36,652 nucleotides of DNA from Syntrophaceae bacterium (lineage in GTDB: Bacteria; Desulfobacterota; Syntrophia; Syntrophales; UBA2185), in NCBI GenBank assembly GCA_003142295.1, contig PLLV01000112.1, positions 15,305 to 51,956 on the forward strand, read 5' to 3'. Each line of letters begins with the position of its first letter. Position 1 is the stretch's first letter. The notes beneath the pieces were generated by a model. That model was not told the DNA's origin, made no database searches, and saw only the letters and a program-made list of their open reading frames with translations. Shown in pieces: positions 1 through 36,652 of the stretch. Made by a program: the position numbers and the translations under genes.

Positions 1-650
1 TCATAGAGAAGGATCTGCCTGGGCGTATTGTTCAGATGGTCATCTCCCCTTATTACGTGGGTTATTTCCATCTGGGCATCGTCCACGACGACGGCAAAGT
101 TGTAAGTGGGGTAGCCGTCACTTCTTTCTATGACCAGATCATCGAGTTCCTCATTATTGAATGTAATCAGCCCCTTAATCAGGTCATTTACGACTGTCAC
201 GCCAGTCTCAGGGCATCGAAAGCGCACCACGGCATTCGCGGACCTGGGAAGGTTCTTATCCCGGCACGTGCCGTCATACTTTGGTTTTCTCCCTTCAGCG
301 AGCGCCCTCTTCCTCTTATCTTCCAGCTCCTCAGGAGTACATACGCAGCAATAGGCCTTCCCTTCATTCACAAGCCTATTTACCATTTCCCTATGAATAT
401 CTATACGTTGTGCCTGAAAAAACGGTCCTTCATCCCAGTGGAGCCCCAGCCACGTCAGGGCATCGAGAATTGCCTTTGTTGATTCCTCTGTCGAACGAAC
501 CTGATCGGTATCCTCAATCCGGAGAATAAATTTCCCGCCGCAGTGCCTAGCATAAAGCCAAGAAAAAAGAGCGGTTCTCGCCCCACCGATGTGCAAAAAG
601 CCTGTCGGAGATGGGGCAAAACGGGTTCTGACATTTTCCTTTTCAGTCAT
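1..650 (-). CDS. gltX: Glutamyl-tRNA synthetase, 5' part (runs off the left edge)
   Basis: Class I aminoacyl-tRNA synthetase that charges tRNA-Glu (or both tRNA-Glu and tRNA-Gln in bacteria using the transamidation route). About 216 N-terminal codons are present; family members are about 465-490 residues, so the KMSKS half and the anticodon-binding domain lie outside the window. The reverse strand from ATG 648-650 reads [17 protein letters not shown] followed by FLHIGGART, the HIGH-type nucleotide-binding signature, then an RIEDTD motif and downstream [11 protein letters not shown]. The frame stays open to base 1. There is no strong Shine-Dalgarno before the ATG. It is divergent from yceD and has its own promoter (685-713). 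Identification is firm; only the 3' end is unknown. Confidence 0.95.
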
Positions 651-684
651 TTTATTTTACCATGCCCACTGCTTTAATGACCTT

Positions 685-713
685 CTTATAGGGCTGCAAC
701 TTTCGCTTGTCAA
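685..713 (-). promoter_or_regulatory. Sigma70-type promoter of gltX
   Basis: On the minus strand a perfect -35 TTGACA (708-713) is followed after 17 bp by TATAAG (685-690). This places transcription start near 678, about 28 nt before the gltX ATG. Prediction from sequence only. Confidence 0.6.
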
Positions 714-734
714 GCCGGATTTCGAAGGGTAAAA

Positions 735-770
735 TTATACTTGACAATCAGGCCTTTTTATAATCTACTT
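735..770 (+). promoter_or_regulatory. Probable promoter of the yceD-rpmF operon
   Basis: TTGACA at 741-746 and TATAAT at 759-764 are both present but only 12 bp apart, so they cannot work as a standard pair. TATAAT with TTATAC (735-740) has 18 bp spacing; TTGACA could instead use a weak -10 near 764-770. The location is plausible, but the exact hexamers are uncertain. Confidence 0.35.
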
Positions 771-849
771 CGCACCTTACAGCAACAGCTCATCGCATGC
801 CTGGGATACATTAAGAACAGAATCTGACGCATATAATTAAAGAAGTACA

Positions 850-1392
850 GTGAAAATAATTATCAACAACATCCCTGATGAGGGATTGAACATATCGCTG
901 CACAAGGATGGCGACTGGTTTCGGGATCTCCTGCCTGAGAAGGAAAAAAAGGATTTTTCCATCCAAAGGATTGAAGTTTTCTGCCAGGCTAAAAGGATCC
1001 GTGAGACCGTGTTTATCGATGGGAGTCTGGAAACCACCGTTACTTCGAATTGCTGCCGGTGTCTGGAAGTCACCCATCTGCCCGTAAAGATTAACTTTCG
1101 ATACACCTTTGTTCCGGAGAAAAACAGGTCGAAGCAGGAAGACGAACTGAGTGCGGAGTACATTGAATACGGATATTATCAGGATGATGTAATAGACCTC
1201 GATGCCCTCATATTTGAACAGATCATGCTGCAGATTCCTATCAAGGTTCTTTGTACAGATACCTGCAAAGGTCTATGCCCACATTGCGGGATGAATCTCA
1301 ACACGGCAAGCTGTAGCTGCCATGCCGAGTTCATCGACGAAAGGCTGGCAGTTTTAAAAAAAATCAGAGTAGTAGAAAACAAGCAAATTTAA
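850..1392 (+). CDS. yceD: YceD / DUF177 family protein
   Basis: 180 residues from a GTG start at 850 (no in-frame ATG gives a full-length product). DUF177/YceD proteins are encoded just upstream of rpmF across bacteria and are linked to rRNA or ribosome metabolism; the biochemical role is not settled. Visible features are a central CCRCLE cysteine motif (about residues 58-63) and a C-terminal cysteine cluster CTDTCKGLCPHCG with a further CSC, typical of the family and suggestive of metal binding. The stop is 17 bp before rpmF, so the two are surely co-transcribed. Confidence 0.85.
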   Translation: MKIIINNIPDEGLNISLHKDGDWFRDLLPEKEKKDFSIQRIEVFCQAKRIRETVFIDGSLETTVTSNCCRCLEVTHLPVKINFRYTFVPEKNRSKQEDELSAEYIEYGYYQDDVIDLDALIFEQIMLQIPIKVLCTDTCKGLCPHCGMNLNTASCSCHAEFIDERLAVLKKIRVVENKQI

Positions 1393-1409
1393 TATAGAGG
1401 AAAAGAACA

Positions 1410-1595
1410 ATGCCAAACCCAGTAAAACGACATTCGAAAACAAGGAGAAACAAGAGGAGGTCGCACGATTTTCTCAAGCCGTCACTGGCTTCCGCGTGCC
1501 CACAGTGCAGTGAACCGAAGCTTGCTCATCACGTCTGCCCGAATTGTGGAACGTATAAAGGCCGGCAGGTAGTTCCTACAGAAAAGATGTCTTAA
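1410..1595 (+). CDS. rpmF: 50S ribosomal protein bL32
   Basis: 61 residues, normal for bL32, starting MPNPVKRHSKTRRNKRR, a very basic N-terminus that contacts 23S rRNA. CPQC (about residues 30-33) and CPNC (about 43-46) form the four-cysteine zinc ribbon of the C+ type. It is the second gene after yceD and is followed by a rho-independent terminator-like hairpin (1613-1638), so yceD-rpmF looks like a transcription unit separated from acpP-fabF, at least by an attenuating signal. Confidence 0.97.
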   Translation: MPNPVKRHSKTRRNKRRSHDFLKPSLASACPQCSEPKLAHHVCPNCGTYKGRQVVPTEKMS

Positions 1596-1612
1596 GGACT
1601 GCGACGGCAACA

Positions 1613-1638
1613 AAGAATCCATAGCAGATGGATTTTTT
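1613..1638 (+). terminator. Rho-independent terminator after rpmF
   Basis: AATCCAT (1616-1622) pairs exactly with ATGGATT (1628-1634) across a 5-nt loop. The stem extends by A-T and G-T pairs into the following T run (1633-1638). It lies 18 bp after the rpmF stop. The stem is AT-rich, so termination may be partial. Confidence 0.5.
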
Positions 1639-1719
1639 AAGATTCCGCGTCAACGGCGCGGTCTTTATTTGTGCGATACGGTGTCATAAATTAGTTTATG
1701 CGTGGAGGAGGAAGTATTG

Positions 1720-1956
1720 ATGAAACTCGAGGATAGAGTCATAGAGATTATAGTGCAGCGCCTGGATGTCACAAAAGAAGAATGTGTGCCGGAGGCATCC
1801 TTTATAGATGATCTGGGAGCGGATTCCCTTGACTTGGTTGAACTGATCATGGAAATGGAAGAAAATTTCGGAATACAAATCTCCGATGAAGAGCTGGAAA
1901 AAATCCGCACGATAAAAGACGTGATCGAATTCCTCAAGAAAAAAGGGGTAACATAA
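1720..1956 (+). CDS. acpP: Acyl carrier protein
   Basis: 78 residues from ATG 1720, which follows a strong GGAGGAGG (1704-1711). A GTG at 1702 in the same frame would add six residues but lies inside that ribosome binding site, so it is rejected. The protein is acidic and carries the GADSLDLVEL motif; Ser36 is the expected 4'-phosphopantetheine attachment site. ACP carries the growing acyl chain in type II fatty-acid synthesis in the cytoplasm. fabF follows 7 bp downstream, the usual pairing. Confidence 0.97.
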   Translation: MKLEDRVIEIIVQRLDVTKEECVPEASFIDDLGADSLDLVELIMEMEENFGIQISDEELEKIRTIKDVIEFLKKKGVT

Positions 1957-1963
1957 TATTAAC

Positions 1964-3232
1964 ATGACGCGGGGGAAACAGGCCTCTTTGAAAAGAAGAA
2001 TCGTTATAACCGGAATCGGTGCGGTCACACCTCTTGGCAATTCTGCACGGGATACGTGGGAGGCAATCTGCAGGGGACAATCGGGAATCGGGAGAATAAC
2101 AAAATTCGATGCCGCCGGACACAAGACACAGATCGCCGGGGAACTGAAGAACTTTGATGCCCTAAATTATGTGAGCAAGAAAGAGCTTCGCAAGTTCGAT
2201 AACTTTATCGTCTACGCCCTGGCTGCCGCCGGGATGGCCGTATCGGATGCGAAACTGAGCATTAATGAAACGAATGCAGAACGGGTGGGAGTAATTATCG
2301 GATCGGCAATCGGCGGCCTTGGGAGCATGGAGAGAGCAAAAGAAGCGATACTCAGCGGCGGCCCCAGAAAGATATCCCCCTTTGCCATCCCGGCCGTCCT
2401 TGCAAATCTTGCCGCAGGTCATGTATCGATCAGATTCGGAGCCAAAGGCCCCATAAATTGTCCTACTACTGCCTGCTCTTCCGGCACAAATGCTGTCGGG
2501 GACGCCATGAGAATCATCTGCGGCGGCTATGCAGATGTCATGATCGCCGGAGGCACTGATGCAGCTATTACACCCTTAGGTGTGGGCGGCTTCAACGCAA
2601 TGAGGGCCATATCCGTAAGAAATGACGAGCCTGAGAAAGCAAGTCGTCCCTTTGACAGAGAGAGGGATGGCTTTGTTATGGGAGAAGGTTCCGGCATTTT
2701 GATCCTGGAGGAACTGACTTCAGCTCTTAAAAGAGGCGCCAGGATATATGCGGAAGTGGTCGGTTACGGATCTACGTGTGATGCCTACCACATGGCAATA
2801 CCTCCTCCGGGACATGAAGGAGGGGCCAGATGCATGTCAGCCGCCCTGCAAGACGCCCGTATGAAACCAGCCGAAATCGACTACATAAATGCCCATGGCA
2901 CATCAACACCTCCGAACGACCTCTATGAAACACAGGCCATTAAAAAGGTCTTTGGCAAACATGCCCTAAATCTTGCTGTCAGCTCTACAAAATCCATGAC
3001 CGGTCATCTTCTGGGAGCCGCAGGCGCCGTGGAGGCTATCATCTCAGCGATGTCTATTTACGAAGGCATTATTCCACCGACCATCAATCTGGATAACCCT
3101 GACCCCGAATGTGATCTCGATTATGTCTCCCACAAGGCACGAAAAAAAAATATTGAAACGGCCATGTCGAACACATTCGGTTTCGGCGGAGTCAATGCTG
3201 TCTTGATATTCAGGAAATCAGATAAACTTTGA
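1964..3232 (+). CDS. fabF: 3-oxoacyl-ACP synthase II (KAS II)
   Basis: 422 residues. It condenses malonyl-ACP with acyl-ACP in chain elongation. The Cys-His-His triad is visible: Cys171 in TTACSSGTNA, His311 in NAHGTSTP, His348 in MTGHLLGAAG; the glycine-rich C-terminal NTFGFGGVNA is also present. The N-terminus has about 10 basic residues before RIVITGIGAVTPLG; ATG 1964 is kept because it follows acpP closely, although a shorter form is possible. It sits between acpP and rpiB with very short gaps, so the run is one operon. Confidence 0.96.
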   Translation: MTRGKQASLKRRIVITGIGAVTPLGNSARDTWEAICRGQSGIGRITKFDAAGHKTQIAGELKNFDALNYVSKKELRKFDNFIVYALAAAGMAVSDAKLSINETNAERVGVIIGSAIGGLGSMERAKEAILSGGPRKISPFAIPAVLANLAAGHVSIRFGAKGPINCPTTACSSGTNAVGDAMRIICGGYADVMIAGGTDAAITPLGVGGFNAMRAISVRNDEPEKASRPFDRERDGFVMGEGSGILILEELTSALKRGARIYAEVVGYGSTCDAYHMAIPPPGHEGGARCMSAALQDARMKPAEIDYINAHGTSTPPNDLYETQAIKKVFGKHALNLAVSSTKSMTGHLLGAAGAVEAIISAMSIYEGIIPPTINLDNPDPECDLDYVSHKARKKNIETAMSNTFGFGGVNAVLIFRKSDKL

Positions 3233-3236
3233 TAAA

Positions 3237-3689
3237 ATGGGCCAGATAATCATAGGTAGCGACCACGCAGGGTTCCCCTTAAAAGAAGTTGTCAAACAGT
3301 ACCTTGCTGAAATGGGATACGCCGTAACGGACGCCGGGACTGACAGTCCGGAAAATGTTGATTATCCGGACTTTGGCGCCATAGTGGCCCAAAGGGTCTC
3401 CGCCGGGCATTTCGACCGGGGCATCCTCGTATGCGGTTCCGGTGTCGGCATGAGTATTGTCGCAAACAAATTCCCGGGCGTGAGAGCGGCTCTATGTCTC
3501 GATGAAGAGACTGCCCGCATGAGCAGGCTGCACAATGACGCAAATATCCTCGTCCTTGCCGGCAGGCGAACGGAAGAAGAAGCGGCAAAATCAATTGCCC
3601 GATTGTGGTTGAATACAGAATTTGAGGGCGGCCGCCATCAGAGAAGGCTCGATAAAATCGGGGATCTCGGAAAGCGACTTTACAAGTAA
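3237..3689 (+). CDS. rpiB: Ribose 5-phosphate isomerase B
   Basis: 150 residues, the family norm. It interconverts ribose 5-phosphate and ribulose 5-phosphate in the pentose phosphate pathway, supplying the riboflavin and nucleotide genes downstream. Hallmarks: N-terminal GSDHAGFPLKE, GTDSPENVDYPDF, and catalytic Cys66 in LVCGSGVGMSIVANK. It starts 4 bp after the fabF stop. In many relatives glyA follows rpiB; here the next gene is a dCMP deaminase 54 bp away and no glyA is present. Confidence 0.95.
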   Translation: MGQIIIGSDHAGFPLKEVVKQYLAEMGYAVTDAGTDSPENVDYPDFGAIVAQRVSAGHFDRGILVCGSGVGMSIVANKFPGVRAALCLDEETARMSRLHNDANILVLAGRRTEEEAAKSIARLWLNTEFEGGRHQRRLDKIGDLGKRLYK

Positions 3690-3743
3690 GAATTAGTGAT
3701 TATATAAATTAGATAGAGCGGAGAGGCTGACAGGTAACAGGAA

Positions 3744-4229
3744 ATGGCTAAGACCGGACGTTCAAAGCCGGAAGTCGCCCGACGGAAAAAGCGCAGGCCG
3801 GAATGGGACGAATATTTCATGGACATCGCTGATCTCGTCTCGAAACGTTCCACATGCTTGAGACGGAGCGTTGGCGCTGTTATTGTGAAGGATCGCAGGT
3901 TACTCGCCACGGGCTACAATGGCGCCCCCTCTGGCCTTCACCACTGCCTGGATGTCGGCTGTTTACGCGAACAACTGGGTGTTCCTTCCGGTGAGCGTCA
4001 TGAACTCTGCCGCGGACTTCACGCAGAGCAGAATGTCATAATTCAGGCCGCACTCCACGGAGTAAGTGTAAACGGTTCCTCACTCTACTGCACCAATCAT
4101 CCGTGTATAATATGCGCCAAGATGATCATCAACGCCGGTATAGTCACGGTGGTTGTAAAGGCAGACTACAGGGATCAACTGGCGACAGATATATTGAAGG
4201 AAGCCGGTGTCACGGTGTCTCAGTTATGA
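3744..4229 (+). CDS. Deoxycytidylate (dCMP) deaminase, ComEB-like
   Basis: 161 residues. Zinc-dependent cytidine-deaminase fold enzyme expected to convert dCMP to dUMP for dTMP synthesis. The zinc site is complete: H93 and catalytic E95 in HAEQN, with C121 and C124 in NHPCIIC. Extra cysteines C68, C73 and C89 lie in the insertion typical of dCMP deaminases. The first about 18 residues are very basic and not conserved; the deaminase core begins near WDEYFMDIA, so a later start is conceivable. The stop overlaps the nrdR start (ATGA), indicating translational coupling. Confidence 0.9.
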
Positions 4230-4696
4230 AGTGTCCTTTTTGTGCAAATGCAGAAAACAAGGTTATTGACTCCCGGATCAGCAAGGATGGAGATGCCATC
4301 CGGAGAAGACGGGAATGCATCGCCTGCGGGAAACGTTTCACTACCTACGAATTCGTGGAAGAAGTTCTTCCGATGGTGGTCAAGAAGGATGGACGCAGAG
4401 AACCATTCGACAGAACGAAAATACGCTCCGGCATCAAGAGGGCCTGTGAAAAACGCCCCATAAGCACTGATGCAATCGAAAGCATCGTGGATAGAATCGA
4501 GAGGCACTGTCAGGAGTATCAGGATAAAGAGATCCCCTCATCGGCCATTGGTGAGCAGGTCATGAAAGAACTCCAGAATTTGGACGACGTTGCCTATGTC
4601 CGGTTCGCGTCGGTATACAGGGAGTTTCGTGACGTCAGTGATTTCATGGAAGGACTGAAGGATCTCCTCAATGTCAAGAAAGATGAACACAGATGA
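4226..4696 (+). CDS. nrdR: Transcriptional repressor NrdR
   Basis: 156 residues from ATG 4226, which overlaps the preceding TGA. The open frame extends upstream to 4103, but the conserved NrdR N-terminus MKCPFC fixes the start. A zinc ribbon (C3, C6, C31, C34) binds NrdR boxes in ribonucleotide reductase promoters; the following ATP-cone (about residues 49-139, starting [13 protein letters not shown]) senses ATP/dATP. Pairing with dCMP deaminase makes a small deoxynucleotide cassette before the riboflavin genes. Confidence 0.96.
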
Positions 4697-4734
4697 CTGA
4701 TCAAAAAAGTTATCGACGGGAAATTTAAACGGTC

Positions 4735-5370
4735 ATGTTCACAGGGATTATAGAAGACTTAGGAACAGTCAACAGGATGTCGAGGAAGGGGGAAGACGCC
4801 CTTCTTATTGTCGATACATCCATGCATTTGGGTGACATTAATGTTGGTGACAGCATTTCTGTCAGCGGTGCCTGTCTCACAGTAACGGAGAAAGGAGACA
4901 AGCGCTTCTCCGCGGACGTGTCCGCGGAAACCCTGGCCAGGACAAATCTTAAATCGCTAAAGTCAGGCGATAAGGTGAACCTGGAAAAATCCCTGCGGCT
5001 GAACAGTTTCTTAGGAGGGCACCTGGTCCTTGGCCATGTGGATGGCATAGGAAAGATTCAGGAGAAAGTAAGTAAGGCCAATTCAATCCAGTTCAGTGTG
5101 GAAATCGACGCAGAATTGGGCCGGTACATCGTAGAAAAGGGATCCGTTGCTGTCGACGGTATAAGTCTGACGGTAAATCGTTGTGAAAAAAACAGATTTT
5201 ATGTTAATATAATTCCGCATACGGCCCGGAACACGACTTTAGGATTTAAAAAAGTGGCCGATCTGGTTAATATTGAAACGGATATAATCGGAAAATATGT
5301 GGAGAAATTCCTCAATCCCGGCAAAGGGATTGACATGAATTTCCTTGCGGAGCATGGATTCCTGAAATGA
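4735..5370 (+). CDS. ribE: Riboflavin synthase alpha chain
   Basis: 211 residues. It dismutates two 6,7-dimethyl-8-ribityllumazines into riboflavin and the pyrimidinedione. It begins with the diagnostic MFTGIIEDLG and has two similar lumazine-binding halves (about 1-95 and 96-195), each with a VDGISLTV/SVSGACLTV-type motif. It lies 38 bp after nrdR. ribD, which often precedes ribE in this cluster, is absent from the window. Confidence 0.96.
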   Translation: MFTGIIEDLGTVNRMSRKGEDALLIVDTSMHLGDINVGDSISVSGACLTVTEKGDKRFSADVSAETLARTNLKSLKSGDKVNLEKSLRLNSFLGGHLVLGHVDGIGKIQEKVSKANSIQFSVEIDAELGRYIVEKGSVAVDGISLTVNRCEKNRFYVNIIPHTARNTTLGFKKVADLVNIETDIIGKYVEKFLNPGKGIDMNFLAEHGFLK

Positions 5371-5458
5371 ATCGCCTCCCCTTTCCATTTCGCACAGGGG
5401 CATGGGAATTTCGATAGAGCAACTCAGCGTTTGGAACTAAATTATTGAAGGTGGAAAG

Positions 5459-6661
5459 ATGGGTATAAGTACAATAAAAGAGGCCATTGTAAATATCAAG
5501 AGCGGCAGAATGGTCATCTTGGTTGATGATGAAGACAGAGAAAATGAAGGCGACCTCTGCATGGCGGCAGAATTTGTTACGCCTGAGGCCATTAACTTCA
5601 TGGCAAAATACGGCAGGGGGCTTGTATGCCTGTCCCTGAGTGAAGATCTTGCCGATAAACTGAACCTCCACCCCATGGTGGTGGATAACCGGTCCTCCTT
5701 CGGCACCGCCTTTACGGTGTCTATAGAAGCCAAGCGCGGAGTGACCACCGGAATTTCCGCAGCCGACAGGGCGACGACGATAAGAACGGCCGTAGCAGAT
5801 GGCGTTACGCCTGACGACATCGTCAGCCCGGGGCATATTTTCCCCATACGCGCAAAAAAAGGCGGAGTGCTGGTAAGAACAGGCCAGACCGAAGGTTCCG
5901 TAGATCTTGCGCGGTTGGCCGGGCTGAAACCTGCAGGCGTAATATGTGAAATAATGAAGGACGACGGCACCATGGCCAGAATGCCTGACCTGGAAATGTT
6001 TGCAAAGGAATATGACCTGAAGATAGTGACAATTTCCGATCTCATACAGTTCAGGATGCAGCACGAATCCCTGATCAGGAGGGCAGCCACTGCAATAATC
6101 CCCACCCTCTACGGAGGTCAATTCAAACTCATCGTTTACGAGAATGACGTGGATGATATGAAACATGTGGCCATGTTGAAGGGAGATATTGAGCCGGAAG
6201 ACGAGGTACTGGTGAGGGTTCATTCAGAATGCCTTACCGGTGATGTCTTCGGATCGGAGAGGTGCGACTGCGGCTATCAGCTCCATAGAGCAATGGAAAT
6301 GGTGGATGAGGTGGGGAAAGGTATTATTGTATATATGCATCAGGAAGGCAGGGGTATCGGCCTTGTCAATAAAATCAAGGCCTACGAATTGCAAGAACGT
6401 GGAAAAGACACTGTTGAAGCCAATATCTCGCTCGGTTTCAAGGCGGACTTGCGGGATTACGGTATCGGCGCCCAGATACTTGCAGATCTGGGTGTCAAAA
6501 AGATGAAACTGATGACGAATAATCCCAAAAAGATTGTCGGTCTTGAAGGGTATGGTTTAACCATTACCGAGCGTGTCCCCATCGAAATAAAACCAAATGA
6601 GAGCAACATCAAATATCTGAAGACAAAAAAGAAAAAGATGGGCCATTTGTTGGAGATATAG
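5459..6661 (+). CDS. ribBA: Bifunctional DHBP synthase / GTP cyclohydrolase II
   Basis: 400 residues, the usual size for the fusion. Residues about 1-200 are 3,4-dihydroxy-2-butanone 4-phosphate synthase ([11 protein letters not shown] acidic motif; [14 protein letters not shown]). Residues about 205-400 are GTP cyclohydrolase II, with zinc ligands C258, C269 and C271 in the [17 protein letters not shown] region and HQEGRGIGL after it. Together they make both precursors of the lumazine. ATG 5459 follows GAAGGTGGAAAG. All three Zn cysteines are present, so the GCHII half should be active. Confidence 0.96.
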
Positions 6662-6732
6662 ATCCTTTTTATTATGGTACGCGGACATAAACTGAAGGTC
6701 AGGTTCTACGACTAAACAATGGAGAGAGAAAT

Positions 6733-7197
6733 ATGCCAAGAATCATAGAAGGAAAGCTTATAGCGAAGGGAATGAAGTTTGGCATTGTCGCCAGTCGATT
6801 CAACGATTTTATCAGCGGAAGGCTGATTGATGGCGCTGTTGATGCACTTACCAGGGCAGGCGCGGATGAGAAAGACATCCTTATCTATAAGGTTCCCGGT
6901 GCATTTGAATTACCCGCTATGGCCAAGAAGCTGGCAAAGACTGCGAAATTTGATGCTGTGATTTGTCTTGGTGCAGTGATCAGGGGGGCGACACCCCATT
7001 TTGAATACATCAGTGCCGAGGTCACCAAAGGGATAGCGAGTGTCGGTCTGGAGACAGAGGTGCCTGTTGCCTTCGGCGTATTGACCACAGACACCATTGA
7101 ACAGGCAATTGAAAGGGCGGGAGCCAAATCGGGGAACAAGGGGTGGGATGCCGCCATGTCGGCCATCGAAATGGTGGATCTCTTCAGGAAATTATAG
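6733..7197 (+). CDS. ribH: 6,7-dimethyl-8-ribityllumazine synthase
   Basis: 154 residues. It condenses the butanone phosphate from RibB with the ribityl-aminouracil to give the substrate of RibE. Family signatures: [11 protein letters not shown] near the N-terminus, VPGAFELP, and [16 protein letters not shown] carrying the catalytic histidine. ATG 6733 follows GGAGAGAGAA. After the stop there is a 194-bp non-coding spacer with a large inverted repeat (7226-7298) before nusB. Confidence 0.97.
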
Positions 7198-7225
7198 CCT
7201 GAGACCTTCCGAAATCTTCATCTGA

Positions 7226-7298
7226 TGTCATTTCGAGAGAGAGTGAGCGAAGACTGTCCCCGCGACGGCGGGGAGCGGGTACGGTGATTGAAATGACA
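7226..7298. repeat. Inverted repeat with nested GC hairpin (REP-like)
   Basis: TGTCATTTC (7226-7234) is matched by its exact inverse GAAATGACA (7290-7298). Nested inside is CCCCGC-GACG-GCGGGG (7258-7273), a 6-bp stem with a 4-nt loop. The layout resembles intergenic REP/MITE-like repeats of Desulfobacterota. Only one copy was seen in the window. It could also act as a processing or attenuation structure between ribH and nusB. Confidence 0.5.
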
Positions 7299-7391
7299 AG
7301 GCAAAATTTGTTCAAAACCCTTATGTCTCGTTTTTTATTATCGGCAGACCCGTCATGAACGGCGTCTGATGCAACAGATCCAGAGGAATTA

Positions 7392-7847
7392 ATGCATCAA
7401 AGAAGAAAGGCAAGAGAGATTGCCTTACAAGTTCTTTACGAGCTGGATGTTTTAGATATCGATGCCAAAGAGGCTATTGCGATTTTCTGGAATTATTTTG
7501 GTGCGCCGGAAGAGTCCAGAAAATTTTCTTCCCTCTTGATAGAAGGCACTTGCGATAAGAAAGAGGAAATAGACAGTCTCATAAGCAGTTGTTCCGATAA
7601 CTGGTCCCTTGCGCGGATGTCGAGAGTAGACAGGAACATCCTCCGCATGGCCGTCTACGAGCTCTTATACTGTCCGGACATACCCCCCAAAGTCACGCTT
7701 AACGAAGCTATAGATTTAGGCAAATTGTATGGCTCTGAAAATTCCGGCTCTTTCATAAACGGTATTCTCGATGCCGTATACCTGAAATTGTACAAAGAAG
7801 AAGCAGGTCAAAATATAAACGGACTCACCGGAAATTCTCATTCATGA
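7392..7847 (+). CDS. nusB: Transcription antitermination factor NusB
   Basis: 151 residues, all-helical NusB fold. The N-terminus MHQRRKAREIALQVLYELD is the arginine-rich boxA RNA-binding helix, and the C-terminal half has the typical RVDRNILRMAVYELL and GSFINGILDAV motifs. With NusE it binds boxA RNA for rRNA antitermination. Placement after ribH is the standard order. The start ATG 7392 follows AGAGGAATTA. Confidence 0.95.
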   Translation: MHQRRKAREIALQVLYELDVLDIDAKEAIAIFWNYFGAPEESRKFSSLLIEGTCDKKEEIDSLISSCSDNWSLARMSRVDRNILRMAVYELLYCPDIPPKVTLNEAIDLGKLYGSENSGSFINGILDAVYLKLYKEEAGQNINGLTGNSHS

Positions 7848-7922
7848 TGATATTATCCTTAAGTCTTGACAACAGGCGTTGAAGAAAGGGTATCCCTGAG
7901 CATTTTGGAGGCTGGATGATTT

Positions 7923-10505
7923 ATGGAGAAAAAGTACAAGCCCCGGGAACTTGAAAAGAAATGGCAGCAAATCTGGGAAGACAGGGGCATTTTCAAGGTA
8001 ACAGAGGATCCTGACAAGGAAAAATACTACCTTCTGGAGATGTTTCCGTATCCGTCCGGGAAAATCCATATGGGCCATGTAAGGAACTACACTATCGGCG
8101 ATGTAGTGGCGCGTTACAAGCGGATGAACGGATACAACGTCCTGCATCCTATGGGCTGGGATTCCTTCGGCATGCCTGCGGAAAACGCCGCCATCGACAA
8201 TAAAATTCACCCGGCAACATGGACAAATGAAAACATCGCCTATATGAAAAAACAGCTCAAGGAGATGGGATTCAGCTATGACTGGGACAGGGAGCTTTCC
8301 ACGTGCGAGCCGGAATACTACCGCTGGGAACAACTGTTTTTTCTCTTGATGTACGAAAAAGGGCTGGCCTACAAAAAAAGTTCCATCGTGAACTGGTGCC
8401 CGGACTGTAAAACGGTACTGGCAAATGAACAGGTGGAGGCCGGTCTGTGCTGGAGATGCTCTAAAGAGGTGGAGGAGAAATATCTCGACCAGTGGTTTTT
8501 CCGCATCACTGATTACGTTGAAGAGCTCCTCGATTATTGTGACAGACTTCCCGGATGGCCTGAACGGGTCATCACTATGCAGAAGAACTGGATAGGCAAG
8601 AGTTTCGGATGCGAGATACTCTTCCCCATGGCAGAGGGGAATGAAGTGATCAAAGTCTTTACGACACGGCAGGACACCGTATACGGGGCCACATTCATGC
8701 TTGTTGCCGCCGAACTCCCCCTCGTCATGGAACTGGTAAAGGGGAAGCCGGTTGAGAAAGAAGTCCGAGAATTCGTTGACAAGGTCAAAAAGCAAGACAA
8801 GTTGATGAGGACTTCGGAATACTACGATAAGGAAGGCATATTCCTGGATGCCTACTGTATTAATCCCGTGACTAAGAAGAGGATGTCCATCTTCGCCGCA
8901 AACTTCGTTGTTGCGGAGTACGGAACAGGCTGTGTCATGGCAGTTCCAACGCATGACCAGCGTGACTTTGAATTCGCGAAGAGATATAATCTTCCCCTTG
9001 TTGTAGTGATACAACCGCACGACAAGTCTCTCAATGTCCTCACCATGACGGAAGCCTATGTAGACGAGGGCATGCTCATCAATTCGGGACAATTCAACGG
9101 CATGGAAAATATGAAGGCCCTCGATGCAATCGCGGAATATCTGGAATCCATAGGCCGGGGCAAGAAGACCATACAGTACCGCTTGAGAGACTGGGGCATT
9201 TCCCGGCAGCGCTACTGGGGGGCTCCCATTCCCATCATTTATTGCGATAAATGCGGCACTGTGCCGGTACCGGAAACTGACCTCCCAGTAGTTTTGCCCA
9301 GAGACGTGGAATTGACAGGAGGAGGTGGGTCACCGCTCGGGAAGTACAAGGCCTTCGCGGAAACGACATGCCCCAAGTGCGGCAATGCGGCGAAACGGGA
9401 AACTGATACTATGGACACGTTCGTAGAATCATCCTGGTATTTTGACCGTTTCTGCTCCCCCCAGTGCGCGGAAAAACCCGGCCTTGACCGTCAAAAGGTC
9501 CACTACTGGATGCCGGTGGATCAGTATATCGGCGGGATTGAACACGCCATCCTCCATCTCCTCTATTCGCGGTTCTATACGAAGATGCTGAGAGACTTTG
9601 GTGTTCTTGACTTTGACGAGCCCTTCACCAACCTCCTGACCCAGGGCATGGTCTGCAAGGAAACGGAACATTGCAAGGAGCACGGTTATCTATTTCCCGA
9701 GGAGGTGAAGGACGATAAATGCACACAGTGCGAGACCGCGGTCACTATCGGCAAATCGGAAAAGATGTCCAAATCCTTGAAGAACGTCGTCGACCCCGAT
9801 TACCTGATCAAGCAATACGGCGCCGATACGGCAAGGATGTTCTGCCTTTTTGCGGCGCCCCCGGAGAAGGACCTCGAGTGGAGTGATCAGGGGGTCGAGG
9901 GATCGTTCCGTTTTCTCAACAGGGCATGGCGGATTGTCATGGACTACCTGGATGACATCGAGGCTGTTAAGTCCGCAGGCGGAGGTAAGACACTTGAAGG
10001 CGAACTGAAAAACCTGAGGAGAAAAACCCACCAGACCATCAGGAAAGTGACTCGTGATATCGAGGACCGCTTTCATTTTAATACGGCCATAAGCGCCGTC
10101 ATGGAACTCGTCAATGCCCTGTACCTGATTGAGAGGCCGGCAAAGGAAGATAAAATCGCGCTCTCTGTCATTAGAGAGACCATCGAGACGATAATAATAT
10201 TGCTGGCGCCCATTGTTCCTCACATTACTGCGGAGCTCTGGAAGGCATTAGGGTATGAGGACAGTCTGGCTGACGTTCCCTGGCCGGTGTATGACCACGA
10301 GGTTGCCGCAGAAGAGGAGATAACCATAGTCATTCAGGTAAACGGCAAGGTAAGGAGCAGGATGGTCGTCCCCGTAGATGAGGACGGCGAGAAGATCAAG
10401 GCCCTCGCTCTCAATGATGAGAAGATTATCAGTTTCATCTCTGGCAAGAAGGTAGTGAGAGAAATATATGTCCCCAAGAAGCTCGTCAATATCGTCGTTC
10501 AGTGA
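7923..10505 (+). CDS. leuS: Leucyl-tRNA synthetase
   Basis: 860 residues. Class I synthetase with editing domain. The HIGH motif is HMGH at residues 49-52 (after YPSGKI), and KMSKS is at 614-618. A CP1 editing insertion lies between, with zinc-ribbon-like cysteine pairs WCPDCKTVL / CWRC and CDKCG / CPKCG. The C-terminal anticodon-binding and tail domains end in [10 protein letters not shown]-type sequence. ATG 7923 is preceded by TTGGAGG. Its last 38 bp overlap the lptE start, so lptE is translationally coupled. Confidence 0.97.
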
Positions 10506-11067
10506 CAAACGAATAGAAGTTATTTCCCGCGCGGGACGTCTATTGCTTCGTCTCCGTGGAATAACGGTTGTTGCGGTTTTTCTGTCAGTCTTTCTCGTCG
10601 CAGGCTGCGGTTACCGCTTCAGCCCCGGCGGAGAATATATCGACAAAAAAATACGGACGGTATTCATCGACAACTTTGCCAACAAGACCAGTGAGGCCAA
10701 TGTCGAAAATACCATCAGGAATTCGTTTATCGATCAATTTATCATAGGAGGTAGGTTCGCGCTGGTCGACCGGCGCGAAAAGGCGGATGCCGTCTTCAAG
10801 GGTAGTGTGAACAGCATCGTAACCTCCCCTCTCTCTTACCAGAGGACAGGCCTGGCGTCAGGAGAACGCCTGACGGTCGCTATGGAACTTGTCTTTGAAG
10901 AACAGGACACCCACAAGATTATCTGGAATGACAAGAATTTCGCGTCAATCCAGGACTACACCTTTGCCGATCTGAATACCAGGGATACGAACCGGGGTAA
11001 TGCCCTCATCAAGCTGTCGAATGATTCAGCCGAGAAGGCATACCGGTTAATGATGTCAGGCTTTTGA
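10468..11067 (+). CDS. lptE: LPS-assembly lipoprotein LptE
   Basis: 199 residues from ATG 10468, inside the end of leuS. An alternative TTG start at 10543 would give a more compact signal peptide. A hydrophobic stretch (about residues 32-45) ends at the lipobox LVAGC with Cys47 as the lipidation site, followed by GYRFSPGG, a typical LptE opening, and the LptE/RlpB-like motif [16 protein letters not shown]. LptE plugs LptD and helps insert lipopolysaccharide in the outer membrane. leuS-lptE order is widespread. It shows that the host makes an LPS-type outer membrane. Confidence 0.88.
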
Positions 11068-11100
11068 CAGGGATTGTTCTGAAAGAAGAATGTAAGGAAA

Positions 11101-11367
11101 TTACCCCCTAAGGGCGTTTACCTTTTTGGTTAACCTCGATATCTTTCGCGAAGCCGTCTTTTTATGAAATACGCCCTTGGAAGCTGCCTTGGCGATGGCA
11201 GGTGCGGCAGCGGCAAGAGCAGTTTCCGAACCCTTCTTATCTTTTGTTTCAGCGGCTGTTATTACAGATTTTATTTGCGTCTTTACGCTGGATTTTACCG
11301 ACGTGTTTCTCATGCGTCTCTTCTCGTTCTGCCTGCTTCTTTTTTCCGCGGATTTATGTATGGCCAA
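11101..11367 (-). CDS. rpsT: 30S ribosomal protein bS20
   Basis: 88 residues, very basic, starting MAIHKSAEKRSRQNEKRR and rich in Lys/Ala, normal for bS20, which binds 16S rRNA early in 30S assembly. It is convergent with lptE (33 bp gap) and reads toward it. GGAGGAGAG lies just upstream of its ATG (11365-11367). A consensus-like promoter is at 11413-11441. Confidence 0.97.
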   Translation of the reverse strand: MAIHKSAEKRSRQNEKRRMRNTSVKSSVKTQIKSVITAAETKDKKGSETALAAAAPAIAKAASKGVFHKKTASRKISRLTKKVNALRG

Positions 11368-11412
11368 AAACTCTCCTCCTTTGATTGTTGTTAGTCTGGC
11401 TGTATGCGAGAA

Positions 11413-11441
11413 TTCTTAGCTGAAATCCCGGCACCTGTCAA
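11413..11441 (-). promoter_or_regulatory. Promoter of rpsT
   Basis: On the minus strand TTGACA (11436-11441) is followed after exactly 17 bp by TAAGAA (11413-11418). This gives a leader of about 40 nt before the rpsT ATG. Confidence 0.5.
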
Positions 11442-11482
11442 GTCCAAAGTGGTTATGAACACCTTTCCTGTTTCTAATGTGG

Positions 11483-11512
11483 TTGACTTTTTCCCCCCGC
11501 CGCCCATAAGAT
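11483..11512 (+). promoter_or_regulatory. Promoter of the acyl-CoA synthetase gene
   Basis: TTGACT (11483-11488), 18 bp spacer, TAAGAT (11507-11512). The -10 lies in the loop of a small dyad (CGCCC 11501-11505 / GGGCG 11516-11520). The gene then has a strong AAAGGAGG ribosome binding site. Confidence 0.5.
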
Positions 11513-11589
11513 AGCGGGCGAATAATTCTCTTTTACCGTGCAGAAAGGACAATGGTGGTCATATATAAAGACTTACGAAAGGAGGCCAC

Positions 11590-13722
11590 ATGGGAACCGA
11601 AGTGACAAGAATTCTATCTGAGGCAAAGCGGCAGGGGCGGGCTGTACTTACGGAGATAGAAAGCAAGGAAGTGCTGAAGGCTTACGGCATCCCGGTCAGA
11701 ACGGGTCAGGTGGCGACCGATCCAGAATCAGCGGCGGAGATAGCCGGCAAGTTAGGATACCCTGTCGTGATGAAGATCGTCTCCCCTGATATCCCGCACA
11801 AGTCTGATGTGGGGGGAGTGAGGGTTAATCTTGGTTCACCGGAAGCCGTTCGGTCCGCATTCATCGATATCGTGAGGAAAGCGAGACTGGAGAAGCCGAA
11901 GGCGGACATACAGGGGCTGCTGATCTATCAGATGGTGCCCGAAGGAGTCGAACTGGTCATAGGCGCTACCTTCAGCCGCCAGTTTGGTCATGCTGTGATG
12001 TTCGGCCTGGGAGGGATTCTTGTCGAGGCTGCGATGGATGTAGTCTTCAGACTGGTTCCCTTGACACGGGAAGATTCCCTCCGCATGATTCAGGAGATCA
12101 GAGGCAGAAAAATCCTTGGCAATTTCCGCGGGAAACCGGCGGCAAACGTTAATGCCGTAGCTGACATCATAGAGAAGCTCTCGGCCCTTGTCACCGATCA
12201 CCCGGAGATCCTTGAGGTTGACATGAACCCTGTCATCGCATCCGCAGCGGGCGCCATCGTTGTTGATGCCCGCATGGCCCTTGGCGAACCGAAGAAGATA
12301 GCCGATACGATATACTCTTCGGAAGAAATCGTTACAGGCATGAAGAGGATATTTTCGCCGGCGGGGATTGCCATCATTGGAGCGTCCGGCGATCCGTCAA
12401 AACTGGGATACTCAACAGTAAAGAATATCATTGATGGTGGCTACAAGGGAAAGATTTATCCCATAAATCCCAAAGCGGATGAGATACTGGGACTGAAATG
12501 CTACAGGAGCGTCCATGAGATTCCCGGCAAGGTTGATGTCGCTGTGATCGTGATCCCGGCGAAGAATGTGGCAGATGCAGTCACGGCTCTGGGGGAAAAG
12601 GGGGTGGCCGGAGCCATCGTGATCTCCTCGGGGTTTGCCGAGATCGGCAATGACGACCTCCAGAGGGAACTCGTTGCGACAGCGACGAAGAGCAGGGTTC
12701 GCATCCTGGGACCAAATATTTTCGGTTTATATTATACTCCGGCGAATCTCTGCGCGACTTTCTGCACGCCCTATACAGAGAAAGGGCCAACGGCCCTATC
12801 ATGTCAGAGTGGAGGTGTGGGCATGGCCATTATCGGCTACAGCCGCTCTAACAGGATGGGTGTCTCGGCCATTGTTGGTGTGGGAAACAAGTGCGACGTG
12901 GATGAAGATGATCTGATCGAGTTCTTCGGCCAGGACCAGAATACGAAGGTGATTGCCATGCATGTGGAAGACATAAAGGACGGTGTCGCCTTTGTAAGGG
13001 CAGCCGGGAAGATAAGCCGGCAGAAGCCCATCATTGCACTCAAGGCCGGCGCCACCGCTTTAGGAGAAAGGGCCGCCTTCTCCCACACGGGAGCTCTGGC
13101 GGGAGACGATAGGATCTACAGCGCTGCCTTCGCAAAAGCGGGGATCGTCAGGGTTTCCAATCTGGAAGACCTTCTGGATTGCGCCAGGAGCTTGGGAAAA
13201 ATGCCGGCCCCAAAGGGGGAAAACGTGTTGATCGTTACGGGCGCCGGAGGTTTGGGAGTCCTCCTGGCAGATGCGTGCAGCAAGCATCAACTTGAGCTCA
13301 TGCAATTGGAAAAAGACCTGGATCAGGCCTTCAGAAAATTCATTCCGCCCTTCGGCGCCACAGGAAACCCCGTGGATATCACGGGTGGCGAGCCGCCGGA
13401 AACGTATGAAGCCACGATCCGGCTCGCCCTTGAAGACGACCGCATCGATGCCCTGATCCTCGGCTACTGGCATACCCTGATTACGCCGCCCATGGCCTTT
13501 GCCGAAACCGTGATTAGAGCGAAGAAGGCTGCCGAGTCGGTGAAAGCGCCGAAACCGATTGTAGCATCCCTGTCGGGTGATGTCGAGGTGGAGCGTGCTG
13601 CCTCCCTTCTGGAAACACACGGCGTCCCTGCTTTTGCATATTCGTCGGAAAAAGCCGTAGTGGTGCTCGGCGCCCTTTACCGATGGGCCAGGATGGCAGG
13701 CAGGATCAGGCCCCGCTCGTAG
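11590..13722 (+). CDS. ADP-forming acyl-CoA synthetase (acetate-CoA ligase family), single chain
   Basis: 710 residues. Enzymes of this family convert acyl-CoA + ADP + Pi to acid + CoA + ATP, conserving energy by substrate-level phosphorylation. Order here: ATP-grasp (beta-type) domain about 10-235, CoA-binding Rossmann domain about 250-350 (IAIIGASGDPSKLGYS), then succinyl-CoA-synthetase-like domains about 370-700. Both phospho-transfer histidines of the family appear present: His70 in IPHKSDVGG and His499 in FSHTGALAG. The beta domain precedes alpha, the reverse of many fused homologues. Substrate cannot be told from sequence (acetate, other short or aromatic acids). It has its own promoter and a strong terminator. 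Confidence 0.88.
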   Translation: MGTEVTRILSEAKRQGRAVLTEIESKEVLKAYGIPVRTGQVATDPESAAEIAGKLGYPVVMKIVSPDIPHKSDVGGVRVNLGSPEAVRSAFIDIVRKARLEKPKADIQGLLIYQMVPEGVELVIGATFSRQFGHAVMFGLGGILVEAAMDVVFRLVPLTREDSLRMIQEIRGRKILGNFRGKPAANVNAVADIIEKLSALVTDHPEILEVDMNPVIASAAGAIVVDARMALGEPKKIADTIYSSEEIVTGMKRIFSPAGIAIIGASGDPSKLGYSTVKNIIDGGYKGKIYPINPKADEILGLKCYRSVHEIPGKVDVAVIVIPAKNVADAVTALGEKGVAGAIVISSGFAEIGNDDLQRELVATATKSRVRILGPNIFGLYYTPANLCATFCTPYTEKGPTALSCQSGGVGMAIIGYSRSNRMGVSAIVGVGNKCDVDEDDLIEFFGQDQNTKVIAMHVEDIKDGVAFVRAAGKISRQKPIIALKAGATALGERAAFSHTGALAGDDRIYSAAFAKAGIVRVSNLEDLLDCARSLGKMPAPKGENVLIVTGAGGLGVLLADACSKHQLELMQLEKDLDQAFRKFIPPFGATGNPVDITGGEPPETYEATIRLALEDDRIDALILGYWHTLITPPMAFAETVIRAKKAAESVKAPKPIVASLSGDVEVERAASLLETHGVPAFAYSSEKAVVVLGALYRWARMAGRIRPRS

Positions 13723-13740
13723 CGAAGCAACAAAAACAAA

Positions 13741-13776
13741 AAAAGAGCGCTGCTCCTCAATGGACAGCGCTCTTTT
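13741..13776. terminator. Bidirectional terminator between the acyl-CoA synthetase gene and fdhI
   Basis: A perfect 12-bp stem, AAAAGAGCGCTG (13741-13752) with CAGCGCTCTTTT (13765-13776), around a 12-nt loop. A/T runs on both sides make it a rho-independent terminator usable in both directions, fitting the two convergent genes. Confidence 0.9.
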
Positions 13777-13800
13777 GCTACATGCTAAATATGTCGAATG

Positions 13801-14457
13801 TCAATGTGCCTTCTTTTCCTCGCCGGAGACCACGAGCGTCCCTTCCTCTTCCATCTCCTTCAACCACTTGGGATGCTGCTTCTTGAGCCAGGCCCTTGTA
13901 ACCCAGCCTGTGAACATTGCCGGTGCGGAACCGGGAGAGCCAATGGTCCCAAGATAAAGATGTACAAAGAAGAACGCGGAGATCACCACGAACCCGAGGG
14001 CATGAAAGGTAAACAGCCACCTTACAAACCATGAAGGAAACATCAGCGGGAACCACATGATAAGCCCCGTAATGACCATGACCAAACCGAAGATGGCCAC
14101 AGCCAGAAAGAACATCTTCTGCCCCGGATTGTATTTCCCCACCTCAGGGACTGCATCAACGTGCCACAGGTAGCCCCCGGCAACTTTTATCCACTCCAGA
14201 TCTTCCGGCATGGAAAAAACGCCGGCTTCATGCCACCACATCTTAATGGCCAAAAGAAGGGCCAAGCCGAAGAGGAGACCTGTAAAGTTGTGCAGATACT
14301 TCGTAACCGTAAGTCCACCCATAAGATTCGCGATAGAGTTGAGTGAATGAAACATCATGGCCAGTCCCGTGAGGCACAGGAACAGGCAGGAAAGCGCCAG
14401 AGTCCAGTGAACTAACCTCTCATACCAATCTGTAGCCTGAATTAACCCTTTCTTCAT
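13801..14457 (-). CDS. fdhI: Formate dehydrogenase cytochrome b (gamma) subunit
   Basis: 218 residues. Integral membrane di-heme cytochrome b556-type subunit that passes electrons between the Fe-S subunit and the quinone pool. Four hydrophobic segments are visible (about 17-37, 52-72, 110-135, 145-170), with membrane-associated histidines in RLVHWTLAL, KYLHNFTG and TFHALGF / FFVHLYLG, suitable as heme ligands. It is the last gene of fdhA-fdhB-fdhI and starts 2 bp after fdhB. Its presence means the enzyme is membrane-anchored and can exchange electrons with menaquinone. Confidence 0.9.
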   Translation of the reverse strand: MKKGLIQATDWYERLVHWTLALSCLFLCLTGLAMMFHSLNSIANLMGGLTVTKYLHNFTGLLFGLALLLAIKMWWHEAGVFSMPEDLEWIKVAGGYLWHVDAVPEVGKYNPGQKMFFLAVAIFGLVMVITGLIMWFPLMFPSWFVRWLFTFHALGFVVISAFFFVHLYLGTIGSPGSAPAMFTGWVTRAWLKKQHPKWLKEMEEEGTLVVSGEEKKAH

Positions 14458-14459
14458 GA

Positions 14460-15254
14460 TTATTCACCCCCTTCCATTTTGCTCGCACCATTTTCATCCG
14501 GAGTCTTAGGCCCGTGGATGATATAATGCAGGAACGATCCCGCCAGAACGCCTCCTGCCGCAAGCAGGCTGAGCGGTTTTAGCACGTCTTTCCACAACAC
14601 GATAGAGAGTGGCACAGAAGGATTAGTCGGAAGAGCAGAGTATACAGCCGGCTTTTCCTGAAGCACATATACGAGATGTGTGCCATTTACGAACTTATCG
14701 CCGTATACCTCGGCATCGCCACCGAGGTCTTTCGCTCTCTTGTAGGCCGCCTTCAGCAGCTTCTCCTTATCTCCCCAGAGAAGCGCTCCCGTGGGACAGG
14801 CCTTGGCGCAGGCAGGTTCCATATTATTGCCGATCCTGCTTTCACACATGTCGCACTTATATACCTTGTCCGTCTTGTCGTCGTATTTCGGGATATCAAA
14901 GGGACAGGCTGTGACGCATTCCTTGCAGGCAATGCATATTGCCCGATTCAGACCGACAGTCTTCATGTCCGTATAGTAAAGGGCCCCTGACGGGCATACC
15001 TTCACACATGCTGCATCTGTACAGTGCATGCAGGCGTGATGCCGGAAAAACCACTTGACTCCCGTTTTGGGATCATCCATTTCCTGAAATCTCATTACCA
15101 GGTAGGTATTCGGCTGGAGATCAGGGGGATTCTGATAGGTTCCCGTATTCCTCGTTTGCTTTGCCGACAGTTGATTCCACTGTTTGCAGGCCAGTTGGCA
15201 ACTGCGGCAACCGGTACATTTTGATGTATCAAAGAGTTTAATTTTCTCTGTCAT
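14460..15254 (-). CDS. fdhB: Formate dehydrogenase iron-sulfur (beta) subunit
   Basis: 264 residues. Four [4Fe-4S] clusters are expected: cysteine groups CTGCRSCQLACK (about 14-25), CMHCTDAACVKVCP, CIACKECVTACP and CDMC...CAKACP. A C-terminal hydrophobic segment (about 222-245) is the membrane anchor found in FdnH/FdoH-type subunits. It carries electrons from the selenocysteine subunit to cytochrome b. It is 5 bp from fdhA and 2 bp from fdhI. Confidence 0.93.
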   Translation of the reverse strand: MTEKIKLFDTSKCTGCRSCQLACKQWNQLSAKQTRNTGTYQNPPDLQPNTYLVMRFQEMDDPKTGVKWFFRHHACMHCTDAACVKVCPSGALYYTDMKTVGLNRAICIACKECVTACPFDIPKYDDKTDKVYKCDMCESRIGNNMEPACAKACPTGALLWGDKEKLLKAAYKRAKDLGGDAEVYGDKFVNGTHLVYVLQEKPAVYSALPTNPSVPLSIVLWKDVLKPLSLLAAGGVLAGSFLHYIIHGPKTPDENGASKMEGGE

Positions 15255-15259
15255 TTATC

Positions 15260-18200
15260 TCACCCCCTCTTCACGACATTAACCATGAAGGCCTTGCTCT
15301 CAGGTATCATGGTATTGGCATCACCAATCGTCGGTGTCAGCAGGTTGGCTGCATCACCATAAGTAAATACTTGTGGCTTCTTGTCCAGCTTTCCATACTT
15401 CTTTTTCGGTCTCGCCTGGGTGATCCAGCCAAAATGCCAGGGAATACCCACTTCATGAATAATGTTGCCATCGATATTGAAAGGTTTAAACCTCGGAGTG
15501 ACGATGGCCGTAGCCTCAACCTCGCCACGGGCAGATTTCACAATTACTTTCTCACCATTCTTAATGCCTCGTTCCTTGGCCAGTTCCACGCTCATCTCCA
15601 CGAACATGCCGGGCTGCATCTCCACGAGCCACGGGCACCATCTCGTCAGTACACCCGTCTGCCAGTGTTCGCTGACGCGGTACGTACTGCAAACGAAGGG
15701 GAAACGCGGGTCGCAGCCTGTAACACCGGAGTAAACATCCAGCTCGGAGCCGACTCCGGGTTTGTCAAAGCGGCGGATAGCTGGGTTGTGCTTCTGCGGA
15801 GAAAGGAGGTTCTTCTCCACGGGACACTCCAGAGGTTCATAATGCTCGGGGAAGGGACCGTCTACCAGACCCGGCCCATAGAGACTGGCCACGCCGTCAG
15901 GCTTCATGATGAAAGGTGGTCTTCCCGAACCGGGATCACCGACACCGTCAGGCACATCGCCAACCCACTTCTCTCCATTCCATGCGATAACGGGGCGTTT
16001 GGGATCCCAGGGTTTACCATTCAGATCCACGGAGGCGCCGTTATAAATTATCCTGCGATTGACAGGCCAGCTCCAGGCCCATTCGGGATACAGCCCAATA
16101 CCTGAGGGATCACTCTGCCCCCTGCGGGCGGCCATATTGCCTTTATCGGCATAGGAACCGCAGTAGATCCAGCTACCCGAAGAGGTAGAGCCGTCATCCT
16201 GGAGCCAGGCGAATGTGGGAACAGGCTCGCCCTTCTTGAACTCCTTGAAGTCGCCCTTCTTGGTGGGATTCTCGACCTTCTTGTCTGCAAGGAAGAAACC
16301 GTTGATCTCCTTGGCCACCATATGCGGGTCATAGTGGTAATGACCGTCGAGCGTCTTCTTGCCATAAGGCCAGGTAAGTTTCGTCAGGGCTTCCTTGTGC
16401 GGGCCGCCCTGTTTTTCGTAAAGTGCTTTGACCTTGAAATATAGCTCACTCATGATGTCGCCGTCGGGCTTGGCCACTCCTGGGGGTTCTACCGCCTTAT
16501 AGCGCCACTGCATCAACCGGCTGCTGTTGGCGAGGCTCCCTTCCTTCTCAATGGAAGAAGCGCATGGAAGCATGAAGACCTCTGTCTTAATCTTGGTCGG
16601 GTCCATACCCGGACCTCTCCAGAACGAGCCGGTCTCATTGTCAAAGAGATTGACATTCACCATCCAGTCCAGTTTCCCCAGGGCCTGTCTGACCTTATTC
16701 GCGTGGGCCCCGCTGCAGGCCGGGTTCATGCCCCAGGCAAAGAAGCCCGTAAACTTGCCCTTATACATCTGGTCGAAGAGTACGAGCCAGGAGTAATTAA
16801 CCCCATCATCAATCTTGGGCATCAAGGTATAGGCCTCTTCGAGGGTGGCATTTGTCCCGTACATCGACCTGAGGTAACTTGCTGAGTACTTCGGAAAATT
16901 TTTCCACCAGTTCAGGCTGTTCTTCTCCTTTGTAGTGGGCGTTCTTTTCTCGTTGAACTCCTTGAGAGTCTTCAAGGAAGCAGTGGGAGCCCCGATATAA
17001 CCCGGCCAGATGTGGAACAGCAGGCCGTGATCCGTGGAGCCCTGGACGTTGGACTCGCCCCGCATGGCTGCGACACCGCCGCCGGCGATACCCATATTGC
17101 CCAGAAGGAGCTGGATCAGGCACATGGTGCGGATTATCTGCGTTCCTACGGTATGCTGTGTCCAGCCCATGGCGTAAAGCTCAACACCGGCCTTGTCTGG
17201 CTTGCCCGTTGATGCATATTCTTTGTAGATTTCCAGAAGCTTCTCTTGAGGCGTCCCGCAGATCTTGGAAACGAGTTCAGGGGTATAACGGGAATAATGC
17301 TTTTTCAGAAGCTGTAACACGCAGTTGGGATCCTGAAGGCTCATATCCTTTTTGATTACCCCACCAGCGCCAGTCTGATAGGACCAGGTATCCTTGTTGT
17401 ACTTATTGCCTTCCAATCCTGAATATACGCCGTTATTGTCTCCTGGAAGTTTGAAGGCCGGATTAACCAGATAGGAGGCATTGGTGTAATTCTTCACATA
17501 TTCCGCGAAGTAAAGGTTGTTATCGATGATGTACTTGATCATACCGCCAAGAAAGGCGATATCAGTCCCCGATCGCAGGGGTGCATACACATGGGCCTTT
17601 GCCGAGGACTGGGTAAACCTCGGGTCCACACTGAGCACCCTTGCCCCTCTCTTGTCCATGGCCTCCTGTATCCACTTGAAGGAAACGGGGTGGTTGGAAG
17701 CAGGGTTGCTTCCCATGATCAGAATCACATCACTGTTCTTAAAATCAATCCAGTGGTTTGTCATTGCGCCGCGTCCGAACGACTCTGCCAGAGCCGGTAC
17801 AGTCGGGCTGTGTCAGATACGGGCCTGGTGTTCGATATAGACCAGACCCAACCCCCTCAAGAATTTCTGATATGTGTAACACTCTTCGAGATCCATGGCG
17901 GCGCTTCCTACAGAGGCGATACCTTCCGTCCGGTTTACGGTCTCGCCCTTGTCGTTCTTAAACTTGAAACTCGCGTCACGGCTCTTCTTGATATTTTCTG
18001 CAATCTTCTCCAGTGCCCATTCCAATTCCACTTCCTTCCATTCTGTGGCATTGGGCGCTCTGTAGAGAGGTTTCCCCAAACGGTTCTCGTTGACGGACAT
18101 CTGGTAGATGGATCCGCCCTTACTGCACAGAGAACCTTTGTTAATGGGGCTGTCGGGATCGCCTTCCGTGTTGATGACCTTACCCTCCCGTGTAGACACA

Positions 18201-18370
18201 ATGATGCTGCATCCGACGGAGCAGTAAGGACAGACCGTTGTGGTCTCTTTAGTATACTTGATCTTCAGTGGCTGGGCATGGGCGGATACGGGCTTCAGGC
18301 TTATACCGATTCCGCTCGTCGCCAGGACAGCGCCGGAGATCTTCAAGAAACCTCTTCTGCTAACATCCAT
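15260..18370 (-). CDS. fdhA: Formate dehydrogenase catalytic (alpha) subunit, selenocysteine-containing, Tat-exported
   Basis: One gene of 1037 codons read through an in-frame UGA at 17813-17815 (codon 186). The protein reads HQARI-U-HSPTVPALAESFGRGAMTNHW, the context in which FdnG/FdoG-type enzymes carry Sec (Sec shown as U; run split there). ATG 18368-18370 is chosen because it follows AAGGAG and opens with SRRGFLK, a twin-arginine signal, ending near AHA. Cys47, Cys50, Cys54 and a later CSKG hold the proximal [4Fe-4S]; then come molybdopterin-guanine-dinucleotide (Mo or W) binding domains. It oxidises formate, or reduces CO2, on the periplasmic side. Naive annotation would split it into two genes with the stop at 17813. 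No sel genes are in the window. Confidence 0.95.
17780..17815 (-). promoter_or_regulatory. Bacterial SECIS element with Sec UGA
   Basis: UGA is at 17813-17815 (minus). Starting 8 nt after it, CGACU (17800-17804) pairs with AGUCG (17780-17784), and an apical CC/GG stem encloses a GGCUCU loop at 17790-17795. The first loop G is 18 nt after UGA, similar in spacing and GG-containing loop to the E. coli fdhF SECIS as I recall it. SelB would bind here. Confidence 0.75.
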
Positions 18371-18584
18371 AAAAAGCTCCTTTCTGAGAATTACATTAGA
18401 AAATACTTTTCCGGTATATTTTCCTATTCTCCTTTCCAAACACGGGAGGCAGGACCGTTTCCAGTCATACCCATTGTCCGCCCTTCATGGAATAATCTTT
18501 AGAAGAAGCAGATCGGAGAAGCTTTCGCTCATAACAGGCAGGTCAGAATTTCTTGTATACACGTCCATGATTGTGTAATTGAGG

Positions 18585-18637
18585 ATAGAAAAACCGATCA
18601 GATGTGTCTGCCACGGCCTAAAAGGCGGGTTTTCTAT
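18585..18637. repeat. Interrupted inverted repeat at the fdhA promoter
   Basis: ATAGAAAAACC (18585-18595) is matched by GGTTTTCTAT (18628-18637) with one bulged base. The right arm covers the predicted fdhA -10. Two small hairpins lie between the arms (CAGATGTGTCTG 18599-18610; GCC-TAAAA-GGC 18616-18626). Confidence 0.45.
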
Positions 18638-18661
18638 ATACTCTATTCCTCACAATGTCAA
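18633..18661 (-). promoter_or_regulatory. Promoter of fdhABI
   Basis: On the minus strand TTGACA (18656-18661), 17 bp, TATAGA (18633-18638). It is the best sigma70 match upstream of fdhA. It overlaps the dyad at 18585-18637 and touches the tandem repeat at 18661. Confidence 0.5.
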
Positions 18662-18690
18662 GTATTTTCGGCAACAGTATTTTCGGCAAG
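18661..18690. repeat. Two-copy 15-bp tandem repeat upstream of fdhA
   Basis: AGTATTTTCGGCAA occurs at 18661-18674 and again at 18676-18689, followed by C and G respectively. The two exact copies sit immediately upstream of the -35 of fdhA (reading minus), where an activator would bind. Confidence 0.6.
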
Positions 18691-18707
18691 AATCAGGAAG
18701 TAATTCA

Positions 18708-18783
18708 ATGACACATGTCATTTGTGACATACCTTTCTGCACCTACTTTCCGCTGGTAAAATCAACATATTTGTGGTAAATAT
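18708..18783 (+). promoter_or_regulatory. Promoter and operators of the ModE-like gene
   Basis: An extended -10 TGGTAAAAT (18754-18762) has only a weak -35 (around 18734). The predicted start falls on a palindrome ATATTT-GTGGT-AAATAT (18767-18783), well placed for autorepression. Upstream, ATGACA-CA-TGTCAT (18708-18721) overlaps TGTCA-TTTG-TGACA (18716-18729), a compound site at about -60 to -40. Confidence 0.45.
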
Positions 18784-18811
18784 ATCCAATTACATCCGGG
18801 AAGGCAGAGAA

Positions 18812-19273
18812 ATGAAAATTAGATATAAAATATGGCTGGAAAGAAACGAAAAGACCATATTTGGCAGGGGCCGGGAGGAACTGTTGCGATCCATCGATGA
18901 GCTGCACAGCCTTTACGCCGCCGCCAAAAAATTGAACATGTCATACCGGGCTGCCTGGGGAAGGCTGAAGGCCTCAGAAGCAAGACTCGGTGTAAAATTG
19001 ACCTGTTCTGACGGACAGGGCAAAGGAATGCACTTGACACCGGAGGCAAAAGAGCTTCTGGAGAAATTCGATAGATTGGAACATGCTGTAGAATCGTTTC
19101 TTAATGGTTATGCCGGTATTTTTTCCTTGAGTAAAACGAAGATAAGAAGTGCCGCAGAAAACAAAAACTTCAAAGACATTAAGGTTCTGAAATTATGCGT
19201 ACTGGCTTTTCTCGTACTTACAGAGGACTTTAATGTCATGACCTTTGTCGATGCATGTTCGACTGCTCTGTAG
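18812..19273 (+). CDS. ModE-like winged-helix regulator without molybdate-binding domain
   Basis: 153 residues from ATG 18812 after GGAAGGCAGAG; a GTG at 18773 in frame lies in the palindrome and is not preferred. Residues about 1-100 match the LysR-like winged helix of ModE: MKIRYKIWLE, IDELHSLYAAAKKLNMSYRAAWGRLKASE, then LTPEAKELLEKFDRLE. The molybdate-binding Mop/TOBE domains that follow in full ModE (about 260 aa) are missing; the last about 45 residues look unrelated, so a truncated or alternative tail is possible. Divergent orientation from the Mo/W-dependent fdhABI suggests control of that operon. Ligand, if any, unknown. Confidence 0.7.
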   Translation: MKIRYKIWLERNEKTIFGRGREELLRSIDELHSLYAAAKKLNMSYRAAWGRLKASEARLGVKLTCSDGQGKGMHLTPEAKELLEKFDRLEHAVESFLNGYAGIFSLSKTKIRSAAENKNFKDIKVLKLCVLAFLVLTEDFNVMTFVDACSTAL

Positions 19274-19406
19274 AAATCCGCACCTGTCCTCTTAACGCTC
19301 CAAGCAATCAATAATAAGTCCCTGCGACTCGCTTCACTCGCTAAGGGTCAATTTGACTAAGTCCCTTTCTGCAACTCTGCCTTACAAGAGGCGAAGTCTC
19401 ATTGAA

Positions 19407-20201
19407 TCAGAATCTCAGCGCCATTCCTGCGAGATAAGTAATGTCTGCCTCGGCTTTGTTCAAGCCTCCCTTGACGCCGAAATCGACATCCATATTTTCT
19501 CTTATGGAATAGATAAACCCGCCTAATAAAAAAGCCGGATTAGTATCAGATGACTTGTCGGTATTTCGCTCCGCACCGATGTTGGCAACCAACTTCAACT
19601 TTTTCATAATTTTAAACTCGCCAGCCAGAGACGCGTGCCAGATGTCTTCCCTCTCATCTACCGTATTTTCATTCCTCTTATAGCCGAGGTTCAAGTGAAA
19701 CGCCCACGGATCCACGTCCTTTGTGGTAATTAAATACAGCGTACCCGTCGCCCTTCCTGTCCCAAGATCCTTATCCTTATCGCCCGCCGGGAGCGTTATC
19801 CCCGGTTTGATGGCAAGGCTCAAGCCGTCTTTTTCAAAGAAACGCCACTTGACTTCTACGGATATATCGGCAATGCCGCTTACATCAGATGCAGTCGCAT
19901 CGTTTACTTCCGTCCTCTTCCACTGGTAGGGAATAGTCAAGATGGCATCAACATTGTCAATAACTCCATAGGTGAGGACTGTCTTGATCTCCATTTCTCT
20001 GCTCTTTGCAGACGCATTGGCACCGGTGTCATCGGGCGAATTTGTCTTGTCGAAACTGGTTTGACCATTCAGCTCGAACAGAAATTTCCCTTCCCCCTGT
20101 GTGCCTGCATCGTCGGTAATGAGGGGATGCGCCGCATAACTCAGAGTCAAAAATGCATGGGTCACAATTATAAGACAAAATATCGCTCTTATGCTTTTCA
20201 T
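19407..20201 (-). CDS. Outer-membrane beta-barrel protein, putative transporter (MetA-pathway family)
   Basis: 264 residues. Signal peptide about 1-23 (cleavage near SYA-AHP). The mature start PLITDDAGTQGEGKFLFELNG is typical of the Phenol_MetA_deg / putative OM transporter family, and alternating amphipathic strands end in a terminal Phe (MALRF), the outer-membrane assembly signal. It is the last minus-strand gene after nikO (127-bp gap, no clear terminator), so it may be expressed with the nickel importer and act as its outer-membrane pore. That role is inferred from position only; the family name reflects history, not proven substrate. Confidence 0.7.
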   Translation of the reverse strand: MKSIRAIFCLIIVTHAFLTLSYAAHPLITDDAGTQGEGKFLFELNGQTSFDKTNSPDDTGANASAKSREMEIKTVLTYGVIDNVDAILTIPYQWKRTEVNDATASDVSGIADISVEVKWRFFEKDGLSLAIKPGITLPAGDKDKDLGTGRATGTLYLITTKDVDPWAFHLNLGYKRNENTVDEREDIWHASLAGEFKIMKKLKLVANIGAERNTDKSSDTNPAFLLGGFIYSIRENMDVDFGVKGGLNKAEADITYLAGMALRF

Positions 20202-20328
20202 AACGAAATGGATGGTATTAGAAATTATTATTGGTTAAATTTACTGAATTCTCCGTTAGAACCATGTTCGTATATAGAGCAAACCTCCCGTCGGCTAAAG
20301 CAAGCGCAGAACCCACAGAGGCAGTACG

Positions 20329-21165
20329 TCAACTATCCACATCATCGGGCTTCCGGTCATGACGGTGAAACAGGTAATGAGAATGGATATGGATGTGGGC
20401 ATGATTCCCGTGGTAATGAACATGCTCGTGGATGAGATTGACTCTCAATAGCAGGTCCTCATCCTGTAATATCTCATCGGCAGTCCCGATTTTTTCAACG
20501 CGGTGATCTTCAGAAAGGACGGCAACACGGCACCTGAGTTCACTGATAAGAGACAAGTCGTGGGTAGCAATGACGAGGGTTTTTCCTGCGTCATTGAGGA
20601 GAATCATCAATTCTATCAGGAAGCTTTTTGTTCTCGGATCGAGACCGTTCATCGGCTCATCAAGCAGGAGAAGACGGGGGTTCATGGTAAGAATAGAACC
20701 GATGGCGACCCTCTTTTTTTCACCTCCCGATAACATGTAGGAGGGCCTCTCCTGCAGATGAGAGATCTCTAACATTGCCATAATCTCCCTAACCCGCCCG
20801 AAAGCCTCCTCCTGACAAAGACCCAGCTGCAGCGGACCAAAGAGGAGTTCATCGAAAACAGTCGGGCAGAAAAGGTGAACGTCAGAATCCTGAAAGACAT
20901 AACCCACGCTGCTCCTGAAATATTTCAGAAATGTCCTGTCTCGGAGCGAACCCTCGGAAACCTCTTTTCCCTGGAAATACACTCTGCCTGAGCGGGGATA
21001 AATCAGGCCGTTCATGATGTGCAGGAGCGTCGACTTACCACACCCGTTAGAACCGATAACCGCAAATATTTCACCTTCAGAAATACCCATGCTCACCCGG
21101 GATAAAGCGGGGATATTATCATGATAAGCATAGCTTACATCATCAATTTGGATAATATCTGCCAT
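20329..21165 (-). CDS. nikO: Nickel/cobalt ECF transporter ATPase
   Basis: 278 residues. ABC ATPase with Walker A GSNGCGKST (about 38-46), signature LSGGEKKRVAIG, Walker B LLLLDEPMNGLD and the switch histidine in IATHD. It energises the ECF complex with NikM/N/Q. The C-terminus has a metal-binding tail: 11 histidines within residues 246-269, alternating with other residues. Such His tails point to Ni/Co handling. Its start lies 7 bp after the nikQ stop. CbiO is the cobalt homologue; the nikR gene, NikR boxes and lar genes favour nickel. Confidence 0.9.
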   Translation of the reverse strand: MADIIQIDDVSYAYHDNIPALSRVSMGISEGEIFAVIGSNGCGKSTLLHIMNGLIYPRSGRVYFQGKEVSEGSLRDRTFLKYFRSSVGYVFQDSDVHLFCPTVFDELLFGPLQLGLCQEEAFGRVREIMAMLEISHLQERPSYMLSGGEKKRVAIGSILTMNPRLLLLDEPMNGLDPRTKSFLIELMILLNDAGKTLVIATHDLSLISELRCRVAVLSEDHRVEKIGTADEILQDEDLLLRVNLIHEHVHYHGNHAHIHIHSHYLFHRHDRKPDDVDS

Positions 21166-21172
21166 CTAATCC

Positions 21173-22024
21173 TCACATCCATAAAAGGAAAATCCCGGCA
21201 AGCAAAAAGAAGCAGCCGGAAAGCCGGTCCGTCGTAGTCAGCTCACCGATATCGGACAGCCTCACCTCTTCATCAAAGCCTCTCGCCACCATTGCTCTGA
21301 ATACTTCCTCATACCGGGACATGGACTTTCTGAACATATGAGCAATTCTCCCGGCGACCCAGATCCTCGCTTCGTCATCTCTTACCATTCCCACAAGCCT
21401 GCTTTTTCTGGCAAAGTACATGCTCTCTACTGTTTTTGCGAAAATAAAAATGTACTTGTACGAAAGAGTAATAACGAGCAGAAAGGCTTGAGGAACGCGG
21501 AAAACTTGCAGTGCCTTGATAATCCTGTGAAACGGCGTGGTATAGATTACTAAAAGAGAAATGGTAAGAGAGTTCATCATTCTCAGACAGAGCATCATCA
21601 CTCCATCAACACCCTGCCTTGTGAGGCCTATCTCTTCGGGGATATGGTAAATCAGGAATTCATAAGGATGTGACAAAGTGATAACAGGCAGAATCAATTC
21701 TCCCGGCGTTACCACATTAAAGGCGGACGGAAAGATAACCAGAAATCCAAAAATAAACGTCAAGCCGGCTATTTTTTTGTAGAATTGCGCGATGTTTATC
21801 CGTGATGAGACGACGAGGAGGAAAGTAAACAGGGTGATTACCGCCTCGGGGAATATATCCGTTTTCAGGCTGACAATGACAACAAAGAAGATGAGAAAAA
21901 TAACCTTCACCCTTGAATCAAGCTTCTGGAAAAAACCTTTCCCTGATTCCTGACCTACGTTTAAATACCCTGTCGTAATCATCTCCGACAGATGTCCTAT
22001 TCCCTTCTCGATATACGAAGACAT
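21173..22024 (-). CDS. nikQ: Nickel/cobalt ECF transporter transmembrane (T) component
   Basis: 283 residues from ATG 22022-22024, chosen because it follows GAAAGGG and opens with the homologous SYIEKGIGHLSEMI. A longer form from 22099, overlapping the end of nikN, is possible but its extra 25 residues look unrelated. Hydrophobic segments begin after FFQKLDSRVKVIF. The coupling motif region near ARIWVAGRIAHMFRKSMSR and AMVARGF has the Ala-Arg-Gly type signature of T components, which docks on NikO. It couples ATP hydrolysis to substrate movement by NikM. Confidence 0.85.
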   Translation of the reverse strand: MSSYIEKGIGHLSEMITTGYLNVGQESGKGFFQKLDSRVKVIFLIFFVVIVSLKTDIFPEAVITLFTFLLVVSSRINIAQFYKKIAGLTFIFGFLVIFPSAFNVVTPGELILPVITLSHPYEFLIYHIPEEIGLTRQGVDGVMMLCLRMMNSLTISLLVIYTTPFHRIIKALQVFRVPQAFLLVITLSYKYIFIFAKTVESMYFARKSRLVGMVRDDEARIWVAGRIAHMFRKSMSRYEEVFRAMVARGFDEEVRLSDIGELTTTDRLSGCFFLLAGIFLLWM

Positions 22025-22088
22025 TAGTGTAACCCTTTCGCCTGCATCATGTGCCTGCGCTGGTGTACACAGAAGAAAGCCCGGAATC

Positions 22089-22424
22089 TTATTTCTCATG
22101 TTTGAATAGCAGCCTCGATATTATTAATACTATGATCCAGGCAAGGACGATCCCAATGAAAGCGGACACAATATAGGAAACAATTCTTGTGGAGATTACC
22201 GAACCTTCTCCACCGAAGTTATAGTTCCGTATGGGGGCCGCCCAGATGTCCGCCGTTTTCTTTAAACCCCCGGGTATATAGCCCAGAAGTTTTTCGAGGG
22301 CGTCTACACCCCACTCACCCCAGGCTCCTTCAGCACCGAATTTTTCTGGCAGGATAATTCCCAGAGGAGACAAGACGGCCATCACGAAAAGCCACAGCCA
22401 CAGTTTTTTCTCAAGCCTCTTCAC
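22089..22424 (-). CDS. nikN: Nickel transport accessory protein, PDGLE domain (NikN-type)
   Basis: 111 residues with an N-terminal membrane helix (about 8-27), a periplasmic loop containing EKFGAEGAWGEWGVDALEKL, typical of the PDGLE domain, and a C-terminal helix (about 80-105). In ECF Ni/Co systems NikN/CbiN-like small proteins associate with the M component and are needed for transport. It overlaps the end of nikM by 14 bp, showing coupling. The gene symbol rests on position and domain. Confidence 0.75.
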   Translation of the reverse strand: MKRLEKKLWLWLFVMAVLSPLGIILPEKFGAEGAWGEWGVDALEKLLGYIPGGLKKTADIWAAPIRNYNFGGEGSVISTRIVSYIVSAFIGIVLAWIIVLIISRLLFKHEK

Positions 22425-23106
22425 GGGAAGCCTCTCTCATTGCATAAATGAGTGTTGACTCATTCTTCAGAAAATATTTCAAAAGCGCAACCGTCATTAC
22501 GCCCTCGACAATGCTGAAAAGGAACAGGTGTTCAATAGCCATAGCAGGAATAGCAATGGAGAGGGGATACGGTGCATACAGCGGCATACCGTCAGGACCG
22601 GAAGCAATGACAGGCTGAATGCCGAACATGAAAGCGGCACAGAAGGCGGCGGCAGCAAGTCCTACATAACCTGAAAGGAAAGCCGCCACGAGGATCCTTA
22701 CTCTATTCTGCGAGAATCCTTTGATCAAATTGAATGTCCAGTAGGCAATAAAAGGCATGACAATGGCCATATTAAAACAGTTGGCGCCTATGGCCGTGAT
22801 GCCGCCGTCACCGAAGACAAACGCCTGTATAATCAAGACCACGGAGACGGCAATGACCGCTGTCCAAGGGCCTAGGAGCAAGGCGATAATACCCGCACCG
22901 ACGGCATGCCCCGTCGTCCCTCCGGGAACAGGAATATTGAACATCTGAACGAGAAAGGAGAATGCGGCGGCCATGGCCAGGTAAGGAACATGTTTGGCGG
23001 AGAGCTCCTCCTTAATCTTTTTTAGGGCTATCCCCCAGACTGCTATTGACGCCCCATAAAGGGGAATATATGTTTGGGGACTGAGGTAACCGTCGGGAAT
23101 ATGCAT
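22411..23106 (-). CDS. nikM: Nickel-specific ECF substrate-binding membrane protein
   Basis: 231 residues from ATG 23104-23106. The open frame extends four codons upstream, but NikM/CbiM need an N-terminal Met-His that coordinates the metal, and the protein then begins MHIPDGYLSPQT exactly as required. About seven membrane helices follow, with the conserved NIPVPGGTTGHAVGAG loop supplying another metal-binding His. It binds Ni(II) (or Co(II)) outside the inner membrane. A NikR-like dyad (23128-23154) lies 22 bp upstream. Confidence 0.92.
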   Translation of the reverse strand: MHIPDGYLSPQTYIPLYGASIAVWGIALKKIKEELSAKHVPYLAMAAAFSFLVQMFNIPVPGGTTGHAVGAGIIALLLGPWTAVIAVSVVLIIQAFVFGDGGITAIGANCFNMAIVMPFIAYWTFNLIKGFSQNRVRILVAAFLSGYVGLAAAAFCAAFMFGIQPVIASGPDGMPLYAPYPLSIAIPAMAIEHLFLFSIVEGVMTVALLKYFLKNESTLIYAMREASREEA

Positions 23107-23127
23107 ACCAACCACCAAAGTTTGATT

Positions 23128-23154
23128 GTGCTATGAACCTATATTTCGTGCCAC
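23128..23154. promoter_or_regulatory. Putative NikR operator upstream of nikM
   Basis: GTGCTAT (23128-23134), 13 bp, GTGCCAC (23148-23154): the same 7-N13-7 layout, and the same left half, as the site before nikR. Half-sites match GTGTTAC / GTAACAC at 5 of 7 positions each. The site lies 22 bp before the nikM start; a weak -10-like TATAGG is inside it. Confidence 0.55.
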
Positions 23155-23183
23155 GCATGCACAAAAAAATAATACGGACTGCC

Positions 23184-23596
23184 TTATACCTCTCTCCCGG
23201 AACTTGATATGGAGGGCGACCCGTTCCGTAGGCCTTTTATTGCTTTCGGCCTGTTCGTCAATTTCTGGATGTCTCGAGCGGCGCCCTTTACTGTTGTGAT
23301 CTCAAGACAGTTATGATGATCCAGATGGATATGCTGGGTAGAAATAATAATATCTTGAAAATCGAACCGTTTGTCCGTATCTTTGTCCAAAACCTCTTTG
23401 TTATGATCGTCATAGACGAGCGTCATGGCGCCTGCAACTCTCTGTCCTTCGTGCAACTGTTTTTGTATCAGCTCCTGCCTTATCAAATCCCGCAATGCTT
23501 CCGAGCGATTGGTATATTTTCTTTCCTGATGAGTGTGGCGAATTTATTGAGCAAAGCCTTCTCTAACGACACCCCGAATCTCACTAACTCTGACAT
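23184..23596 (-). pseudogene. nikR: Nickel-responsive regulator NikR, frameshifted
   Basis: NikR is a ribbon-helix-helix repressor of nickel uptake. ATG 23594-23596 opens with MSELVRFGVSLEKALLNKFATLIRK (split here: the first 10 residues form the DNA-binding strand), reaching ENIP; one base later the other frame continues RSEALRDLIRQEL to the stop at 23184. The span is 413 nt; adding the missing base near 23509-23510 gives 414 nt = 137 residues, the family norm. Cys95 and the two histidines of HIHLDHHNC (aligned to H87, H89) are kept, but the position aligned to His76 is Phe (RFDFQD). Either a fresh pseudogene or an assembly indel in an A run. The rest of the reading frame is intact. Confidence 0.85.
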
Positions 23597-23607
23597 CAAC
23601 TACGACC

Positions 23608-23634
23608 GTGCTATTTTTTTATTTTTTGTAACAC
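23608..23634. promoter_or_regulatory. Putative NikR operator at the nikR promoter
   Basis: GTGCTAT (23608-23614), 13 bp, GTAACAC (23628-23634). The right half is an exact match to the deltaproteobacterial NikR motif (GTGTTAC-N13/14-GTAACAC, as I recall it) and the left half matches 5 of 7. It overlaps the predicted -10 of nikR, so binding would block transcription. Confidence 0.65.
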
Positions 23635-23653
23635 AATTTGGCGTTTTTGTCAA
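23625..23653 (-). promoter_or_regulatory. Promoter of the nikR-nikMNQO operon
   Basis: On the minus strand TTGACA (23648-23653), 17 bp, TACAAA (23625-23630). The -10 is covered by the NikR-like operator. Confidence 0.55.
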
Positions 23654-23785
23654 GAGAAGAGTTTGACATAAAGCGAGGGCTTCAAAAAGGCTTCCTACTT
23701 GTCATGCCCGACCCCGACTGTAGCCTACGGGAAAAGGCCGTGGCGGGACCATGCATGATAATTTTGCAGACGTACGCTGGTATTG

Positions 23786-24394
23786 CTATTTCAGCTTCTC
23801 CAGTTCCTTTACGAGGTCTTCAAGCGGGGGTCTCTTGTTAATGTCGTGAACATCTATGTAACGTATGATACCTTTCTTATCGATCACAAACAACGCCCGT
23901 TCGGATACCCCGTCCGATCGCAAGACTCCGTAACTTGCCGCGACCTTGCCATGCGGCCAGAAATCAGAGAGCACAGGAAACCACAAATTCCCCATCTGGT
24001 TCGTCCAGGAAAACAAAGTGGGGATATTATCCACGGAGATGCCCAGCAACAAGGCATCATGCTTGTCAAATATGTCCTTCACGATATTATAGCCCGGCCA
24101 CTGGTCCGAGCAGACAGGCGTCCACGCTGCGGGGACAAAAGAGATGACAACATTCTTCTTACCCCGGTACTGTCTCAAAGAAACGGTCTCCCCCGATACT
24201 GCTTTCAGGGTAAAATCAGGTGCCCGATCTCCCACCTTGAGCTTCAAAACACTATCCGTAGGCTTGAGCAAGCCGGGGTTATAGATATTATTCTTAAACG
24301 CATCAGAGAGACCGAAGGCACTCTGAGCACACGGAAAAAGCAGAATAGCCATTCCTATCAGACCGAGAAGGATAAGCCGATTATTCGTTTTCAT
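23786..24394 (-). CDS. Exported 1-Cys peroxiredoxin (AhpC/TSA family)
   Basis: 202 residues. Signal peptide about 1-28 (hydrophobic LGLIGMAILLFP, then AQSAFG). The thioredoxin-fold core begins KVGDRAPDFTLKAVSGE; the peroxidatic site is VPAAWTPVCSDQ with Thr92 and Cys95. No second cysteine follows Cys95, so it should act as a 1-Cys enzyme needing an outside reductant. The neighbouring exported thioredoxin with CPYC is an obvious candidate partner. It lies 13 bp after that gene, so the two form an operon. Expected to remove peroxides in the periplasm. Confidence 0.85.
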   Translation of the reverse strand: MKTNNRLILLGLIGMAILLFPCAQSAFGLSDAFKNNIYNPGLLKPTDSVLKLKVGDRAPDFTLKAVSGETVSLRQYRGKKNVVISFVPAAWTPVCSDQWPGYNIVKDIFDKHDALLLGISVDNIPTLFSWTNQMGNLWFPVLSDFWPHGKVAASYGVLRSDGVSERALFVIDKKGIIRYIDVHDINKRPPLEDLVKELEKLK

Positions 24395-24407
24395 ACTAAC
24401 CCTCCTA

Positions 24408-24986
24408 TTATAGTTCGGACAATTTAATCAATGTGGAGAGAAAATCATCAACTCCGCCAAGGGCACCGAGTTTGGAGTAAATAACCCGATTACTGCCGTC
24501 AGGATTTATTTTCACGCCAATAAAGTATGGCGTCCTCACCTCCCCGACCATTTTATGAATGACATAATCTCCATCGGCAAAGAGGGGAAAAGGCACGTTG
24601 TATTTCTTTCTGAAGGTTCCAACTTCATAGGACGTATTTCCCGCACCGATACCAATGATCTTGATCTTACCCTTGAGAGACGGATTATCGTCAATTTTTG
24701 CATACAACTGATTCACGTTTGGCGCTTCCCCCTGGCAATAGGGGCAGTACATGCTGAAAATCTCAATAATAACCAATTTGGCCTTGATCTCCGGAATCTT
24801 GAAAGTGCCGAATCCGAAGAAGCCAAGATCAAGATAGTTTTTTTCCGCAGAATCTTTTGGTATGGGAAGCTTTATGTCCGGCAGTGTTCCACCCACCACA
24901 GGCGGAGAACTTGCCGCTGTCAAGGAACTTGCGACGGCAAGAAGGAGCATGATAACTGAAAGCCAGCACACTAAGATTTTTTTCAT
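24408..24986 (-). CDS. Exported TlpA/ResA-like thioredoxin-family protein
   Basis: 192 residues. Signal peptide about 1-25 (VIMLLLAVASSLTAA). Thioredoxin-fold with redox-active CPYC (Cys81, Cys84) in FSMYCPYCQGEAPNVNQLY, followed by GIGAGNT and a cis-Pro-type RTPYFIGV. TlpA/ResA proteins reduce periplasmic disulfides or peroxiredoxins. First gene of the pair, divergent from larE across a 183-bp control region with a perfect palindrome. The true redox partner cannot be read from sequence. Confidence 0.8.
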   Translation of the reverse strand: MKKILVCWLSVIMLLLAVASSLTAASSPPVVGGTLPDIKLPIPKDSAEKNYLDLGFFGFGTFKIPEIKAKLVIIEIFSMYCPYCQGEAPNVNQLYAKIDDNPSLKGKIKIIGIGAGNTSYEVGTFRKKYNVPFPLFADGDYVIHKMVGEVRTPYFIGVKINPDGSNRVIYSKLGALGGVDDFLSTLIKLSEL

Positions 24987-25087
24987 AATATTTCCTCCGC
25001 TTTTTCCCTTAATGACCAGTCTTGGTCCATTTCCATAAAACTACTTCACCCGCACAAATCTGTCAAAGAAAAAAGTTCTCGCTGGAA

Positions 25088-25103
25088 TGTCAACATGTTG
25101 ACA
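25088..25103. promoter_or_regulatory. Perfect 16-bp palindrome in the tlpA-like / larE divergent promoter
   Basis: TGTCAACATGTTGACA is its own reverse complement. It contains a TTGACA -35 hexamer in each direction (plus 25098-25103; minus 25088-25093), so one protein bound here could control both larEBC and the thioredoxin-peroxiredoxin pair. The -10 elements are weak on both sides. Confidence 0.6.
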
Positions 25104-25169
25104 ACTTGTCGCCTAAGATGATAGATAATACAGTCTACACCAAAACAACTATTATTACGGCGGCAGATT

Positions 25170-25988
25170 ATGACAGAGCTTTCATCAAAACTGGAATCAC
25201 TGGAAAAGATACTAAGTGATATGCAGAGCGTCCTTATTGCCTATTCCGGGGGCACGGACAGCACCTTCCTGCTGAAGATTGCCACAACCGTTTTGGGTGA
25301 CAAGGCCGTAGCCGTCACTGCAAGTTCGGAAACATACACACCACAAGAACTCCGGGAGGCCAAGAAGAACGCGGAAGTAATCGGCGCACAGCACATTATT
25401 GTGTATACAGATGAACTTAATGATCCGAATTTCTCATCCAATCCCCCGGAAAGATGCTACTACTGCAAGAAGGAGCTTTTCACGAAGCTTACGGGACTGT
25501 TAAATCGTCACGGTTTGAACTCTATCATAGATGGTTCAACGTGTGATGATGAGAGGGATTTCCGCCCGGGAATGAGAGCGGTTGCGGAGTTTGGCGTCAG
25601 GAGCCCGCTTAAGGAGGCAGGTTTCACAAAAGAAGACATCAGAAAACTATCGAAGGAGATGAATCTCCCTACGTGGGACAAGCCTCCGCTGCCCTGTCTA
25701 TCAACTAGGTTTCCATACGGCACTCAAATCACGAAAGAGAAGGTCTTGCGTGTCGGTCGTGCGGAAGAGTTCCTGGCAGGTTTTGGAATCCGGCAATTGA
25801 GGGTCAGAGACCACGGCAGCATTGCCAGAATAGAAGTGCTGCGCGCAGATATGCCCATATTTCTCGACGAGGAGATATCAAATCTGATTGTGGAAAAATT
25901 CAAGGCGCTGGGATATGCATATGTCGCTCTGGATATTCAGGGATACAGGATGGGCAGCATGAATGAACCATTGAAGGAAGAGGACTAA
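25170..25988 (+). CDS. larE: LarE, ATP-dependent sulfur insertase for nickel-pincer cofactor
   Basis: 272 residues. PP-loop AYSGGTDST (residues 24-32) binds ATP and adenylates the substrate carboxylate; LarE then inserts sulfur to give pyridinium-3,5-bisthiocarboxylate mononucleotide. Cys176 in PPLPCLSTRFPYG matches the sacrificial cysteine of Lactiplantibacillus LarE; a CYYC pair (Cys96, Cys99) is also present, the three-cysteine arrangement linked to [4Fe-4S]-dependent LarE, which would recycle rather than sacrifice a cysteine. First gene of larEBC; 2 bp before larB. Confidence 0.93.
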   Translation: MTELSSKLESLEKILSDMQSVLIAYSGGTDSTFLLKIATTVLGDKAVAVTASSETYTPQELREAKKNAEVIGAQHIIVYTDELNDPNFSSNPPERCYYCKKELFTKLTGLLNRHGLNSIIDGSTCDDERDFRPGMRAVAEFGVRSPLKEAGFTKEDIRKLSKEMNLPTWDKPPLPCLSTRFPYGTQITKEKVLRVGRAEEFLAGFGIRQLRVRDHGSIARIEVLRADMPIFLDEEISNLIVEKFKALGYAYVALDIQGYRMGSMNEPLKEED

Positions 25989-25990
25989 AG

Positions 25991-26749
25991 ATGGACAGAG
26001 AAAAAATCAGGAAACTCTTAGAAAACGTTAGAACCGGAAGAATGGGGATCGATGACGCACTGAGGGCTTTAAGGTCTTTTCCCTACCAGGATTTGGGCGA
26101 CGCCAAAATCGATACTCACAGGGACTTGCGGAGGGGTTTCCCGGAAGTGATATTGTGCCAGGGAAAAACTATCGAACAAATCAGGAGAATTGTAGAAAGC
26201 CTCTCACCGGAAACGAAATTTATCATGGCAACCAAAGCCGATAAGGCGGTATTTAAAACCATCAGGAAAGTTAGGAGGGACGCAGTCTATTACGAAACGG
26301 CCAAAATCGTCCTGGTTGGAAAAAAAAGAAAGAAGAAATCCACCAAAACAATCCTCGTGGTAACCGCCGGGACCTCCGATGTGCCGATTGCGGAGGAGGC
26401 GGCAGTTACGGCAGAAATCATGGGGAATGCCGTCGATAGGGTCTACGACATCGGTGTTGCCGGGGTGCACAGACTTTTCGACAGCAGGGAGAAGCTGTTC
26501 AATGCGAACGTCATAGTAGTGGTGGCCGGCATGGAAGGGGCACTGGCAAGCATAATTGGTGGACTTGTCGATAGTCCTGTGATTTCCGTCCCGACCAGTG
26601 TGGGCTACGGCGCCAGTTTCGAAGGCCTGGCCGCGTTGCTGTCCATGCTGAACTGTTGTTCACCAGGCTCGGTGACTGTGAACATTGATAACGGATTTGG
26701 GGCTGGATACTTTGCAAGTCTTATAAACCATATGGGTGAGGAAAAATGA
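25991..26749 (+). CDS. larB: LarB, nicotinate mononucleotide carboxylase/hydrolase
   Basis: 252 residues. It carboxylates nicotinic acid adenine dinucleotide at C5 and hydrolyses it, the first step to the nickel-pincer nucleotide. The C-terminal half is PurE-like (VVTAGTSDVPIAEEAAVTAE; AGMEGALASIIGGLVDSPVI; PTSVGYGASF). The NCCSPG motif (Cys223/224) contains the cysteine expected to bond the pyridine ring, followed by VNIDNGFGAG. The stop overlaps the larC ATG by 4 bp. Confidence 0.94.
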   Translation: MDREKIRKLLENVRTGRMGIDDALRALRSFPYQDLGDAKIDTHRDLRRGFPEVILCQGKTIEQIRRIVESLSPETKFIMATKADKAVFKTIRKVRRDAVYYETAKIVLVGKKRKKKSTKTILVVTAGTSDVPIAEEAAVTAEIMGNAVDRVYDIGVAGVHRLFDSREKLFNANVIVVVAGMEGALASIIGGLVDSPVISVPTSVGYGASFEGLAALLSMLNCCSPGSVTVNIDNGFGAGYFASLINHMGEEK

Positions 26750-27927
26750 GGATAGCCTATTTCGATTGTTTCACAGGCGTCAGCGGAGACATGATACTGG
26801 GAGCGCTGATTGACGCCGGAGCTGATTTACATAAGCTTGAATCAGAACTGGGAAAACTGAAGATTTCCGGATTCACCCTGAAGGCCGAAAAAACAACCAG
26901 GAGAGGGCTCTCAGGAACCAGGTTTTTTGTCGATGCAGACCACAGCCACGCTGAGAGGCATCTGACGGACATTGAGAAGATCATGGATAACAGTGGCCTG
27001 GCAGATGACATCAAGGCGAAGGCCAAATCAATCTTTCGCGACCTCGCTCATGTCGAAGCGAAGATCCACAACACCAATCCCGGAGACGTTCATTTTCATG
27101 AGATCGGCGGACTGGATTCCATTGTTGACGTTGTTGGGTCCCTCATAGTCATGAAGATGCTGGGCATCGAAACTATGTACGCCTCCAGGATTCCCGTGGG
27201 GACAGGATTCGTTGAATGCGACCATGGCGTCCTGCCTCTTCCCGCACCAGCCACCCTCGAGTTGCTTAAGGGCATACCCGTATATGCGAGCAGTATCGAT
27301 AAAGAGCTTGTCACACCGACGGGGATTGCAATTCTCAAACACGTGGTGCAAAGCTTCGGTACCATCCCGGAGATGAAAATTGAACGCATCGGCTACGGCG
27401 CCGGCAGCAGGGATTTGAAAATACCGAACCTGCTCAGGGTCTGGATAGGCGAGACCGAAGTAAAGCAGGAATACGAGCAAGACGAGGTCATCCTCATCGA
27501 AACTAATATCGACAACATGAATCCCGAGATTCTCGGCTACGCCTTGGAGAGACTCCAGGAAAGAGGCGCCCTCGACGTCTTCATGACGCCCATATTCATG
27601 AAGAAGAACAGGCCGGGGACGCTGCTTAGCATCTTGATTACACCGGATAAACTGGATGAGACCATTTCCATAATCTTCGCAGAAACCACTTCTTTGGGGA
27701 TCAGATTTCAGCGTCTGGAGAGGCGAAAACTCCCGAGAGAGCTGATCACTGTGGAGACGTCATTTGGACCAGTAAGGGTAAAGGTTAGCCATATAGACAC
27801 GGAGAAAAGGATTATATCCCCGGAATACGAAGACTGCCGAGAGATCGCCGTAAGAAAGGGGATTCCCCTGAGGAAGGTATACGAGGAAGCCCAGGCGGCT
27901 GCAGAAAGAATATCTGGCAAATCTTAG
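26746..27927 (+). CDS. larC: LarC, nickel insertion protein
   Basis: 393 residues, one continuous frame (in Lactiplantibacillus the gene is split by a programmed frameshift). CTP-dependent cyclometallase that inserts Ni into the pincer ligand. Hallmarks: MRIAYFDCFTGVSGDMILGAL at the start (family signature; FDCFTGVSGDM is the core), DVHFHEIGGLDSIVD, GVLPLPAPAT, TPTGIAIL, and ETNIDNMNPE / FMKKNRPGTLL in the C-terminal half. It completes larEBC; no larA (lactate racemase) or other pincer-using enzyme is in the window. Confidence 0.94.
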   Translation: MRIAYFDCFTGVSGDMILGALIDAGADLHKLESELGKLKISGFTLKAEKTTRRGLSGTRFFVDADHSHAERHLTDIEKIMDNSGLADDIKAKAKSIFRDLAHVEAKIHNTNPGDVHFHEIGGLDSIVDVVGSLIVMKMLGIETMYASRIPVGTGFVECDHGVLPLPAPATLELLKGIPVYASSIDKELVTPTGIAILKHVVQSFGTIPEMKIERIGYGAGSRDLKIPNLLRVWIGETEVKQEYEQDEVILIETNIDNMNPEILGYALERLQERGALDVFMTPIFMKKNRPGTLLSILITPDKLDETISIIFAETTSLGIRFQRLERRKLPRELITVETSFGPVRVKVSHIDTEKRIISPEYEDCREIAVRKGIPLRKVYEEAQAAAERISGKS

Positions 27928-28206
27928 ACAAACCTCTGGCAGAGGCCCATACCCATTCATCTGCGCAAGCAAGATTGCCGAGTCCCGAACCGAAGCCCAC
28001 TACGTCATGACATGCCTCTAAAAAAACGTGTTCATTATCCATAGTCTCACCCCGCAGCCTTTTTGTTTCGCTGCCGGCCTACAGATATAATCTTTTCCTC
28101 GCAGCTTGACATGTCTGTTCCAAATCCGACATATTGCCTGATAACTGCGTTTATGATCGTCTGTGATGGCTCGATTCCCGCCTGCACACGGATGACATTG
28201 CAAGCG

Positions 28207-28995
28207 CTATTTTTGTATTGATGCTTTTTCTTGTTTCTGCCCCACCGGACAGGACTTCATACAGTTCCAGCAGAAATATTGGAAACCCATGAACCCGGCC
28301 TGATACATGCGCCAGAAATCCACGTCCTTGACCATCTTCTTCTTTTCCTCAGGTGTGCCATCAGCGAACTTTGACCAGAAGCGGATACTCCTGCCTATAC
28401 CGTAGGGCTGCGAGTTGCGGAGGCATTTTGCCACGTCCGTCCTGTTTACTTCATCAAGAGCCCCGGCGGGGCATTGCTCGACACAGACATCGCATTGAAT
28501 GCATAGCTCCTCTTTACACGGGGCATCGGATGCGATCTCTAAATCGGTCAGTATAGCCGTGAAGATCACGCGCGTACCGAGTTTAGGATGGATGACAAGG
28601 TTGTGCCTGCCGAAGACCCCCAGACCAGCCGCAATCGCCGCATGCCTGAGTGAGACATCACCGATGGAGCCCATGGTTTCAATGCTCATTTCCAGGGGAT
28701 AGGAAACAGGAGTGGCCATCGCCGTCGCGCCAAATTCCCTCTCGAGAAAACGGCTCATTCTATAGTTGCACGACCGCGAAAATGCCATCACATCCAGTCT
28801 GCCGCTCATGGCCACCTGCATATTAGAACTCTCACAGCTTGACGGTTCTTTGTAGGCCATGACAATGATCGATTTTACACCGGGGAAAATGGTGTCGAGC
28901 TTCGGCGAGCGGGGACTATGATAATCAGCAGCAGCCGCTACTCCCACATCGTCAACCTCAAGGTTTAATGCAAATTCTTTGATACTTTTTTTCAT
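28207..28995 (-). CDS. QueG-like double-cluster Fe-S protein
   Basis: 262 residues from ATG 28993-28995, which follows GAGAGGGGG; the frame is open to 29109 but that part overlaps marR. The N-terminal half resembles the cobalamin-binding-fold part of epoxyqueuosine reductase-like proteins (VGVAAAADY; SIIVMAYKEP; GRHNLVIHPKLG). Two [4Fe-4S] motifs follow: CIQCDVCVEQCP and CWNCMKSCP. It is shorter than true QueG (about 350 aa), so a general anaerobic oxidoreductase role is more likely than tRNA modification. It sits 43 bp after a MarR gene whose operator sequence recurs before it. Confidence 0.7.
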   Translation of the reverse strand: MKKSIKEFALNLEVDDVGVAAAADYHSPRSPKLDTIFPGVKSIIVMAYKEPSSCESSNMQVAMSGRLDVMAFSRSCNYRMSRFLEREFGATAMATPVSYPLEMSIETMGSIGDVSLRHAAIAAGLGVFGRHNLVIHPKLGTRVIFTAILTDLEIASDAPCKEELCIQCDVCVEQCPAGALDEVNRTDVAKCLRNSQPYGIGRSIRFWSKFADGTPEEKKKMVKDVDFWRMYQAGFMGFQYFCWNCMKSCPVGQKQEKASIQK

Positions 28996-29010
28996 ATTAT
29001 TCCCCCTCTC

Positions 29011-29021
29011 CATATATACAA
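29011..29021. promoter_or_regulatory. Secondary MarR operator-like site
   Basis: TATATACAA (29013-29021) repeats nine bases of the 29518-29531 palindrome and lies 16-26 bp upstream of the QueG-like ATG. It is a half-conserved site only. Confidence 0.35.
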
Positions 29022-29038
29022 TTTTTTCGTTAGAATTC

Positions 29039-29497
29039 TTATAGCTCCTTATCTTTCTTCCAAATTCCGTTTGCGATACCGCAGAGGACTTCCGTCCCCT
29101 CTTCTCCAAGCAGATTTAGGGCCTTTTTTTGTGCGTCCTCCCATACTCCATGCACCTTTCCCAAAAGAAACTCTCCGGCAGGAGTGATCTTTAAGAATTT
29201 CCTTCTTTCTTCCTTGACGGATACGATATCAAGCCATCCCTTTTTTTTCATGCGCTCTATATTTCTGCTGGCTGTTGATTTTTCCATCTTCAGCTGTCTG
29301 CACAAGGAATCATATCCAACATCGCCCGCCAGATGGACGAAGACCAGTATGCTTATCTGATTGAGCTTGACACCAAACGGGCTCAAGGCCGAATCATAGA
29401 TGTTGGTCACCATGCGGCTGAGCAGCCTTATCCGTACGGCAATGCACTGTTGCGACATACTTCTTATAAGCGATAATCTTTCGCCAGTTCTCTTCAT
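29039..29497 (-). CDS. MarR-family transcriptional regulator
   Basis: 152 residues. Winged helix typical of MarR: LNQISILVFVHLAGDVGYDSLCRQLKMEKSTASRNIERMKKKGWL, then a wing with VKEERRKFLKITPAGEFLL (motifs quoted in parts; key residues are the ExxTASR-like recognition helix and the D/ERR wing). An in-frame ATG at residue 14 is an alternative start. A perfect 14-bp palindrome GTTGTATATACAAC (29518-29531) lies 20 bp upstream over the predicted +1, so autorepression is likely. Probable target: the downstream QueG-like gene. Confidence 0.85.
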   Translation of the reverse strand: MKRTGERLSLIRSMSQQCIAVRIRLLSRMVTNIYDSALSPFGVKLNQISILVFVHLAGDVGYDSLCRQLKMEKSTASRNIERMKKKGWLDIVSVKEERRKFLKITPAGEFLLGKVHGVWEDAQKKALNLLGEEGTEVLCGIANGIWKKDKEL

Positions 29498-29808
29498 AAG
29501 ATATTATTCCTGATTTGGTTGTATATACAACTATAATAAGAGAAATTTCTTGTCAATCTTTTTCTAAAGAAGAAAATGTCTTGTGCACGATTGCTGTCGT
29601 AAATAGATTTTTCATCACATACAGACGGAGTGCATATCCGCCTCTCACGAAGAAAGCTATATGACATGCAGATTCCCGCAAGTTGCTCTTCCTAAAATTG
29701 TCCGATTCATGTATATTTTAACCAGTAATTGATGGTGGCGATGGATGAGTCGGATCGTTCGTTATACCCGATTCTGCAGATTGACCTAAGCCGACCGAGG
29801 AGGGAAAG
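29498..29808. other. 311-bp divergent spacer between marR and the OYE-family gene
   Basis: The left end holds the marR promoter and operator. The rest has no open frame with coding character; GAGGAGGG just before 29809 is the ribosome binding site of the OYE-family gene. No clear plus-strand promoter was recognised. Confidence 0.5.
29518..29556 (-). promoter_or_regulatory. marR promoter with palindromic operator
   Basis: On the minus strand TTGACA (29551-29556) and TATAGT (29530-29535), spacing 15 bp, slightly short. The perfect palindrome GTTGTATATACAAC (29518-29531) overlaps the -10 and start site. Confidence 0.6.
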
Positions 29809-30930
29809 ATGGCTGCGATATTTGAAGAAACGAAAATTAATGGCATGACAATGCGCAACAGGTTGATAAGATCCGCTACGTGGGAGGGGATGTGCGATCA
29901 GGATGGCAGGCCGGGAGAGAAGCTCATCACCTTATATCGCAACCTGGCACGAGGAGGTATCGGCCTCATCATTACGAGCTATGCATATGTACGGACGGAC
30001 GGCAAGAGTTTGCCCGGCCAGATGGGTATATATACCGATGCCTTTGCGGATTCATTCAAGCGCATGGCAAAGGCTGTACACGATGCGGGGGGAAAGATAG
30101 CCGTCCAGGTAGTTCATGGCGGCGGCCAGACAGATACAAAGACCGCCGGCCGCAAGCCCTTTGCCCCTTCAGCAGCTAAGGTTGAGCAGTTTCCAGAGGT
30201 ACCGGAGGAACTCACAAAGGATGAAATCAAGCAGATCGTTGCGGCATTCGGGAATGCGGCTCGTCGCGTAAAGGCGTGGGGATTCGATGCCGTGCAACTG
30301 CATGGAGCTCACGGCTTTCTGATCAACCAGTTCCTTTCTCCTCTCACCAACCGCCGTGGCGACGAATATGGCGGCAGCATTGAAAATCGCGCGCGGTTTC
30401 TCCTCGATGTGTATCGAAAGGTTAGGGAGACAGTCGGCGCGGATTATCCTGTGCTCATCAAGCTTAACGCCGCAGATTTTATAGAAGGAGGACTGGACAT
30501 TGAAGACGCAATCTACTCAGCCAGGAGACTTTCGGAAGCGGGCATGGATGCCATAGAAGTCTCCGCCGGCACCCCGTCGTCCGGTGGAAAAAGCCCGGTG
30601 CGCATCAAAATAACAAAACCGGAGAGAGAGGCGTATAATCTTGAAATGGCCCGCCGAATCAAGAGGGCAGTCAACTGCCCGGTAATCGTAGTGGGTGGAT
30701 TCAGATCATACGAAGTTGTCGAGAAAGCCATCCGGGATGATGGTATGGATTACATTGCCCTGGCCAGGCCGCTCATCTGGGAGCCCGGTCTGGCCAATCG
30801 CTGGCTGCAAGGCGACCGGAGACCGGCTAGGTGCATTTCGTGCAATAACTGCTTCACAGGCGGACTCGAAGAAGGCGGCATCTATTGCGCAACGGAAAAA
30901 AAAGAGAATGAAAAGGCGGCAAGGCGCTAA
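29809..30930 (+). CDS. Old Yellow Enzyme family NADH:flavin oxidoreductase
   Basis: 373 residues. TIM-barrel FMN enzyme that reduces activated C=C bonds or related substrates. Signatures: FEETKINGMTMRNRLIRSAT at the start, QVVHGGGQT, QLHGAHGFLINQFLSPLTNRR (HGAHGYL-type active-site motif), GGSIENRARFLLD, and VVGGFRS near the phosphate-binding loop. Near the C-terminus RCISCNNC has Cys pairs as in clostridial and enoate-reductase-like OYEs, but the extra FAD/NADH domain of those is absent. It is followed 27 bp later by a truncated SDR. Confidence 0.88.
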   Translation: MAAIFEETKINGMTMRNRLIRSATWEGMCDQDGRPGEKLITLYRNLARGGIGLIITSYAYVRTDGKSLPGQMGIYTDAFADSFKRMAKAVHDAGGKIAVQVVHGGGQTDTKTAGRKPFAPSAAKVEQFPEVPEELTKDEIKQIVAAFGNAARRVKAWGFDAVQLHGAHGFLINQFLSPLTNRRGDEYGGSIENRARFLLDVYRKVRETVGADYPVLIKLNAADFIEGGLDIEDAIYSARRLSEAGMDAIEVSAGTPSSGGKSPVRIKITKPEREAYNLEMARRIKRAVNCPVIVVGGFRSYEVVEKAIRDDGMDYIALARPLIWEPGLANRWLQGDRRPARCISCNNCFTGGLEEGGIYCATEKKENEKAARR

Positions 30931-30957
30931 AGGTTTTTATATCCATGAGGAAGGCCA

Positions 30958-31161
30958 ATGAATCTGGAAGGTAAAACCATTCTTGTCACCGGTTCAAGTT
31001 TGGGGATCGGCAGAGAGACGGCCAGCCAGTTTGCGCGGGAAAGGTGCAGGGTCATATTGACATATTTCAAAGGCAAGGCAGCCGGAAAAGAGGTCCTCAA
31101 AGAATGTCTGAAACATGGCGAGGCCGCCCTCTATCAACTGGATATCCGCACTTATGGCTGA
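30958..31161 (+). pseudogene. Short-chain dehydrogenase/reductase, N-terminal fragment
   Basis: 67 codons matching only the first Rossmann beta-alpha-beta of an SDR: KTILVTGSSLGIGRETASQFA with the TGxxxGIG nucleotide-binding motif and then ALYQLDIR, where an intact SDR (about 250 aa) would continue D-x-x-S. The frame stops at 31161 and no SDR catalytic YxxxK region was found downstream in any frame. A deletion joined it to unrelated DNA around 31150. Such fragments usually have no function. Good GAGGAAGG ribosome binding site remains. Confidence 0.75.
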
Positions 31162-31349
31162 GAAACATTTTCTATACACCCCGCAAATGACTTTTTTAAA
31201 AACCCCAGATGCGACGGCTGAAACCGAACAGCAACCTCTAAATATTGTAGCCCGGAGGAAGCGAAAGCATCTGCCGAAAGATTATTGGCTGGCGAGAGCC
31301 GATTCGCCAGGCGACATCTCTCCGACCTTTTATTTGCACTGTATAGCGA

Positions 31350-31838
31350 TTACCCTGTTGCAACAGTTTTTCTCATTCGCACAGCGTCGCCGTAAGGATA
31401 ATAATTGGGAAGAAATTTCGATTCCATGTAACCGTGCTTGGTGAAAAAAAATTCTGCTCCGCCTTTACCTTTCAGCGTCTCTAAAACGATAAATGAAACA
31501 TTAGATTTAATCAGGTATTTTTCCATCGCATCCAATAAGAGCTTGCCCGCGCCAATGCTTCTGTATGCCGGAAGTGCACCAATAGAATAGATTCTTCCCT
31601 TATATTGACCATTTCTCAACTTGTTCCTTAAGGCGATGCCAAATCCGACAGAAAAGTTATTATTACGAAGAAGAAAAAAAGAGGCATTTGGTGAAAATAT
31701 AAGATATCGCAGTTGCGATCGCGAGAAGCATTCATTCACCCTGAATATGCGCCTTTCAAGGTCATATATTTGACCGGAATTCTTTTTTGAAGTTCTGATA
31801 ACAGTCAACTTGGAGTCAGATATTTTTTTCTCAAACAT
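31350..31838 (-). CDS. GNAT-family N-acetyltransferase
   Basis: 162 residues. The acetyl-CoA loop is visible as YSIGALPAYRSIGAGKLLLDAME (R/Q-x-x-G-x-G/A: RSIGAG), followed by FIVLETLKGKGGAEFFFTKHGYME as the usual beta-5 / helix region. Substrate unknown. Base and codon use is clearly more AT-rich than the neighbouring genes (many AAA, ATT, TTT codons), a sign of acquisition. 45 bp upstream lies the DUF2284 gene on the same strand. Confidence 0.8.
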   Translation of the reverse strand: MFEKKISDSKLTVIRTSKKNSGQIYDLERRIFRVNECFSRSQLRYLIFSPNASFFLLRNNNFSVGFGIALRNKLRNGQYKGRIYSIGALPAYRSIGAGKLLLDAMEKYLIKSNVSFIVLETLKGKGGAEFFFTKHGYMESKFLPNYYPYGDAVRMRKTVATG

Positions 31839-31883
31839 CTGGCAGGCCTTTTCCCGAACGAGATTGAGACATCGGGGGACAGA

Positions 31884-32531
31884 TTATTGTATAATGATGA
31901 TTCCCGCAAGAGTGCCTTTGGATATCTCTTCCGGTTTGGCGTTGCTGCCTATAGGGTAGATGTCCCACCCAATTGCAGCGGCCATTTTATAAACATCAAT
32001 ACCTACGGCTTCCATGGAAGGCCGGGAGCGGAGAGATATCCTGCACCTCTTCCCCTCCATGGCCTGACAGCTCTCCTGCTGGCTGCAGAACGTATGCCGG
32101 CAGGAGCCGGCTGCAAAGCCGAAAGCCAGATAGTGGCCATTGTAAAAAGCCATGGATTCGATCTCATTGACGATGTCAAATATTTTCCGATATGCTGCCT
32201 CTCTTTCTTTTATCGTGGCCCTGTCTCTGACTATAACCTCGGGCGGAACATCCAGGGTAAAAAAGACGGCCCACTGGAACCCCTTCAATATGTCCCGTAG
32301 CTCTGCCGGTTTCAATGTGTGGGGCGGGCAATGCACACTGGTGCCGTATCCAAAACACCGCGGTATCTGACATTTCAGCACAATTCTTTCATCCACGGGA
32401 ATCTCTTTCACGCTTACAATTGTGGCCCGGGTGGCGCCCAATTCCATTGCCTTTGCCTTATACCTCTCCAGATCCTCGGGCAGCAGGGCCGCATTCATAT
32501 CGACCGTTATCCTGTCTATTTTTTTGCCCAT
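31884..32531 (-). CDS. DUF2284 predicted metal-binding protein
   Basis: 215 residues from ATG 32529-32531, after AAAGGGGGAACG; the frame is open to 32660 but the extra part is unlike the family. Seven or more cysteines in two groups: C54, C59 and C68 (CQIPRCFGYGTSVHC) and CRHTFC...C...C near residues 150-175, as in DUF2284 proteins of anaerobes, thought to bind a metal or Fe-S cluster. No enzymatic role is established. It follows the terminator of the keto-acid oxidoreductase operon. Confidence 0.75.
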   Translation of the reverse strand: MGKKIDRITVDMNAALLPEDLERYKAKAMELGATRATIVSVKEIPVDERIVLKCQIPRCFGYGTSVHCPPHTLKPAELRDILKGFQWAVFFTLDVPPEVIVRDRATIKEREAAYRKIFDIVNEIESMAFYNGHYLAFGFAAGSCRHTFCSQQESCQAMEGKRCRISLRSRPSMEAVGIDVYKMAAAIGWDIYPIGSNAKPEEISKGTLAGIIIIQ

Positions 32532-32687
32532 CTGTCGTTCCCCCTTTGCAGCCTTTTGATCAATATGTGCAAAAGATTTCGTGTTTTGTAAGTAAAATAT
32601 AGAGTGGCTCATCATATATGTCAATATCATTCGACTGCAGGATGCCAGGAGCAGTGACAAATGCCATGAGGGGGCGCACGAATAAAA

Positions 32688-32717
32688 AAGCCCCAGTGAA
32701 AAATATCACCGGGGCTT
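32688..32717 (-). terminator. Terminator of the oxidoreductase-NuoEFG operon
   Basis: On the minus strand AAGCCCC-GGTG pairs with CACT-GGGGCTT (one mismatch) around an 8-nt A/T loop, then TTTTTT. It lies 69 bp after the NuoG-like stop. Confidence 0.8.
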
Positions 32718-32785
32718 CACTCATTTCTGACTGTGCCACCACGTCAAATAGCTTATGCCTATACAGGCATTTCCAATTGTATTCC

Positions 32786-33499
32786 TTATTTGCAGCTTAT
32801 GCAGGTCACGAGTTCGCTAAGCGGAGTCCCCGTTTTCTTGCTAATCCACTTTATCTGGTCAACCGGGGCAAAATATCTGCCGCACTTGTCGCAGGACTGC
32901 ATCTTAAACGTACGTCCCCATATTTTCCGCTTGCCGTCCTTTGCCTCCATGACGATATGCTCCGTCGGGCAGATATACGCGCACGCACCGCATCCGATAC
33001 AGGTTTTGGAATCCTCGACGAAGGGGGGGCCAACTTTTTTGTCTTTGCCTCTGCCAGACAAGCCAATGGCACTCACACCCACAACATCTTCACAGGCCTT
33101 AACACAAAGTCTGCATAGTACGCACTTCCCTTTGTCTGTTTCAGGATGAAAGGCGGGTTGCGGTTCAATGCCCATCTCTTTAGCCATATTCTTAAGCACG
33201 TCGGACTCAGGACACCTTGCCATGAGAAGCTGCATAACGAGACGCCGGACATTCAAAACCCTTTCGGTTTTCGTTTCAACAACTAAACCTTCATCAACAG
33301 GATACAGGCATGAAGTCACGATCCTCGTTCTCTTGCCTTTCTTGACCTCAACCACACAGAGGCGGCATGCTCCTGATGGAGCAACTGACTCATGACAGCA
33401 CAGGGTTGGAATCACTATGCCATTATTACGGGCAACCTGAAGTACCGTTGCACTTTCCTCAGCCTCAACCTTCTTACCATCTATGATAAAGTTTACCAT
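32786..33499 (-). CDS. NuoG-like [2Fe-2S]/[4Fe-4S] subunit of an NAD(P)-linked oxidoreductase
   Basis: 237 residues from ATG 33497-33499, preceded by AAGGTAGGGG; a start five codons earlier (33514) would overlap the previous stop as ATGA and is possible. Order: plant-type [2Fe-2S] domain (CCHESVAPSGACRLC, about 34-48), the His-Cys [4Fe-4S] motif (FHPETDKGKCVLC), a two-cluster ferredoxin part (CVKACEDV; CIGCGACAYICP), and an unusual CxxC...CxxC end (SCDKCG and CISCK). No hydrogenase H-cluster domain and no molybdopterin domain. It would pass electrons between the flavoprotein and ferredoxin. Confidence 0.82.
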   Translation of the reverse strand: MVNFIIDGKKVEAEESATVLQVARNNGIVIPTLCCHESVAPSGACRLCVVEVKKGKRTRIVTSCLYPVDEGLVVETKTERVLNVRRLVMQLLMARCPESDVLKNMAKEMGIEPQPAFHPETDKGKCVLCRLCVKACEDVVGVSAIGLSGRGKDKKVGPPFVEDSKTCIGCGACAYICPTEHIVMEAKDGKRKIWGRTFKMQSCDKCGRYFAPVDQIKWISKKTGTPLSELVTCISCK

Positions 33500-33510
33500 T
33501 TCCCCTACCT

Positions 33511-35424
33511 TCATTCTACGATTATTGCGTCAAATTTACAGCTTTCCCTACAGACACCGCACTTGATACATACTGTTTGATCAATCACATGTGGCTTTTT
33601 CTTTTGACCGGTTATGCACACGGTAGGACACTTCTTCAGGCAAACGCCGCATCCCGTACATTTTTCCTTGCTGATGCTGTAACGGATCAGAGCCCTGCAA
33701 ACACCGGCAGGACATTTCTTGTCCCGAACGTGAGCAACATATTCATTACGGAAGTATTTGATGGTACTCAAAACCGGGTTCGCAGCCGTGCTGCCCAAGG
33801 CGCACAAGGCACCATCGACGATTCCCTTGGACATGGACTCCAGAAGTTCAACGTCACCCTTCTTTCCTTTTCCATCACAGATGTCATGCAGGATTTCATT
33901 CATCCTGTGAACCCCTTCCCGGCAGGGAACACACTTACCGCAGGATTCAAATTCGAGGAAATCGATGAAATACCTCGCGATATCGACCATACAGGTCGTT
34001 TCATCCATGACAATCATACCACCGGAACCCATCATGGAGCCTGCTTCCCACAGAGAATCAAAATCAACAGAAATATCTATCAGCTTGTCGGGTAAGCAAC
34101 CACCCGACGGACCACCGGTCTGAACGGCCTTATATTTTTTGCCGCCGGGAATCCCACCGCCGATTTCATAGATAATATCCTTCAGAGGTATCCCCATAGG
34201 CACTTCGACCAGCCCGATATTACTTATCTTCCCGACAAGGGAAAAGACCTTCGTTCCTGAATTATTCTTACAGCCTATACTGGAGAACCACTTCGCGCCC
34301 CTGCTGATAATCGCCGGCACATTCGCCCACGTTTCCACATTATTCAGATTGGAGGGTCTGTCCCACAGACCATGCTCAACGGTGTGTATATATTTTGCTC
34401 TCGGCTCTCCCGCTTTTCCCTCCAGAGACGTCATCAGCGCTGTCGATTCACCACAAACAAATGCGCCGGCTCCCTTGCTGATTTTCAGATCAAAATCAAA
34501 CCCTGTATTGAGAATATTTTTTCCGAGGAAACCATATTCTCTCGCCTGGTTAATTGCCCTCTGCAGATTGGCCACAGCTAAGGGATACTCGTTTCTGACA
34601 TAAATAAATCCCTGGCCAGAACCAATGGCAAACGCACCTATAATTATTCCTTCGATGACACTGTGGGGATCTCCTTCCATAACGCTTCTGTCCATGTAAG
34701 CGCCGGGGTCTCCTTCATCGCCATTGCAGATCACGTACTTAATGTCTCCATGCGCGCGTCTGCATGTCTGCCACTTTATACCGGCGGGGAATCCTCCACC
34801 TCCACGGCCTCTCAGCCCTGAGGCAATGATTTCCTCAATGATCTCTTCCGGTTTCATTTTGGTGAGGGCCTTAAAAAGGCTGACGTAACCGCCCTTTGCG
34901 ATGTATTCATCAATACTCTCAGGATTGATCATCCCGCAGTTTCTGGTTGCCAACTTCATCTGTTTCTTATAGAATTTGATATCCCCTATCTTTGGAACAT
35001 CTGCCAGATCTTTCGGAACGGCACCCTTAAAATAGGGCTTTTTTTCATTCAGACAGATGAAGTCTTCCTCATCCATTCTGTAAGTGGGTTTGTTGCCATT
35101 CACGGCACCTTTTACAATCTGGTCGATAACTTCCGGTACCTTCTTGGCGGTCATCTTGCTATATGCCAAACGTGGTTTATTCGGTTGCACGACATCGATA
35201 AGGGGCTCTATGCAATCCATCCCCATAGCACCTGTTTTACTCAGGATGATGTCCAGCTTCCGTTTCTTTATTTCTTCAGCCAGGGCATCGTAAACAGCCT
35301 GTGCCCCCGATGCAATCCCACTCGTCCCCATCCCGACCATGATTTTCGTCTTTGACGGGATGATCGCTTCCAGCCCTCTTTTCGCTGCCTTGTTTAAATC
35401 TTCAAGTGTATTGATCTTACTCAC
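33511..35424 (-). CDS. NuoF-like NAD(P)H/FMN flavoprotein with C-terminal ferredoxin domain
   Basis: 637 residues. N-terminal thioredoxin-like domain (about 1-115), then the NuoF core: GLRGRGGGGFPAGIKW (about 205-220, NAD/FMN), CNGDEGDPGAYMDR and CGESTALMTSLEG, and [4Fe-4S] ligands SCGKCVPCREG (near residue 500). The last about 58 residues are a two-cluster ferredoxin (CTGCGVCLKKCP; CIKCGVCRESC). This is the HndC/HydB architecture of bifurcating hydrogenases and related NAD(P) reductases. The N-terminal domain lacks most cysteines usually binding [2Fe-2S]. Stop lies 12-15 bp from the next start, so it is one operon. Confidence 0.88.
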   Translation of the reverse strand: MSKINTLEDLNKAAKRGLEAIIPSKTKIMVGMGTSGIASGAQAVYDALAEEIKKRKLDIILSKTGAMGMDCIEPLIDVVQPNKPRLAYSKMTAKKVPEVIDQIVKGAVNGNKPTYRMDEEDFICLNEKKPYFKGAVPKDLADVPKIGDIKFYKKQMKLATRNCGMINPESIDEYIAKGGYVSLFKALTKMKPEEIIEEIIASGLRGRGGGGFPAGIKWQTCRRAHGDIKYVICNGDEGDPGAYMDRSVMEGDPHSVIEGIIIGAFAIGSGQGFIYVRNEYPLAVANLQRAINQAREYGFLGKNILNTGFDFDLKISKGAGAFVCGESTALMTSLEGKAGEPRAKYIHTVEHGLWDRPSNLNNVETWANVPAIISRGAKWFSSIGCKNNSGTKVFSLVGKISNIGLVEVPMGIPLKDIIYEIGGGIPGGKKYKAVQTGGPSGGCLPDKLIDISVDFDSLWEAGSMMGSGGMIVMDETTCMVDIARYFIDFLEFESCGKCVPCREGVHRMNEILHDICDGKGKKGDVELLESMSKGIVDGALCALGSTAANPVLSTIKYFRNEYVAHVRDKKCPAGVCRALIRYSISKEKCTGCGVCLKKCPTVCITGQKKKPHVIDQTVCIKCGVCRESCKFDAIIVE

Positions 35425-35437
35425 TTTTCCACCCCTA

Positions 35438-35905
35438 TTATTTATAATTTGTCAAAACCTTCGGAATTTGGTCCTGCGTTAAATTAGGATGAATGTTACC
35501 GCTTATCCGCGCGACAGGAGCCAGACTGCAACATCCGAGACATCTGACCTCTTCGAGGGTAAACTTTTTATCTTTCGTCGTTTCGCCACAAGAAAGCTTC
35601 AGATCTCTCTCCAGCCTGTCCATCAGATTGGCTGCCCCCTGAACGTGACATGCCGTCCCGGCGCATACCTCAATTAGGTTCCTGCCCCGAGGCTTGAGGC
35701 TGAAAGCATTGTAAAACGTTGCAATCTCATAAATCCTGGTAAGGGGCACCTCCATCTGCTTACTAATAGAGGAAAGTGCTTCCTTTGGTAGATATCTGAA
35801 TTCTTCCTGGACATCCTGAAGGATGGCTATCATTGCCGTCTTATCGCCATCATATTTCTTTATGATGTCTTTAACCGATTTCTTTTTGGTCTTCGCTGTC
35901 TTCAT
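35438..35905 (-). CDS. NuoE-like [2Fe-2S] thioredoxin-fold subunit
   Basis: 155 residues. NuoE/HndA-type subunit. Helical N-terminus with LQDVQEEFRYLPKEAL and VPLTRIYEIATFYNAF; the [2Fe-2S] ligands are C81 and C86 (CAGTAC) and C122 and C126 (CLGCC), all present. Partner of the NuoF-like gene 13 bp downstream. Basic N-terminus (KTAKTKKKS) may be partly non-native. Spacing of 33 bp from the oxidoreductase beta gene fits one transcript. Confidence 0.9.
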   Translation of the reverse strand: MKTAKTKKKSVKDIIKKYDGDKTAMIAILQDVQEEFRYLPKEALSSISKQMEVPLTRIYEIATFYNAFSLKPRGRNLIEVCAGTACHVQGAANLMDRLERDLKLSCGETTKDKKFTLEEVRCLGCCSLAPVARISGNIHPNLTQDQIPKVLTNYK

Positions 35906-35938
35906 ACTTCAATCACCTTATCCCGTATAATTAACACC

Positions 35939-36652
35939 TTAACTTGCCATCTCTGACCAGGATTTTGAATGCTTAATCCTCTCCAACACTTTATTGTATT
36001 CAAGCATTGCCATTTCCTTGAAAATCTTAATATCTTCCGGCTTAAGATGCCTGAATCGCCCCTGAGGCTTCAGATAGTCTTCCATGGGCCTGAGCTTCTT
36101 GGGCATCTCGATGGTCATTTTGTATTTCCCGTTTTCCACCTCGTACAGCGGGAACACACCCGTTTCAACAGCGAGACGGCCCATCTTGATACATGCATCC
36201 GACGGACACCGCCATCCTGTCGGGCAGACGGCAAGACAGTGAATAAAGGCAGGACCGTTCACTTTCCTTGCCTTTTTGACCTTGTTCATGAAGTCAAAAG
36301 GGTAGCTGTGGCAAGCCGTGGCCACATAGGGCACCCTGTGGGCCACCATGATCTCGGCCATGTTCTTCTTCCACGTAGTGTTTCCGACGCTTTCCTTGCC
36401 CGCGGGTCTCGTCGTTGTCGATGCCCCGTAGGGCGTTGCGCCGGAACGCTGAATGCCCGTGTTCATGTAGGCTTCATTGTCGTAGACGATATAGATCATG
36501 TTGTGACCGCGCTCCATGGCTCCGGAAATGGCCTGGAAACCGATGTCAAAGGACCCTCCGTCACCTCCGATGGAAACCACCTTTATATCCCTGTCCGCGA
36601 TTTTTCCCTTTCTGCGGAGGACTTTTAAGGCGGACTCAACACCGGCACCCAC
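35939..36652 (-). CDS. 2-oxoacid (pyruvate-type):ferredoxin oxidoreductase beta subunit, C-terminal part
   Basis: 237 codons are visible; the start is beyond the right edge. Thiamine-diphosphate domain: [12 protein letters not shown] and, about 24 residues later, [20 protein letters not shown], the GDG...N motif for Mg-ThDP, then the AGKE and CPTGW segments typical of PorB. The enzyme oxidises a 2-oxoacid to acyl-CoA + CO2, reducing ferredoxin. Best guess pyruvate, but 2-ketoisovalerate or similar cannot be excluded. Genes for the other subunits are expected just outside the window. Confidence 0.88.

Follow-up and report, generated by a model that had tools for sequence, protein, structure and literature searches.

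Introduction

NikR holds nickel through the ligands His76, His87, His89 and Cys95, and the site is planar and spans two subunits, with His76 from one completing the set of His87, His89 and Cys95 from its neighbour, as laid out in the accessible portion of PMC7055735. For delta-proteobacteria, the available part of PMC545781 gives the NikR operator consensus GTGTTAC-N13/14-GTAACAC. Our literature search found nothing on point for a NikR pseudogene accompanied by a paralogue, nor for NikR in Syntrophus.

Here we describe a locus in which such an operator precedes a broken nikR gene (type A) and the genes of a nickel transporter. From the data presented below, we consider it very probable that the local type A NikR is a pseudogene and that a second NikR (type B), encoded on contig C174 of the same genome, now fills its role in trans. 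The locus lies in a stretch of 36,652 nucleotides, which was analysed as a whole and is called the window hereafter. It corresponds to positions 15305-51956 of contig C222 in a metagenome-assembled genome of 3.28 Mb and 250 contigs, with an estimated completeness of 93.3% and an estimated contamination of 5.0%.

Sequences compared

Alignment, rate counts and tree are based on 103 distinct sequences drawn from 141 loci (61 genome loci and 80 contig loci). For pre-filtering, a frame had to exceed 40 residues, contain an HxH or FxH motif and match the window fragment at E 1e-8, which yielded 141 frames. Some of the constancy of His87 and His89 therefore stems from the filter itself; that of His76 does not. 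NikR matches without a locus, including relic copies that were read separately, stand outside the 103-row alignment. The contigs with the best NikR matches are mostly deltaproteobacterial, many of them labelled Syntrophaceae or Syntrophus and some Omnitrophota. Within the order, 92 of 155 genomes give a NikR match. The family comparison comprises the window genome and eight other genomes (G001-G008).

The window nikR is split over two frames

The window nikR occupies positions 23184-23596 on the minus strand. Its 413 bases (3n+2) are divided between two frames, and it groups as sister to the intact nikR that G007 has in syntenic position. The first frame (23483-23596, minus strand) starts with the ATG at 23596-23594 and encodes the NikR N-terminus over 37 codons, until a stop at 23485-23483. 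The second frame (23184-23495, minus strand), an open reading frame of 103 residues, carries the remainder of the ribbon-helix-helix part and the nickel-sensor domain. This frame scores 80.3 bits against Pfam NikR_C (cut-off 22), so that the sensor domain is present; the fragment reaches 92 bits against the NCBIfam NikR model, below the cut-off of 105. The ribbon-helix-helix domain and the sensor, which share one frame in a functional NikR, are separated here.

The original prediction had described the gene as broken by one frame change, which the length and the two frames of its N- and C-terminal parts confirm. The junction it gave, 23509-23510, is too far downstream by some ten bases or more. 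In the second frame, homology (KYTNRSEALRDL) can be followed from 23519 onwards, and when G007 is aligned the length difference comes to lie slightly upstream of this position, so the break falls within roughly 23520-23529. A disrupted frame together with an intact orthologue elsewhere, namely the G007 gene beside AhpC- and TlpA-like genes, is what a pseudogene is expected to display. The window nikR looks like a real relic.

Downstream on the minus strand follow the genes of an ECF metal transporter: the nikM/cbiM-type substrate component (22411-23106; the listed frame opens at 23118, and 23106 is the start of the MHIPDG reading), a nikN-like (PDGLE) component (22089-22424; Pfam score 26.6, just below the cut-off of 27), a nikQ/cbiQ-type component (21173-22099), and a nikO/cbiO-type ATPase with a His-rich C-terminus (20329-21165). 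The relic and nikMNQO may form one transcript. If so, the dead nikR could be retained for a time as a leader of that transcript, its early stop lowering transporter expression by polarity, and the lesion itself would then reset nickel uptake once control had passed to an unlinked NikR; we regard this as a long shot.

On the other side lies a gene for an AhpC/TSA-family peroxiredoxin-like protein (23786-24394, minus strand), which adjoins nikR in G007 and nikM in G001, G003, G004 and G008. The plus strand carries larE, larB and larC for synthesis of the nickel-pincer cofactor (25170-27927), and a LarA-like protein is encoded elsewhere in the genome; together these likely show one use of the nickel. 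Two further observations concern the wider window. A formate-dehydrogenase-like gene, identified by reading (15260-18439, minus strand), consists of two open frames joined by an in-frame TGA at 17815-17813 that probably encodes selenocysteine. A repeat of about 90 bases at 19307-19407 has further copies on contigs C125, C212 (two) and C216 of this genome, and also in G004 and G007.

A nickel ligand is lost

The position of His76 is taken by Phe in the window NikR and by His in all 102 other aligned sequences, and a HMMER alignment with the solved NikR 2bj1 places this Phe under the His of the QH pair of 2bj1. The claim that Phe replaces His76 is thus borne out on both counts. None of the 102 homologues has Phe here; a common occurrence in NikR would have spoken against decay. 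With His87, His89 and Cys95 retained, three of the four ligands of a functional NikR are left. The adjoining Gln75 position is Arg in the window and Gln in 101 of the 102 others.

Altered positions that are at least 96% constant also include Trp to Leu, Val to Leu and His to Asp, the last within the YDHH motif; Pro also replaces a Leu of 92% constancy. At the 90% level of constancy the window breaks 8 columns, against a mean of 1.26 for the others, two of which break 9 and 8. At the 95% and 98% levels it breaks 5 and 3, equalled by one other row in each case. At the 100% level it breaks 1, as do five further rows, and one row breaks 2. By this count the window sequence ranks high without standing alone; what it shares with no other row is the loss of the His76 ligand.

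Tree and rate of evolution

The tree was computed from 103 C-terminal fragments over 111 columns, with many forks left unresolved. It joins the window NikR to the intact NikR of G007, which belongs to another genus of the same family, with a support of 99/89, the tree output listing the window among the long rows of unsure placement. The end branch measures 0.72 for the window versus 0.13 for G007. The type B sequences of the genus form a separate clade (100/99) with G005, G008, the rows of family f19 and a Syntrophus row. The G007 nikR is open over 135 codons; a TGA inside the match to it is read as the gene's own stop, since the query fragment is slightly longer.

Relative rates were compared with seven hand-chosen outgroups. 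The window sequence shows 14-22 unique residue changes versus 4-6 in G007, that is 2 to 5 times as many (21 versus 4 with G006 as outgroup). Chi-square exceeds 3.84 for five of the seven outgroups, with 19-22 versus 4-6 changes; for the outgroups L073 and L075 the difference is not significant (14 versus 6, chi-square 3.2). At second codon positions, 11-13 changes in the window face 1-3 in G007. Both counts are as expected of a pseudogene under relaxed constraint. On the window branch, third codon positions have changed more than first or second positions, so selection acted on the gene for the greater part of its past.

The locus in related genomes

In G007, an intact nikR stands in the same place relative to the TlpA- and AhpC-like genes, and different genes lie behind it. 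We rejected the idea that nikMNQO follows the G007 nikR: a frame of 755 codons (by eye a TonB-type receptor) and an ATPase, of which two stretches are 34% identical to nikO, are found there instead. The syntenic part in G007 is thus limited to TlpA, AhpC, operator and nikR. In G006, nikR precedes a gene of outer-membrane type, and nikM is distant.

The nikM promoter is assembled in four of the eight other family genomes (G001, G003, G004 and G008), none of which carries nikR there. G001 has a 36-base fossil from the middle of nikR at the same place, and G003, G004 and G008 have no nikR between operator and nikM. The contig of G002 starts inside the operon, and G005 gives no DNA match over nikM. 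The nikR-less junctions of G003, G004 and G008 are similar, and could go back to one old loss with recombination or to several losses. Recombination is possible at the G003 junction, since 385 bases on a separate G003 contig match the window at only 78.7% and BLAST returned nothing for the G003 stretch from operator to AhpC. The reading of the gene as truly decayed, one of those offered by the original prediction, is supported by the accelerated branch, the G001 fossil and the absence in G003, G004 and G008.

A sequencing or assembly error in an intact but diverged NikR would be another account of the frameshift. Its appeal is that a single indel in a metagenome-assembled genome, and a frame change taken alone, could be such an error; the sensor domain is also mostly readable, and third codon positions carry the most changes. 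However, His76 was lost independently of the frame, along with the change of Gln75 to Arg and of His to Asp in YDHH, the protein has evolved at an accelerated pace, and genus mates keep at this place only the fossil (G001) or nothing (G003). Owing to these three lines of evidence, error is rejected as the whole explanation, and we rate it improbable.

For relics across the order, four of the weakest NikR matches were read by eye. G012 has an intact NikR and a second copy with internal stops (L178, 1495-1818), in which the His76 and His89 positions read as Arg and Tyr. In G015, only the C-terminal end of nikR is left (L181, 2501-2641), near nikM and behind the end of another gene. G035 holds a C-terminal remnant (L182, 2747-2932) about 250 bases from the contig end, and the nikR of G059 is heavily broken (L180, 2853-3155). 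To judge from these readings, nikR decay is not confined to the window genome.

Operator and promoter

In front of the relic, a NikR operator of the form GTGTTAC-N13-ATAGCAC lies at 23608-23634 on the minus strand. With 2 of 14 mismatches to the consensus it is the best site in the window, and only 1 of 2000 shuffles of 23597-23780 equals it, as would be expected of a genuine operator. It extends across the second hexamer of a promoter-like element for nikR/nikM (23625-23653, minus strand; TTGACA at 23653-23648, a spacer of 17, TACAAA at 23630-23625), which a generic promoter scan of the region did not list. The same layout, with the operator overlapping the promoter-like element, recurs in all six genomes compared; the pattern, written after the sequences had been seen, is TTGAC(A/G)-17-TAC in five of the six and TTGAGC-17-TAC in G008.

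The original prediction held that both operators remain. This stands for 23608-23634 and is doubtful for 23128-23154 just upstream of nikM, a weak site with 4 of 14 mismatches. Sixteen sites with 4 mismatches occur in the window, and 3.6% of 2000 shuffles of the nikM promoter contain a site with 4 or fewer; a second strong operator at nikM was hence rejected.

The distance from the operator to the nikM start region is 507 bases in the window, 138 in G001, and 76 in G004 and G008; in G003 it is similar to G004 by reading, the start word having escaped the script. Where nikR is gone, the promoter-operator thus stands directly before nikM. As judged from this arrangement, the element most likely controls the transporter, which would explain why it persists after nikR has gone. 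A degenerate operator motif is matched exactly at six sites in five of the nine family genomes, all at nikR or nikM loci. With one mismatch allowed there is no genome-wide enrichment (4 to 12 hits per strand in the backward control versus 1 to 4 forward). The control counts pool all hits regardless of mismatch number. It is the exact matches alone that carry information. The reversed G007 operator, with 1 mismatch, offers no evidence on nikM, since it precedes the TonB-type receptor frame. A NikR-type operator also precedes nikMNQO in G004 (contig C82, L161, 8642-8668), a genome rated 100% complete in which no NikR match was found. An operator of this type may therefore persist without NikR or serve another protein.

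A second, intact NikR

The original prediction had allowed for a second NikR elsewhere, and a Pfam NikR_C search of the genome located one: it returned two matches, the window copy (80 bits) and a gene on contig C174 (110 bits). The C174 gene is intact, encodes about 134 residues with all four ligands, and scores 175.8 bits against the NCBIfam NikR model (cut-off 105). The genus mates G001, G002 and G003 each have one NikR match, which is of type B. Over the aligned C-terminal part, type B gives pN 0.004 and pS 0.158 against G003, and pN 0.032 and pS 0.383 against G002, values that point to strong purifying selection. Types A and B have in common the N-terminal strand RFGVSLE, which we take to be the DNA-reading strand in NikR. 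Type B NikR is predicted to bind the operator at 23608-23634. The putative operator of type B itself, in C174, is weak (3 mismatches). Just upstream of type B nikR lies a short His-rich open frame (KHEHKHTHPGH...; C174, L142, about 610-760, minus strand), and a stretch of about 300 bases upstream of the gene occurs once in the genome and is absent from G001, G002 and G003.

These findings bear on the suggestion that the nickel genes are truly deregulated, with no working NikR acting on nikMNQO. The local repressor is broken, and G004 sets an example of transporter and operator in a genome in which no NikR was found. Nevertheless, the main operator of the window is still near the consensus and the genome encodes an intact NikR whose N-terminal strand is identical, which makes deregulation unlikely, about on a par with an assembly error.

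Less probable still is that C174 is a contaminating contig and that the organism has no working NikR. The contig has just 3793 bases, and in a genome estimated at 93.3% completeness and 5.0% contamination, the foreign origin of a 3.8-kb piece retains a small probability. However, an orthologue is present in all three genus mates, and C174 diverges from them about as the window contig does. Its two long pieces are 95.5 and 95.9% identical to G003, and its identity to G001 and G002 is 82-86%; for the window contig, identity to G003 is mostly 90-97%, with a single 385-base piece at 78.7%, and identity to G001 is 80-90%. C174 and C222 therefore look like parts of one genome, and C174 as a contaminant was rejected.

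That the window gene is a changed sensor for another metal or ligand, expressed via programmed frameshifting, is scarcely credible. A strong operator stands in front and three of four ligands are kept, but the sensor is out of frame with the DNA-binding part and one ligand is missing, which leaves the changed sensor of the original prediction unsupported. Loss of His76 is seen in 0 of 102 aligned homologues, and the gene is gone in relatives. Programmed frameshifting was rejected because by eye the frame overlap holds no classical slippery heptamer and no run of A or of T longer than 4.

Discussion

Replacement of the local type A NikR in trans by type B is best read as a genome caught part-way through losing its local nikR. 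An ancestral promoter with a NikR operator would have driven nikR at this spot, and in the lineage of the window nikR would have stood first, ahead of nikMNQO. With type B present, the local copy would be redundant, and this redundancy may have caused the decay of type A: the gene would have lost constraint, nickel ligand and reading frame, its removal still being under way, while relatives would have lost it fully or nearly so. Selection may have kept promoter and operator for nikMNQO, because both would control the nickel transporter.

Such a course of events would mean that a metal repressor can be swapped while the control site of its target stays and the linked regulator dies. It follows that a broken linked nikR alone does not imply deregulated nickel uptake. 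The family shows several stages, from the intact gene in G007 over the relic in the window and the fossil in G001 to absence in G003, G004 and G008, and G004 has an operator without a NikR found; hence, the order of events can be tested.

Comparison with known systems

The window gene resembles NikR (NCBIfam NF003381, Pfam PF08753; structures 2bj1 and 1q5v/2hza) in its sensor domain, in three of the four ligands and in an operator of delta-proteobacterial type. It differs in the distribution of its parts over two frames, in Phe at His76 and in a score of 92 bits against the cut-off of 105. The consensus operator and the NikMNQO-type transporter behind it are shared with delta-proteobacterial nikR-nikMNQO regulation as far as the accessible part of PMC545781 describes it; unlike in the systems covered there, the repressor gene beside the transporter is dead here, and a different contig carries the intact NikR. 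A further likeness exists to transcription-factor turnover, or non-orthologous replacement, in which one regulator assumes the role of another (PMC5343134, available in part). In contrast to the cases in that portion of the text, in which NikR does not appear, both regulators here are members of the NikR family, and an intermediate stage can still be seen in the form of the relic gene. The event is ordinary regulator turnover of a kind already known, and the stages in relatives make it a tidy example.
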